From Beijerinckiaceae bacterium (lineage in GTDB: Bacteria > Pseudomonadota > Alphaproteobacteria > Rhizobiales > Beijerinckiaceae): a stretch of 64,000 bases of DNA. Under the pieces are notes generated by a model. The model ran no database searches, had not been told where the DNA came from, and was given only the letters and a program-made list of their open reading frames with translations. This document shows positions 1 through 64,000 of this stretch, piece by piece. Each line of letters opens with the position of its first letter. Position 1 is the first letter of the stretch. The DNA lies in contig JAPZTO010000006.1 of NCBI GenBank assembly GCA_027532775.1, positions 62,001 to 126,000 on the forward strand, given 5' to 3'. The position numbers and the translations under genes are program-made.

Positions 1-654
1 GGGCCGCGCGTCAATGGCATGCCGGCGGCGAAGGCAACGGCGCTGGCGCATGAGTTGCTCGCCAAGGTCGGGCTGGAGCCGCGCCGTTTCGCCGGGCGCT
101 ATCCGCATGAACTCTCGGGCGGCCAACGCCAGCGCGTGAACATTGCGCGCGCCCTCGCCTTCTCGCCGAAGATCGTCATTCTCGACGAGGCGGTTTCCGC
201 GCTCGACAAGTCGGTGGAGGCGCAGGTGCTCAACCTGTTGGCTGACCTCAAGAAAGAACTGGGCCTGACCTATATCTTCATCTCGCATGACCTCAATGTC
301 GTCCGCTACATCAGCGACCGCGTGATGGTGATGTATCTCGGCGAGGTGGCCGAGATCGGGCCGGTCGAGACACTCTATGCCAAGCCGACGCATCCCTATA
401 CCCGCGCCCTGCTCGCCGCGATGCCCTCGATGGATCCGGACCGGCGCACCGAGGAAGCCCCGCTCTCGGGAGATCCGCCCAACCCGATCAACCCGCCCTC
501 CGGTTGCCGGTTCCATCCGCGTTGCAAGGCGGCGGAGAGCGTGTGCAGCACCGGCAGCCCCGGCCTCTTCGTCCTGCCGAGCGAACGGCATCTCGTGGCC
601 TGCCACGCGGCCATTCCCGGCTCTGGCCACAGCCTCGCGGAGATGCCCGCATGA
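1..654 (+). CDS. Oligopeptide/dipeptide ABC transporter ATP-binding protein, DppF/OppF type (5' partial)
   Basis: The frame is open from the first base, so only the last 217 residues are seen; the ATG at 19 is internal. The visible part has the ABC signature (LSGGQRQR), Walker B ([12 protein letters not shown]), the H-loop (ISHDLNVV) and the C-terminal oligopeptide-transporter extension with HPYTRALL and a Cys-containing tail ([15 protein letters not shown]). It would energise import of peptides or related small amides at the inner membrane. Its stop overlaps the next ATPase gene by ATGA, the usual pairing of two Dpp/Opp ATPases. The substrate cannot be read from the sequence; the neighbouring amidase genes suggest an amide or peptide-like compound. 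Confidence 0.9.
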
Positions 655-1628
655 CAACGCCGCTGGTGGAAATGAAGGATGTGACCGTGCGTTTCCATGG
701 CGCGCGAACCGTCCATGCCGTGAACGGGGTAAACCTGACGCTGATGCCGGGCGAGACGCTGAGCATTCTCGGCGAGAGCGGCTCGGGCAAGAGCGTGACG
801 CTGAAAACGCTGCTGCGCCTGCTGCCCGAAAACCGGACCCAGATCGGCGGCGAGGTCCGCGTCGCGGGGGCAGATGTGCTCTCGCTGGACGGCCGAGCGC
901 TGGCCAATCATCGCGGCGGCGTGGTCTCGATGATCTTCCAGGATCCGATGCTCGCGCTCGACCCGGTCTACACGATCGGCGACCAAATCGCCGAGGCGGT
1001 GATGCGCCATGAAGGGATCAGCCGGCAGGCCGGGCTCGCCCGCGCGCTCGACATGCTGACCCGCGTGCGCATTCCCTCGCCGGAACGGCGGATGAAGGCC
1101 TATCCGCATGAAATGTCCGGCGGGATGCGCCAGCGCGCGATGATCGCGCTGGCCCTGGCCTGCCGGCCGAAACTGCTGCTGGCAGACGAGCCGACCACCG
1201 CGCTCGATGCAACGGTGCAGATCCAGATCCTGTTGCTGTTGCGCGAATTGCAGCGCGAATTCGGCATGGCGATGATCTTTGTCACGCATGATATCGGCGT
1301 TGCGGTCGAGGTGTCCGACCGGATCGCCGTGATGTATGCGGGCGAATTCGTCGAGACCGGCACCGTTCGGCAGATCATCCGCGAGCCGCGCCACCCCTAT
1401 ACGAAGGGCCTGCTCGCCGCGAACCTGCACGGCGCGGTCAAGGGCGAACGGCTCGATGCCATTCCCGGCGCGCCGCCGGCGCTGGAAACGAAGCCGACCG
1501 CCTGTTCCTTCGCGCCGCGCTGCCTCGTGCGGCAGGACGGGTGCGAGACCGGCCGGCCGCCCGTGGCGAATTTCGATCCCGGGCGGATGGTCCGCTGCGT
1601 CCATGCTGTAGAGCCGGCCATGGCCTGA
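651..1628 (+). CDS. Oligopeptide/dipeptide ABC transporter ATP-binding protein, DppD/OppD type
   Basis: 325 residues from the ATG at 651 ([11 protein letters not shown]), which overlaps the preceding stop by ATGA. The ORF-track start at 504 lies inside the upstream gene and is rejected. Walker A is GESGSGKS near residue 40, the signature is MSGGMRQR, Walker B is [12 protein letters not shown], and the oligo_HPY tail has HPYTKGLL and paired cysteines. It is the second ATPase of the importer that begins upstream of the window. The start of the following amidase gene may touch its stop (TGATG), so the importer and amidase are probably co-transcribed. Confidence 0.92.
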
Positions 1629-1693
1629 TGCCCTCCGGCTTGCCGGCATTGACCCGGCAGGCCAAACTCCGCGCCCCGTTTGACGAGAATGCC

Positions 1694-2872
1694 ATGCTGC
1701 TTCCTGAAGATCCTGTCCGCGCCTTCATGCCCTACCCGGCGGTACCGGTTCCGAATGCACCGGAGGGACCGCTGGCCGGGCTGACCTTCGCCGTGAAGGA
1801 TCTGTTCGACGTGGCCGGGTACCGGACGGGCTGCGGCAATCCGGTCAAGCTGGCGCAATCCCCTGTGGCGAGCCGCCATGCCCCGCCGGTCCAGGCGCTG
1901 CTCGATGCAGGGGCCCGCTTTGTCGGCAAGGCGCATACCGAGGAGCTGGCCTGGTCGCTTTATGGCACGAACGCGCATTTCGGCACGCCACAGAACCCCG
2001 CCGCACCGGACCGCGTGCCCGGCGGCTCGTCCTCCGGTTCGGCCAGTGCCGTGGCTGCCGGGCTCTGCGATATCGCGCTCGGCTCGGATACGGGCGGTTC
2101 GGTGCGGGCGCCGGCGAGTTTCTGCGGGCTCTACGGGCTCCGGCCGAGCTTCGGCGCGATCGCGCTCGACGACTGCATGCCGCTGGCCGCGAGTTTCGAT
2201 ACCTGCGGGTTCTTTGCCCGCGATCTCGCGACCTTCGGCCGGATGGCCTCGGTGCTGCTGCCGGCCGATACGGCCGATCTCTCGACGCCGCATCTGATGG
2301 TCGCGGCCGATCTCTTCGCCCGGTTGCCGGCCGCCAGCCATGCCGCGCTTGCGCCGCGGCTGGCGGCGATTGCCGCGATTTCCGGCGAACCGGCCCCGGC
2401 CATCGTCTATCCCGATGCGCAGGCCCCGATCTACGATGCCTTCCGCAAGCTCCAATCCTACGAGGTCTACCAGTCGCACGGGGCGTGGTTCGAAGCGCAG
2501 AAGCCGGTTCTTGGCCCGCCGATCGCCGAGCGTTTCGCCTATGCCCGGACCGTCACCGACGCGCAGGCCGCCGAGGCGCGCACCATCCGCGCCCGGTTCG
2601 CGGAGGGGTTCCGCACCCTTCTCGGCGCGCGAGGCGTGCTCGTCAGCCCGGTTGTGCAGGGCCCGGCCCCGCGTCTTGATGACAGCCCGCAGGTGCTCGA
2701 TGCCTATCGCCACGAAGCCATGGCTTTCCTCAGCCCGGCGGGCCTTTCCGGCCTGCCACAGCTGGTGGTTCCGGCCGGCAAGGTGGATGGCGCGCCGATC
2801 GGCCTGTCGCTGATCGGGCCCGCCGGCTCGGACCGGCAGCTCATCGCGCTGGCAGCGCGGCTCGGTCTGTAA
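1694..2872 (+). CDS. Amidase (amidase signature family, GatA/AMI1-like)
   Basis: 392 residues from ATG 1694 (MLLPEDPVRAF). It has the amidase-signature Ser-Ser-Lys machinery: the catalytic Lys in FAVKD near residue 33, the Gly/Ser loop GGSSSGSA, and the nucleophile region GSDTGGSVRAP. The family hydrolyses amide bonds to acid plus ammonia or amine in the cytoplasm. An alternative ATG at 1628 overlaps the upstream stop (TGATG) and would add 22 residues that look unlike the family; neither start has a strong Shine-Dalgarno, so the 5' end is uncertain. Being downstream of the ABC ATPases suggests it acts on the imported compound. The exact substrate is unknown; ureide, indole-acetamide or peptide amides are all possible. 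Confidence 0.85.
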   Translation: MLLPEDPVRAFMPYPAVPVPNAPEGPLAGLTFAVKDLFDVAGYRTGCGNPVKLAQSPVASRHAPPVQALLDAGARFVGKAHTEELAWSLYGTNAHFGTPQNPAAPDRVPGGSSSGSASAVAAGLCDIALGSDTGGSVRAPASFCGLYGLRPSFGAIALDDCMPLAASFDTCGFFARDLATFGRMASVLLPADTADLSTPHLMVAADLFARLPAASHAALAPRLAAIAAISGEPAPAIVYPDAQAPIYDAFRKLQSYEVYQSHGAWFEAQKPVLGPPIAERFAYARTVTDAQAAEARTIRARFAEGFRTLLGARGVLVSPVVQGPAPRLDDSPQVLDAYRHEAMAFLSPAGLSGLPQLVVPAGKVDGAPIGLSLIGPAGSDRQLIALAARLGL

Positions 2873-2900
2873 GAATTGGCCTGTGAGGAAAGGCGGAGCG

Positions 2901-3569
2901 GTGAAAAAGACGACGCGCACCGACACCATCCTGACGCGGCTGACGCAGGATATTCTCGGCAAGCGGCTGGCCCCGGGCACGTCGCTTGACGAGACGCGCC
3001 TCGCCGAGCAGTTCGGGGCCTCGCGCACGCCGATCCGGGAAGCACTCCGGCAGCTGGCGGCCAGCGGCCTCGTCGAGTTGCGGCCGCACCGCGCGCCCTT
3101 GGTCGCGCCGACCAACGATCTCCGGCTGGCCGAGATGTTCGACGTGATGGCCGAACTCGAGGCCCTCTGCGCTTCGCGGGCCACGCTGGCCATGAATGCC
3201 GCCCAGCGCGCCGAGCTGGATGCGTTCCATCGCTCGATGGCGCCGATCGTCCGAGATTCCGATGTCGCAGCCTACCGGGCGGCAAATGTCGTATTCCACA
3301 CGATGATCTATGACGGCGCGCGCAACGGCTATCTCAAGCAGATCGCGCTCTCGACGCGGGAGCGGCTGGCCCCGCATCGGGGTGTGCAGCTCGAGGCGCC
3401 GGCCCGGCTGGCCCAGTCGCATCTCGAGCATGGCGAGATTGTTACCGCTATCCTGCGGGGCGATCACGAGGCCGCCGCCGATGCGATGCGCCGCCACCTG
3501 ACGATCACCCGCGAGACACTGGCCACGCTGGCACCCGCCCGTTCTTCGAGCGATACGCCCAAGAATTAG
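2901..3569 (+). CDS. GntR-family transcriptional regulator, FadR (FCD) subfamily
   Basis: 222 residues from GTG 2901, chosen because AGGAAAGG and GGAG lie just upstream; an in-frame GTG at 2883 has no such site. The N-terminal winged helix holds the GntR signature (LDETRLAEQFGASRTPIREALRQL). The C-terminal half is an all-helical FCD ligand domain, with helices starting around MFDVMAELEALCA and the metal/ligand-type histidines seen in FHRSM and SHLEHGEI. Such proteins usually repress a neighbouring catabolic operon until an organic-acid-type effector binds. It sits between the amidase and the allophanate hydrolase genes and most likely controls one or both blocks. Confidence 0.9.
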   Translation: MKKTTRTDTILTRLTQDILGKRLAPGTSLDETRLAEQFGASRTPIREALRQLAASGLVELRPHRAPLVAPTNDLRLAEMFDVMAELEALCASRATLAMNAAQRAELDAFHRSMAPIVRDSDVAAYRAANVVFHTMIYDGARNGYLKQIALSTRERLAPHRGVQLEAPARLAQSHLEHGEIVTAILRGDHEAAADAMRRHLTITRETLATLAPARSSSDTPKN

Positions 3570-3584
3570 CCAGAATATCTCATC

Positions 3585-3601
3585 TGCATACAATGTAAGC
3601 A
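3585..3601. promoter_or_regulatory. Candidate GntR operator (imperfect palindrome)
   Basis: TGCATACAATGTAAGCA is an inverted repeat with one mismatch, centred in the 204-bp gap between the GntR gene and the allophanate hydrolase gene. GntR/FCD proteins commonly bind short palindromes beside their own gene. That this one is the operator is inference from position and symmetry only. Confidence 0.4.
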
Positions 3602-3773
3602 GCCGCGCTCCGGCCGATGCGCAGCCTGCATTGCCGGGATAGCCCGGGGAAAACCGTCAGTTTCCCGCACGACTCCCCCTCCCGACATGGCGGTTGCCGC
3701 AGCCGCGCATCCGCACTGGGGGCCGCCCTCTCTTGGCACGCACCTTGCTGATCGTGCCGAGGGAGACAACGCC

Positions 3774-5144
3774 ATGCCGACCAGCCATCCGACAATCGCG
3801 ACGCTGCACCAGCGCTACAGCCAGGGCCTCCGCCCGGAAGCGGCGATCGAGGCGGCCTATGCCCGGCTGGCGGCTGTCCATGATCCCGGCATCTTCATCA
3901 CGCTGGTTCCGGAAGCAGACGCCCTTGGCGCGGCCGGAAAGCTGCCCGCCTTCGACCCTGCCCGCTACCCGCTCTGGGGCGTGCCCTTCGCGGTGAAGGA
4001 CAATATCGATGTCGCCGGCCTGCCGACCACAGCGGCCTGCCCGGATTTTGCCTATGTCGCCGAGAGCGATGCGCCCGTTGTGGCGCGGTTGCTCGCCGCC
4101 GGCGCGATCTGCCTCGGCAAGACCAATCTCGACCAGTTCGCGACCGGGCTGGTGGGCGTGCGTTCGCCTTTCCCGGTGCCGCGCAATGCCTTCGATCCCG
4201 GGCGCGTGCCCGGCGGCTCCTCTTCCGGCTCGGCCATCGTGGTGGCGCAGGGGATTGCCTGTTTCAGCCTCGGCACGGATACGGCCGGCTCGGGCCGGGT
4301 GCCGGCGGGGCTGAACAACCTTGTCGGGCTCAAGCCCAGCCTCGGGGCCTTGTCCGGCCGGGGCATGGTGCCGGCCTGCCGCACGCTCGACACGATCTCG
4401 ATCTTCGCCGCCAGCGTGGAGGACGCCGCCCGCGTGCTCGGCATCGCCTCGGGTTATGACGCTGCCGACCCCTATTCCCGCCCGCTGCCGGAGCAATCGG
4501 ACAAGCCGATCCGGATCCTCGGCATTCCCGGCGAGAGGGACCGGCATTTCTTCGGCGACACGCTGATGGCCCGTGCCTACGAGGCCAGCCTCGACAAGCT
4601 GGCTGCCCTCGGCGTGACCCTGCGCGAGGTGGATTTCGAGCCCTTTTTCGCCGCTGCCCGGCTGCTCTATGAAGGCCCGTGGGTCGCAGAGCGCCGCGCC
4701 GCACTGACGCCTTTCATGGATCAGCACCCCGCCGCCTTGCACCCCGTTACCCGGGCGATCATCGGCAAAGCGGACGGGATTTCGGCGACGCAGACTTTCC
4801 AGGCCTTCTACAAACTGGCCGCCCTGCGCCGCCAGACCGAACCGGTCTGGCAGGAACTCGACGGCCTCGCCGTGCCGACCTGCCCGATCGCGCCGACCCT
4901 GGCCGAGCTGGAGGCGGATCCTGTCGAGCCGAATTCGCGCCTCGGCACCTATACGAATTTTGTGAACCTGCTCGATCTCTGCGGCCTTGCCCTGCCCGGC
5001 CCGTTCCGGAGCGACGGCTTTCCGGCGGGGATCACCTTGCTGGCGCCGCGCGGCCATGACCAGAGGCTGGTCAAGCTCGGCAGGCAGTTCTTCCCCGGCA
5101 TCGGCGGATGCGAACGCTTCTCAACCAAGGAGGTCGCGGCATGA
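3774..5144 (+). CDS. Allophanate hydrolase, amidase domain only (AtzF-like, N-terminal part)
   Basis: 456 residues from ATG 3774, which follows GAGGGAGA; the ORF-track start at 3687 lacks a site. It matches the amidase half of allophanate hydrolase: GVPFAVKDNIDVAGLPTT with the catalytic Lys, GGSSSGSAIVVA, the nucleophile loop GTDTAGSGRVP, and the family stretch LVGLKPSLG. The family cleaves allophanate to ammonia and carbon dioxide. Full-length AtzF/DUR1,2-type enzymes of about 600 residues carry a further C-terminal domain; here that domain is the next gene, overlapping by ATGA. No urea carboxylase gene is present in the window, so allophanate would come from another source or the substrate differs. 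Confidence 0.85.
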   Translation: MPTSHPTIATLHQRYSQGLRPEAAIEAAYARLAAVHDPGIFITLVPEADALGAAGKLPAFDPARYPLWGVPFAVKDNIDVAGLPTTAACPDFAYVAESDAPVVARLLAAGAICLGKTNLDQFATGLVGVRSPFPVPRNAFDPGRVPGGSSSGSAIVVAQGIACFSLGTDTAGSGRVPAGLNNLVGLKPSLGALSGRGMVPACRTLDTISIFAASVEDAARVLGIASGYDAADPYSRPLPEQSDKPIRILGIPGERDRHFFGDTLMARAYEASLDKLAALGVTLREVDFEPFFAAARLLYEGPWVAERRAALTPFMDQHPAALHPVTRAIIGKADGISATQTFQAFYKLAALRRQTEPVWQELDGLAVPTCPIAPTLAELEADPVEPNSRLGTYTNFVNLLDLCGLALPGPFRSDGFPAGITLLAPRGHDQRLVKLGRQFFPGIGGCERFSTKEVAA

Positions 5145-5575
5145 GCGCAGACCAGGCATCCGAGATGATCGAAATCGTGGTTGTCGGCGCCCATCTCTCG
5201 GGCATGCCGCTGAATGGCGAGCTGACATCGCGCGGCGGGCAGTTCCGCCGGGCCGGCGAAACCACGGCCTCCTACCGGCTCAACGCCCTGCCCGGCGGGC
5301 CACCCAAGCGGCCGGGCCTGATCCGGATCGCCGACGGTGAAGGCCATGCCATCGCCGTCGAGGTCTGGGCGCTGCCGGCGGAAGGGTTCGGCACCTTCGT
5401 GGCCGGCATTCCCGCCCCGCTCTGCATCGGCACGGTGAAGCTGGCGGATGGCACCAGCCCGAAGGGCTTCCTCGTGGAGCCGGAGGGGCTGATCGGGGCG
5501 ACCGACATTTCCGAATTCGGCGGCTGGCGCGCCTACATGGCCGCCATCGCCGCAACAACGACGAGCGCCGCCTAA
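5141..5575 (+). CDS. Stand-alone C-terminal domain of allophanate hydrolase (AtzF-C-like)
   Basis: 144 residues from ATG 5141, preceded by AAGGAGG and overlapping the amidase stop by ATGA. The sequence matches the small C-terminal domain of AtzF-type allophanate hydrolase: VVVGAHLSGMPLN, TASYRLNALPGGPP, KPGL-like PKRPGLIRI, EVWALP and FGTFVAGIP. In fused enzymes this domain follows the amidase domain and is thought to contribute to assembly or to a decarboxylation step. Here it is a separate polypeptide, presumably forming a complex with the upstream amidase. The tight coupling supports stoichiometric synthesis. Confidence 0.8.
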   Translation: MSADQASEMIEIVVVGAHLSGMPLNGELTSRGGQFRRAGETTASYRLNALPGGPPKRPGLIRIADGEGHAIAVEVWALPAEGFGTFVAGIPAPLCIGTVKLADGTSPKGFLVEPEGLIGATDISEFGGWRAYMAAIAATTTSAA

Positions 5576-5624
5576 GGCGCCCGATCTCCACCATAACGAA
5601 CAAACCAACAGCGAGGACCGAACC

Positions 5625-6581
5625 ATGATCAATCGCCGCCACATTCTTGCCAGCGCCGGGGCCGGCCTTGGCGTCATCGCCATGCCGAACATCCTCCGGG
5701 CGCAGACGCGCACCGTCAAAATGGGGTCGCTCCGGCTGATCCATTCGATGACGCCGCATTTCTACGAGAAATTTGCGCCGTCGAACCTCAAGATCGAAAT
5801 CATCACCTTCGACAGCCCGACCGACGGCAAGAACGCCGTGGTGACCAAGTCGGTCGATTTCGGCGGTTTCGGCATCGCCGCCGCTACGCTCGGGGCCGCG
5901 GCCGGCGAGCCGGTGGTTGTGGTCGGCGCCTTCTGCAACAAGGGCATGGGCGTGATCGCCAAGGCCGGGTCGGACATCAAGACGGTCAAGGACCTCAAGG
6001 GCAAGAAGGTCGGCATCTGGCCGGGCTCGACGCAGGAAGTCTTTATCATGGAGCGGCTGCGCCTCGAGGGCCTGTCGATCCGCGACGTGGTGGCGACCCG
6101 CGTTCCCTTCGGCGAAATGCATGCCATGCTCTCGCGCGGGGATATCGACGCCTATGTCGGCGCCGAGCCAGGCCCGGGCCTCTCGCTCGCGACCGGTGTC
6201 GGCCAGCTCGTCGAATACCCCTACAACACCGCGATGGGTGGCCTGAACATGATCTTCGCGACCTCGGAAGAGATGGTGGCGAAGGACCCCGAGCTGGTGA
6301 AGACCATGCTCACCGTGCATGCCAAGGCCTCCGAGTTCATGATGAAGAACAAGGATGCCGTGGCCGAGATGACGGTGGCGAAGCTCGGCGCGAACAAGGC
6401 GGCGGTCGAGACCGCGCTGAAGGCGGACAATGTCGAGTATATCTGGAAGCTCGACGAGACCGTGCTCAAGCAGGCCCGCACCTATGCCGATCAGATGCTG
6501 TCGTTGAAGCAGATCCGCGCCCTGCCGGACTTCTCGAAGTTCCTCAACCCGTCCTTCTCGAACACCATCACGACGGCCTGA
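5625..6581 (+). CDS. ABC transporter substrate-binding protein (NMT1/SsuA-like)
   Basis: 318 residues, preceded by AGCGAGGACC. It starts with a twin-arginine-type signal (NRRHILASAGAGLG, cleavage near RAQ-TR), so it is a periplasmic binding protein. The body has the two-lobe NMT1/SsuA/TauA look: KMGSLRLIHSMT at the first strand, a GDIDAYVGAEPG segment, and LKGKKVGIWPGS. The relatives bind sulfonates, pyrimidine precursors, nitrate or aromatic acids. Together with the following permease and ATPase it forms a complete importer; the nearby allophanate hydrolase pair points to a nitrogen-rich ureide, but this is inferred. Confidence 0.88.
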   Translation: MINRRHILASAGAGLGVIAMPNILRAQTRTVKMGSLRLIHSMTPHFYEKFAPSNLKIEIITFDSPTDGKNAVVTKSVDFGGFGIAAATLGAAAGEPVVVVGAFCNKGMGVIAKAGSDIKTVKDLKGKKVGIWPGSTQEVFIMERLRLEGLSIRDVVATRVPFGEMHAMLSRGDIDAYVGAEPGPGLSLATGVGQLVEYPYNTAMGGLNMIFATSEEMVAKDPELVKTMLTVHAKASEFMMKNKDAVAEMTVAKLGANKAAVETALKADNVEYIWKLDETVLKQARTYADQMLSLKQIRALPDFSKFLNPSFSNTITTA

Positions 6582-6587
6582 TGCTGC

Positions 6588-6619
6588 GGGCCCGCGCCGC
6601 CGGCCGGCGCGGGCCCTTT
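6588..6619 (+). terminator. GC-rich hairpin between binding protein and permease genes
   Basis: GGGCCCGCGCCG and CGGCGCGGGCCC can pair as a 12-bp perfect stem around a 5-nt loop, followed by TTT. The short T run makes it a weak terminator or an mRNA-stabilising stem. Such hairpins often keep the binding protein in excess over the membrane components. Confidence 0.6.
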
Positions 6620-6657
6620 CCCCAACCCGGGCCCTTTTCCCAACCGGAGAGTGATAC

Positions 6658-7509
6658 ATGGTGGATGTGACCAGTTCCGCCCCGGCCGCCGAAGAGGCGC
6701 CGCCGCGGAAGGCCAGCCTTCCCCATCTCGGCAAGGCCCGGGATTTCGCGCTGGCGATGATCGTGCCCGGGCTGCTGCTGCTGCTCTGGTATATCGCGAC
6801 AACGCAGCGTTGGACGCGGCTGATCCCCACCCCTGCGGAGACGGCCGAATACATGGTCGATTTCGCGTTTGGCGGCATCTATGACGATGCCTTCTCGGCC
6901 ACGCTCCATATCCACCTTCTCGCCTCGATGAGCCGCGTCTATGGCGGCTTCCTGCTGGCGGCGATGGTGGCCCTGCCGCTGGGGCTGCTGATCGGGCGCA
7001 TTCCGCTGGCCCGGAAGACGCTCGACCCGTTCTTCCAGCTGATGCGGCCCATTCCCGTCACCGCCTGGCTGCCGCTCTCGATGATCCTGTTCGGGCTGGG
7101 CGCGAAATCGGCCTTCAGCCTCGTCTTCCTCGGCGCCTTCTACCCGATCCTGCTCAACACGATCTTCGGGGTGAAGAATGTCGATCCGAAGCTGTTCGAG
7201 GCGGCCTCGATGCTGGGTTGCCGGGGCAATGCGCAGTTCTTCCGCGTGGTGCTGCCGGCGGCCCTGCCCTCGATCTTCACCGGCCTCCGGCTTGGCCTCG
7301 GCCTTGCCTGGTTCGTCATCGTCGTCGGCGAGATGACCGGCGTGCCGCAGGGCCTCGGTGCCGTCATCATGGACGGGCGCACCCTGTCGCGCACCGAACT
7401 TGTCATCTGCGGCATGATCATCATCGGCATTGTCGGTTATCTGTCCGACCGGGTCGTGATGATGATCGGCAACCACCTCCTGCGCTGGAGCCCGACCCAT
7501 CATGGCTGA
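6658..7509 (+). CDS. ABC transporter permease (SsuC/TauC-like)
   Basis: 283 residues with about six predicted membrane helices, the first around residues 32-49 (FALAMIVPGLLLLLWYI). The cytoplasmic EAA loop that contacts the ATPase is visible as LFEAASMLGCRGNAQFFRVVLPAALPSI-like sequence near residues 180-205. It is the membrane channel of the NMT1/SsuA-type importer. Its stop overlaps the ATPase gene by 8 nt. Confidence 0.92.
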   Translation: MVDVTSSAPAAEEAPPRKASLPHLGKARDFALAMIVPGLLLLLWYIATTQRWTRLIPTPAETAEYMVDFAFGGIYDDAFSATLHIHLLASMSRVYGGFLLAAMVALPLGLLIGRIPLARKTLDPFFQLMRPIPVTAWLPLSMILFGLGAKSAFSLVFLGAFYPILLNTIFGVKNVDPKLFEAASMLGCRGNAQFFRVVLPAALPSIFTGLRLGLGLAWFVIVVGEMTGVPQGLGAVIMDGRTLSRTELVICGMIIIGIVGYLSDRVVMMIGNHLLRWSPTHHG

Positions 7510-8296
7510 GACCGACACCCTGTCCGCCCCGCTGCCGATTATCGACATCCGGAATGTCTCGAAAACCTTCTGGCTGGGCGAGCAGAAGATCGAGGCGCTG
7601 TCCGGCGCCAATCTCCAGATCCGCAAGGGCGAGTTCATCTGCCTGATCGGCGCCTCGGGCTGTGGCAAATCCACGCTGCTGCGGATCATGGCCGGGTTCG
7701 AGCAGCCGACCGGCGGCGAAGCGCTGATGTGGGGCAAGCCGATCACCGAGCCGGGGCCGAGCCGGGGCATGGTGTTCCAGGATTACGCGCTCTTCCCCTG
7801 GCTGACCGTGCGCAACAACATTGCCTTCGGGCCGAAGTCGCAGGGCCGCTCGACCGGGGAGGTCAAGGAGATCTGCGACCGCTTCATCGAGATGGTCGGG
7901 TTGCAGAAATTCGCCAATGCCTATCCGCACCAGCTTTCCGGCGGCATGCGCCAGCGCGTCGCCATTGCCCGCGTACTCGCCAATGATGCCGAACTCGTGC
8001 TGATGGACGAGCCGTTCGGCGCGCTCGACGCAATGACGCGCGAACGCCTGCAGGATGAGTTGCTGGAGATCTGGGAGCGGACCAAGCTGACCGTGGTTTT
8101 CGTCACCCATGCGATCGAGGAGGCCATCTTCCTTGCGGACCGCGTGGTGGTGATGTCCCCCGGGCCGGGCCGGATCGACAGCGATAACCGCCTCATCCTG
8201 CCGCGCCCGCGTGACGTCGCCTCGCCGGAATTCAACGAGATCCGGCGCGATCTCTCCGCGCGGCTCCATTCGCACCACGCCAAGAAGGCGGCGTGA
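7502..8296 (+). CDS. ABC transporter ATP-binding protein (SsuB/TauB-like)
   Basis: 264 residues with Walker A GASGCGKST near residue 52, a Q-loop (VFQDYALFPW), signature [13 protein letters not shown], Walker B LVLMDEPFGALDAMT and H-loop VTHAIEEA. The lengths and the DEPFGALD wording place it in the nitrate/sulfonate/taurine importer ATPase group, distinct from the peptide-type ATPases at the window edge. It ends with TGA overlapping the ATG of the next gene (ATGA at 8293-8296 region), so the deacetylase-like gene is part of the same operon. Confidence 0.93.
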   Translation: MAETDTLSAPLPIIDIRNVSKTFWLGEQKIEALSGANLQIRKGEFICLIGASGCGKSTLLRIMAGFEQPTGGEALMWGKPITEPGPSRGMVFQDYALFPWLTVRNNIAFGPKSQGRSTGEVKEICDRFIEMVGLQKFANAYPHQLSGGMRQRVAIARVLANDAELVLMDEPFGALDAMTRERLQDELLEIWERTKLTVVFVTHAIEEAIFLADRVVVMSPGPGRIDSDNRLILPRPRDVASPEFNEIRRDLSARLHSHHAKKAA

Positions 8297-9177
8297 TGCG
8301 GCCGGAAGCCCGCCTGCCCTATCGCGCCAGCATTGACCGGCCTCCCCTTGCCCTGCCGGATGGGAAATCGGTCGCCTGCTGGTTCATCGTCAATGTCGAG
8401 AACTGGCTGATCGACAACCCGATGCCGCGGCAGGTACTGGTCGCGCCGACCGGCGCGGCGTTGCAACCGGATATCGCCAACTGGGCCTGGCATGAATACG
8501 GCATGCGCGCCGGGTTCTGGCGCCTGCTGGCTGCGTTCGAGAAACGCGGAATCCGGCCGACGCTCTCGATCAACGGTTCGGTCTGCCACGCCTATCCGCG
8601 CGTCGCCGGAGCGGCGCACGAGGCCGGCTGGGAATTCATGGGCCATGGCTTCGTGCAGGTGCCGACGCACCGGGTCGAGGATCAGCGCGCGATGATCGGC
8701 CAGACGGTGGAGACGATCCGCGCCTTTACCGGCAAGCCCTGCATCGGCTGGCTCGGGCCCGGCCTGACCGAGACGCTCGACACGCCGGATCATCTCGCCG
8801 AGGCGGGCATCCGCTATATCGCCGACTGGGTGGTGGATGACCGGCCCTGCCGGCTGGCGACGCGGCATGGAACGGTGCTGACCATGCCCTACACGGTCGA
8901 GCTCAACGACATTCCCACCATCATGATCCAGCATCACCCCGCCGAGGAGCTGGGCCACCGCGCCCTGCGCACGGCGGACAGGCTGGCGCGCGAGGCCGGT
9001 TCCGGCGAAGGCGCCAAGATCATGAGCATTGCCATCCACCCCTACATTACAGGGGTTCCACACCGGATTGACATCTTCGAGGCGCTTCTCGACGATCTGA
9101 TCCGCCGGGGCGATCTCGCCTTTCTGCAAGGGCACGACCTTCACGATTGGTATCTGGCGAGTGGCGATGACACCTGA
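8296..9177 (+). CDS. Polysaccharide deacetylase family protein (PuuE/allantoinase-like)
   Basis: 293 residues from ATG 8296. It carries the NodB-fold landmarks of the PuuE branch: PTLSINGSVC, GHGFVQVPTH, and the late HPYITG motif near residue 250. PuuE-type members hydrolyse ureides such as allantoin without the metal-amidohydrolase fold, while others act on N-acetyl sugars. The absence of a signal peptide argues for a cytoplasmic small-molecule role. Being in one operon with an importer and beside allophanate hydrolase genes supports a ureide or cyclic-amide substrate, which remains an inference. Confidence 0.78.
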   Translation: MRPEARLPYRASIDRPPLALPDGKSVACWFIVNVENWLIDNPMPRQVLVAPTGAALQPDIANWAWHEYGMRAGFWRLLAAFEKRGIRPTLSINGSVCHAYPRVAGAAHEAGWEFMGHGFVQVPTHRVEDQRAMIGQTVETIRAFTGKPCIGWLGPGLTETLDTPDHLAEAGIRYIADWVVDDRPCRLATRHGTVLTMPYTVELNDIPTIMIQHHPAEELGHRALRTADRLAREAGSGEGAKIMSIAIHPYITGVPHRIDIFEALLDDLIRRGDLAFLQGHDLHDWYLASGDDT

Positions 9178-10015
9178 CGTTCCGGCCTGGCGGCACTTCA
9201 GCCAAAGCGATCTCGATTCTGCCTATAACAACACAGCCGCAGTGGCACGCTCCGGCGAGATCCTGAATTCGTTGACCGCCCGGTCGGTCAAGACGCGCGA
9301 GCGGTCAGCGATTGCACTCGACCTCGCCTATGGGCCCGGTGCGCGCCAGACGATCGACATTTTCGCCTGTGGCCATCCGCATGCACCGATGCTGGTCTTC
9401 CTGCATGGCGGCTACTGGCAGCGCAATGCCAAGGAGATGTTCTCAGTTCTGGCCGAGGGGCCGCTGGCCCATGGTTTCGACGTGGCGATGCCGGGCTACA
9501 CCCTGGCGCCGGAAGCCTCGCTGACGCGGATTGTCGAGGAATGCGAAACGGCGATCCGGCTGCTCCGGGTGGTCGGGCCGTCGATGGATGTCGCGGAATC
9601 GCGCCTGATCGTCAGCGGCTGGTCGGCCGGCGGGCATCTCGCGGCGCGACTTTCGGAAATGCCGGAAGTCGATGCCGCCTTGGCAATTTCCGGTGTTTTC
9701 GATCTCGAACCGATCCGGCACAGCTACCTTCAGGCGGCGCTCCGGCTCAGCTCCGAGGAAGCACATTTCCAGAGCCCGCAGCATCGCGTGGCGCAGGCGA
9801 CAAAGCCGGTCTCGGTGATCTGGGGCGGGGCAGAACTGCCCGAATTGCAACGCCAGAGCCGGGATTACATCGCAGCCCGTGCGACTGCCGGGATGCCGGT
9901 CAGCGGCGGGGCGATCGAGGGTGAGGACCATTTCACGATCCTCGCGCAGCTGGCTGACCCGACCAGCCAGGTGACCGGCCATCTCCTTGCGCTCGATTCC
10001 GGATTGGGCGACTGA
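9167..10015 (+). CDS. Alpha/beta hydrolase, kynurenine formamidase-like
   Basis: 282 residues from ATG 9167 (MTPDVPAWRHF); a GTG at 9161 is an alternative. The oxyanion motif HGGYWQ lies near residue 83, the nucleophile elbow GWSAGGHL near residue 150, and a late His in GEDHFTIL completes a Ser-type triad. The HGGYW form is typical of arylformamidase/carboxylesterase proteins (KynB-like or bacterial formamidase). It overlaps the preceding gene by 11 nt. It likely opens or deformylates an intermediate of the compound imported by the upstream ABC system; true kynurenine breakdown is not supported by neighbours. Confidence 0.72.
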   Translation: MTPDVPAWRHFSQSDLDSAYNNTAAVARSGEILNSLTARSVKTRERSAIALDLAYGPGARQTIDIFACGHPHAPMLVFLHGGYWQRNAKEMFSVLAEGPLAHGFDVAMPGYTLAPEASLTRIVEECETAIRLLRVVGPSMDVAESRLIVSGWSAGGHLAARLSEMPEVDAALAISGVFDLEPIRHSYLQAALRLSSEEAHFQSPQHRVAQATKPVSVIWGGAELPELQRQSRDYIAARATAGMPVSGGAIEGEDHFTILAQLADPTSQVTGHLLALDSGLGD

Positions 10016-10102
10016 CGGCCTCAGGGCCGGACGTTGCCGGCCGGGCGGTTGCGGATCCCGGGAGCCTGTTCCCCCCCTTGGAAAGGCCCACCTGCAAAAC
10101 AC

Positions 10103-10149
10103 CGTCCCGCCAAAAAAACAACGTCCCGCCAAAAAAACAACGTCCCGCC
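10103..10149. repeat. 19-bp tandem repeat, 2.5 copies, derived from the puf terminator
   Basis: The unit CGTCCCGCCAAAAAAACAA occurs at 10103-10121 and 10122-10140, followed by a third partial copy CGTCCCGCC at 10141-10149. On the - strand each unit is a terminator 3' arm followed by a T tract. No protein frame uses it. Confidence 0.9.
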
Positions 10150-10164
10150 TGGAGGGGCGGGACG
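10131..10164 (-). terminator. Rho-independent terminator of the puf operon
   Basis: Read on the - strand, CGTCCCGCC pairs perfectly with GGCGGGACG around a 6-nt loop and is followed by TTGTTTTTTT. It lies about 90 bp after the pufM stop and closes the bchC-pufM transcription unit; the convergent + strand operon ends at 10015 on the other side. Confidence 0.88.
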
Positions 10165-10256
10165 CCGGTGTGGCACAGGGATCAAGGGGAGATGCGCGTG
10201 CCCTACCACAGTGCCGGGGGAAGGAGGCCTGCCCCCGGCCTGATTCTGTCAGGGCG

Positions 10257-11213
10257 TCATTGCGCCGGCGGCGTGGCCGGCCACCAGTTCGGATCGGCCG
10301 GCACGATGCCGTGCTTGATGCCCCAGTCATACCAGTTGTCGACCACGGTGCCGGTGAGCAGGATGCCAATGCCGCCGGTGATCGGGCAGAGGATGGCGAA
10401 CCAGTAGGCCCAGCGATGGATGGATTCCATCGAGGCGTTGAAGCCCATCGTCCAGCGCCAGAAGAGGGCTGCACGTTCCGAGGCGGTGCCGCGATCGGTG
10501 ATCTGCTCGATCTCGCGTTCGCCGCCGTAACGGGTGACCGCGAGGATGGTGCCCGCATGCATCGCGAAGAGGAGCGCCGATCCGTAGAGGAAGGCGATCG
10601 AGAGCGCGTGGAACGGGTTGTAGAAGAGGTTGCCGTAGCGCAGCGAGAAATTCTGCGTCCAGTCGAGATGCGAGAAGATGCCGAAGGGCACAGCCTCGCT
10701 CCAGCTGCCCATCATGACCGGCCGGATGAAGCCGAGCACGAGATAGAGCCAGATGGCGGCGGCAAAGGCCCAGGCGACATGGGTGCCCATGCCGAGCGCG
10801 CGGGCCCGGCGATAGGTGCGCACCCACCACAGGATGATGGAGGTGGTCAGGAAGAACCCGGCCATCAGCCACCAGCCGCCATCCGCCAGCGGCGGGATGG
10901 AGAGACCGTATTCCGGCTTCGGCGGATCGAGCGAGAGCCAGAAGAGCTTGCGGATGAACTGGACAGGGTCCCAGCCCACCGAAGCCCACATGTTCAGCCC
11001 GATGATCTCGATGGCGATGATGCCGCAGATGATCGAGGTGACGCCCGTCCAGCCGAGATAGACCGGGCCGAGCTGGGCATCGCCGAACTTGCCGAGCCAG
11101 TAATTATGGCTGGTGGTCTTGCCGCGCTCGGAAGGGCCTGCCGGCAGCGGCACACCCAGATCCGCGTCACCGTGGACCTGAACCCGTGTGAAGATGTTCT
11201 GATAATAGGCCAT
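10257..11213 (-). CDS. pufM: Photosynthetic reaction centre M subunit
   Basis: 318 residues, the normal length. It binds half of the special pair, bacteriopheophytin, QA and the non-haem iron in the intracytoplasmic membrane. Five transmembrane helices are visible; family landmarks include [24 protein letters not shown], the bacteriochlorophyll-binding region with [18 protein letters not shown], and [18 protein letters not shown] near the C-terminus. The last residues end in ATPPAQ. It follows pufL after 28 bp. No pufC or pufX follows; the operon terminator comes next. Confidence 0.98.
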
Positions 11214-11241
11214 GATACAATCCTCGCTTCAGGTTCGGCTG

Positions 11242-12090
11242 TCAGGACCGCGGGGAGATGGCGGAATCGGCCCAGAAGGACCAGTTCAGCCACCAGTTCC
11301 ACCATTCGGCCCAGCCCTGGGTCCAGACGGGCCCGCTGATGATGATGCAGACCGCGCTCCAGAACACCGCACTCAGCGCCAGGAACAGGCCGAGACGGTG
11401 CACGCCGAGCGTGCCGATCGAGTAGCCGATCGTGTCGCGGAAATAGCTGTTCTCATGTTCAGGGGTCTTCACCTGCTCGCCCTTGGCCGGGTTGGTGGCC
11501 GAGAGGATCAGCCCGCCATGCAGCGAGAGCGCGAGCGTCGTCGTGAAGAAGAACGTGATCGCGATCATGTGCGCAGGGTTGTAGTGGAACTGCAGGTACT
11601 GGTACCCGACATTCGACACCCATTGCAGGTGGCTGAAGATGCCATAGGGGAAGCCATGTCCCCAGGCGCCCAGAAGGAAGGGCCGGAACACCACCAGCGT
11701 CACATAGGCGAGGATCGCGAAGGCGAAGGCGAACGGCACATGGTAGCCCATGCCGAGCTTTCGGCAGATCTCGACCTCACGAAGAGCCCAGGACCCGAAG
11801 GCCCCGATGGCACAGATCGTGACGATCTGCCAGAGCCCGCCATCATTCAGGGGCGCGAAGCCCAGCCCATACGCCACATCGGGCGGGTTGATGCTGATCA
11901 GCCAGATGTTCCAGGTCGGTCCCTGGCTGGCGCCATACACGATCAGGGCCGTGCCAACGATCGAGAAAAAGGCTGCGGTAACCCCGAAGAAACCGACATA
12001 GAACGGCCCGACCCAGAAATCGAAGAGATCCCCGCCGATCAGCGTTCCACCGCGTACGCGGTATTTTCGTTCGAAACTGAGTAATGCCAT
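11242..12090 (-). CDS. pufL: Photosynthetic reaction centre L subunit
   Basis: 282 residues, preceded by TTTGAGGAGG. It pairs with PufM to hold the electron-transfer cofactors and the QB site. Typical landmarks are [26 protein letters not shown] (N-terminus), [13 protein letters not shown], and the quinone/Fe region [12 protein letters not shown]. Five membrane helices are evident. The gene lies about 105 bp after pufA, with a strong mRNA hairpin in that gap that would favour LH1 over reaction-centre expression. Confidence 0.98.
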
Positions 12091-12107
12091 CTGGGCCTCC
12101 TCAAAGA

Positions 12108-12124
12108 CCGACGGCGTCCGTCGG
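12108..12124 (-). other. Small intercistronic hairpin in front of pufL
   Basis: CCGACGG and CCGTCGG form a 7-bp stem around CGT, just upstream of the pufL ribosome-binding site. It may add to the mRNA structure that separates pufBA from pufLM. Confidence 0.5.
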
Positions 12125-12142
12125 GTGAGGTTGTTGAGGAAA

Positions 12143-12179
12143 GGCGGACGGGATATCCGGGGAGGATACCCCGTCTGCC
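12143..12179 (-). other. pufA-pufL intercistronic stem-loop
   Basis: On the - strand GGCAGACGGGGTATC pairs with GATATCCCGTCCGCC (one mismatch and one G-U pair) around a 7-nt loop, immediately after the pufA stop. In Rhodobacter a stem-loop at this place protects the pufBA mRNA from 3' decay and raises LH1 over reaction-centre subunits; the same role is inferred here from position and stability. Confidence 0.75.
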
Positions 12180-12195
12180 GGTTTTGTCGTTCCGA

Positions 12196-12408
12196 TCAGG
12201 CGATCGTCTTGAAGACGATGCCCGGGGTCGGCGGTACCATTTCAATCGTGACGCTTGCTGCCTTGCGGGCGGCACGCGGGCCTTCGATCCAATTGAACCG
12301 ATCGGTCGAAAGCAGGATGAAATGAATCAGCACAGCCAAACCGAAGAGGAACGTAAACAGTGCGACCAGCGCGCGGCGCGGGTCGAAGATCTTCCAGATC
12401 TGCCACAT
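12196..12408 (-). CDS. pufA: Light-harvesting 1 alpha polypeptide
   Basis: 70 residues, preceded by AAAGGAACG. The N-terminus [18 protein letters not shown] and the bacteriochlorophyll-ligand His29 in LIHFILLST are diagnostic of LH1 alpha. One membrane helix spans about residues 14-34. The tail after FNWIEG is about 27 residues long; in other LH1 alpha chains such a tail is often trimmed. It forms the ring around the reaction centre with PufB, encoded 16 bp upstream. Confidence 0.97.
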
Positions 12409-12424
12409 GGTGACGTTCCTTTTT

Positions 12425-12646
12425 TCAGGTGATGAGGTTGACGAGCGCCGAAGCAGCTGTCGTCACGCTGTCTTGCAGCGATGCGTAGCCCTTCACGCTG
12501 GGCAGCCACGGGCGCCACATCCACACCAAGAAGTGTGCGATGACAGCGACAACGGTGAACCCGATGAAGCTCGTCATGAAGAAGCCGTGGAACTCACGGG
12601 CTTCTTCGTCAGTCAATCCCGTAAGGGATCCTTGTCTATCCGCCAT
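12425..12646 (-). CDS. pufB: Light-harvesting 1 beta polypeptide
   Basis: 73 residues, preceded by AAAAGGATT. It has the beta-chain layout: acidic N-terminus, conserved His20 (EAREFHGFF) and ligand His38 in [12 protein letters not shown]. The 25 residues after WRPW resemble the extended Rhodospirillum rubrum-type precursor, which is processed after a GYS-like site; here GYAS is at the same place. It pairs with PufA in LH1. The gene is first of the structural puf block, 134 bp after pufQ. Confidence 0.96.
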
Positions 12647-12780
12647 GATCGTAATCCTTTTCGACTAGGGGTTAGTCGTCACCGTGCAACTCCCGCACGG
12701 CTGGTTAGCTGCAGCTCACCCGCAGCATGTCCCTGGGCCGGAAGATTCCGGTCATGGGGCAAGCGTTTTCCAGGGCAAAA

Positions 12781-13014
12781 CTACCCCATGAAAATGTAGG
12801 GGATGATCGCGCTGGCATCGGCCCGGGCCTCGGCGAAAACCGAAACCGGCGGGCTCCCCGAATTCTGCCCGGCCAGGCGCCGGAAGGCGCGGCGAAGCAG
12901 CACAACCGGAACAAGGAGAGTCGCGGTGACCAGCGTCATGCGCTGGCACAGTCGCTTCTGCTCGGCATGGGACTTCATCCTGGAGGATGGATCCAACTTG
13001 ACGGCGTGAGCCAT
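12781..13014 (-). CDS. pufQ: PufQ-like protein, puf operon leader gene
   Basis: 77 residues from the ATG at 13014, chosen because AAAGGAG lies 6 nt upstream; another ATG at 13020 abuts the site. The track shows it only as the end of a longer shadow frame. It has one hydrophobic segment (about residues 27-40), a basic RRAFRRL stretch and the C-terminal IIPYIFMG, which resembles the EITPEIF-type end of Rhodobacter PufQ. PufQ is needed for normal bacteriochlorophyll supply and complex assembly. Position between bchZ and pufB is the conserved one. Identity rests on position and weak sequence similarity. Confidence 0.8.
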   Translation of the reverse strand: MAHAVKLDPSSRMKSHAEQKRLCQRMTLVTATLLVPVVLLRRAFRRLAGQNSGSPPVSVFAEARADASAIIPYIFMG

Positions 13015-13120
13015 GCTCATCTCCTTTGAACACGCAGGCGGGAAAGGGCGGTGCTCCGGTCCCGGTCCAGAAACCGGACCGGAGACACCGCCAGTGACCG
13101 AAGAGGTTGGCGAGTGGGCT

Positions 13121-14569
13121 TCATGACGAAACCTCCTCGCGCTGCCGGGCTTCGGGATCGAGATGTTCGGGCCGGACGCAATCGCCGCCGGCGGCACGGG
13201 CCGCGCGCTCGGCATTGTCCCGCAGCCTCTTGGCAGCGGAGATCCGGACCAGAACCGGTTGTTGTTCGAGGAAGCTGTCCAGCATGACCTTGGCCTCGCG
13301 CGCCCAGGCCAGCTCGCGATGCGCGCGGGCAGGGGTGCGGTCGACAGCGTCCATCTGGCCGGCCAGCGGCAGGATATGGAACAGCGCGTCGAACAGCGCG
13401 TTGCAGACTTCCTGCACAAGATAGGTGGCGCCGGAATAGCCCATGAAGGGCGTGCCGGTATGGCGGCGGATGATCGCGCCCGGGAAGGAGGCGGGGATGT
13501 ACATCGCCCGCGCACCGGCCTCGGCCATGTACATCCGCTCATTGTAGCTGCCGAACAGGATGAGCGGCGGCTTCTCGCGGATCATCCGGATGATCGCCTC
13601 GTTGTCGGTCTTCGTTCCGGCGCTTCGCGACACGGCGAAGTTGCAGGGCAGACCCATTTCCTCCTCGAGGAAAAGGCGGATACCGCGCGAATAGGTCTCG
13701 TTCGCCACGATGCCGAAGGAGGCGGTGCCGAAGAAATCCTGCGTGACCGACCGCCAGAGATCCCAGAGCGGCTTGATCGTCGTGTGCTTCTCGCGCTCGA
13801 TGAAGGGCTCGGGGTCAAGGCCGAGCAACTCACCGAGGGTGCGCAGGAATTTCGTGGTCGAATGCAGGCCGATCGGCGCCTGGAGATAGGGCCGCTCGAG
13901 CTGCTCGCAGAGCAGACGCCCGAATTCGCGGTAGAGACAGACATTGACTTCCGCCTCGGCCAGCTTGCCGATATCGGCGAGATGGGTTCCCAACGGGAAG
14001 CTCATATGCACTTCGGCGCCGATGCCCTCGATCAGCCGGCGGATCTCCGCCAGGTCGGAGGGCATGTTGAACATGCCATAGGCCGGGCCGATGATGTTGA
14101 CCTTGGGCTTTGCGCCTTCAGCGCGTGGCTTGAGTTTCGGCACCTTTTTCGGGCCGTATTCCGTCCAGAGCCACATCATGGCCCGGTTCGCGCATTGCCA
14201 CTGGTCCTCGTCGATCGTGCGCGGAAGGAACCGCTGGATCGAGGTGCCCTGGGGCGTCACGCCGCCGCCGATCATCTCGGCGATCGAACCGGTAACGACC
14301 ACCGAGGGCAGGCCGCTGTCGAGCACCGAATAGGCCTGCTTCATCGCGCCTTCGGTGCCGTGCTGGCCGAGTTCTTCCTCGCCCAGGCCCGTAACGACGA
14401 TGGGCAGTTCATGCGGCGGCAGCGCGTCCGTGTAATGCAGGACCGAGGTGACCGGCAGGTTCTCGCAGCCCACCGGGCCATCGATGATCACCTGCAGGCC
14501 CTTGACCGCGGTGAAGATATAGACCGCGCCCCAATAGCCCCCTGCCCTGTCATGATCGAGGATCAACAT
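13121..14569 (-). CDS. bchZ: Chlorophyllide a oxidoreductase subunit Z
   Basis: 482 residues from ATG 14569 ([15 protein letters not shown]), overlapping the bchY stop as TAATG; the longer track start is inside bchY. It is a nitrogenase MoFe-like subunit that, with BchX and BchY, reduces ring B of chlorophyllide a (C7-C8) to the bacteriochlorin. The conserved cysteine in [10 protein letters not shown] and the segments [14 protein letters not shown] and [11 protein letters not shown] fit the family. It is the last bch gene before pufQ, so puf transcripts probably start inside it as in Rhodobacter. Confidence 0.97.
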
Positions 14570-16122
14570 TACGGAATCTCCTCGGCTGCGCGCTTCGCCT
14601 TGATGGCTCTCGCCTCGAGACGCTTGCGCTGGTCGGGATTCTCGTGCGGGGTATCCTGCCAGATCCCGGCATTGTAGCCGGTGCCGACCCCCGCGAAGAA
14701 TTCGGTCATGATGTCGAACCGCGCCTTGTTGCCGAGCGCGGCATTGATCACCGTGGCAAGGCTGCCGGCACCGGCCGGGCCGAAGAGCGGGCGGGCCGAG
14801 ATCAGGTTGGTGAAGTAGAGCGCAGGAATGCCCTGCTCCTTCGCCTTCTGCACGACCGGGGTGGTGCCGATGGCGAGATCGGGCCTGAATTCCTCGATGG
14901 CGGCGAAATCCTGCTCGATTGCAGCACGGAAATTGACGATGACGCCCCGCGCCTCGAGCCAGTCGCGGTCGGCGGCGGACCATTCGGTGCGCGGGCAGGC
15001 CGTGCCGACATAGCGCAGGTCGGCGCCGCTCTCGACGAGCAGGCGCGCCACCAGCAGTTCCGAGCCTTCATAGCCCGTCAGCGTGATGCGCCCCTTGATC
15101 GGGCGCGCGGCCAGCGCGCCGCGGATGGCCGGGAGAATGGCGTTCTGCGCGGCGGCGATGCGATCCGCCGGCACGTTGCAGGCAGCACCGATCCCGGCGA
15201 GCCAGGCGGCGGTGCCGTCGACACCCACGGGGGCCGAGCCGACAACCTTGCGGCCTGCGGACTGGAACTCACGGATCGAGGCCGTGTAGAACGGGTGAAT
15301 GGCGGCCACCGCCGCGCAATCGAGCGCAGCATAGAGCTCGCGCCATTCCCGGGTCGGGACGACGGGGCCGGCCGCGAGGCCCATCGGCTCCAGCATCATG
15401 CCGATGCCAACCGGATCGGCCGGGAACATCTCGCCGAGCAGCGTGACGGTGGGTTTTTCGGACTTGCCGCCGCGCGGCGCCTGGACCGGGCCGAGTTCGG
15501 CCTCCTGGCGGGCATAGGCCAGCATGGCGCCGGCGAGGATGTCCTTCGCCTCGGCATGGGTGGGCACGCCGAAACCGGGCACGTCGATGCCGATGATGCG
15601 GACGCCGTTGATTTCCTTCGGCAGCAACCGGAGGGGCACGCCGGAGGCGCTCGGCACGCAGAGATTGGTGATGACGATCGCGTCGTAGAGCTCCGGATCC
15701 GCCATCTTGAAAACAGCTTCGCGGATATCCTCGAACAGCTTGCCGGTGACGAGCGTCTCGGAATTGAAGGGCACATAGCCCACCGAGCGCCGGGCGCCGT
15801 AGAAATGCGAGGTAAAGGTCAGGCCATAGACGCAGCAGGCCGAACCCGAGAGGATCGTCGCCGTGCGGCGCATGCGGAGGCCGACACGGAGCGAGCCGAA
15901 GGCCGGGCACATGCTCTGCGGCTTGTCATGCGGGCCGGCGGGATAATCCGCCGCATAGCGTTCCAGGGTCTCGCCGAGGCCGGCCTTCGTTGCCGCCGCG
16001 CGCATCGCGTCCTTGCCCGTGTGGCAGCCGATCCCGTCCGTCATCTCGACGGGTTGGGCCAGGACCATCTCCGCCGGGGCCGGGATGGCCTGGGGATCGG
16101 GTTGGGGCTGGTGAACGGTCAT
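14569..16122 (-). CDS. bchY: Chlorophyllide a oxidoreductase subunit Y
   Basis: 517 residues from ATG 16122 ([10 protein letters not shown]) with a GAGAG site upstream. It forms the catalytic heterotetramer with BchZ and accepts electrons from BchX. Cysteines expected to hold the shared iron-sulfur cluster are visible in QSMCPAFGS and [11 protein letters not shown], and in [12 protein letters not shown]. The region [14 protein letters not shown] near the C-terminus is typical. It follows bchX after 28 bp. Confidence 0.97.
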
Positions 16123-16150
16123 GGACGTCTCTCGCAAGGGAGGGCGGGGT

Positions 16151-17200
16151 TCAGGCGTTGTCGTAGATGATTTCGAGGGTCGGCTTGGTGATGTCGGACT
16201 TGCCGCACATCTGCTCGATCGTGGCCGGAATGAGCACCACATCGCGGCCGACGGTGTCGCCGTCGAACAGGCCGAGCAGGCCATCCGGCGACATCGGCGT
16301 CGGACGGACGGGCGGCGCTTCGGCGACGCTGCTGGCGAGCCCTTCGAACAGGGAGGCCCATTGCGTACCGGGACGGCCGATAATCTCGTATTTCGCGCTC
16401 TTGCGGCGGATATCCTCATCCGCCGGAATAGCGGCGAGGATCGGGATGCCAACCGCCTCGGCGAAGGCAGCTGCCTCGCCCGTGCCGTCATCCTTGTTCA
16501 CCACGATGCCGGCGACACCGACATTGCCGCCGAGCTTGCGGAAATATTCCACGGCCGAGCAGACATTGTTCGCGACGTAGAGCGATTGCAGGTCGTTCGA
16601 GCCGACGATGATGACCTTCTGGCACATGTCGCGGGCGATCGGCAGGCCGAAGCCACCGCAGACCACGTCACCGAGGAAGTCGAGCAGGACATAGTCGAAG
16701 CCCCATTCGTGGAAGCCCAGCTTTTCCAGCAGCTCGAAGCCGTGGATGATGCCGCGCCCGCCGCAGCCGCGGCCGACTTCCGGCCCGCCGAGCTCCATGG
16801 CGAAGACGCCGTCCCGCACGAAGCAGACATCGCCGATGGCGACATTCTCGCCGGCCAGCTTCTTCTTCGAGGAGGTTTCGATGATGGTCGGGCAGGCCTT
16901 GCCGCCGAAGAGCAGCGAGGTGGTGTCGCTCTTCGGATCGCAGCCGATCAGCAGCACCTTCTTGCCTTGCTGGGCCATCATGTAGCTGAGATTGGCGAGC
17001 GTGAAGCTCTTCCCGATGCCGCCCTTGCCATAAATGGCAATGACCTGCGTTTCCTTGGTCACCGGTCCGGTTTCCGGCCCCGCAAGGTCCTCGCTGGCTT
17101 CCTGGCGGAGCTTTTCCGCCATGGCTTCCTGCGCGGTTTTCCCCGCATGGGTGACAAGCACGTTGCGCTGTTTGTCGAGAACGCGAAGCTGCACATTCAT
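16151..17200 (-). CDS. bchX: Chlorophyllide a reductase iron protein subunit X
   Basis: 349 residues from ATG 17200 ([11 protein letters not shown]) with GGAGAG upstream, overlapping the bchC stop by ATGA. It is a NifH/BchL-like ATP-dependent reductase: P-loop [15 protein letters not shown] near residue 55, GCDPKSDTT, and cysteines in GRGCGGRGI and [11 protein letters not shown] that ligate the inter-subunit 4Fe-4S cluster. It drives BchYZ. The roughly 50-residue N-terminal extension before the P-loop is usual for BchX and separates it from BchL. Confidence 0.97.
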
Positions 17201-18138
17201 GGATGGGCTCTCCAATCGAGGATCATCTTGAGGCAGCGGGCATCGCTGAAGGCGGTCCGATAGGCCGCTTCGGCATTGCAAGCCGGTTGGGTGTGGGTGA
17301 TCAGGCCGTCGAGGCTGAGGCGGCCGGAAGCGATCAGGCGGCGCGTCAACTCGAGATCGGCCTCGCGCCATTCCGCAGCGATGCGGATCCGCGCTTCGCG
17401 CATGAAAGCAGGGGCGAAGGCGAAGCTGATCGGGCGCTCGTAGAAACCGGCCAGAACCAGTTCGCCGCCCGGGGCGAGCCTCGAGATCAGCGGATCGACG
17501 AGGGATTCATCGCCCGAGACATCGTAGATGGTCGGATAATCGCGGCGGGAATCGGCGTCAGGATCAACAACGGTATAGCCGGCCGCGCCTGACTGGCGGT
17601 CCGGGTTCTTTTCCCAGACGACCGGGCTTGCGCCCAGCGCAACGGCGACACGGGCCAGCAGCCGGCCCAGAACACCATGGCCGACGATGAGATCCGGGAG
17701 GGCAGCGCCCTGAGTCTGAACGGCATGGATCGCGGTGGCCGCGAGGGCCATCAGTACGCCCTCGGGGCCGGAATCGGCCGCATCCAGGGTGATCGCACGG
17801 CGACCCGCCACGACGAGCCGCGAGGCGGCGCCGCCGAACAGGCCGCGGGCATCGCGGAACCCGCGGGAGCCCGGCACAAAGACCGACTCGCCGACATGGT
17901 GGCCGGAAGCCTCGCCCGCCATCACGACGGTGCCGACCGATTCGTAACCGGGGACGAGCGGGTAACCGAGGCCGGGGAATTGCGGCATGCGCCCGGTCCA
18001 GAGCAAGCGCTCGGTGCCGGTGGAGATGCCGCTCCAGGCAATGTCCACCACGATGTCATCCGCTGTGGCCTCGACGAGATCGAGGCGGCGGAGCGAGAGG
18101 TGCTCCGGCTTCTCCATCACGACAGCGAGCGTTTCCAT
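17197..18138 (-). CDS. bchC: 3-hydroxyethyl bacteriochlorophyllide a dehydrogenase
   Basis: 313 residues from ATG 18138 ([14 protein letters not shown]). It is a medium-chain alcohol-dehydrogenase-like enzyme that oxidises the C3 hydroxyethyl group to acetyl. Landmarks are [21 protein letters not shown]-type sequence, the Rossmann segment [18 protein letters not shown], and [12 protein letters not shown]. It is the first gene of the bchCXYZ-puf unit, and a paired PpsR-type operator lies 46-90 bp upstream. The Shine-Dalgarno is weak. Confidence 0.96.
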
Positions 18139-18183
18139 GGTGATTTTTCCCAGCCACCTGTCCATCCGGTGGTCTCTTCTATG

Positions 18184-18227
18184 TGTAAGCTTAGAGTGAC
18201 AGTTCTTAATGTCAATCCAGCCTGACA
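18184..18227 (-). promoter_or_regulatory. Paired PpsR/CrtJ operator at the bchC promoter
   Basis: Two perfect TGT-N12-ACA palindromes lie at 18184-18201 and 18210-18227, separated by 8 bp. The distal one contains a - strand TTGACA hexamer that could be the -35 box. The spacing and overlap match the classical bchC operator of Rhodobacter, where CrtJ/PpsR binds cooperatively and represses in air. Confidence 0.9.
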
Positions 18228-18244
18228 ATTAAATGGGCAAAGTG

Positions 18245-19360
18245 TCAGGCCACCGCCGGAACGCGGGCTTCGATGGCGCTGGTCAGCAGCGGGCGCCGGG
18301 TACGCAGGGGCCGGATATCGAGGAATCCCGCCTGCTCCAGCATTTCCCGGATTTCCTGTGGGCGGCGCGCCCGGCCGGACCCCATCGCCAGAAGGTAGAA
18401 GCCGAAATAGGCATCGGCCATGGCCTCTGCACCGCGTATGCCGGCCATGGGCTCGGCGATCAGCAGGGTCCCGCCGGGCGGCAGCGCCGCGCGGATGTTC
18501 CGCAGGATCGCCATGGCTTCCGGATCATCGTGATCATGCAGCACGCGGATGAGCGTCACGAGATCGGACCCGCCGGGAACTGGCCCGGCAATCGCGTCGC
18601 CGGCGACGGCCGAAAGCCGGCTGGCCTGTGGCTCAGCCGCCAGCCGGTCGCGCGTTTCGGCGATCACGCCGGGCAGGTCCAGCACGGTGGCAGCGAGCCC
18701 CGGCACGCGCTGCGTGACCGCGATGGCGAATCGGCCGGTGCCGCCGCCGATATCCAGCATCCGGCGATGGCGGGCAAAGGGGAATGCGTCGAGCACGTCC
18801 TCGACCACCAGCGAGAGCGAGTCGGCCATGAGCGCGCTGTAGTCGGAAACCGCGTGGCCGGTTTCCTCACGCTCGCCGGCGGCATAGGGCCAGAAAGCCC
18901 CGAGGCCGGTGCCGGCATGCTCGCCGCGCAGCAGGGCGACAGGATCGGCGAGGTCGCGGTAGAGGATCCGGTGATGCTCGATCATGCGCATCGCGCCAGG
19001 ATTGCCGAGCAGGGCCGCCCCCTTCATGCCGAGGCCATGGCGGCCGCCCTGCCGGGGCGATACGAGGCCAAGGGCCTGCGCGGCGCGCAGGAGCCGCTCC
19101 ATTGCCGCCGGCTCCAGTTTCGTCGCTGCTGCCAGTTCGGCGGTGTCATGCGGGCGTTCGGCGAGGCGCGGCAGGATGCCCAGCTCGACCACGGCCGCCA
19201 GCACCTGGGAATAGACGAACCCGGCGCAAAGATCGAAAACCGCGCGGGATTGCCGCTCGGCAACAGGCCTTGTCAGCGGAAAGCGCGCCGCGAAACGCTG
19301 GAAGCCGGGGCTGCTGACCAAGCGGTCACGCCAGGCCAGCAGGCGGTCCGGAACGGCCAT
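18245..19360 (-). CDS. crtF: Hydroxyneurosporene O-methyltransferase (spheroidene/spirilloxanthin pathway)
   Basis: 371 residues from ATG 19360 (MAVPDRLLAWRDRL). It methylates the tertiary hydroxyl of carotenoids using S-adenosylmethionine. An N-terminal dimerisation/winged-helix part (LAAVVELGILPRLAERPHDT) precedes the SAM site DIGGGTGRFA near residue 200 and the late LIRVLHDHDD segment typical of the plant-type O-methyltransferases. It lies 8 bp after crtE, no obvious Shine-Dalgarno, so it is probably translated by coupling. The gene ends just before the bchC operator. Confidence 0.93.
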   Translation of the reverse strand: MAVPDRLLAWRDRLVSSPGFQRFAARFPLTRPVAERQSRAVFDLCAGFVYSQVLAAVVELGILPRLAERPHDTAELAAATKLEPAAMERLLRAAQALGLVSPRQGGRHGLGMKGAALLGNPGAMRMIEHHRILYRDLADPVALLRGEHAGTGLGAFWPYAAGEREETGHAVSDYSALMADSLSLVVEDVLDAFPFARHRRMLDIGGGTGRFAIAVTQRVPGLAATVLDLPGVIAETRDRLAAEPQASRLSAVAGDAIAGPVPGGSDLVTLIRVLHDHDDPEAMAILRNIRAALPPGGTLLIAEPMAGIRGAEAMADAYFGFYLLAMGSGRARRPQEIREMLEQAGFLDIRPLRTRRPLLTSAIEARVPAVA

Positions 19361-19368
19361 GGCGCGCG

Positions 19369-20229
19369 TCACGCGGCCCGGCGGGCCAGCTCCTCGGGCA
19401 GGAAACTGTTGGCCTGGATGCGGATCTGGGCCTGAAGTTCCGCCCGGCCGGGGCAAGCCGGGACCTGTTCGATCGCACCCACGATCATGGAATCAAGATG
19501 GCGCACAGCACCCGAAAGGCCGAGCTGGTGCACGACATTGGGCCGGTGCAGCATGGCATCCTGCCCGTTCGGCTTGCCGATCTCCTCGGGCCTGCCGGCC
19601 ACGTCGCGGATATCATCGGCAACCTGGAAGGCCGCGCCGATCTGCTCGCCAAGCGCCCGCCATTCGGCATAGGGCATGCCGGCTGCCGCAGCACCGGCCA
19701 TCGTGGCGCCCGCAAAGAGCGCGCCGGTCTTGGCCTGATGATAGCAGTCGAGATCGATCTCGGGTTCGGCCTCCCAGGCCTGCCCGGCGGTGATTCCGCC
19801 CCGGCTGCCCACAGCGCCGGCGATGATCCGGACGAGGTTTCCGAGCCGGGCCGGCGCCACGCTTGCGGAGCGCGTCAGCACCTCGAAGGCCAGAACGATG
19901 AGCGCATCGCCGGCCAGCACGGCGAGCGGCTCACCGAAGGCACAATGGACCGTCGGCTTGCCGCGCCGGAGATCGGCATCGTCGAAACAGGGCAGATCGT
20001 CATGGACGAGCGAGGCGCAATGCAGCAACTCGATCGCCGCCGCAGCGGACAAAGCGAGCCCTGGATCCCGGGCCCCGCAGGCCTTGGCCACGGCGAGAAC
20101 GAGCCTCGGCCGGATGCGGGCGCCGCCCGGAAAGACCGAGTAATGCATCGCCTCGCCGAGGCGCGGCGGGCAACCGGCGCCTTGCGCGTCCCGGAGCACA
20201 GCCTCCAGCTTCTCTTCAAACCGGATCAT
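19369..20229 (-). CDS. crtE: Geranylgeranyl diphosphate synthase
   Basis: 286 residues with GGGAGGGAAGC directly upstream. It makes the C20 precursor for carotenoids and the bacteriochlorophyll tail. Both Asp-rich motifs are present: DDLPCFDDADLRRG (first, near residue 78) and DDIRD (second). The gene is divergent from crtD with 97 bp between them, and that gap holds a pair of PpsR-type palindromes. Confidence 0.95.
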   Translation of the reverse strand: MIRFEEKLEAVLRDAQGAGCPPRLGEAMHYSVFPGGARIRPRLVLAVAKACGARDPGLALSAAAAIELLHCASLVHDDLPCFDDADLRRGKPTVHCAFGEPLAVLAGDALIVLAFEVLTRSASVAPARLGNLVRIIAGAVGSRGGITAGQAWEAEPEIDLDCYHQAKTGALFAGATMAGAAAAGMPYAEWRALGEQIGAAFQVADDIRDVAGRPEEIGKPNGQDAMLHRPNVVHQLGLSGAVRHLDSMIVGAIEQVPACPGRAELQAQIRIQANSFLPEELARRAA

Positions 20230-20272
20230 GCTTCCCTCCCTGTCAGGCGATCCTGATCAGTGACTTTCTGAG

Positions 20273-20316
20273 TGTAAGGTTGCCTTGACAGTTTTCATTG
20301 TCAAGTGAAGATGTCA
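20273..20316. promoter_or_regulatory. Paired PpsR/CrtJ operator between crtE and crtD
   Basis: A perfect TGT-N12-ACA at 20273-20290 and an imperfect TGT-N12-TCA at 20299-20316 are separated by 8 bp, the same spacing as at bchC. TTGACA hexamers occur on both strands inside the sites (20285-20290 on +, 20304-20299 on -). One operator pair therefore serves both divergent carotenoid units. Confidence 0.85.
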
Positions 20317-20326
20317 TGATGCGTGT

Positions 20327-21886
20327 ATGGCAAGTGTGACATCGCGTGATCGGGTCGTGGTCATCGGGGCGGGCATCGGCGGGCTCAGCGCCGCCCTGCT
20401 TCTCGCCGGGCATGGATTCGCGGTTACCGTGATCGAGGCTGCCGGCAGCCCGGGCGGCAAGATGCGGCAACTCGCAGTGGGTGGCCATGCGCTGGATGCC
20501 GGCCCGACCGTTTTCACCATGAAGGCGGTGTTCGAGCAGCTCTTCGCCGAGGCCGGACTGGATTTTGCGGCCCGCGTCCCGCTCCGGCGGCTCGATGTTC
20601 TGGCCCGCCATGGCTGGCCGGATGGCAGCCGGCTCGACCTTCATGCCGACAGGCAGGCCAGCCGCGAAGCGATCGCCGCCTTTGCCGGCGCGGAGGCCGG
20701 CCGGCTTTATTCGGAATTCGCGCGCGAGGCGGAGGCGATCTGCCGGTCGCTCGAACAGAGTTTCATGCAGGCGGAGCGCCCCTCCCCGCTCGGACTGGTG
20801 CGGCAGGCCGGGATTGGCGCGATGCTGCGGACGCAACCTTTCTCGACCATTTGGAAGGCGCTCGGCCGCTTCTTCCCCGACCCGCGCCTGAGGCAGCTTT
20901 TCGGCCGCTATGCCACCTATTGCGGCTCCTCGCCGTTCCGCGCCCCGGCCACGCTGATGCTCATCGCCCATGTGGAGCAGGAGGGCGTCTGGCAGATCGA
21001 AGGCGGCATGCATACGCTTGCCCGGGCCATGCAGGCCGCCATCGAGGGGCTGGGCGGCGTGTTCCGCTTCGGAGAGCGGGTGACCACAATCGAAACCGCG
21101 CAGGGCCGGGCCAGCGGCATCCGGCTGGCGGACGGAACGCGGCTCGACGCGGATTTCGTGATCAGCAATGTCGACCGCGAAGCGCTTGCCGGCGGGTTGC
21201 TGGGGCCGGAAGCCACGCGTTCCGTCCCGCCGCTGCCGCGCGAGGGTCGCTCGCTTTCCGCCATCACACTCAGCGGGCGCGGGCAATTCTCCGGCTTTCC
21301 GCTGCATCACCATACGGTGCTGTTCTCGGCCGATTATCCGGCCGAATTCGCCGCGCTCGATCGCGGTGCCGTTCCTGCGGACCCCACCCTCTATATCTGC
21401 GCGCTGGACCGGCATGGTTCCGCAGCGCCAGAGGGCGAGGAGGGATTCCTTCTGCTCATCAATGCGCCGGCCCGTGGCGACGAAGCCGTGGCCGGCCTGC
21501 CGGAGATCGAGACATGTCACAGGCTCCTTTCGCATGCCCTGAGCCGCCATGGCCTGACGCTGAACCCGGGCCCCGCGCCACCGGTCCTGACACGGCCGCA
21601 GGATTTCGCGGCGCTGTTTCCGGGCACGGGCGGGGCGCTGTACGGGATGGCGACGCATGGAGCGATGGCCTCGTTCCAGCGCCCGGGCTCGCGCAGCCGC
21701 ATGCCGGGCCTCTACCTGACGGGGGGGAGCGTGCATCCGGGACCAGGCGTTCCGATGGTGGCCCTTTCGGGCCGGTTGGCCGCCGAGGCGCTGATCCGGG
21801 ATCGGGCTTCGACACGGCGGTTCCTGCCGGGGGCTACGCCTGGTGGTATTGCGATGCGATCAGCGCCGACGGCCGGTTCGGGCTGA
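20327..21886 (+). CDS. crtD: Hydroxyneurosporene/rhodopin 3,4-desaturase (methoxyneurosporene dehydrogenase)
   Basis: 519 residues. It is a CrtI-related flavoprotein: the N-terminal dinucleotide site VVIGAGIGGLSAAL and the C-terminal GGSVHPGPGVPM motif frame the enzyme, which introduces the C3-C4 double bond into acyclic carotenoids. The C-terminal tail after DRASTRRF is Pro/Gly-rich, as in other proteobacterial CrtD proteins, and overlaps the crtC coding frame. The ATG has no Shine-Dalgarno and lies only 10 bp after the PpsR-type operator, so the mRNA leader must be short if the promoter lies in the operator. Confidence 0.93.
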   Translation: MASVTSRDRVVVIGAGIGGLSAALLLAGHGFAVTVIEAAGSPGGKMRQLAVGGHALDAGPTVFTMKAVFEQLFAEAGLDFAARVPLRRLDVLARHGWPDGSRLDLHADRQASREAIAAFAGAEAGRLYSEFAREAEAICRSLEQSFMQAERPSPLGLVRQAGIGAMLRTQPFSTIWKALGRFFPDPRLRQLFGRYATYCGSSPFRAPATLMLIAHVEQEGVWQIEGGMHTLARAMQAAIEGLGGVFRFGERVTTIETAQGRASGIRLADGTRLDADFVISNVDREALAGGLLGPEATRSVPPLPREGRSLSAITLSGRGQFSGFPLHHHTVLFSADYPAEFAALDRGAVPADPTLYICALDRHGSAAPEGEEGFLLLINAPARGDEAVAGLPEIETCHRLLSHALSRHGLTLNPGPAPPVLTRPQDFAALFPGTGGALYGMATHGAMASFQRPGSRSRMPGLYLTGGSVHPGPGVPMVALSGRLAAEALIRDRASTRRFLPGATPGGIAMRSAPTAGSG

Positions 21887-22725
21887 CCGTCATCGCCTTC
21901 ATCGGCTCGGTCTTCTCGCCCTATTATGCCTGGGCGCGGCGGCGGGGCGACGCGGATCCGATGGCGCATTGCGCGATCAATGTGGCGCTTTACGGCCCCG
22001 GCGCGCGGCGCTGGGCGATGACCGAACGCGGTGCGGCGGCGGTGGAGCGCGCGCCCGGCCTGTTCCGGGTCGGCCCGAGCACGCTGGAGGAACAGGGCGA
22101 GGATCTCGTCATCCGGATTTCGGAGCGCGGCATGCCGATTCCCCGTGCCGTGCGCGGCGAGATCCGGCTCAAGCCTGAAGCCCGGGGCGATACGAGCTAT
22201 CTCCTTAACCCCCATGGTCAGCATGTCTGGCGGCCTTTGGCACCGCGCTGCCATGTCGAGATGGCTTTCGAGGAGCCCGGCCTCAGCTGGCAGGGCACCG
22301 GCTATCTCGACCATAATCGCGGCGCGATGCCGCTGGAGACCGGCTTTCTCGACTGGAACTGGTGCCGGGGCGATACGGAAGCCGGTTCGCTGGTGGGCTA
22401 TGCCGGCCGGCATCAGGACGGGACCCCCTTCTCGCTCGGACTTGCTTTCGATCAGGCGGGTCATGCGCAGCGCTTTCCCCTCCCCGCCAACCAGCCCTTG
22501 CCGGGCACGTTCTGGCGCGTCCGCCGCGAGGTGCCGGCCGATCCCGGCACGCGGCCGGACGTCACCGAGACGCTGGAAGACACGCCGTTCTACGCGCGGT
22601 CGGTCATCCGTACGCAGCTGGCCGGACGATCAGTGACGGCGATGCATGAAAGCCTGTCGCTGACGCGCTTTGCCAGCCCGATCGTGCAGGCCATGCTGCC
22701 GTTCCGGATGCCAAGGCGGGGTTGA
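21514..22725 (+). CDS. crtC: Carotenoid 1,2-hydratase (hydroxyneurosporene synthase); 5' end uncertain
   Basis: The CrtC-like sequence starts about position 21800 (GGYAWWYCDAIS, then IAFIGSVFSPYYAWARRRG) and runs to 22725 with the family's FLDWNWCRGD and LSLTRFASP regions. It hydrates the terminal double bond of acyclic carotenoids. In this frame there is no ATG, GTG or TTG between the ATG at 21514 and the ATG at 21961, so the coordinate given is simply the nearest canonical start and its first ~95 codons are very likely shadow of crtD. Other options are a CTG at 21883 overlapping the crtD stop (CTGA), which would cut conserved N-terminal residues, or a -1 shift on the G7 run at 21721-21727 within crtD. 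Confidence 0.85.
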   Translation: MSQAPFACPEPPWPDAEPGPRATGPDTAAGFRGAVSGHGRGAVRDGDAWSDGLVPAPGLAQPHAGPLPDGGERASGTRRSDGGPFGPVGRRGADPGSGFDTAVPAGGYAWWYCDAISADGRFGLTVIAFIGSVFSPYYAWARRRGDADPMAHCAINVALYGPGARRWAMTERGAAAVERAPGLFRVGPSTLEEQGEDLVIRISERGMPIPRAVRGEIRLKPEARGDTSYLLNPHGQHVWRPLAPRCHVEMAFEEPGLSWQGTGYLDHNRGAMPLETGFLDWNWCRGDTEAGSLVGYAGRHQDGTPFSLGLAFDQAGHAQRFPLPANQPLPGTFWRVRREVPADPGTRPDVTETLEDTPFYARSVIRTQLAGRSVTAMHESLSLTRFASPIVQAMLPFRMPRRG

Positions 22726-22737
22726 AGGCGACGCCGT

Positions 22738-22902
22738 TCAGGCGGCAGAGCCCTTCCCGCCAGTGCCTGCTTCGCGGGCCGCTTTCTCGCGCGCTGCCTT
22801 TTCCTTCGCGCGGCGGAGCGACCAGAGTTGCTGGACGCCAAAGCCGATGGCCAGTGCGCCGAACAGCAGCAACTCGATCAGGCCATAATAGCGATCGTCC
22901 AT
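22738..22902 (-). CDS. Small single-span membrane protein of the photosynthesis cluster
   Basis: 54 residues, too short for the ORF track, with GGGGAGG 6 nt before its ATG. The sequence begins MDDRYYGLIELLLFGALAIGF, giving one membrane helix at about residues 8-24, followed by a highly charged Lys/Arg/Glu/Ala tail (RRAKEKAAREKAAREAG). It lies 18 bp after the crtB stop on the same strand, converging on crtC. Its position and start suggest it is a real gene co-transcribed with crtIB. Function is unknown; small one-helix proteins beside crtB are common in such clusters as far as I recall, possibly for enzyme anchoring. Confidence 0.8.
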   Translation of the reverse strand: MDDRYYGLIELLLFGALAIGFGVQQLWSLRRAKEKAAREKAAREAGTGGKGSAA

Positions 22903-22920
22903 TCGCGCCTCCCCGCCATT

Positions 22921-24021
22921 TTACGTCTGGGGCTGGCGCATCGGATTGCTGCCCAGCGACAGGTCCCGCTCGGCGCGTTCCAGCTTCTCGAGGATCGGGA
23001 GAATGGTCAGCAACCGGCCCGAGAGATCCCACCAGGCGAGACCGCCGGAAACCGGAACCGCCGGCATCGCGAGATCCGGCAGGCCGGACATCATGAAACG
23101 CACGGCCTCGTGCGGCGGCGGCAGCGCCTGACGGGCATGGGTCAGGCCCTCATCGGGCAGGCGGGCCAGAGCGGAGAGCAGGAGCCGCCATTTCCGGCCG
23201 CGCGGCACCACGGTCCGACGCAGGATATCGGCGCTGGGGTTGCGGAGAATGGCCCGGCCGATCTCGGCATAGATCAGCCGGGCAGCGCGGATGGCAGGCC
23301 GACAATCCGGTGGCAGCAGCGCGATGCCGAGTTCGGCGCGGCGATAGAGCCGTTCGGCCTCGTCAAGCAGGCGACGGGCAGCAAGGCGGATCGCCGGGTG
23401 ATCCTGCGGATCGGCCAGCCAGGCGACAGGGTCGAGCCCGGCCTCGCGCAGCCAGAGCCGGGGCAGATAGAGCCGCCCGTTGCGGGCATCCTCGCCGATA
23501 TCGCGGACGATATTGGTGAGCTGCATCGCCATGCCGAGATCGGCGGCGCGCGCCAGAGCGGCATCCTGCGGGCGGCCCATGATGGCGCTCATCATCACGC
23601 CGACGGAGCCGGCCACGCGGGCGGCATAGTCCATCACGTCATCCAGCGTTTCGTACGGGCGCTCCTCCGCATCCCAGGCGAAGCCCTCGACCAGCGCATC
23701 GACAGCCGGGCGCGGTATTGCGCAGGCTTGCACCACGGCCGCAAAGGCCCGGTCCGCAGGATGGGGAAAGGGCTCGCCGCGATAGATCCGCTCAACCCGC
23801 AATCGGACCAGTTCGACCCCGGCCTCGGCCTTGCCGGTCATGTCGATCAGATCATCGGCGATGCGGCAGAAGGCATAGAGCCCCGTCGCCGCAACACGGA
23901 GACGGCCGGGCAGCAGATGCGAGGCGAGCGCAAAGGATTTCGAGCCCTGCGCGAGCAGCGCGCGGCAGGCGGCAAGATCCCGCGCGGGCAAGTCGGGGAT
24001 AGGATCACGCATCGGCTGCAT
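22921..24021 (-). CDS. crtB: Phytoene synthase
   Basis: 366 residues from ATG 24021 (MQPMRDPIPD) with GAGGTGG upstream; a second ATG at 24012 is possible. It joins two geranylgeranyl diphosphates into phytoene. The two Asp-rich motifs of squalene/phytoene synthases are visible, FCRIADDLIDM near residue 60 and NIVRDIGEDARNGRLYLP near residue 155-175. It overlaps the end of crtI by 17 nt, so the two steps are coupled. Confidence 0.96.
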   Translation of the reverse strand: MQPMRDPIPDLPARDLAACRALLAQGSKSFALASHLLPGRLRVAATGLYAFCRIADDLIDMTGKAEAGVELVRLRVERIYRGEPFPHPADRAFAAVVQACAIPRPAVDALVEGFAWDAEERPYETLDDVMDYAARVAGSVGVMMSAIMGRPQDAALARAADLGMAMQLTNIVRDIGEDARNGRLYLPRLWLREAGLDPVAWLADPQDHPAIRLAARRLLDEAERLYRRAELGIALLPPDCRPAIRAARLIYAEIGRAILRNPSADILRRTVVPRGRKWRLLLSALARLPDEGLTHARQALPPPHEAVRFMMSGLPDLAMPAVPVSGGLAWWDLSGRLLTILPILEKLERAERDLSLGSNPMRQPQT

Positions 24022-25537
24022 GGGGCACCACCTCGTCGAGGATGCGGGCGGAACAGAGGACGCCGGGAACGCCCGCGCCGGGATGGGTGCCTGCGCCGAC
24101 GAGATAGAGGTTCGGCACCTCCTCGCTGACATTATGCGGGCGGAAATAGGCGCTCTGGAACAGCAAGGGCTCCGGCCCGAATGCCGCGCCGGCCTTCGAA
24201 CGGAGGCGTGTCTCGAAATCGAGCGGCGTGATCATATGCGAGGAGACCACGGAATCCGACAGGCCGGGCAGCAGGGTCGCCTCGAGATGGCGGGCAATGC
24301 GCTGCCGGAAAGGCTCGGCGAGGCTGGCCCAATCCTGCCCGCCCTGGAGATTGGGCACCGGGACAAGGGCATAGAAGGCGTCATGCCCGGGCGGAGCGAC
24401 GGAGGGGTCGGTCGCGCTCGGGCGATGGAGATAGAGGCTGAAATCCTCCGCCACGATCTTCTTGTGAAAGATGTCGTCCAGCAGGCCGCGATAGCGCGGG
24501 CCGAGCTGGATCGTATGGTGCGGAACGGCCTCATACCGCCGGTTCGTGCCGAAATACCAGACGAAGACGCCCATCGAAAAGCGGGTGCGCCTCAGCTTCG
24601 CGCTGGTCCAGCGCTTGCGCTTCACGCCGGCCAGCAGCGTGTCATAGGTATGGCCGATGCAGGCATTCGAAACGACGATATCCGCCTCGATCCGCTCGCC
24701 GCCCGCCAGCCGGATGCCGCTGGCGCGGCCGGAATCAACCTCGATCGCCTGTACGGGCGAATTCATCCGGAAGGTCGCGCCCTGCCGGTGCAGCAGGTTG
24801 ACCAGCCCCTGCACGAGCGCCGCCGTGCCGCCCATGACGTAATGGACGCCATGGGTCTTCTCGAGATGCAGGATCAGCCCGTAGACCGAGGTGACATCGA
24901 ACGGGTTGCCGCCGATGAAGAGCGGATGGAAGCTGAGCGCGGTGCGCAGCCGCTCGTCCTTCACATGCTTCGCCGCCAGCCGGTAGAGCGAGCGGTCGGC
25001 GCGCATGCGGACCATGTCCGGCAGCACCTTGAGCATGTCGGTGAGCTTCGTGAAGGGCACCGCGCTGAGTTCCTCGAAACCGATCCGGTAGATAGCCTCG
25101 CTCTCGGCCATGAAGCGGAGATAGCCGGCCTCGTCGCCCGGGCACAGGGCGCGGATGCGGGCGCGCATTGCCGCCATGTCGCCATTGCATTCGAGTGAGG
25201 AGCCATCCGCGAAATCAAGCCGGTAGAACGGGTCCATCGGTTTGAGGGTAATGTCATCCGCCATCCGGCGGCCGCAGAGCGCCCAGAGTTCTTCCAGCAG
25301 GAAGGGCGCGGTGATGATGGTCGGGCCGGCATCGAAGAGGAAGCCATCCTGCCGCCAAGGCGCAGCACGCCCGCCCGGTTCGGCCAGCGCATCGACCAGC
25401 GTGACGCGATAGCCGCGCGCGCCCAGCCGGATGCCGGCGGCAAGGCCGCCGAGGCCCGCGCCGACGATCACCGCATGGGGCCGGGCATCCCGTGTGCCGG
25501 CGGCAAGGGCCGATTTCGGCGGTTCCGGTTGCCACAT
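24005..25537 (-). CDS. crtI: Phytoene desaturase
   Basis: 510 residues with GGGGAGGG upstream. It converts phytoene to neurosporene or lycopene, using FAD at the membrane. The N-terminal nucleotide fold is VIVGAGLGGLAAGIRLGARGY and the C-terminal FAD motif is VGAGTHPGAGVPGV. Number of desaturations cannot be read from the sequence. The presence of crtC, crtD and crtF and the absence of crtA suggest the spirilloxanthin branch. It lies 15 bp after bchO. Confidence 0.96.
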   Translation of the reverse strand: MWQPEPPKSALAAGTRDARPHAVIVGAGLGGLAAGIRLGARGYRVTLVDALAEPGGRAAPWRQDGFLFDAGPTIITAPFLLEELWALCGRRMADDITLKPMDPFYRLDFADGSSLECNGDMAAMRARIRALCPGDEAGYLRFMAESEAIYRIGFEELSAVPFTKLTDMLKVLPDMVRMRADRSLYRLAAKHVKDERLRTALSFHPLFIGGNPFDVTSVYGLILHLEKTHGVHYVMGGTAALVQGLVNLLHRQGATFRMNSPVQAIEVDSGRASGIRLAGGERIEADIVVSNACIGHTYDTLLAGVKRKRWTSAKLRRTRFSMGVFVWYFGTNRRYEAVPHHTIQLGPRYRGLLDDIFHKKIVAEDFSLYLHRPSATDPSVAPPGHDAFYALVPVPNLQGGQDWASLAEPFRQRIARHLEATLLPGLSDSVVSSHMITPLDFETRLRSKAGAAFGPEPLLFQSAYFRPHNVSEEVPNLYLVGAGTHPGAGVPGVLCSARILDEVVPHAADA

Positions 25538-25552
25538 ATCGCGCCCTCCCCT

Positions 25553-26443
25553 TCAGGCCGCCTGCGCCAGGCCATGATCGGCGGCGACGCGATCCACGAG
25601 CTCGACAACCCTGGCGGGCTGCTCCTCGTGGCAGAGATGGCCGAGGCCGGGCAGGAAATGCAGCCGGATGGACGGCATGGCCTGCTTGAGGCCGCGCGCC
25701 TGTTCCGGCGAAACCGCCTTGTCGCCGAGGCCGACAATCAGGTGCAGCGGCACGGCGAGATCCGGCATGGCCTTGCGCAGGGAGGCAAGATCCCAATAGG
25801 CCATCATGGCCAGAGTGGCGCGGACATGGTCGCGCGAGCGGAACAGGCGCTGATAGAGCGCCAGACCTTCGGGTGAAAGGCGGGATCCGGTCGATTCCAT
25901 CAGCCGGGAAATTGCAGCGACATCCGTCGCCTGCCAGGTGAAGAAGCGCGGCACGAAAGGGTTCAGCGTCAACAGCCGGGCGAGCGGCGGGAATATCCGC
26001 TCGGCCGCGCCGCCGAAAGGCACGAGGGCGGCGTTGATGCCGACAATGGCGCGCGGCGTGATCGAGCCATCCAGCGCCATGCGGATCGCGATGGCCGCGC
26101 CGGCGGAATGGCCAATCACGAGATCGACCTCAGCATCGAGCGCCACGAGGAGCGCCGCGACCGCCTTTGCCATGCCCGGCAGGCCGGCCTCGGCTTCGGG
26201 CAGCGGATCGGTGAAGGCATGGCCGGGCAGATCCGGGACGATCAGGCGGAAATGCGGCGCGAGCAGCGGGATGACATCGCGCCAGGAATGCGTGGAGGCC
26301 CCGGTCCCGTGCAGGAGAAGCAAAGTCGGCCCCTTGCCGAAAACCTGCACATGCCAGTTCAGGCCCGCGGCCTCGACGAAGCGGCTCGCCTCGCGATGCG
26401 GCCAGTCCGCCCCGTCCTGCTGCCAGTCAAGCCGGCCGGTCAT
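25553..26443 (-). CDS. bchO: Alpha/beta hydrolase BchO, associated with magnesium chelatase
   Basis: 296 residues from ATG 26443, overlapping the bchD stop by ATGA. The alpha/beta fold shows LLLLHGTGASTHSWRD, the nucleophile elbow GHSAGAA near residue 105, and a late His in LPGLGHLCHEE. BchO accompanies bchID in purple bacteria; its exact step is not settled. The ORF track lists a longer frame whose first 160 residues are bchD shadow. Confidence 0.93.
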   Translation of the reverse strand: MTGRLDWQQDGADWPHREASRFVEAAGLNWHVQVFGKGPTLLLLHGTGASTHSWRDVIPLLAPHFRLIVPDLPGHAFTDPLPEAEAGLPGMAKAVAALLVALDAEVDLVIGHSAGAAIAIRMALDGSITPRAIVGINAALVPFGGAAERIFPPLARLLTLNPFVPRFFTWQATDVAAISRLMESTGSRLSPEGLALYQRLFRSRDHVRATLAMMAYWDLASLRKAMPDLAVPLHLIVGLGDKAVSPEQARGLKQAMPSIRLHFLPGLGHLCHEEQPARVVELVDRVAADHGLAQAA

Positions 26444-28212
26444 GCCCTGTGCGCGGCGCGGGGCGCCGGCCTTTCCTGGCTGACGGCATGCACCACCAGT
26501 TCCGGCGCGGCATAGGGCAAGGGGAGGTAACGGGCCTCCATGGCATCCGCCAGAATAGCCGCCGCCTCGCCAGGCTTGTTCGCCGTGTCGATGAGGATCG
26601 TCGTCTGGCCGAGCGCGGCGAGTTCCCGCGCGGCCTGCCGGGCATCGGCCATGGCGCGCTCGCGGCCGGGCTGGCCATCGCGGCCGATATTGGCGCGGGC
26701 ATCGGTCATGAAGACGAGAACCGGCGTGCGGCCCGAGCGCATGATGCCCTCCGCCACCTGACGGGCGGTATCGATCGCGGTGGCGAGCGGCGTCCCCCCG
26801 CCACCGGCCAGGCCGGCCAGGGCGCGGGCGGCGCGCGCGAGAGCGCGGGTCGGCGGCAGGACCATTTCGGCCACGCGGCCCCGGAAGGTGATCAGTGCCA
26901 CCTCGTCGCGGCGGACGTAGCATTCCGCCAGCAGCAGCTGCACGGCGCCCTTGGCCTCGCCGAGGCGCTGGAGCGCGGAGGAGCCGGAGGCATCGACAAT
27001 GAAGAGCGTGGTGGTGCGGCGCCGGGCCCGGCGCCGGACAATGCGGAAATCCTCGCGGCGGACGGCGATGGTGCCATCGCCGAAAGAGGCGCCCCGGCGC
27101 AGCTTCTGCCAGGGTGCAGCCGCGCGGAGTGTATCGATCAGGCCGAGCCGCGCGCCCGTCCGGGGATCGCCGGGCTTGACGCCGACAGCCCGGCCGCGCC
27201 GGGCATTCTTCTCTCGCGCACCGGCCTTGCCGGCAGAACGCTGGCGGCCGGAAGCCGCGCGGGCCTTGAGATCGGCCAGCAGCCCAGCCGGCAATGCGGC
27301 CAATGCCGACTGGCTCATCACGTCATCGGGCGGATCACCGGACTGTTCCTGCGGCGGGTTTTCCGGCGGCGGGGTGTCGGCATCCGGCGGCGGCGGGGGC
27401 GGCGTTTCCTCCTCCTGCTGCTCCTGCCGGCTCGGCCATTGCACGGCGCGTGGCGCCAGAACGAGCGCGGCGGCGAGGATCGCATCCTCGTCTTCCACGT
27501 CGAGCCGGCCATGCAGCGCAGCGAGGGCACGAGCCACAGCGACGGCCTGCAGCGACGGGCGCAGCGAGGCCAGGCCGAAGCCGGCCGCAGCCGCACAGAG
27601 TTCGCCGATGATGCGGGCGGAGGTCGCCACGACGGGCAGGCGCTCGCGCGCGGCCGTCATGGCCTGGAAAGAGAAGGGCGACTCGCCGAAAGGAGCATGG
27701 GCGAGATCAAGCACAAGGCCCAGACGCTCGGTCAGCAGCGAGGGCGGGGCTTCGTCATCGATGCCCTCATCCAGCGCCACCATGGCGAACTGGGCCGGCA
27801 GCGTCTGCGTCACGCCATCGCGCTCGACATGCAATTCGCCGGTTTCGGCGGTGGCCGCAACAAGGCTTGCCAGCCAGGGATCAAGCCGCTCGGCCATGCT
27901 GATGACGAGATAGCCGCCATCGGCCTCGGCAAGCAGGCCGCGCTCGGTGACGGGCAGACCGGAGGCGAGGGTCGCGGCGAGATCGAGCCCGCCGATCAGC
28001 CGGGATTCGGCGATGCCGGCCGGCATGCGCCGGAAGGGCACGCCCGGCACGGCAGAGGCACGCAGGGCGGCGAGCCAGCGATCGCGGTCGGGACCGGCCT
28101 GGGCCCGCAGCCAGATGCCCCCCGCCGCTTCAGGCGCGACGGCGAGCACGGCAAGCGCCAACCCGGCCAGATCCGCCCCGGTCGGATCGCTTCTGGCCGG
28201 ATCGGGAGTCAT
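26440..28212 (-). CDS. bchD: Magnesium chelatase ATPase subunit D
   Basis: 590 residues. The N-terminal AAA-like half has lost a canonical Walker A, as is usual for BchD. A Pro/Glu-rich linker (EEETPPPPPPDADTPPPE) at about residues 268-290 leads to a C-terminal integrin I domain with the MIDAS motif DASGSSA near residue 405. It assembles with BchI and BchH to insert magnesium into protoporphyrin IX. It overlaps bchI by ATGA and is followed by bchO in the same way. Confidence 0.96.
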   Translation of the reverse strand: MTPDPARSDPTGADLAGLALAVLAVAPEAAGGIWLRAQAGPDRDRWLAALRASAVPGVPFRRMPAGIAESRLIGGLDLAATLASGLPVTERGLLAEADGGYLVISMAERLDPWLASLVAATAETGELHVERDGVTQTLPAQFAMVALDEGIDDEAPPSLLTERLGLVLDLAHAPFGESPFSFQAMTAARERLPVVATSARIIGELCAAAAGFGLASLRPSLQAVAVARALAALHGRLDVEDEDAILAAALVLAPRAVQWPSRQEQQEEETPPPPPPDADTPPPENPPQEQSGDPPDDVMSQSALAALPAGLLADLKARAASGRQRSAGKAGAREKNARRGRAVGVKPGDPRTGARLGLIDTLRAAAPWQKLRRGASFGDGTIAVRREDFRIVRRRARRRTTTLFIVDASGSSALQRLGEAKGAVQLLLAECYVRRDEVALITFRGRVAEMVLPPTRALARAARALAGLAGGGGTPLATAIDTARQVAEGIMRSGRTPVLVFMTDARANIGRDGQPGRERAMADARQAARELAALGQTTILIDTANKPGEAAAILADAMEARYLPLPYAAPELVVHAVSQERPAPRAAHRA

Positions 28213-29384
28213 GAGCCGAAAACCTCGCCGATCGCGCGCTCGACCCGTGCCGTGGCGCGGGAATCATCGAGGGGCGAGCGACGCAGGCGATGGCGGAGCG
28301 CCATGGGCGCGACGATACGCACATGCTCCTCCTCGACCGAATCCTCGCCCTGATAGGCCGCAAGCGCTCGGGCGGCGCGGATCAGCGTCAACTCGCCGCG
28401 CAGGCCGTCGGTGCCGAGCGCAATGCATAATTCCGTGGCGCGACGCAGGGCGCCCTCGCTGGTTGTCATGCTGCCGATCCTCTTCCGCGCGGCGGAGATA
28501 CGGCGGCGAATTCCGGCATCGCGGCCGCGCCAGGCATCGGCGAAAGCCTCGGGATCGCGGTCAAAGGCATCACGGCGCCGGACGACCTCGATCCGCGTCT
28601 CCAGATCGGAGGGCGTCTCGACATCGACCGACAGGCCAAAGCGATCGAGCAATTGCGGGCGCAATTCGCCCTCTTCCGGGTTGCCGGAACCAACAAGCAC
28701 GAAGCGGGCGGGGTGGCGGATACTCAGCCCCTCGCGCTCGACGACATTTTCGCCGGAAGCCGCCACGTCGAGCAGCACGTCGACGAGGTGATCCTCGAGG
28801 AGATTGACTTCGTCGATATAGAGGAATCCGCGATGCGCCTTGGCCAGCAGACCAGGCTGGAAGGCCTTTTCGCCCCGGGCCAAAGCCCGTTCGAGATCGA
28901 GTGCGCCGACGACACGGTCTTCCGTGGCGCCGAGCGGCAGGTCAACGACCGGCACGGGAACGAGATGGGATTCGGCCTGGCCGCGCCGGCCCTTGTCGAG
29001 CGAGAGCCTCTGGCAATGCTCGCAGGAAGCGGCCGGACGACCGGGCTCGCAGCCATAGGGGCAGCCGACAATGGCACGCATGCGCGGCAGCAGGGCCGCA
29101 AGGGCGCGGATCGCGGTGGATTTCCCGGTGCCTCGATCGCCGAAGATCAGCACGCCGCCGATGGTTGCATCGATGGCGGAGAGGATCAGCGCGTTCTTCA
29201 TCTCCTCCTGTGCCACGATGGCGGAGAAAGGAAACGGCACGCGCTGGCGTGGCGCCGGAGCCGGCGTGACCCGGAGCATCCGGTTGGCACGATCGACGGG
29301 TGCGGGGTGCCCGGCGAGCGTTTCGCGCAGGGGTTCTTCCCGGTCCGGAAGGGGGCGCTGGGCGCCATAGGCTTCTGCCGACAT
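28209..29384 (-). CDS. bchI: Magnesium chelatase ATPase subunit I
   Basis: 391 residues from ATG 29384 (MSAEAYGAQRPLPD), with GAGGAGA upstream. It has a full AAA+ set: Walker A GDRGTGKST near residue 75, Walker B FLYIDEVNLLEDH, and sensor/arginine-finger region NPEEGELRPQLLDRFG. It forms the motor ring of magnesium chelatase with BchD. It lies 10 bp after ispH in the dxs-ispH-bchIDO-crtIB unit. The first ~40 residues before FPFSAIVAQEE are longer than in many BchI proteins. Confidence 0.97.
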   Translation of the reverse strand: MSAEAYGAQRPLPDREEPLRETLAGHPAPVDRANRMLRVTPAPAPRQRVPFPFSAIVAQEEMKNALILSAIDATIGGVLIFGDRGTGKSTAIRALAALLPRMRAIVGCPYGCEPGRPAASCEHCQRLSLDKGRRGQAESHLVPVPVVDLPLGATEDRVVGALDLERALARGEKAFQPGLLAKAHRGFLYIDEVNLLEDHLVDVLLDVAASGENVVEREGLSIRHPARFVLVGSGNPEEGELRPQLLDRFGLSVDVETPSDLETRIEVVRRRDAFDRDPEAFADAWRGRDAGIRRRISAARKRIGSMTTSEGALRRATELCIALGTDGLRGELTLIRAARALAAYQGEDSVEEEHVRIVAPMALRHRLRRSPLDDSRATARVERAIGEVFGS

Positions 29385-29394
29385 GGCGCTCTCC

Positions 29395-30378
29395 TCAGGT
29401 TCGGGCGGTGCTGGCAAGCCGGACGGGCAAGCGGAACACGACATCTTCCTCGACACCTTCCAGTTCGGTGATGGACACATCCCGGAAGTGACGAAGCCAG
29501 TCGATTGTGGCCTGGATCAGCTCTTCCGGGGCGGAAGCGCCGGCAGAGAGACCGAGCGTGGACACGCCCTCCAGCCAGGTCAGGTCGATGGAAGCCGGCC
29601 CCTCGACGAGATAGGCCGGCACGCCGAGTTGCGCGCCGATCTCCCGGAGGCGGCTGGAATTGGAACTCTGCCGCGAGCCGATGACGAGGATCATCTCGGC
29701 GCGCCCGGCCATTTCCTGCACGGCGGCCTGGCGGTTCTGCGTCGCGTAGCAGATGTTGCGCGTATCGGGGCCGACAATATCCGGAAAGCGCGCCTTCAGC
29801 GCCGCGATCACATCCCGCGTGTCCTGCACGCCGAGGGTCGTCTGGGTGATGTAGGCGACGCGGGAGGGATCCGCGATCTCGAGATCTGCCACTTCTTCCG
29901 GCCGGGCGATCAGGTGCAGGCGGCCATCGATCTGGCCGCGCGTGCCCTCGACCTCGGCATGGCCGGCATGACCGATCAGCACCACATCATGGCCCTGCTC
30001 GGCATGGCGGCGGCCCTGGACATGGACCTTCACCACCAGCGGGCAGGTCGCGTCGATGACATCGAGGCTGCGATCCGCGGCCATGGCTTCGACCTTGCGG
30101 GAGACGCCATGCGCGCTGAAAACGGTGATCGCGCCTTCGGGGATCTCGTCGACCTCGGACACAAAGATCGCGCCGCGCGCCCGCAACTGTTCCACGACAT
30201 GCGTGTTATGGACGATCTCGTGGCGGACATAGACCGGCGCGCCATGGATCTCGAGGGCGCGCTCGACAATCTCGACCGCCCGGATCACGCCGGCGCAGAA
30301 GCCGCGCGGCTTGGCCAGCAGCACTTCCAGCGGCGCGAGATCGGGCTCGAAGCGGCGTTGCGGGGCATGGCGGTTCAT
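29395..30378 (-). CDS. ispH: 4-hydroxy-3-methylbut-2-enyl diphosphate reductase (MEP pathway)
   Basis: 327 residues, overlapping the dxs stop by ATGA. It makes IPP and DMAPP from HMBPP using a 4Fe-4S cluster. The three cluster cysteines are visible in [15 protein letters not shown] and [10 protein letters not shown], and the substrate histidines and glutamate lie in [11 protein letters not shown] and [11 protein letters not shown]. Its place between dxs and bchI puts the first and last enzymes of the MEP pathway into the pigment operon. It may be a second copy besides a housekeeping ispH; that cannot be judged from this window. Confidence 0.95.
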
Positions 30379-32375
30379 GACCCGGCGGCCCCTTCAGCCT
30401 GGAATTCCGGCTGGCGCAGCACCTTCCTCGCGGAAGGCTCGGCCAGCGAGATCAGCCTCGGCCCTGCGCCCTGGATGACCCGGAGCTTGCTGGCCGGCTG
30501 GACGATGCTCATCGCCAGCCGGATGATCGCATCGCAATCAAGCCCGGCCTCGGCATAGAGGCGTGCCTGCGTGTCATGATCCTGGAAGCGATCCGGCAGA
30601 TGCATCGAGCGGAGCTTCAGACCATGCTCGAGCCAGCCGTTATGGACCAGATATTCCATGACGAGCGCGCCGAACCCGCCCGAGGAGCCATCCTCGACGA
30701 GGATCAGTGCCTCGTGATGCCCGGCGAGCTGTTCCACCAGCGCCCGGTCGAAGGGCTTGGCAAAGCGTGCATCGGCCAGCGTGGTCGAAATGCCGAGTTC
30801 ATCGAGGCGTTCGGCCGCAATCCGGCATTCCTGCAGGCGCGTGCCATAGGACAGGATGGCGAGGCGGCTGCCTTCGCGGAGGACGCGCCCCTTGCCGATC
30901 GGCAGCGGGACGCCGGTTTCGGGCAGGGCCACGCCGGTTCCATCCGCGCGGGGATAGCGGAAGGCAATCGGGCCGGCATCATGCGCCGCCGCGGTGGCGA
31001 CCATATGGACAAGCTCGGCCTCGTCGCCGGGGGCCATCAGCACCATGTTCGGCAGGCAGGCCATGTAGGCGATATCGAAAGCGCCGGCATGGGTGGGCCC
31101 GTCGGCACCGACCAGCCCGGCCCGGTCCAGCGCGAAGCGGACCGGCAGGTTCTGCAGCGCCACATCATGCATGATCTGGTCATAGGCGCGCTGCAGGAAG
31201 GTGGAGTAGATCGCGCAGAAGGGCTTCATGCCGTCACAGGCGAGGCCGGCGGCGAAGGTCACCGCGTGCTGCTCGGCAATGCCGACATCGAAGAAGCGTT
31301 TCGGGAATCGTTTCTCGAACAGGTCGGTGCCGGTGCCGGAAGGCATGGCCCCGGTGATCGCGATCACGCGGTCATCCTTTTCGGCCTCCTTCACGAGGCT
31401 CTGGCCGAATACCTTGGTGTAGGACGGCGCGGCAGCCTTGGACTTTTCCTGCGCACCCGTGGCAACATCGAACTTCACCACGCCATGATACTTGTCGGCG
31501 CTGGCCTCGGCCGGGGCATAGCCCTTGCCTTTCTTCGTGATGACATGAAGCAGGATCGGGCCCTGATCGGCATCGCGGATGTTGCGCAGGATCGGGACGA
31601 GATGATCGAGATCATGTCCGTCGACCGGCCCGACATAATAAAGGCCCAGCTGATCGAACAGCGTGCCGCCGGTGAAATACGAGCGGGCATGCTCGATGGC
31701 CCGGGTGATCGTGCGGTCCATCCGGTCGCCGAACCTGCGGGTCAGCTTGCGGCCGGCCTCGCGCATCGTGAGATAGGTCTTGCCCGAGAGCAGATGCGCC
31801 AGATAGGTCGACATCGCGCCGACAGGCGGGGCGATCGACATGTCATTGTCGTTGAGGATGACGATCAGCCGCGAGCCAAGCGCGCCGGCATTGTTCATCG
31901 CCTCGTAGGCCATGCCGGCGGACATTGCGCCATCGCCGATCACGGCGACGACATGGCCGTCCTTCTGCTGGAGATCCCGCGCGACGGCATAGCCGAGAGC
32001 GGCGGAAATCGACGTCGAGGTATGGGCGGCGCCGAAGGCGTCATATTCGCTCTCGCCGCGCTTGGTGAAGCCGGAAAGGCCTCCCCCCTGCCGCAGGGTG
32101 CGGATCCGGTCGCGCCGGCCGGTCAGGATCTTGTGCGGATAGGCCTGGTGGCCGACATCCCAGATCAGCGTGTCCTTCGGGGTCTCGAAGACATGGTGCA
32201 GGGCGACAGTCAGTTCGACGACGCCGAGGCTGGCGCCGAGATGGCCGCCGGTGGTCGAGACTGCATCGATGGTTTCAGCCCGCAACTCGTCGGCAACCTG
32301 CTTGAGGTCCGAGGCCGGGAGCGCGCGGAGATCGGCGGGCGTGGCGATCAGGTCCAGGAGAGGAGTTTCCGGCAT
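30375..32375 (-). CDS. dxs: 1-deoxy-D-xylulose-5-phosphate synthase (MEP pathway)
   Basis: 666 residues from ATG 32375 ([10 protein letters not shown]), chosen because GTGGAG lies about 9 nt upstream; the track start is that GTG itself. It condenses pyruvate and glyceraldehyde 3-phosphate using thiamine diphosphate. The TPP motif begins [18 protein letters not shown] near residue 150, the substrate histidine is in [11 protein letters not shown], and the transketolase-type central domain and C-terminal domain are complete. Two perfect PpsR-type palindromes lie 22-64 bp upstream, so it is the first gene of a PpsR-controlled operon. Confidence 0.97.
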
Positions 32376-32397
32376 CGGCTTGATCTCCACGGCCGAA

Positions 32398-32439
32398 TGT
32401 CTGCATTGGGTGACATTCTTGTGTCTAGCATTCTTGACA
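32398..32439 (-). promoter_or_regulatory. Paired PpsR/CrtJ operator in front of dxs
   Basis: Perfect TGT-N12-ACA palindromes occur at 32398-32415 and 32422-32439, separated by 6 bp. They sit directly before the dxs start and behind the end of the 90-residue membrane gene, so they most likely govern the dxs-ispH-bchIDO-crtIB unit. Confidence 0.85.
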
Positions 32440-32502
32440 CTTTGGCGAATTCCGCAAGGGGAAAATCACCCGATCGGCCGAATTCGGAGGACAAAATCGG
32501 GG

Positions 32503-32775
32503 TCAGGCCCGGTCTGTCCGCGTTATTCTGCGTATGAGATCAATGGCATGAGCAAGACCGCCCAGCATCAGCAGGGCGGCCATGGCCCAGGCAGGCCCGT
32601 CATCCAGTGCAAGGCGCAGGGCCAGAATGAGCGTCAGGCCTGCCGCGGAGACGAGCAGGATGGTCGCCACGGGCAAACCGCGACCTGTCAAGACTCGATG
32701 ACAGATCAGCGCCAGCGCTTCGATGACGAGAATCGCGATGGCAGAATCGACCCCGATCCGAAGCAGCTCACTCAC
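32503..32775 (-). CDS. Small membrane protein downstream of tspO
   Basis: 90 residues from the GTG at 32775, which overlaps the tspO stop as GTGA; the longer track start lies within tspO. Three hydrophobic segments are visible (around IGVDSAIAILVIEALALI, LPVATILLVSAAGLTLILAL and AWAMAALLMLGGLAHAIDL), so it is a small integral membrane protein of two or three spans. It is the last gene of the bchG-bch2-bchP-tspO unit. I do not recognise a family with certainty; similar short proteins follow tspO or bchP in other PGCs. A role near TspO or the pigment synthesis complex is only inferred. Confidence 0.75.
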   Translation of the reverse strand: MSELLRIGVDSAIAILVIEALALICHRVLTGRGLPVATILLVSAAGLTLILALRLALDDGPAWAMAALLMLGGLAHAIDLIRRITRTDRA

Positions 32776-33275
32776 CGACTTGCCCCCCGGAACGAGCCGT
32801 TGAGCCGCAAGATCTCCCAGTTCAGGAAGCCCGCCGTCGAGACCCAGAGGATATAGGGCAACAACAACACGGCGGCGCCCGGCGAGAATGGCCAGAGCAC
32901 GAGGATCATCGCCAGGATCGACAGCCAGAGGAAGACAAGTTCGCCCAAGGCCCAATCCGGTCTGCGGAACTTGAAGAACAGAAAACTCCAGACGATATTG
33001 AGAACTGCGTTCACCGCGTAGACGACAATCAGCATCCGGCGGGCATCCGCGCCGGGCGCATCACGCCAGCCCATGGCGAAAGCGATGACTGCGAGTGCAA
33101 AGATGGTTGTCCAGACCGGGCCGAACAGCCAGTTCGGCGGCTGCCAGAACGGCTTGCGCAGGGCCTTGTACCAATCCCCGACATCGGTGGCGACACCGCC
33201 GAGGATGGCGACAATGACGGCGGCACCCGCTGCTGGCAGCAGGATCCATGTATCGAGGCCCGAGAAATTGATCAC
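32772..33275 (-). CDS. tspO: TspO/MBR family tryptophan-rich sensory protein
   Basis: 167 residues from GTG 33275, overlapping the bchP stop as GTGA. Five membrane helices and the family signature KPFWQPPNWLFGPVWT near residue 45 are clear, as are the tryptophans in the later loops. In Rhodobacter TspO in the outer membrane modulates porphyrin export and dampens pigment gene expression in air. It is cotranscribed here with bchP. Confidence 0.95.
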   Translation of the reverse strand: MINFSGLDTWILLPAAGAAVIVAILGGVATDVGDWYKALRKPFWQPPNWLFGPVWTTIFALAVIAFAMGWRDAPGADARRMLIVVYAVNAVLNIVWSFLFFKFRRPDWALGELVFLWLSILAMILVLWPFSPGAAVLLLPYILWVSTAGFLNWEILRLNGSFRGASR

Positions 33276-34471
33276 GCGCGGGCAAAGCCAAGGAGGTGAC
33301 GGACATCGTTGAGGAAGATCCGGACATGCGCCATGAAGCGGCCCCGGACGAATGCCTTGTTCATATAGGATTCCCAGGTCAGCTTCTGCACATCCGGATC
33401 GCGGCAGATCTTCACGAACTGTTCGCGGCTGCGGTCATTGCGGTACCAGAAATACTGGAGCAGGCCGAGCACCCAGAAGACCCTGCCATGCTTGGCCATG
33501 AAGGTCTTGCGGGCACCGGCCAAAGCCCGGGCATCGCCCGTGCGCAGCACAGCGGCCGTGGCCTCCGCAGCGAGGCGGCCGCCATACATGGCGTAGTAGA
33601 TCCCCTCCCCCGATGCCGGCGCGACCACGCCGGCGGCGTCGCCGGCCAGCAGGACATCGCGGCCATTGTCCCAGCGCTTGAGCGGCTTCATCGGGATCGG
33701 CGCACCTTCCTTGCGGATGGTTTCCAGCCCCTCGAAGCCGAGTTCCCTGCGCAGGTCGGCAATCGAGCCCCGCAGCGAAAAGCCCTTGTGGGCACTGCCG
33801 GTGCCGATGCTCATCGTCTCACCATGGGGGAAGACCCAGCCGTAGAAATCCGGCGAGACCTTGCCCTGGTAGATCACGTCGCACCGGGCGGAATCGTAAT
33901 GCGGCGAGCCCGGCACCGGCGCGCGGACAATCTCGTGATAGGCAAAGACGAAGGGCACGCGCTTCACATCCGGCAGGGCGATGCGGGCAACCTGCGAATT
34001 TGCGCCATCCGCGCCGATAACCAGCCGGGTGCGGAGCGAGACCAGCCGGTCTTCGTCGCCCTTCGGCCGGAATTGCACGATCGGGTGGCCGCGATCATCG
34101 CGGGTGATCGTCTCGAATGTGCCGTTGAACCGCGTCGCGCCGGACAGGGCGGCCCGTTCGCGCAGGAATTCATCGAAATGCTCGCGATCGACCATGCCGA
34201 CAAAGCCGTTCTCGATCGGCATGTCGACGCCGATTTCCGACGGGGCGACCATGCGCGCGGAGCGGATCCGCGCGACGATCTGCGAATCCGGGATCTGGAA
34301 TTCCCGGATGCAGCAAGGCGGCACGGCCCCGCCGCAGGGCTTGATCCGGCCGGCACGATCGAGCAGCGCAACGCGGTGTCCGGCCCGAGCAAGATCCTCC
34401 GCGGCAATGGCACCGGACGGACCGCCGCCGATCACGACGACATCGAACCGGGTGTTTTCAGCTTCGTCCAT
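33272..34471 (-). CDS. bchP: Geranylgeranyl reductase (bacteriochlorophyll phytyl-tail formation)
   Basis: 399 residues with CAGGGAGGAA upstream. It is an FAD-dependent reductase that hydrogenates the geranylgeranyl chain to phytyl. Nucleotide-binding motif DVVVIGGGPSGAIAAEDLARAG, the CGGAVPPCC stretch, and GDAAGVVAPASGEGIYYAM are diagnostic. It lies 21 bp after bch2 and 4-nt coupled to tspO. Confidence 0.97.
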   Translation of the reverse strand: MDEAENTRFDVVVIGGGPSGAIAAEDLARAGHRVALLDRAGRIKPCGGAVPPCCIREFQIPDSQIVARIRSARMVAPSEIGVDMPIENGFVGMVDREHFDEFLRERAALSGATRFNGTFETITRDDRGHPIVQFRPKGDEDRLVSLRTRLVIGADGANSQVARIALPDVKRVPFVFAYHEIVRAPVPGSPHYDSARCDVIYQGKVSPDFYGWVFPHGETMSIGTGSAHKGFSLRGSIADLRRELGFEGLETIRKEGAPIPMKPLKRWDNGRDVLLAGDAAGVVAPASGEGIYYAMYGGRLAAEATAAVLRTGDARALAGARKTFMAKHGRVFWVLGLLQYFWYRNDRSREQFVKICRDPDVQKLTWESYMNKAFVRGRFMAHVRIFLNDVRHLLGFARA

Positions 34472-34492
34472 GCGTGGTTCCTCCCTGCCCTG

Positions 34493-35854
34493 TCATTCCG
34501 CCGGGCGGCCAAGCGCGAGATCCGGCATATCTGGCGCCGCCGGCCGGCGGCTGGCCGGCTGCCGGGCCTGGCTGGCGACGCGATCTGCCAGAACCGCCGA
34601 GATGATGAAAAGCACGCCTTCGGCCGCAAAGACGGTGGCATAGGCCGCAACCTGCGACGTGATGAGATAGCGTGCGATATCGGCCGCCAGTGCGCCGAGG
34701 AAGCCCCCTGCCCCGAAGGCAATGCCCTGCGCTGCGCCCCAGAGGCCCATGCGCACGCCGGCCCGCTCCGGATTGCCGGCATTGACCAGCCGCATCATCG
34801 CGCCGATCGCCGCAGCTGCGAAGGCACCGTTGGCAACACCGAGCAGGAAGACATTCGGACGGAACGGAAATTCCGGACCGATCAGGGCTGCGGCAACGAG
34901 GCCGGCCAGCGCGAAGGCGGAGGCAATGCAGCCGCCCACCGTCCAGAAGCGCGTGGTCCCGGGGCCGCGATTGCCATAGAGCGTCGACACAATGGCCACG
35001 AGGATCATCCCCGCCAGCACCCCGCCATGCTGGAGGCCGGCCAGCTTCGTGGTCTCGCCGGGCGTATAGCCGAAGACCGCGCCGGCAAAGGGCTCGAGGA
35101 TGAGATCCTGCGCGCTGTAGGCGATCATCGACAGGAAGATGAAGATGGCGAAGAGGCGCGAATGCGGCTCGGACCAGACCTCGCGCAGCGCTTCGCGGAA
35201 GGAATCGGCCGGCACGGTCGCGCCGGCTGCCGGCGCGGGTGGCGATGCGCCCTCGACGCCCCAGACAGCGACAACACTGACGATGAAGGCGAGCAAGCTG
35301 ACCACCGCAGAGACCGCAACCAGCCGGCCCATCGAGAAGGGGTCGAGGAAGTGACCGGCAGTGCCGGCCGTGACGATGAAGCCCATGATCATCATCACCC
35401 AGACGATCGTTGCCGCGGCGGGGCGGCGGGCATCGGCCACGCGGCGCGAGAGCAGGACGAGCAGCGAGGTGCCGCTGGCACCGACGCCGATGCCGATGGC
35501 GAGAAAGGCAAGAACCGACATCAGCAGCCCGGCCACCGGCATGCTGGCCATCATTGCCACCGCCAGAGCGGCGCCGAAGCCGCCCAAAGCCAGCATCGCC
35601 ATGCCGCCGATGATCCAGGGCGTCAGCCGCCCGCCGATATCGGCGCCATGGCCCCAGCGCGGACGGAGCACCTGCACGGCATAATGGAGAGCCACCAGCG
35701 CGCCGGGCAGCATGGCCGGCAGCGCCAGTTCCACCACCATGACGCGGTTGATGGTCGATGTGGTGAGGACAACGATCGCGCCGAGCGCCGTCTGCACGAG
35801 CCCGAGCCGCGCGATGCCGAGCCAACCCAGCGGAGTCAAACCCAGCGGCGTCAT
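34493..35854 (-). CDS. PucC-family MFS transporter (Bch2/ORF428-like)
   Basis: 453 residues from ATG 35854, overlapping the bchG stop by ATGA; the track's longer frame is bchG shadow. About 12 membrane helices are predicted, with PucC/LhaA-family features such as TINRVMVVELALPAMLPGALVALH near the N-terminus and DLILEPFAGAVFGYTPGETT in the second half. In other purple bacteria the bchG-linked copy (often called bch2 or orf428) is distinct from lhaA and may move bacteriochlorophyll or precursors. The function is inferred; the second copy of the family is at 48554. Confidence 0.92.
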   Translation of the reverse strand: MTPLGLTPLGWLGIARLGLVQTALGAIVVLTTSTINRVMVVELALPAMLPGALVALHYAVQVLRPRWGHGADIGGRLTPWIIGGMAMLALGGFGAALAVAMMASMPVAGLLMSVLAFLAIGIGVGASGTSLLVLLSRRVADARRPAAATIVWVMMIMGFIVTAGTAGHFLDPFSMGRLVAVSAVVSLLAFIVSVVAVWGVEGASPPAPAAGATVPADSFREALREVWSEPHSRLFAIFIFLSMIAYSAQDLILEPFAGAVFGYTPGETTKLAGLQHGGVLAGMILVAIVSTLYGNRGPGTTRFWTVGGCIASAFALAGLVAAALIGPEFPFRPNVFLLGVANGAFAAAAIGAMMRLVNAGNPERAGVRMGLWGAAQGIAFGAGGFLGALAADIARYLITSQVAAYATVFAAEGVLFIISAVLADRVASQARQPASRRPAAPDMPDLALGRPAE

Positions 35855-36792
35855 GGGGCAACTCCCGAAGCAAGCATGCGCAGGGCGAAGGCCGACACCA
35901 TCATGCCGGAGACATAGAGGGTAATGCCGGTCGCGTTGTACCAGGGTGCCCGCCCGCGCGGATCGGAGAGCAGGCGCTTCATCAGCGCGATCTGGGCCAG
36001 CAGGATGCCGGCGACGAGACCGGCATGGACCGGCGCATTCCAGAGCCAGAGCAGGAGGATGACCACGACCTGCGGCAGCGCCATGACCCAGCAGGCCAGC
36101 AGGGCGGCGCGTTCGGCGCCCAGTTGCGCCGGCACGGAGCGCAGCCCCATCTGCCGGTCGCCCTCGATCGACTTGAAGTCGTTCAGCGTCATGATGCCAT
36201 GCGCGCCAAGGGAATAGAGCAGCGCGATCCAGACCAGGCGGGAATCCGGGAACGTGCCGAGAATGGCCGCAGCCGCAGTGAACCAGGGCAGGCCCTCGTA
36301 GCACAGCCCGACTGCGGCATTGCCGATCCAGCCATTGCGCTTGAGGCGGAAGGGGGGTGCCGAATAGGCCCAGGCCAGAGCGAGCCCGAGCATGGTTGCC
36401 GCGAGGACCCACGGGCCCAGCAAGGCGGCCACCAGCGCCGAGACGATTGTCCAGACGACGGCGAAGCCGAGGCCCCATCGCCCCGGCACCCGGCCGGAGG
36501 GAATCGGCCGGTTGGGCTCGTTGATCGCATCGACATGGCGGTCAAACCAGTCATTGACGACCTGGCTCGTCCCGCAGACCAGCGGGCCGGCCAGCAGCAC
36601 GCCTGCTGCTGCCGCTATCCAGCCGCCTGCGCCGGCAATGCCGACGGAGGCGACACCGCAGGCATAGGCCCACATCGGCGGAAACCAGGTGATTGGCTTG
36701 AGCAATTCGACCATGGCGCTCAGCGCAGGCCGGTTCAATGCCGCGGCAGGAACCGGCTGCGGGCCACCGGAAGGGACAGGCGCCTCGATCAT
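35851..36792 (-). CDS. bchG: Bacteriochlorophyll synthase (esterifying)
   Basis: 313 residues. This UbiA-type membrane prenyltransferase attaches the geranylgeranyl or phytyl tail to bacteriochlorophyllide a. The Asp-rich motif NDWFDRHVDAINEPNRPIPSG-like region lies near residue 100 and the second motif LNDFKSIEGDRQMGLRS near residue 205. Around eight membrane helices are expected. It heads the bchG-bch2-bchP-tspO unit. A paired PpsR operator lies 30-71 bp upstream. Confidence 0.97.
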   Translation of the reverse strand: MIEAPVPSGGPQPVPAAALNRPALSAMVELLKPITWFPPMWAYACGVASVGIAGAGGWIAAAAGVLLAGPLVCGTSQVVNDWFDRHVDAINEPNRPIPSGRVPGRWGLGFAVVWTIVSALVAALLGPWVLAATMLGLALAWAYSAPPFRLKRNGWIGNAAVGLCYEGLPWFTAAAAILGTFPDSRLVWIALLYSLGAHGIMTLNDFKSIEGDRQMGLRSVPAQLGAERAALLACWVMALPQVVVILLLWLWNAPVHAGLVAGILLAQIALMKRLLSDPRGRAPWYNATGITLYVSGMMVSAFALRMLASGVAP

Positions 36793-36821
36793 GGGGCAAC
36801 GGTAGTCCCCGTCACCCGATC

Positions 36822-36863
36822 CGTCAATTTAGATTTACACTATTTTGTCGCGGCGGACTGACA
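36822..36863 (-). promoter_or_regulatory. Paired PpsR/CrtJ operator in front of bchG
   Basis: TGT-N12-ACG (read on the - strand) at 36822-36839 has the AT-rich CRTJ-like core, and a perfect TGT-N12-ACA lies at 36846-36863, 6 bp away. They occupy the 89-bp gap between ppsR and bchG, so they would repress the bchG unit without covering ppsR's own promoter. Confidence 0.8.
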
Positions 36864-36881
36864 CATCACAGCCGCCTGTGA

Positions 36882-38330
36882 TCATTCCTCGGCCGGCACT
36901 TCCGGATCGAGATCGCCGAGGCCGTGGCGGCGCATCTTGGCGTAGAAGCTCTGCCGGCTCAGCCCGAGCATCTGGGCGGCGGAGGCGCGGTTGTCACCCG
37001 ACCGTTCCAGAGCGGCCTCGATGCAGAGACGCTCGATCATGTCGCTGGACTCGCGCACCATGTCCTTCAGCGACACCCGGCCGACCAGCTCGGTGAGCTG
37101 CTCGACGGAGCGGTGAAGCGACCGGCCGCGATGGCCGTTCAGCGCCTGGCGGATGCCGTTGTTGCGGATGACGAAGCCGTAGGTCGGCACTTCGCCGGAC
37201 AGGGCTGGCACGGCCGAGACTTCAACCTGCTCGACGCTGCCATAGGAACCGCGAAGCACGGTCGCGAAGGCGCGCATCGCCCGGCTTTCCTCGAGCCGCG
37301 CCATGATGAGGTCCATGTCAACACCCGGCCGGCCGAGCCAATGCTCGAGAGGCTCGCCGAGCGCCTGCGTCTTGGCGCCAAGCTGGGCCAGATCAAGGAA
37401 GGCCTGGTTGCATTCGACGATCTTGAGATCGCCGTCGATGACAACAAACCCGTCAGGCAGTTGCTCGATGACACCCATGACCTTGCTGGCCAGCCCATCA
37501 CCCCCCGCGACAGGTTGCGTGCCGGCATGCGGCGTCAGCCGGACGAGGAGGAAAACCGCCTGATCCTGCCGGAAAACCGAGGCAGCGACCGAGAAAAGCT
37601 GGCCGTTCTGGGCGAGGCGGGCCTCGACTTCCGGCACCTTGCCGGCGCGGCGGGCGGTCTTCAGCGCAGCTTCGAGCGCCTCGGCGCCATCATAGGTGAA
37701 ACAGGAGAGGATCGACTGGTTGACCAGGCGCTCCGCGCCATTGCCGATCTGGCGCAAAGCCGCCGGGTTGGCCTCGACAATACGCAGGGTTATGGAATCG
37801 ACGATCAGCACCGGCTCGGAAGCGAGGTGGAACAGCATGCGGTAGCGGGTTTCCGCCGCGCGCATCCGCGCGTATTCCTGCTCCATGGCCTCCTGGGTCT
37901 CGACCAGGCGACGCTGCAACTGCGCCAGGCTGCGCAGATCGCGGCCAATGGCGACAAACCGGCCGCTCTTGCCCAAAGCCATTGTGGAATAGCGGATCGG
38001 GACATCGATCCCCGAGCGGGCGGGGTGGTTGATCTCACGCGGCTGGACAAGACCGCCCCGGAGAGAACCGCGGATCAGATCATCGACCTTGGGCCGGCTT
38101 TCCTTGGTGACGATCTCGTTCCATTTGCGACCGCGCCAGTCCGGATCAACCTCTCCGGCCAGTTCGGCATTGCCGAGGACCACATCATGGATGACGCCAT
38201 CGGCATCTATGATGAGCGCGATATCGGACATCGACGCGAGCAGCTTCTCGGCGATATCGGGCGACAGGCCATCGGCCCAGCCGACCCTCAGGCCGTCAGC
38301 GTTGTTGCTGCTGGATGATCCGAATTCCAT
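36882..38330 (-). CDS. ppsR: Transcriptional repressor PpsR/CrtJ
   Basis: 482 residues from ATG 38330 (MEFGSSSSNN). It represses bch and crt genes under oxidising conditions. A glutamine/Leu-rich coiled helix (LQRRLVETQEAMEQEYARM) near residue 140 separates PAS domains, and the C-terminal factor-of-inversion-type helix-turn-helix is NRASAAQMLGLSRQSFYAKMRRHGL. Cysteines occur at about residue 210 (ILSCFTYD), in the second PAS domain (VECNQAF) and at about 436 in the helix-turn-helix part (IERLCIEAAL); redox cysteines are used by the family. It lies after aerR, as is usual, and targets the operators listed here. Confidence 0.97.
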   Translation of the reverse strand: MEFGSSSSNNADGLRVGWADGLSPDIAEKLLASMSDIALIIDADGVIHDVVLGNAELAGEVDPDWRGRKWNEIVTKESRPKVDDLIRGSLRGGLVQPREINHPARSGIDVPIRYSTMALGKSGRFVAIGRDLRSLAQLQRRLVETQEAMEQEYARMRAAETRYRMLFHLASEPVLIVDSITLRIVEANPAALRQIGNGAERLVNQSILSCFTYDGAEALEAALKTARRAGKVPEVEARLAQNGQLFSVAASVFRQDQAVFLLVRLTPHAGTQPVAGGDGLASKVMGVIEQLPDGFVVIDGDLKIVECNQAFLDLAQLGAKTQALGEPLEHWLGRPGVDMDLIMARLEESRAMRAFATVLRGSYGSVEQVEVSAVPALSGEVPTYGFVIRNNGIRQALNGHRGRSLHRSVEQLTELVGRVSLKDMVRESSDMIERLCIEAALERSGDNRASAAQMLGLSRQSFYAKMRRHGLGDLDPEVPAEE

Positions 38331-38439
38331 GTTCTCTCGGCTTCCTTGGGTCGATCTACCTCTGGTCAACGTGTCAGGCAAGGTTCAGGCCAAACAGGGT
38401 GGCCGACGAAGTGTGTGTAAACGGCGGCAGCATCCCGAC

Positions 38440-39414
38440 TCAATCAAGACGCGCCGTCTTCATCATACGATTGACTGCTGCAACAACATCGGGTCCGGCG
38501 CAAGCCTCGATATCGGCGCCGAGGGAAAGAGCCAGGGTCGGCTCCACAAGAAACGCCGATCCCCCGAGCAGTATTTTCACGCCGGGGTTGAGGGATGCTT
38601 CCCGGATCCGCCGGACGAGCCCCGACAGCTGGTTGACCGAGGCATCGCAGCTTGCAGTCAGGCCGACAACATCGAACCATTCCGTCCGCACGCGCTCGAG
38701 CAGCTCCATCCGCGAGAGGCCGACCTCGGCCATGACGTCCCAGCCCGCCCGGATGAAGAACGCCTCGGCGATCGAGGCGCCGAATGTATGGGTCTCGCCG
38801 GGCGCGGCCGAGATGAAGATCCGGCGCGACTCGATACCAGGGTCGAATTCCGGCGCCAGGGCAGGGCCATAGACGCGGATCAGCTGCTGGAGGCGCGACA
38901 TTGCAATCGTGACCTCGACGAAGCTCAGCACATCCTCTTCCCAGAGGCGCCCGAGCTTGCGGGCCGCCGGCTCGAGCAATTCGAGGACGAGCCGCTCGAA
39001 GGGCACATCGCTGATCAGCAGATCGTCGATGAAATCGATCGCGGCATCAACAGGCTGGTCGATCAGGATCCGGAGGAAACGCTCCGCGATGGCGGGTGCC
39101 TCGATATTCGGGATGGCCAGCATCTTCGCGGAAAGCCCCTCGCTCGGCTGCCGGCGAGGCATTGCCTCGCGGTGGAGCAGCATGAGGCGGGGAATGATTT
39201 CGGATTCGATGGTCCGGGCGAGCGGCGCCATATCCGGCATCGCCGGCGCGTAATGTGTGTGCTCTGACCGGTGACGATCCGGCCTGTGACGGTCGAGTCT
39301 GTGGGATGTCCCGCGCGGCATGGCACCCTCCGTGCCCGACCGCGAACCCGCATTGTCATCCCTGTGATCGGGAACGGCGTCGGCGCCGATCATGTCGTCC
39401 GAAGTGCTCGCCAT
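38440..39414 (-). CDS. aerR: PpaA/AerR cobalamin-binding antirepressor
   Basis: 324 residues from ATG 39414 with GGGAGGAG upstream. The B12-binding domain fills the C-terminal half; the cobalt-ligand type histidine is in GETHTFGASIAEAFF, followed by the VVGLTASCDASV segment. It antagonises PpsR when light or redox conditions favour pigment synthesis. The first ~60 residues are an unusual Arg/His/Asp-rich tail (DRHRPDRHRSEHTH) and a shorter product from an internal ATG near residue 56 (MPDMAPLART) is possible, comparable with the long and short AerR of Rhodobacter capsulatus. The track's 439-residue form has no site. Confidence 0.93.
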   Translation of the reverse strand: MASTSDDMIGADAVPDHRDDNAGSRSGTEGAMPRGTSHRLDRHRPDRHRSEHTHYAPAMPDMAPLARTIESEIIPRLMLLHREAMPRRQPSEGLSAKMLAIPNIEAPAIAERFLRILIDQPVDAAIDFIDDLLISDVPFERLVLELLEPAARKLGRLWEEDVLSFVEVTIAMSRLQQLIRVYGPALAPEFDPGIESRRIFISAAPGETHTFGASIAEAFFIRAGWDVMAEVGLSRMELLERVRTEWFDVVGLTASCDASVNQLSGLVRRIREASLNPGVKILLGGSAFLVEPTLALSLGADIEACAGPDVVAAVNRMMKTARLD

Positions 39415-39816
39415 CCCACTCCTCCCAGAGTGTTTCGGTACGTGCGGGACATCTTGGCTTGCGCGCCCTCTCTGACGGGGCTGCAGGAGTCTCTGCGTGC
39501 TGGAAAAGATGTGACAACCAAGCGAGACACAATCTGACAGAATGCCCGCTCTTCCGCAAATCTTTCCGGTTTTTATCACCCAGAAAACGCAGCGACTGTG
39601 AAATGTCGTTGCACCAGCTCGATGGCTCGACCGGGAAAACCCTGTGTTGGCAACACCCTCCATCATTTGGACGCGTCCCGAACGCGCCTTGTTGACTGAC
39701 CATATTAAATGACAACCAAAGTGTCTAGTTAGATTGACAGATGTTTTTTTGGGGCCCACACTCTGCTCAAATTGGTGTCAACCCGGACGAGGGGGATACC
39801 GGATAGGGAGCATACC
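39415..39816. other. 402-bp divergent regulatory gap between aerR and bchF
   Basis: No credible gene is seen; the short frames shown by the track have no site. The aerR end contains its Shine-Dalgarno; the bchF end holds the PpsR pair and a TTGACA box. The middle ~250 bp has no motif I can name beyond an AT-rich stretch (TTTTTTT at 39744-39750), although sites for RegA or FnrL cannot be ruled out by eye. Confidence 0.6.
39697..39739 (+). promoter_or_regulatory. Paired PpsR/CrtJ operator at the bchF promoter
   Basis: TGA-N12-ACA at 39697-39714 and perfect TGT-N12-ACA at 39722-39739 are 7 bp apart. The second contains TTGACA at 39734-39739, a good -35 candidate about 80 bp before the bchF ATG. 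This is the long upstream control point of the bchFNBHLM-puh unit. Confidence 0.8.
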
Positions 39817-41627
<1,811 letters not shown>

Positions 41628-41628
41628 G

Positions 41629-43207
41629 ATGCAACTTACAGTCTGGACCTATGAAGGCCCTCCCCATGTCGGCGCGATGCGCATCGCCACCGCGATGCGT
41701 GATCTGCACTATGTGCTGCACGCCCCACAGGGCGACACCTATGCCGATCTGCTCTTCACGATGATCGAGCGCCGGTCCAAGCGGCCGCCGGTGACCTACA
41801 CCACCTTCCAGGCCCGCGATCTCGGCGGCGACACCGCCGCCCTGTTCCAGACCGCGTGCCACGAGGCCTATGAGCGGTTCAAGCCCAAGGCGATGATCGT
41901 CGGCGCGTCCTGCACCGGCGAGCTGATCCAGGATGATCCGGCGGGGCTCGCCAAGGCGAGCGGACTGCCGATCCCCGTGATCCCGCTGGAATTGCCGAGC
42001 TACCAGAAGAAGGAAAACTGGGGCGCGGCCGAAACCTTCTACCAGATCGTCCGGCATCTCGCCGGCCCGCATGCCCTCCCGCCGAATGCCGCCCGCCCGG
42101 TCCGGGCTGCCGGCGAGAAGCCGCGCTGCAACCTGCTCGGCCCGACCGCGCTCGGCTTCCGCCACCGTGATGATGTCCGGGCGATCTCCGGGCTGCTGGA
42201 GCGGATGGGCATTGCCATCAACGTGACCGCGCCGTGGGAAGCCAGCCCGGCGGATATCGCCCGGCTCGGCAATGCCGATTTCAACGTGGTGCTCTATCCG
42301 GAAATCGCCGGCCCCGCTGCCCAATGGCTGAAGCGGTCGTTCGGGCAGCCGATCGTCTCGACCGTGCCGATCGGCGTCGGTGCGACGCGCGACTTCATCA
42401 CCGAAGTCGCGCGGCTGGCTGAAATCGATCCGGCCCCCTTCCTCAAGGCCGAGGAAAGCCGCCTTCCCTGGTATTCGCGCTCGGTGGACTCGACCTATCT
42501 CACCGGCAAGCGCGTGTTCATCTTCGGCGATGCGACCCATGCCATCGCCGCCGCCCGCGTCGCACGGGAGGAACTCGGCTTCGAAGTTGTCGGCCTCGGC
42601 ACCTACAGCCGCGAATTCGCCCGCGATGTCCGCGAGGCCGCTGCCCGCCACGGCATCGAGGCGCTGATCACCGACGATTACCTCGAAGTCGAGGCGAAGG
42701 TGGCGGAACTCCAGCCCGAACTGGTGCTCGGCACGCAGATGGAACGCCATATCGCCAAGCGACTCGGCGTGCCCTGCGCGGTGATCTCGGCGCCGGTCCA
42801 TGTGCAGGATTTCCCGGCGCGCTATTCGCCGCAGATGGGGTTCGAAGGCGCCGATGTGCTGTTCGACACCTGGGTCCATCCACTGATGATGGGCCTCGAG
42901 GAACATCTGCTCGGCATGTTCCGGGATGATTTCGAGTTCCATGACGGGGCTGCCCCCTCGCATCTCGGCCATGCCAGCCGGGCCCCTGCCCGCGCCGCGG
43001 AACCGGTAATCGAGGTGGCGGTTCCGGCGATGGCCGAGGCCGGAAGCGCGGAAGTTGCCGTTGAAGAAGGACCGACCGGCTGGGCCCCCGAGGCCGAGCA
43101 GGAACTGCGCAAGATCCCGTTCTTCGTTCGCGGTAAGGCCCGCCGGAATACGGAAAGCTTCGCTGACCAGCGTGGCATCCGCCTGATCACCGTGGAGACG
43201 CTGTACG

Positions 43208-43233
<26 letters not shown>
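41629..43233 (+). CDS. bchB: Light-independent protochlorophyllide reductase subunit B
   Basis: 534 residues with GGAGGTGTAGG upstream. Asp36 ([10 protein letters not shown]), the unusual fourth ligand of the NB iron-sulfur cluster, is present. The middle region [16 protein letters not shown] and the C-terminal [23 protein letters not shown] follow the family pattern. The end overlaps bchH by 26 nt, so bchH translation starts within it. Confidence 0.98.
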
Positions 43234-47843
<4,610 letters not shown>

Positions 47844-47844
<1 letters not shown>

Positions 47845-48557
47845 TGACAAGCACCACGTACACCAAGCGCAAGGGCGAGCTGGAAACCTATTTCGATCGC
47901 ACGGCGGCCGATGCCTGGGCGCGGCTGACCTCGGATGTGCCGGTTTCCGGCATCCGCGCGACCGTTCGCGCGGGGCGGGATTCGATGCGCCAGCGCCTGA
48001 TGGGCTGGCTGCCGGACGACATGACGGGCTTCCGCCTGCTCGATGCCGGCTGCGGCACCGGGGCGCTTTCGGTCGAGGCTGCACGACGCGGTGCCGATGT
48101 GGTGGCGATCGATATCTCCGCGACGCTGATCGCCCTGGCCCAGGAGCGCAGCCCGCGCGATCTCGGCGGTGGCTCGATCGATTTCCGGGTCGGCGACATG
48201 CTCGACCCGGCGCTCGGCCGGTTCGACGGCATGGTCGCGATGGATTCGCTGATCCACTACGACACGGCTGACATTGCCCGCGCCCTTGCCGGGCTGGCGG
48301 ACCGGGTTGCCGGGCCGATGCTGGTGACGGTGGCGCCGAAAACCCCGCTCCTCACGGCCATGCACATGGCCGGGCGGCTCTTCCCGCGCGGCGACCGTGC
48401 GCCGGCCATCGTGCCGGTCAGCGCGGCGCGGCTCGGCCGCGAAATGACCCGCCACCTGCCGCTTGCAGGCCGGGCCATCCGCGAGACCCATCGGGTGTCG
48501 CGCGGCTTCTACATCTCGGAAGCCCTGCGCATTGCCCCGGCGGAGGGCCGCGCATGA
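47844..48557 (+). CDS. bchM: Magnesium protoporphyrin IX methyltransferase
   Basis: 237 residues from ATG 47844 (MTSTTYTKRKGELETYFD); the track's start at 47289 is bchL shadow. It methylates Mg-protoporphyrin with S-adenosylmethionine. Motif I is LLDAGCGTGALSVEAARRGADV near residue 65, followed by VGDML and DSLIHYD. It lies between BchL and LhaA and yields the substrate of AcsF, encoded downstream. Confidence 0.97.
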
Positions 48558-49984
48558 GCAGCCTGAACCGCCTGATCCTGGACCGGCTGAAGCGGATCGA
48601 CGCCCGCTACCTGCCGTTCGCCGATGCCGCGACGCCGGAGCTTCCGCTCGGGCGGCTGATGCGGCTCGCGCTGTTCCAGGTTTCGGTGGGCATGGCGACC
48701 GTGCTGCTGCTCGGCACGCTCAACCGCGTGATGATCGTCGAGCTGGGCGTCTCCGCCTCGCTCGTGGCCATCATGGTGGCGATTCCCTTCCTCGCCGCGC
48801 CGTTCCGGGCGCTGGTGGGGTTCCGCTCCGACACGCATCGTTCGGCCTTCGGCTGGAAGCGGGTGCCTTACGTCTGGGCGGGCACGATGCTGCAATTCGG
48901 CGGGCTTGCCATCATGCCGTTCTCCCTGCTGCTGCTGGGCGACGACCATGACGCCCCGGTCTGGGTCGGCCAGGCCGGCGCCGCGCTCGCCTTCCTGCTG
49001 GCCGGCGCGGGGCTGCATACGACGCAGACCGCCGGGCTTGCCCTCGCCACCGATCTTGCAGCCGAGGAACAGCGCCCTCGCGTGGTCGCGCTGATGTATG
49101 TGGTGTTCCTGATCGGCACGATCGTGAGCGGCTATGTGTTCTCGCTGCTCCTCGCCGATTTCAACCCGATGCGCCTGATCCAGGTGATCCAGGGCGCTGC
49201 GGTGGCGACTTTCCTGCTCAATGTCGTCGCGCTCTGGAAGCAGGAGGCGCGCCGCGCCCCGCCGCCGAAAGCCGAGACGAAGCCGAGCTTCCGCGAGGCC
49301 TGGGCCCTGTTCTCGGCCAACCGTCCGGCCCGGCGTTTTCTTGTGGCGGTCGGTCTCGGCACCGCCGGGTTCAACATGCAGGACATCATCCTCGAGCCCT
49401 ACGGCGCCGAGGTGCTCGGCCTTTCCGTCAGCGCCACCACCATGCTCACTGCGCTGCTGGGCATGGGGTCACTGCTGGCCTTCGCGCTGGCAGCCCGCTG
49501 GCTGGCACGGGGCATCCATCCGTGCCGGCTGGCCGCGATCGGCGTGCTGGTCGGGCTGGTCGCTTTCTCGATGGTGATCTTCGCCGGCGCGCTGCAATCC
49601 CCCGTGCTGTTCCGGGCCGGTGTCTGCCTGATCGGGTTCGGCGCCGGGCTCTTCGCCGTCAGCACGCTGATGGCCGCGATGTCGCTGGAAACCGGCGGCC
49701 TGACCGGCCTCGCGCTCGGCGCCTGGGGTGCGGTACAGGCCAGTTGTGCCGGTCTCGCCATCGCCGTGGGCGGCATCGTCCGCGACAGCATCGCCATGCT
49801 GGGCAAGGCGGGCTCCCTCGGGGCAGCCTTCGCCTCACCCTCCGCGGCTTATGGCTTCGTCTATCACATTGAAATCCTGCTTCTTTTCTCGACGCTTGTC
49901 GCACTCGGCCCGTTGGTCCGGGCGCGGTTCAGCCGCGAGGAAAGGGGCTCGACCCGACTGCGTCTTGCCGAGTTCCCCAGTTAA
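48554..49984 (+). CDS. lhaA: LH1 assembly protein LhaA (PucC-family MFS)
   Basis: 476 residues, coupled to bchM by ATGA. The first 45 residues are soluble (RYLPFADAATPELPL), then about 12 membrane helices. LTGLP-like pieces FRSDTHRSAFGWKRVPYVW, LHTTQTAGLALATDLA and FNMQDIILEPYGAEVLGL are characteristic of LhaA/PucC. It aids insertion of bacteriochlorophyll into LH1. It is the second PucC-family gene of the window. Confidence 0.95.
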   Translation: MSSLNRLILDRLKRIDARYLPFADAATPELPLGRLMRLALFQVSVGMATVLLLGTLNRVMIVELGVSASLVAIMVAIPFLAAPFRALVGFRSDTHRSAFGWKRVPYVWAGTMLQFGGLAIMPFSLLLLGDDHDAPVWVGQAGAALAFLLAGAGLHTTQTAGLALATDLAAEEQRPRVVALMYVVFLIGTIVSGYVFSLLLADFNPMRLIQVIQGAAVATFLLNVVALWKQEARRAPPPKAETKPSFREAWALFSANRPARRFLVAVGLGTAGFNMQDIILEPYGAEVLGLSVSATTMLTALLGMGSLLAFALAARWLARGIHPCRLAAIGVLVGLVAFSMVIFAGALQSPVLFRAGVCLIGFGAGLFAVSTLMAAMSLETGGLTGLALGAWGAVQASCAGLAIAVGGIVRDSIAMLGKAGSLGAAFASPSAAYGFVYHIEILLLFSTLVALGPLVRARFSREERGSTRLRLAEFPS

Positions 49985-50008
49985 CCCCCGCTTCGAGGAG
50001 GACATCCC

Positions 50009-50785
50009 ATGGAGCCACAAAGTCTCGCCGACCATTATGATCTCGCGATCATATCGCTCTACCTGTTCTGGATCTTCTTCGCCGGGCTGATCTACTATCT
50101 GCAGCGCGAAGCCCAGCGCGAGGGGTACCCGGTCGAGGAAGCGACGCAGCCCGGCAAGTTCCGGCTCTCGAGCCTCATGTTCTATCCGCCGGCGAAGACG
50201 TTCCGCCTGCCCGACGGGACGACCAAGCTCGCCCCGGATGGCCGGCCGGATGCCCGCCCGGTTCCGGGCAAGGCCACCTCGATCCTGCCAGGCGCCCCGC
50301 TGGAGCCGAACAACGCGGTTCCGCTGAACGATTGCATCGGCCCGGGTTCCTGGGCGGAGCGCGCCGACAAGCCGGACATGACCACCCACATGACGCCGCG
50401 CATCGTGCCGATGCGGGTGGCCACGTCCTATGCCACTGCCTCGCGGGATCCCGATCCCCGCGGCATGCCGGTTGTCGGCTGTGACGGCGAGATCGGCGGC
50501 AATGTCGTCGATATCTGGGTCGACCGGTCGGAAGCCCTCGCCCGCTATCTCGAGGTCGAGACCGCCAAGGGCAAGCGCCGCGTCCTGCTGCCGATGACCT
50601 TCTCGGTGGTGAAGACCTGGCCGGGCCGTGTGGTGGTGGAAGCGATCACCGGCGCCCAGTTCGAGAATGTTCCCGGCACCGCCAAGGCGGATGTCGTGAC
50701 CCTGCTCGAGGAAGACAAGATCTGTGCCTATTACGGCTCGGGCACCCTGTATGCGACGCCGGAACGTGCGGAGCCCCTGATATGA
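50009..50785 (+). CDS. puhA: Photosynthetic reaction centre H subunit
   Basis: 258 residues with CGAGGAGG upstream. A single N-terminal helix (DLAIISLYLFWIFFAGLIYYL) anchors a cytoplasmic domain that caps PufL/PufM and helps proton delivery to QB. Family pieces are DGRPDARPVPGKATSILPG, NNAVPLNDCIGPGSWAERAD and GRVVVEAITGAQF. It overlaps puhB by ATGA. Confidence 0.98.
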   Translation: MEPQSLADHYDLAIISLYLFWIFFAGLIYYLQREAQREGYPVEEATQPGKFRLSSLMFYPPAKTFRLPDGTTKLAPDGRPDARPVPGKATSILPGAPLEPNNAVPLNDCIGPGSWAERADKPDMTTHMTPRIVPMRVATSYATASRDPDPRGMPVVGCDGEIGGNVVDIWVDRSEALARYLEVETAKGKRRVLLPMTFSVVKTWPGRVVVEAITGAQFENVPGTAKADVVTLLEEDKICAYYGSGTLYATPERAEPLI

Positions 50786-51468
50786 GCGATCATGACGATT
50801 TCGCCGTAGAGCCGGTGCGGGGCCTTCCCGCCCGGCTTCCGGAGGGCGAAACCCTGCTCTGGCAGGGAGCGCCCGACTGGAAGGTCCTCGCCTGGCGTGG
50901 TTTCCACCTGCGCTTCGTCTCGGCTTATTTTGCCGTGCTGATCGGCTGGACCGCCTTCAGCACCTGGTGGGTCGGCGGCGGCTGGCCGATGGTGCTCCGC
51001 TCCGTCGTACCGATCACGGTCGCCGCCCTGCTGGCCGTCGGCCTGCTGGCGCTGGTCGCCTGGCTGGTCGCGCGGTCGAGCGTCTACAGCATCACCTCGA
51101 AGCGCGTCGTGATGCGCATCGGCGTGGCCCTTCCGATGACGTTCAACCTGCCCTTCGGCTGCATCGAAGGGGCCTCCGTTCGCCGCTGGGCGGATGGTTC
51201 CGGCGATATCAGCCTCGCCATGGGCAAGAACGGACGTCTGAACGCGCTGGTGCTCTGGCCGCATGCCCGGCCCTGGCACCTGAGCAAGCCGCAGCCGAGC
51301 TTCCGCGCCCTTGCGGATCTCGATGCCGTCGCCGCCGTGCTGGCCCATGCCCTCCAGGCAGCCAGCCCGGAAGGCGAGACCAGCCTTACCCTGCCGGCGA
51401 CGCGCCTGGCGCCGCAGCCCGAAACGCCACTGATCGAGGGACCGTCCCTCGCCTCGGCCGCCCGCTAA
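50782..51468 (+). CDS. puhB: Photosynthetic complex assembly protein PuhB
   Basis: 228 residues, overlapping puhA by ATGA. It has the PH-domain-like motif GETLLWQGAPDWKVLAWRGFHLR near residue 20 and two to three membrane helices (around ISAYFAVLIGWTAF, ITVAALLAVGLLALVAWLVA). In Rhodobacter it helps assemble the reaction centre. Its place between puhA and puhC is conserved. Confidence 0.95.
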   Translation: MSDHDDFAVEPVRGLPARLPEGETLLWQGAPDWKVLAWRGFHLRFVSAYFAVLIGWTAFSTWWVGGGWPMVLRSVVPITVAALLAVGLLALVAWLVARSSVYSITSKRVVMRIGVALPMTFNLPFGCIEGASVRRWADGSGDISLAMGKNGRLNALVLWPHARPWHLSKPQPSFRALADLDAVAAVLAHALQAASPEGETSLTLPATRLAPQPETPLIEGPSLASAAR

Positions 51469-51483
51469 GGACAGGAGACGCAC

Positions 51484-51978
51484 ATGGCCACCACCACCAA
51501 GGGTTCGGTCTTTCCGGGATGGTTCCTGGCGGGTGCCGCCAGCCTGATGGTGCTGGCCATCGTCTCGGCCGGGATCGGCCGCTACCAGAAGGCGGTCAAC
51601 GGACCGGCGCCGATGCCGGCCGTGGTCGCCGAGGTGTCGATCCGGTTCGAGGCCCGGCCGGATGGCAGCATGCTGATCCGCCGCCTGCCCGATGACCGGG
51701 TGATCGAACATCTTCCCACCGATGGAAGCGGCTTCATGCGCGGCATCCATCGCAGCCTCAACCGCGACCGCGCCATGCGTCAGCTCGACCCGGCCGCGCC
51801 CTACCGGCTGGTCAAGCGCGCCAATGGCCGCCATGCGGTCATCGACCCGCTTTCGGGCGAGAGGATCGAACTCGACGGCTTCGGCCCCAGCCACAGCCAG
51901 CATGTCGGCCGGCTGATTGACCAGGGACAAAGCCAGACCGGCCTTTCCACGCCTAACCTGACAAGAAACCAGAACTAA
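51484..51978 (+). CDS. puhC: Photosynthetic complex assembly protein PuhC
   Basis: 164 residues with GGACAGGAG upstream. A membrane helix at about residues 11-27 (WFLAGAASLMVLAIVSAGIG) is followed by a periplasmic domain with SIRFEARPDGSMLIRRLPDD, typical of PuhC. It supports RC-LH1 assembly. 15 bp follow puhB. Confidence 0.93.
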   Translation: MATTTKGSVFPGWFLAGAASLMVLAIVSAGIGRYQKAVNGPAPMPAVVAEVSIRFEARPDGSMLIRRLPDDRVIEHLPTDGSGFMRGIHRSLNRDRAMRQLDPAAPYRLVKRANGRHAVIDPLSGERIELDGFGPSHSQHVGRLIDQGQSQTGLSTPNLTRNQN

Positions 51979-52010
51979 ACGCAAAAACCCGAACGAAACG
52001 GAGGATAAAG

Positions 52011-52328
52011 ATGCAGCTTGGAACCCATTCCCCCCCCGACATCAACGCCCGCAAGTTCGATGTCGGCTGCACGATCCGCGTGTCGCATACATTCGAGAGC
52101 CTGCATGCCCATGTCGAACTTGACGACAATGTGCCGATCTTTCCGGGCGACGAGGTCATCGTCCATGGCTCGCCGGTGAAGGTGCCCTATGGCGAGACGG
52201 CGGAAATCCGCCGGACGGCGACCGTCGTCCGCGCCGGTCCGATCGAGCGCCTGTGGACCAAGGCCACGGGCCGCCTCGAAATGATGGAACTGCTTGAATT
52301 CAGCTTCTCGGAAAGGACCCGGCTATGA
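52011..52328 (+). CDS. Conserved PGC protein of unknown function between puhC and acsF
   Basis: 105 residues with AACGGAGGATAAAG immediately upstream, so a real gene. It has no membrane segment. The body is small, acidic and beta-rich, with a stretch like [19 protein letters not shown] near residue 43 and [19 protein letters not shown] at the end. A short protein at this place occurs in other alphaproteobacterial puh clusters as far as I recall; no enzyme motif is visible. Overlap with acsF (ATGA) suggests it acts with the cyclase or with RC assembly. Function is not known. Confidence 0.8.
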
Positions 52329-53410
52329 GCGCGACCACCACACTCGATGTCCGCAATGCCCCGGTGATCGACACCACGGAAGCCACGCGGATCGCGCAGG
52401 CCGACACGGTCCTGACGCCGCGCTTCTACACGACCGATTTCGAGGAACTCGACAAGGTCGACGTGACGCCCGTCCGGGAGGAATGGGATGCGCTGCTCGC
52501 CGAGATGAAGAGCGACCCCAACAAGGGCCATTTCCAGCGCAATGCCGAGTGGAACTCGGACATGTCGCATCTCCAGGGCCAGCTCCGGAAGGAAATGATC
52601 GACTTCCTGATCAGCTCCTGCACGGCCGAATTCTCGGGCTGCGTGCTCTATGCCGAAATGAAGAAGCGCGGGACCAACAAGGAAATCTGCGAGCTTTTCA
52701 AGTATATGAGCCGCGATGAGGCCCGCCATGCCGGCTTCATCAATGATGCGCTGAAGGATTTCGGCGTTGGCGTCGATCTCGGCTTCCTGACGAAATCGAA
52801 GAAATATACGTATTTCAAGCCGAAATACATCTATTACGCGACCTATCTCTCCGAGAAGATCGGCTATGCGCGCTATATCACGATCTTCCGGCACCTCGAA
52901 AAGCATCCGGAACTGCGCATCCACCCGATCTTCAAGTGGTTCGAGGAATGGTGCAATGACGAGTTCCGCCATGGCGAGGCCTTCTCGCTGCTGATGCGGG
53001 CCAACCCGCATCTGCTGCGCGGCTACAACAAGTACTGGATCCGCTTCTTCCTGCTTGCGGTGTTCGCGACCATGTATGTCCGGGACCATGCACGGCCGGC
53101 CTTCCACAAGGCGCTGGGCATCGATCCGAAGGAATACGGCATGCGCGTCTTCCGGGTGACGTCGGAAATCTCGCGCCAGTGCTTCCCGCTGGAACTGGAT
53201 ATCGACCATCCCGCCTTCCAGCCCGGGCTCGAACGTCTTCTCATACTCAACGAGAAGATCGCCGACGCCGACGAGCAGGGCGGGGTGATCGGCAAGGTGA
53301 AGCGCTATGCTGCCATGGCCCAGATCGCGGCCACGATGGCGAAGCTCTACTTCCTGCCGGTCAAGTCGAACACGATCCCGGCCACCAGCCGGCTCCAGCC
53401 GACCTACTGA
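52325..53410 (+). CDS. acsF: Aerobic Mg-protoporphyrin IX monomethyl ester oxidative cyclase
   Basis: 361 residues. It forms the isocyclic ring E using oxygen. It is a di-iron enzyme; candidate ligands are visible in [22 protein letters not shown] and [11 protein letters not shown]. No radical-SAM bchE is present in the window, so the oxygen-dependent step is the only one encoded here. It overlaps the preceding gene by ATGA and is followed after 13 bp by puhE. Confidence 0.97.
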
Positions 53411-53423
53411 ACCGGAACCGGCC

Positions 53424-54332
53424 ATGGACGCGCTCGCCCTCCCGATTGTCATGACGCTCTTCGTCTGGTGGTTCGCCACCGGCGCGGTGCTGTTCCTGAC
53501 CGGGCTGCCGCGCGCGACCTATGGCTGGAGCATGGCCATCGCCACGCTGGTCGGACTGGGCGGCCTCGCCGCCCTGTTCGCCAGCGCACGCATGACGACA
53601 CCCGCCGGGGCCTATATCGCCTTCTTCGGCGCGATGGCCGTCTGGGCCTGGAACGAGATCGGGTTCCTGCTCGGGCATGTCACCGGCAGCCGTCGCACGC
53701 CCTCACCGCCCGGCATCCGGGGCTGGGCGCGGTTCGCCGCTGCCACGCAGACGCTGATCCATCATGAACTGCTGATCCTTGCTTCGGCCCTCGCGATCGT
53801 CGCGGTGACCTGGGACGAGCCCAACCAGGTCGGCACGCGGCTCTTCCTCGTGCTCTGGCTGATGCGGCTCAGCACGAAGTTCAACATCTTCCTCGGCGTG
53901 CCGAACGTGACGGTGGAATTCCTGCCGCCGCATCTCGCCTATCTCGCCACCTATTTCAAGAAACGGCCGATGAACGGGCTGTTTCCCTTCTCGGTCACGA
54001 TCTCGACGCTGGTGACGGCCTGGCTGTGCCACAGCATGCTGGCTGCGCCGGCCGGCAGCTTCGAGGCGACCGGCCATGCCCTGATTGCCGCGCTGATGGC
54101 GCTGGCGGTGCTGGAGCACTGGTTCCTCGTCATTCCCCTGCCTTTCGGCGAGCTCTGGTCATGGGGTCTCGCCTCCCGTCCGCCGGTGCCGGAAGCACCG
54201 AAGCCGACCGAAGCCGCGGAGCGGGCAGCTGCCTGCCCCGTGCTTCTCCCGATAAGCCAGCCTGGAACGGCGCCCGCCGTTGCGCCGGAAACCTGGCCGA
54301 AGTCCCTAGTCTGTGGAGGAACCAGCCGATGA
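53424..54332 (+). CDS. puhE: Photosynthetic complex protein PuhE
   Basis: 302 residues from ATG 53424 ([16 protein letters not shown]), since the track start at 53307 is acsF shadow. Seven or so membrane helices run to residue 245. Family pieces include [34 protein letters not shown] and [19 protein letters not shown]. The hydrophilic Pro/Ala tail of about 50 residues ([20 protein letters not shown]) is variable in the family. PuhE is linked with regulation of pigment level. It is coupled to hemA by ATGA. Confidence 0.92.
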
Positions 54333-55540
54333 AATTCGAGACTTTCTTTCGCCGCGAGCTGGCCTCGCTCCGCAACGAGGGCCGCTACCGCGTTTTCGCC
54401 GATCTCGAACGCAGGGCCGGGCAATTCCCCCGGGCCATGTTCCACGGACCGTCCGGGCCGCGCGAAGTCACTGTCTGGTGTTCGAACGACTATCTCGGCA
54501 TGGGGCAGCACCCGGCGGTGCTGGAGGCCATGCACGAGGCGCTCGACACATGCGGCGCCGGTGCGGGCGGCACGCGCAACATTGCCGGCACCAACCATTA
54601 CCATGTGATGATCGAGAAGGAGCTGGCGGCGCTCCACAACAAGGAAGCGGCGCTGCTCTTCAATTCGGGCTACATGTCGAACTGGGCCGCGATCAGCACC
54701 ATCGCGTCGAAGCTGCCGGAATGCGTCATCCTCTCGGATGCGCTCAACCATGCCTCGATGATCGAGGGCATGCGCCACAGCCGGGCAAAGAAGGTCGTCT
54801 TCGAACACAACAACCCGGATGACCTGCGGCGGCACCTGCGTGCGCTGGATCCGAAAGTGCCGAAATTCGTGCTGTTCGAATCCGTCTATTCGATGGATGG
54901 CGACATCGCGCCGGTCCGCGAGATTGTCGAGGCCGCCGAGGATTACGGCGCACTGACCTATATCGACGAGGTCCATTCCGTCGGGCTCTATGGCCCGGGC
55001 GGGGCGGGCATTGCGGCGCGGGACGGAATGAGCGACCGGATCGACATTGTCGAGGGCACGCTCGGCAAGGCCATCGGCGTCCTGGGCGGCTATATCGCCG
55101 GCTCGGCAGCGATGTGCGACTTTGTCCGCAGTTTCGCCTCGGGCTTCATCTTCTCGACGGCCCTGCCGCCGGCCATTGCGGCTGGCGCGCTGGCCAGCAT
55201 CCGGCACCTCCGGAACAGCGATGCCGAGCGGATCGGCCATCAGGCGCGCGTGGCGCAGGTCCGGACCGCACTCGACGAGGCCGGCATTCCGCATATGCCG
55301 AATCCCAGCCATATCGTTCCGGTGATGGTGGGGGATGCCGCCCTGTGCAAGAAGCTCAGCGATGACCTGATCGAGCGCTTCGACATCTATGTGCAGCCGA
55401 TCAACTACCCGACCGTGCCGCGCGGGACCGAAAGGCTGCGGATCACCCCGACCCCGTTGCATTCGGACGAGGATATCCGCAAGCTGGTGGAAGCGTTGTC
55501 CTCGATCTGGTCCATGGTGGGGCTGAAAAGGGCGGCGTGA
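54329..55540 (+). CDS. hemA: 5-aminolevulinate synthase
   Basis: 403 residues from ATG 54329 with GTGGAGGA upstream. It condenses glycine and succinyl-CoA, the first step of tetrapyrrole synthesis in Alphaproteobacteria. The pyridoxal lysine lies in [14 protein letters not shown], the aspartate loop in [15 protein letters not shown], and the start [23 protein letters not shown] is typical. As the last bch-operon gene before cycA it ties precursor supply to pigment synthesis. A second, housekeeping copy elsewhere is likely. Confidence 0.97.
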
Positions 55541-55621
55541 CATGCTGTCATCCAGTCCGGCCTTTGCCGCGTATATCAAATCATCGCGGGTGAGTACCGC
55601 GAACCAAGCCGAGGAAATGCC

Positions 55622-56005
55622 ATGAGAGCTCTTGTATTTTCGGTCGCCGCGCTTGCCCTGACGCCGTTCGCGGCCAAGGCCCAGGATGCCGAGGCCGGCG
55701 GGCGGATCTTCGCCCAGTGCCGCACCTGCCACCAGATCGGTGAAACCGCCAAGAACGGCGTTGGCCCCCAACTGAATGGCCTTTTCGGCCGCAAGGCGGG
55801 CTCCGTCGAAGGCTATTCCTATTCCAACGCCTACAAGGCGCTCGACAAGGTGTGGAGCGAAGAGAATTTCACGGTCTACATCAAGGATCCGCGCGGCGTG
55901 ACGCCCGGCACCAAGATGGTCTATCCGGGCCTGAAGGACGAGACGCAGATCAAGAACCTGATCGCCTTCCTCAACCAGTACGGCGCGGACGGGAAGAAGA
56001 AGTAA
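55622..56005 (+). CDS. cycA: Cytochrome c2
   Basis: 127 residues with GAGGAAATGCC upstream. A Sec signal (MRALVFSVAALALTPFAAKA, cleavage after AKA) leads to a class I cytochrome with CRTCH at residues 33-37 and the Met ligand in GTKMVYPG (Met99). It shuttles electrons from the bc1 complex to the photo-oxidised reaction centre. Since no pufC is present, direct reduction by this soluble protein is likely. It is 81 bp after hemA and closed by a terminator. Confidence 0.93.
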   Translation: MRALVFSVAALALTPFAAKAQDAEAGGRIFAQCRTCHQIGETAKNGVGPQLNGLFGRKAGSVEGYSYSNAYKALDKVWSEENFTVYIKDPRGVTPGTKMVYPGLKDETQIKNLIAFLNQYGADGKKK

Positions 56006-56030
56006 GCCTTTTCCTCGGAGAGAATGCGCG

Positions 56031-56055
56031 AAAGGCCGGCCAAGCCGGCCTTTTT
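56031..56055 (+). terminator. Rho-independent terminator after cycA
   Basis: AAAGGCCGGC and GCCGGCCTTT pair around a CAA loop, followed by a run of T residues. It ends the bchF-cycA unit, 26 bp after the cycA stop. Confidence 0.9.
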
Positions 56056-56127
56056 GCTGTCTGCTTTCCTGAATCTGCCTGCGACTGGCTCCCCTTGAGC
56101 TGCATGCGGCTGGCCGATCCGTCCCGC

Positions 56128-57207
56128 TCAGGTCAGCGCGCCGCGCGCCTCGACCTCGGTCCGGCCAATGATCTCGTCGCCCCGGACAAACACGAGACTG
56201 CCGACGACATTGACGACAGGGCAGACATGGTTGGGGATGACCCGGACGATGTCGCCGACTTTCGGGCGATCGTTGCAGCGCGAAAGATCGAGAAAGCCAT
56301 GTTCCTCGGCGAAGCGCGCCACCTCGCCCTCGGGATGCTCGAGGATGTGGCCATAGCCCGTCAGGCCCCAGCCGGTATCAGTGGTGAAGACTTTCGAGCC
56401 CGCATCGAGGATGCCGCGCTCCGGCCCGCCGCGGCTGACCACAGTGGTATAGACCATCAGTGCGCAATCTTCCTGCCGGGCATAGCCGGCCGCCATCATC
56501 ATCCGGTCATTGAAGATCGAGGTGCCGGCGCGATGCTCGGTCTGCCCGTCGATCGTGCCGAGGGTGAGGAGGTTTGGCGTGCCGCCGGAGGACAGGGTTT
56601 CGAAGGCGATGCCGTGTTCGGCCAGCCCGTCGCGCACCGCCTGCACGAAGGCATTGGTTACGGCTGCGCCATCTTCCGGCGGGTAGAGCATCAGCCCCTC
56701 GAAGACGAGTCCCGGCGTTGCTGCGATCTGCCGTGCCAGCGCGATGGCCTCGCCCGGCGTTTCGACGCCGGCGCGCTTGCGGCCGGTATCCACTTCGACG
56801 CGGACGAAGAGGGTGCTGCCGGCCTGTGCCGCCGCCCGGCCGAGATGCTCGACGACCAGCGGATTATCCGCCGCCACGCGCATCGTGACGCCCTGCATGA
56901 GCCGGGCCAGGCGGGCCATTTTCTCCTCGCCGAGGAGATTGTAGGAAATGAAAATGTCGTCAGCCCCGCCGGCGGCCATGGCCTCCGCCTCGCCGATCTT
57001 CTGGCAGGTGATGCCCTTGGCGCCGGCCTCGAGCTGCCTCTGCATCAGCTCGACGGATTTATGCGTCTTGATATGCGGGCGGTTGGCGATGCCCTTTGCA
57101 TCGCAGGCCGCCTGTGCCTTGGCGATATTGCGATCGACCACGTCGAGATCGACAACCAGCTGGGGCGTGCCGAATTCCTGCGCGATGCGGGTTTTCAGAT
57201 CGGCCAT
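56128..57207 (-). CDS. D-threonine aldolase-like / D-serine-dehydratase-like PLP enzyme (DSD1 family)
   Basis: 359 residues. The N-terminal alanine-racemase-like barrel has NRPHIKTHKSVELMQRQLEAG with the pyridoxal lysine in IKTHKS near residue 47, and the C-terminal domain has the metal-binding histidine and cysteine in IPNHVCPVVN near residue 330. The family splits D-threonine or D-3-hydroxyamino acids, or dehydrates D-serine or hydroxyaspartate. It is the last gene of the right-hand operon, 3 bp after ridA. Specificity is not readable. Confidence 0.85.
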   Translation of the reverse strand: MADLKTRIAQEFGTPQLVVDLDVVDRNIAKAQAACDAKGIANRPHIKTHKSVELMQRQLEAGAKGITCQKIGEAEAMAAGGADDIFISYNLLGEEKMARLARLMQGVTMRVAADNPLVVEHLGRAAAQAGSTLFVRVEVDTGRKRAGVETPGEAIALARQIAATPGLVFEGLMLYPPEDGAAVTNAFVQAVRDGLAEHGIAFETLSSGGTPNLLTLGTIDGQTEHRAGTSIFNDRMMMAAGYARQEDCALMVYTTVVSRGGPERGILDAGSKVFTTDTGWGLTGYGHILEHPEGEVARFAEEHGFLDLSRCNDRPKVGDIVRVIPNHVCPVVNVVGSLVFVRGDEIIGRTEVEARGALT

Positions 57208-57210
57208 GGC

Positions 57211-57672
57211 TCAGCCCTTCACCAACAGGATCGCCTCGATCTCCACCGCCATGCGGTTCGGCAGCGAGCCCATGCCCACGGCAGAGCGGGCATGGCGACC
57301 GGCATCGCCGAGGATATCGACCAGCAGGTCGGAGCAGCCGTTGATCACCTTGGGATGATCGGCGAAATCCGGCTCGGCATTGACCATGCCGAGCAGCTTC
57401 ACAACCGCCTCGATGCGGGAGAGTTCGCCCAAAGCGGCCTTTGCCACGGCCAGCAATTGCAGGCCGGTGAGCCGGGCTTCCTGATAGGCCTCCTCGATCG
57501 AGATGTCACGGCCGAGCCGGCCGGCGCGATAGGTGCCGTCGGGCCGCTTGGGCCCCTGCCCGGAAAGGTAGAGCAGGTTGCCGGCGAAGCGGTAGGGCAC
57601 GTAATTCGCCACCGGCACGGGCACCGGCGGCAGGATGATGCCAAGGCTGGCGAGGCGATTTTCGGGCGTCAT
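57211..57672 (-). CDS. RidA family deaminase (YjgF/YER057c/UK114)
   Basis: 153 residues from ATG 57672, coupled to the amidohydrolase stop by ATGA. The RidA fold is visible with YLSGQGPKRPDGTYRAGRLG, and the late region LPNRMAVEIEAILLVKG carries the usual VEIEA ending. RidA proteins hydrolyse 2-aminoacrylate and related enamines released by PLP lyases. Two such lyases are encoded in the same operon, fitting that role. Confidence 0.88.
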   Translation of the reverse strand: MTPENRLASLGIILPPVPVPVANYVPYRFAGNLLYLSGQGPKRPDGTYRAGRLGRDISIEEAYQEARLTGLQLLAVAKAALGELSRIEAVVKLLGMVNAEPDFADHPKVINGCSDLLVDILGDAGRHARSAVGMGSLPNRMAVEIEAILLVKG

Positions 57673-58829
57673 GCATTCACCTTCGGAAAGCGGTTCGAAC
57701 GCTTCGGATGCCACCATTTACCCTTCAGCACCACGCCCTCCGAGACGATCTTCTGGTTGCCGAGCAGGTGCTCGCCGGTCACGTCGACATAGTCGAACTT
57801 GCCCTCGCGCACAGTGAGGATCGTCGCGTCGCCCAAAGCCCCGACCTTGAGCGAGCCGTATTCCGGGCGCTTCAGCATCATCCCGGCATTGGCGGTCGAG
57901 GCCTTCACCACTTCGTAGAGGCTGACGCCGAGGCAGAGGAATTTCGACATCGTCGTCACCTGGTCGAAGGCCGGGCCATTGATGCAGAGCTGGTGGACAT
58001 CCGAGGAGATCGTGTCCGGCAGGAAGCCGTTGGCCAGCATGGCGCGGGTGGTCTTGAAGGCAAAGGAGCCCTTGCCATGGCCGATATCGAACAGCACGCC
58101 GCGCTTGCGGGCAGCAAGGACGGCCGGCTTGACCGTGCCCTGCGCCGTGGCCGGCGAGTTCGGGAAGGGCCGGAAGGCGTGGGTCAGCACGTCACCGGGG
58201 CGGAGCATGTCCAGCACCTCCTCGTAGGAAGGCGGCGGATGGTCGATATGACACATCAGCGGCATGCCGACTTCCTCGGCGACCTGCAGTGCGATGTTGA
58301 GTGGCGCTGTGCCCTGTTCGCCCGAGGCGTGGAGGCCGACGCGCACCTTGATCCCAACGATGAGATCGCGGTTGGCATCCGCCACCTCGGCGCATCCGAT
58401 CGGGTTCATCATCCGAAGGTCATGGCTTTCCCCCACCATCACGCGCTTGTCGAAGCCGTAGATGCCGGCATGGCTGACATGGAGATAGGCGAGGATGCGG
58501 GCCTGGCTGTGCTCGATCACATGATTGCGGAAGCCGGGCCAGTTGCCGGGACCGGCCGAGCCGGTATCGACCGAGGTGGTGACACCGGACAGGCGACAGA
58601 ATTCGTCCGCATCGATGCCGAGCGAGGTGCCGCCCCAATAGACATGGGTATGCATGTCGATCAGCCCGGGCGTGACGATATAGCCCGAGACATCACGCGT
58701 TTCCTTCGCGCCCTTCAGGTCCTTGCCGAAGCCGGAAACCTTGCCGTCGGTGAAGGCGACATCGAGAATGCCGTCATGCTTCTGGGACGGGTCGATTACC
58801 CGGCCACCTTTCAGGATCAGATCATGCAT
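57669..58829 (-). CDS. Amidohydrolase/deacetylase family metallohydrolase (Atu3266/EF_0837-like)
   Basis: 386 residues. It has the amidohydrolase metal sites: TPGLIDMHTHVYWGGT near residue 55, a candidate carboxylated lysine in IVGIKVRVG, MCHIDHPPP, VLTHAF and the catalytic aspartate in ISSDVHQL. The group includes deacetylases acting on N-acetyl or O-acetyl D-amino or R-hydroxy acids and dihydroorotase-like relatives. It sits between the carbamoylase and ridA, pointing to removal of an acyl or cyclic amide group from the imported compound. Confidence 0.85.
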   Translation of the reverse strand: MHDLILKGGRVIDPSQKHDGILDVAFTDGKVSGFGKDLKGAKETRDVSGYIVTPGLIDMHTHVYWGGTSLGIDADEFCRLSGVTTSVDTGSAGPGNWPGFRNHVIEHSQARILAYLHVSHAGIYGFDKRVMVGESHDLRMMNPIGCAEVADANRDLIVGIKVRVGLHASGEQGTAPLNIALQVAEEVGMPLMCHIDHPPPSYEEVLDMLRPGDVLTHAFRPFPNSPATAQGTVKPAVLAARKRGVLFDIGHGKGSFAFKTTRAMLANGFLPDTISSDVHQLCINGPAFDQVTTMSKFLCLGVSLYEVVKASTANAGMMLKRPEYGSLKVGALGDATILTVREGKFDYVDVTGEHLLGNQKIVSEGVVLKGKWWHPKRSNRFPKVNA

Positions 58830-58906
58830 GGCGTTCTTCCTCGGTTGCGCCTGTCGGGATTGGTGTGATCGTCATGGCCAGCCCGGCCCCGCCATGACCT
58901 CGTTTG

Positions 58907-59854
58907 TCATTCCGGCAGCACGGCGCCCTTGCGTTCGGCGATCATGCGATATTGCGCAGGTTCGCGGTGGCGCGCGAAATTGAAGGTCGAGTTCTTGTAG
59001 CTCTGGCCGAGATCGAGATCGCAGCGCGCAACGACAAGCTCGTCCCCGCGCGTCACCGCCTGGGCGACGATCTCGCCGGTCGGCGCGATAATGCAGGAGC
59101 CGCCGATCATCTCGCAGCCTTCCTCGGTGCCGCATTTCGCCACGCCGACGACCCAGCTGGCATTCTGGTAGGCGCCGGCCTGCATGACGAGGTGGTTGTG
59201 GAAGTCACCCAACCGGTCATGATCAGGGGCCGGCGGGTTATGCACCGGCGTATTGTAGCCGAGCAGGATCATCTCGACGCCCTGCAGGCCCATGACGCGG
59301 TAGCTCTCCGGCCAGCGGCGGTCATTGCAGATCATCTGGCCGAACAGGCCGGAATGCAGGTCAGCACCCGCCCGGGCAACCGGCCATGAAAGGTTGCCGA
59401 CTTCGAAATAGCGCTTCTCCAGATGCTGGAAGGCACGCCAGGGCTCGTGTTCGGCATGGCCGGGCAGATGGATCTTGCGGTATTTCGTGAGGATCCGGCC
59501 GTCCTTGCCGACGAGGATCTGCGTGTTGAAGCGACGGGTCCGCCCTTCCTCCTCCGTGAGTTCGGCATAGCCGAGCGTGAAGGCGAGGCCGAGTTCGCGC
59601 GCGGCGTTGAACAAGGGCGCGGTCTCGTTCGAGGGCATCTCGCGCTCGAAGAAGCTGTCGACCTCCGCCTTATCCTCCATGAACCAGCGCGGAAAGAAGG
59701 TGGTGAGCGCCAGTTCCGGAAAGGCGACGAGATCGCAGCCATTGCGGGCCGCCTCGCGCATCAGCACGACCATGCGCGCGACTACATCGGCGCGGCTGTG
59801 GCTGCGCTGGATGGCGCCAAGCTGTGCGGCACCGATGGTGAGAACCCGGCTCAT
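58907..59854 (-). CDS. N-carbamoyl-D-amino acid hydrolase-like nitrilase-family enzyme
   Basis: 315 residues from ATG 59854 (MSRVLTIGAAQ), overlapping the next gene's stop by ATGA. The Glu-Lys-Cys triad of carbon-nitrogen hydrolases is visible as FPELALTTFFP (Glu47 area), KYRKIHLPGH (Lys127 area) and MICNDRRWPE (Cys172 area). The length and RRWPESYRVMGLQG wording match D-carbamoylases, which remove the N-carbamoyl group with release of ammonia and carbon dioxide. It supports a ureide substrate for this operon. Confidence 0.88.
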   Translation of the reverse strand: MSRVLTIGAAQLGAIQRSHSRADVVARMVVLMREAARNGCDLVAFPELALTTFFPRWFMEDKAEVDSFFEREMPSNETAPLFNAARELGLAFTLGYAELTEEEGRTRRFNTQILVGKDGRILTKYRKIHLPGHAEHEPWRAFQHLEKRYFEVGNLSWPVARAGADLHSGLFGQMICNDRRWPESYRVMGLQGVEMILLGYNTPVHNPPAPDHDRLGDFHNHLVMQAGAYQNASWVVGVAKCGTEEGCEMIGGSCIIAPTGEIVAQAVTRGDELVVARCDLDLGQSYKNSTFNFARHREPAQYRMIAERKGAVLPE

Positions 59855-60963
59855 TCCTCGACCTCTTCCGGCGTGCGGCCGACAATCGCCGCGTAGACGG
59901 CGGGATCGGTGGCGCCTTCGGTGCCATAGAACAGGATGCGGGACATGGCATCGATGCCGAGCGCCGCGCGCCATTCGGGATGGGCGCAGACCTGCCGGAA
60001 CCCGGCCAGCCCGGCCACGCCGGATTCGCCGCCGACCACGCCCTCCTCCGCCAGCCGGCGCATGGCCGAGGCGGCGTCCTCATCGCTCACGGTCATGAAG
60101 GCATCGGCACCGGGATCGAGGATTTGCCAGGCGAGGATCGAGGGTTCGCCGCAGGCCAGGCCGGCAATGATGGTCTCGAGATCGCCTGTGACATTGGTTA
60201 TGCGGCCGGCGCGCGCACTGGCGAGCAGGCAGGCCGCGTTTTCCGGCTCGACGACGATCAGCTTCGGGCGCGCCGCGCCGAACTTTTCCCAGCGATAGGA
60301 AAGGACGGCCGCAGCAACGCCGCCGACCCCGCCCTGCACGAAAACATGGGTTGGCTTGCCGCCCTGCTCCTCGATTTCCATGGCAAGCGTGGCATAGCCC
60401 TGCATCACATCCCGCGGGACATCCTCGTAGCCGGGCCAGGAGGTGTCAGAGACGATCTGCCAGCCATTGCGCGCTGCCGCCTCGGCCGAGGCCCGCACTG
60501 AAGCATCGTAGTTGAAGCCCTCGCGGACGACCTCGGCGCCATAGGAGCGGATCGCCTCTGCCCGCCCCTCGCTGACGCCTTCATGGACATAGATCACCGC
60601 CCGGATACCGGCCCGCTTCGCGCCCCAGGCCACGGCGCGGCCATGGTTGCCATCGGTGGCGCAGGTGACGGTCAGCCCCTCGCGGCCGCGTTTGGCCACC
60701 AGCCGGTCGACCGCATAGGCGCCGCCCAGCGCCTTGAACGAGCGCAGGGTGAAGCGCTTGCCTTCGTCCTTGTAGAGGATTTCCGCGACGCCGCTCTCGC
60801 GGGCCAAGGCGGGCAGGCTACGGAGCGGGGTGGGCGCGTAGCCCTGCCATTGCCGGATTGTTTCCCGCGCCTCGCTTGCGCCGGCCAGCGAGAGGATGGC
60901 CTGCAGTTCCGGTCCGTAGAGGCTGGTTCGGTCGAGATGCGGATTGGGCAGGAAGTCAGGCAT
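59851..60963 (-). CDS. Diaminopropionate ammonia-lyase-like PLP enzyme
   Basis: 370 residues from ATG 60963 ([11 protein letters not shown]), overlapping the ABC ATPase stop by 8 nt. The pyridoxal lysine is in RFTLRSFKALGGAYA near residue 75, followed by TCATDGNHGRAVAWGAKRAG and the glycine loop VQGGVGGVAAAVLS. The N-terminal YAPTPLRSLPALA and FKALGGAYA placement match DpaL enzymes, which convert D- or L-2,3-diaminopropionate to pyruvate and two ammonia. It could release 2-aminoacrylate for the RidA protein. Confidence 0.87.
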   Translation of the reverse strand: MPDFLPNPHLDRTSLYGPELQAILSLAGASEARETIRQWQGYAPTPLRSLPALARESGVAEILYKDEGKRFTLRSFKALGGAYAVDRLVAKRGREGLTVTCATDGNHGRAVAWGAKRAGIRAVIYVHEGVSEGRAEAIRSYGAEVVREGFNYDASVRASAEAAARNGWQIVSDTSWPGYEDVPRDVMQGYATLAMEIEEQGGKPTHVFVQGGVGGVAAAVLSYRWEKFGAARPKLIVVEPENAACLLASARAGRITNVTGDLETIIAGLACGEPSILAWQILDPGADAFMTVSDEDAASAMRRLAEEGVVGGESGVAGLAGFRQVCAHPEWRAALGIDAMSRILFYGTEGATDPAVYAAIVGRTPEEVEE

Positions 60964-61960
60964 CAGGGGTTCCGGACGGCTCTCCGGCCGCTTCGACAAG
61001 ATGGCAGGCGGCGACATGCTGGCTGCCGACAATCCGCAAGGCAGGTTCCTCCGTCCGGCAGCGATCGACGGCATAGGGGCAGCGCGTATTAAACCGGCAG
61101 CCCTTGGGCGGGTTGATCGGGCTCGGCACATCTCCCCGGAGGATGATGCGTTCACGCCGGATTTCCGGGTCCGGCACCGGTACGGCGGAGAGCAGCGCCT
61201 TGGTATAGGGGTGCTGCGGATTGGCGAAAATCGCCTCGCGCGGGCCCTTCTCGACGATCTTGCCAAGATACATGACCGCAACGCGATGCGTCATATGCTC
61301 GACGATGGCGAGGTCATGGCTGATGAAGAGCAAGGCAAGGCCAAGTTCCTGCTGCAGGTCGCAGAGCAGGTTGACGATCTGCGCCTTGACCGAGACATCG
61401 AGCGCGGAAACGGCCTCGTCGCAGATGATGAGATCCGGCTCGGCCGCCAGTGCGCGGGCAATGCCGATGCGCTGGCGCTGCCCGCCGGAAAACTCATGCG
61501 GCCAGCGATCGATCGCATCTGCCGGCAGGCCAACCTTCTCCATCAGGGCGCGCAGCCGGGCATCGATCTCGGCCCGCGTCTTCAGCAGGCCAAAATTCGT
61601 GATCGGCTCGGCGAGGATATCGCGCACGCGCATGCGCGGATTGAGCGAGGAATACGGGTCCTGGAAGACCACCTGGATGCGCTGGCGCAAGGGCCGCAGC
61701 GCAGAGGGCGAGAGATCGTCGATGCGTTGGCCATCCAGCACCACCTGCCCGGAGGTCAGGTCGAACAGTCGGAGGATCGCCTTGCCGACAGTGGATTTGC
61801 CGCATCCGCTCTCACCGACCAGCGAGAGGGTTTCTCCCTTGGCGATGGAGAAGGACACGCCATCAACCGCGAAGACATGGCCGGTCACGCCGGACAGGAT
61901 GCCGCCCCGGATCGGGAAATGCTTCTTGAGGTCGTTGACCGCGAGAATGGGCTGGTTCAT
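60956..61960 (-). CDS. Oligopeptide/dipeptide ABC transporter ATP-binding protein, DppF type
   Basis: 334 residues from ATG 61960 ([15 protein letters not shown]), coupled by ATGA to the DppD-type gene. Walker [10 protein letters not shown] near residue 47, signature [13 protein letters not shown], Walker [13 protein letters not shown] and the Cys-rich [12 protein letters not shown] tail identify the peptide-importer family. It supplies energy to the DppBC-type channel encoded upstream. The substrate is probably a small acylated or carbamoylated amino acid given the operon. Confidence 0.92.
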
Positions 61961-62949
61961 GCGACCGACGCCTCCCGTTCGGCATGGTGGCAGGCGACAA
62001 TCTGGCCGGGCGCCTTCATTTCGAGGCCCGGCGCGATGCGACGGCAGAGTTCGGTGACTTTCGGGCAACGGCCGGCAAAGACACAACCCTCGATCCGCTT
62101 CTTGAGGCTGGGCACCATGCCGGGGATTTCGGCGAGGCGCTGCATGCCCTGCCCTTCCAGCGAGGAGCCAAGCTTCGGCACAGCGCCGAGCAGACCCTGC
62201 GTGTAGGGATGCTTGGGCGAGCGGAAAAGCTGGCGGACCGGCGCTTCCTCGACCTTGCGGCCGGCATACATGACGACCACCTGATCGGCGACTTCGGCCA
62301 CAACACCGAGATCATGCGTGATCAGCATGATGGCGGCGCCGACGCGGGATTTCAGATCGCGCATCAGATCGAGGATCTGAGCCTGGATTGTCACGTCGAG
62401 CGCGGTGGTGGGCTCGTCGGCGATGAGGAGCTTCGGCGAGCAGGCCAGCGCGATGGCGATCATCACACGCTGGCGCATGCCGCCGGAAAGCTGGTGGGGA
62501 TATTCATGCACCCGCCGGCCGGGCTCCGGTATCCCGACCAGCTTGAGCATCTCGACCGCCTGGGCCAGGGCCTCCGCCTTGCCGAGCCCCTGATGGAGAC
62601 GCAGGCTCTCGGAGATCTGCCGGCCGATAGTCAGGACCGGGTTCAGGCTGGTCATCGGCTCCTGGAAGATCATCGAGATCTCGTTGCCGCGAATATGGCG
62701 CATCTCCTCCGGCGTGCAATCGAGCAGGTTGCGGCCCTCGAAGCGGATCTGCCCCGCCAGCTTGCCCGGCGGCTCGGGGATGAGGCGGAGGATGGACATG
62801 GCGGTGACCGATTTCCCGCAGCCGCTTTCGCCGACCACGGCGAGCGTCTGCCCCGCCTCGATGGAGAAGGACACGCCGTCCACCGCACGGTTGATGCCAT
62901 CCGGCGTGCGGAAATGCGTCTGGAGCTGGTCGATCTCGAGCAGGGCCAT
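61957..62949 (-). CDS. Oligopeptide/dipeptide ABC transporter ATP-binding protein, DppD type
   Basis: 330 residues with Walker [10 protein letters not shown] near residue 38, signature [12 protein letters not shown], Walker [13 protein letters not shown] and the tail with [15 protein letters not shown] and cysteines in [15 protein letters not shown]. It pairs with the DppF-type ATPase. It follows the permease gene after 2 bp, so the importer genes run B-C-D-F in this operon, on the - strand. Confidence 0.93.
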
Positions 62950-62951
62950 GA

Positions 62952-63875
62952 TCAGAGCCTTTTCGCCATGCGCGGGTCCAGCGCGTCACGCAGGCCGTCG
63001 CCGACAAGGTTCACGGCAAGGACGGTGAGCGACAGGAAGATCGCCGGGAAGACGATGATATGCGGCCGGACCTGCCAGAGCGTGCGGCCATCGGCCATGA
63101 TATTGCCCCAGGTGGGCACGGTCGGCGGGATGCCGGCCCCGATGAAGGAGAGGATCGCCTCGACGATCATCGCGCTGGCGCAGATATAGGTGGCCTGCAC
63201 GATCATCGGCGCCAGCGTGTTCGGCAGGATGTGGCGGAAGATCAGCCGCGGCATGCGGGTGCCGGCGGCGATGGCGCCATCGACATAGGGCTGCTCGCGC
63301 AGGGTCAGCACCACGCCGCGGACCAGCCGCGCCACGCGCGGGATCTCGGCGACGGTGATCGCGATGATGACGTTCTGCATCGAGCCGCGCGTCAGGGCCA
63401 TGAGTGCAATGGCGAGAAGGATCGGCGGGATCGACATCATGCCGTCGATCATCCGCATGATCAGGCTGTCGGCCCAGCGCACCATGCCCGAGACGAGGCC
63501 GATGACGAGCCCGGCAATCGAGGCGAGGATCGCCACCGAGAAGCCGACCATGAGCGAGACGCGCGTGCCGTAGAGCACGCGGGAATAGATGTCGCGGCCC
63601 AGCATGTCGGTGCCGAACCAATAGGCTTCCGAGGGCAGGCGCGTACGCCGGGAGGGCGAGAGCGAGGTCGGATCAACCGTGCCGAGGAAAGGCGCGAAGA
63701 CGGCGAGGAAAACCATCAGCGCCAGCAGGAAGAGGCCGAACGCCATGGCCGGATTGTTGCGGATGAAGCCGAGCACGCCTTTGCGCGCTTTCCGGGCGGG
63801 CAGGATATCCGGCAGGTCGGGCGCAACGGCCAGACGGGATTCATCGACGGGGGGGAGCGGTCCGGGCTGGTTCAT
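62952..63875 (-). CDS. Dipeptide/oligopeptide ABC transporter permease, DppC type
   Basis: 307 residues. The N-terminal cytoplasmic stretch of about 40 residues precedes six membrane helices; the first is [21 protein letters not shown]. The family's large loop pieces [19 protein letters not shown] and the EAA loop [21 protein letters not shown] are clear. It forms the channel with the partial permease upstream. Confidence 0.94.
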
Positions 63876-63878
63876 GGC

Positions 63879-64000
63879 TCAGTACCGGATCCGCGGGTCG
63901 AGCAGGGTGTAGATGATATCGACCACGAGATTGATGAGGACATAGACAAAGGAGAACATCAGCACGACGCCCTGGATGACGGGATAGTCGCGGCGGAGAA
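63879..64000 (-). CDS. Dipeptide/oligopeptide ABC transporter permease, DppB type (3' part; continues past the window)
   Basis: Only the last 40 codons are seen, entering from the window edge. The sequence RDYPVIQGVVLMFSFVYVLI and the ending VDIIYTLLDPRIRY are the hallmark C-terminus of DppB/OppB-type permeases. It stops 3 bp before the DppC-type gene. The rest of the gene and probably the binding protein lie outside the window. Confidence 0.88.
   Translation of the reverse strand, partial: LRRDYPVIQGVVLMFSFVYVLINLVVDIIYTLLDPRIRY

Follow-up and report, generated by a model that had tools for sequence, protein, structure and literature searches.

The window analysed here, a stretch of 64,000 nucleotides from a Beijerinckiaceae bacterium, is a photosynthesis gene cluster. 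On its minus strand the genes ppaA/aerR-like, ppsR, bchG, lhaA/pucC-like, bchP, tspO, a 90-aa open reading frame (ORF), dxs, ispH, bchI, bchD, probable bchO, crtI and crtB follow one another in this order. The cluster copy of dxs (30375–32378; TIGR00204, 806 bits) overlaps at its stop codon by 4 bp with the cluster copy of ispH (29395–30378), and after a gap of ~160 bp these are followed by bchI (28209–29234, start set from the profile match), bchD (26440–28212, overlapping bchI), an alpha/beta hydrolase gene that is probably bchO (25553–26440, with an inferred start within an ORF of 25553–26923), crtI (24005–25537) and crtB (22921–24132, an ORF with an uncertain start). The small, unannotated ORF upstream of dxs (32503–32775) encodes a predicted membrane protein of 90 aa, and its GTG start overlaps the tspO stop; a Pfam search of this ORF gave no match. 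A similar small ORF occupies the equivalent position in a close relative and, as judged by eye, in genome G119. Separately, we observed that tspO (32772–33275; L008, L148, L149, L150) shows 72–78% identity among close relatives, compared with mostly 90–99% for the neighbouring genes, and that the identity of bchO is also lower than that of its neighbours; for tspO, faster change or gene replacement is possible.

We searched the window for the CrtJ/PpsR consensus TGT-N12-ACA and found two full matches 20–61 bp 5΄ of dxs. The proximal (lower) site, TGTCTGCATTGGGTGACA, lies at 32398–32415 (PWM score 16.3) and the distal (upper) site, TGTCTAGCATTCTTGACA, at 32422–32439 (PWM score 19.4), and the two are separated by 6 bp (32416–32421). 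The earlier note had described two perfect palindromes with a 6-bp gap before dxs; the positions, the gap and the full consensus were confirmed, but the palindromes are imperfect, as the outer TGTC/GACA bases pair and the next position is unpaired. The window contains 17 matches to TGTN12ACA, compared with 2.7 expected, and perfect pairs with gaps of 4–11 bp occur twice, before bchC and before dxs, as against none in 400 shuffled windows. A tandem search of the 3.8-Mb genome (first site beginning with TGTC, gap 4–11 bp) returned three places, namely bchC, dxs and C17:470729, and none with the reversed-pattern control. The last of these adjoins genes for a FAD-dehydrogenase and a GntR-type protein, and was taken as a probable chance match. 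The tandem PpsR-type operator predicted before dxs is very probably real. Between positions 20342 and 32397, the pattern search found no perfect TGTN12ACA, leaving the dxs operator as the sole perfect operator for the seven genes from dxs to crtB. These genes, whose order dxs-ispH-bchI-bchD-bchO(-crtI) is maintained in relatives, probably constitute one operon headed by dxs; however, one weak hairpin resembling a terminator was seen in the gap between ispH and bchI, close to the start of bchI, so transcription as one unit is uncertain and a boundary could lie inside the operon.

A single protein in the genome scores over the cut-off of the PpsR family TIGR02040, and its gene (36882–38381, minus strand; 424 bits, start uncertain) lies ~4.5 kb from the operator. 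The protein has PAS domains and a Fis-type helix-turn-helix (HTH_8; Pfam), with cysteine 453 at the helix-turn-helix. The adjoining ppaA/aerR-like gene (38440–39759, minus strand) encodes B12-binding domains.

Other PpsR-type sites in the cluster allowed the dxs gap to be compared with its neighbours. The bchC pair at 18184/18210 has a gap of 8 bp, the gaps at crtE/crtD are 8 and 7 bp with one site degenerate, and the bchF pair has a 7-bp gap, again with one degenerate site. The contrast first drawn between 6 bp at dxs and 8 bp at bchC and crtE thus stands for bchC, while at crtE it depends on counting a degenerate second site (20299–20316, TGTCAAGTGAAGATGTCA). We also noted that bchG is preceded by a second pair with a 6-bp gap (36822–36863), consisting of sites at 36822, where one half-site is degenerate (CGT), and at 36846; the 6-bp gap is conserved at dxs, yet not unique to it. 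As the gaps in the cluster span 6–8 bp, any special effect of the dxs gap on cooperative binding is still hypothetical. In Rubrivivax gelatinosus, pucB and crtI carry tandem PpsR sites with gaps of 9 and 8 bp, and changing the gap from 8 to 9 bp in vitro altered the redox response and its sigmoidality or cooperativity (PMC4452267); the 6-bp gap lies outside the gaps tried there (8, 9). Gaps of 76 and 240 bp are reported for crtI and puc of Rhodobacter capsulatus (PMC4452267).

We scanned the dxs upstream region for sigma-70 hexamers, using a simple scan with weights taken from general knowledge. The best promoter-like hexamers lie on the minus strand at 32430–32457 (–35 TTGCGG at 32452–32457, 16-bp spacer, –10 AAGAAT at 32430–32435), a weak prediction with a low score in the window (4.9), and the predicted –10 falls within the distal site; the proximal site would then span about +9 to +26. 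The same register, with a TTGNNN-like –35 upstream, was the best in 9 of the 10 dxs promoters scanned, and on bchC, used as a positive control, the scan recovered the known layout with the –35 in the distal and the –10 in the proximal site. The CrtJ sites of R. capsulatus bchC are located at –30 to –47 and –4 to –21 (PMC5362033). The dxs tandem resembles that operator in that a photosynthesis promoter carries two adjacent TGTN12ACA sites, but departs from the bchC-type geometry (8-bp gap, distal site on the –35, proximal site on the –10) in its gap of 6 bp and, by the weak prediction, in the placement of the sites, the distal one holding the –10 and the proximal one following the transcription start. 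The dxs promoter may therefore lie in a different register from that of bchC.

A third palindrome of the form TGTCA-N8-TGACA, TGTCAAGACTCGATGACA, is present at 32686–32703, 264 bp upstream of the distal site and inside the small ORF. Its arms are conserved at 10/10 positions in five close relatives, at a distance of 264–265 bp, whereas the more distant lineage lacks it. It might serve as an upstream, looping operator, which we regard as a possibility only, because of the coding frame and the absence from the distant lineage.

The genome contains a further full dxs and a further ispH, both on contig C15, and no TGTN12ACA was found in the DNA examined around them. In the tree, the cluster dxs genes of g1 (the genus of the window) group with those of genus g12 in a single clade (support 0.975) that is distinct from housekeeping dxs. 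The dxs and ispH of the cluster come in addition to a housekeeping set, which lacks the sites. Given these second copies, PpsR could shut the cluster genes without harm to essential isoprenoid synthesis.

We collected the dxs upstream regions of relatives by bchP and dxs searches within the family. The 14 cluster dxs loci comprise lineage A (5 close relatives, the window included), lineage B (5, same genus, divergent) and g12 (4), and, coming from two related genera, they do not represent independent events. The site pair is present in 14/14 of these loci, with a gap of 6 bp in 13 and 5 bp in one (G248), and in 0/139 upstream regions of other dxs copies; that is, the sites are conserved together with ppsR and the target operon and are absent at paralogous promoters. 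A single site was found among the 139, at L185 (G096), which is near a contig end and whose dxs may itself be cluster-linked. When the 13 blocks with a 6-bp gap were aligned, 12/12 half-site positions were invariant, compared with 0/30 other columns; the 13 rows entered the comparison because they fit the pattern, but the pair was missing from none of the 14 cluster dxs loci. Identity outside the arms was only 10–30% between lineages. The 6-bp gap before dxs is old and conserved. An order-wide search for 6-bp tandems (298 genomes) was rejected as a measure of wider distribution, since matches were rare and mostly lay in unrelated coding sequences. Control of the cluster dxs by PpsR through the predicted operator is strongly supported by these comparisons.

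We then examined cluster dxs genes of other genera, of which four of eight (G020, G046, G081, G155) carry one perfect site and four carry none. In three genomes (G119, G249, G095), dxs lies tight behind bchP-tspO with no site, and is likely to be governed through the upstream operon. The plasmid-borne dxs of Roseobacter ponti has no TGTN12ACA upstream. In genus g11, a TGTN12ACA tandem with a 7-bp gap precedes the only dxs found in G109 (L097, ~1435–1500) and in G131 (L175, ~558–625). The G109 dxs sits downstream of a gene that, from its sequence, we take to be xseB, and no cluster gene was present within the 4.9 kb examined. Two further g11 genomes in which bchP was not detected (G010, G051) have no site before dxs. 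The g11 tandem, known from two genomes only, looks like an independent gain. It is conceivable, although somewhat doubtful, that PpsR control of dxs arose more than once, in the cluster operon of two genera and separately, outside the cluster, at the only dxs found in g11; if so, general isoprenoid supply itself would be under PpsR there.

Taken together, the tandem is likely to be a PpsR/CrtJ operator through which PpsR represses the promoter of an operon dedicated to photosynthesis, dxs-ispH-bchI-bchD-bchO-crtI-crtB. Here we infer, from the DNA, the binding of PpsR, repression as the sign of control, a single transcript and the overlap with the promoter. The kind of operator is well known, its consensus and promoter-blocking mode being established (PMC5362033; PMC10890935); new are its target and its gap. 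In the proposed mechanism, PpsR dimers would occupy both dxs sites side by side, and bound PpsR would obstruct RNA polymerase under conditions that do not call for the photosystem, i.e. in an oxidised or unsuitable light state, until PpaA/AerR or a redox change lifted the block. The cluster dxs and ispH would be silenced together with Mg-chelatase and phytoene synthesis, while the housekeeping dxs and ispH would spare quinone and hopanoid synthesis from starvation.

Repression is the part of this proposal with the most serious competitor. PpsR might bind the sites and mainly activate, or act as a light-dependent dual regulator via PpaA/AerR, in which case loss of ppsR would not simply lead to more dxs expression in air. 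The long form of AerR converts CrtJ to an activator in R. capsulatus (PMC6199135), a ppaA/aerR-like gene adjoins ppsR in the window, and the overlap of the predicted –10 with the distal site bears on position and not on sign. However, promoter-overlapping CrtJ/PpsR sites are usually repressive (PMC5362033, PMC10890935), and nearly all bound targets rise on deletion of ppsR in R. sphaeroides (PMC4344238). We consider activation or dual control unlikely, though to be taken seriously.

A second alternative is that most dxs transcription comes from read-through out of bchG-lhaA-bchP-tspO, with the operator only trimming an internal promoter. These genes and dxs are co-directional and closely packed, and the site-less dxs genes behind tspO in G119, G249 and G095 suggest operon control in those genomes. 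However, all 14 g1 and g12 loci retain the tandem, the spacing of which hardly varies, and the dxs of g12 is the first gene of dxs-ispH-bchI, apart from bchP, and hence needs its own promoter. This makes read-through as the main source improbable. More improbable still is that a different regulator, recognising a motif similar to TGTN12ACA, acts through these sites. Such motifs do exist, as TGTC-N10-GACA palindromes number 54 in the genome compared with 20 in the reversed control; however, the sites concentrate at bchC, crtE/crtD, bchG and bchF, which are bound by PpsR in other purple bacteria, and housekeeping dxs genes, in this genome and in related ones, lack the tandem. Chance matches without function, although single TGTN12ACA sites are expected at random (2.7 per window), are refuted by the conservation and also by the shuffled windows and the 14/14 versus 0/139 distribution, and can practically be dismissed.

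PpsR repression of a dxs-headed operon, as we propose it, may be compared with known systems. ChIP-seq targets of PpsR in R. sphaeroides include bchC, crtEF/crtCD, crtIB-tspO, crtA-bchIDO, bchG, bchEJ, ppaA, bchF, puc, hemE, prrA and a few others, and dxs, dxr and ispH are absent from the list (PMC4344238), indicating that a link between PpsR and dxs is not general. Among the open papers searched, none linking PpsR directly to dxs was found. Both crtIB-tspO and crtA-bchIDO are strongly derepressed without PpsR in R. sphaeroides (PMC4344238, Table 2). Likewise, bchIDO and crtIB in the window lie behind a predicted PpsR-type operator; unlike in R. sphaeroides, they are co-directional after dxs-ispH, with one operator at dxs. 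In R. sphaeroides, PrrA binds and activates pufBALMX-dxsA and dxr (PMC4263372), and in Roseobacter and other Rhodobacteraceae clusters dxs follows pufC (PMC6052148). The dxs of the window is similar to the dxsA of Rhodobacteraceae in being cluster-borne and, by our prediction, under photosynthesis control, whereas control of the latter is by PrrA and puf read-through.

The earlier note proposed that PpsR control of the MEP pathway extends the photosynthesis regulon to precursor supply. The conserved PpsR-type tandem before dxs bears this out in part; the general MEP pathway is not reached, because the dxs and ispH concerned are extra copies heading a probable bch/crt operon. MEP genes would accordingly enter the PpsR regulon as part of a bch/crt operon, and operons of this kind are already recognised targets of PpsR. 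The wiring would differ from that in R. sphaeroides, where ChIP-seq revealed no MEP gene among the PpsR targets and PrrA takes this role. The natural gaps of 5, 6, 7 and 8 bp on related PpsR targets provide a ready test of whether cooperativity depends on the gap. For the organism, the arrangement would place the supply of isoprenoid units, needed for phytol and carotenoids, under the switch that governs Mg-chelatase and phytoene synthesis, with spare dxs and ispH copies that would leave the housekeeping pathway untouched.
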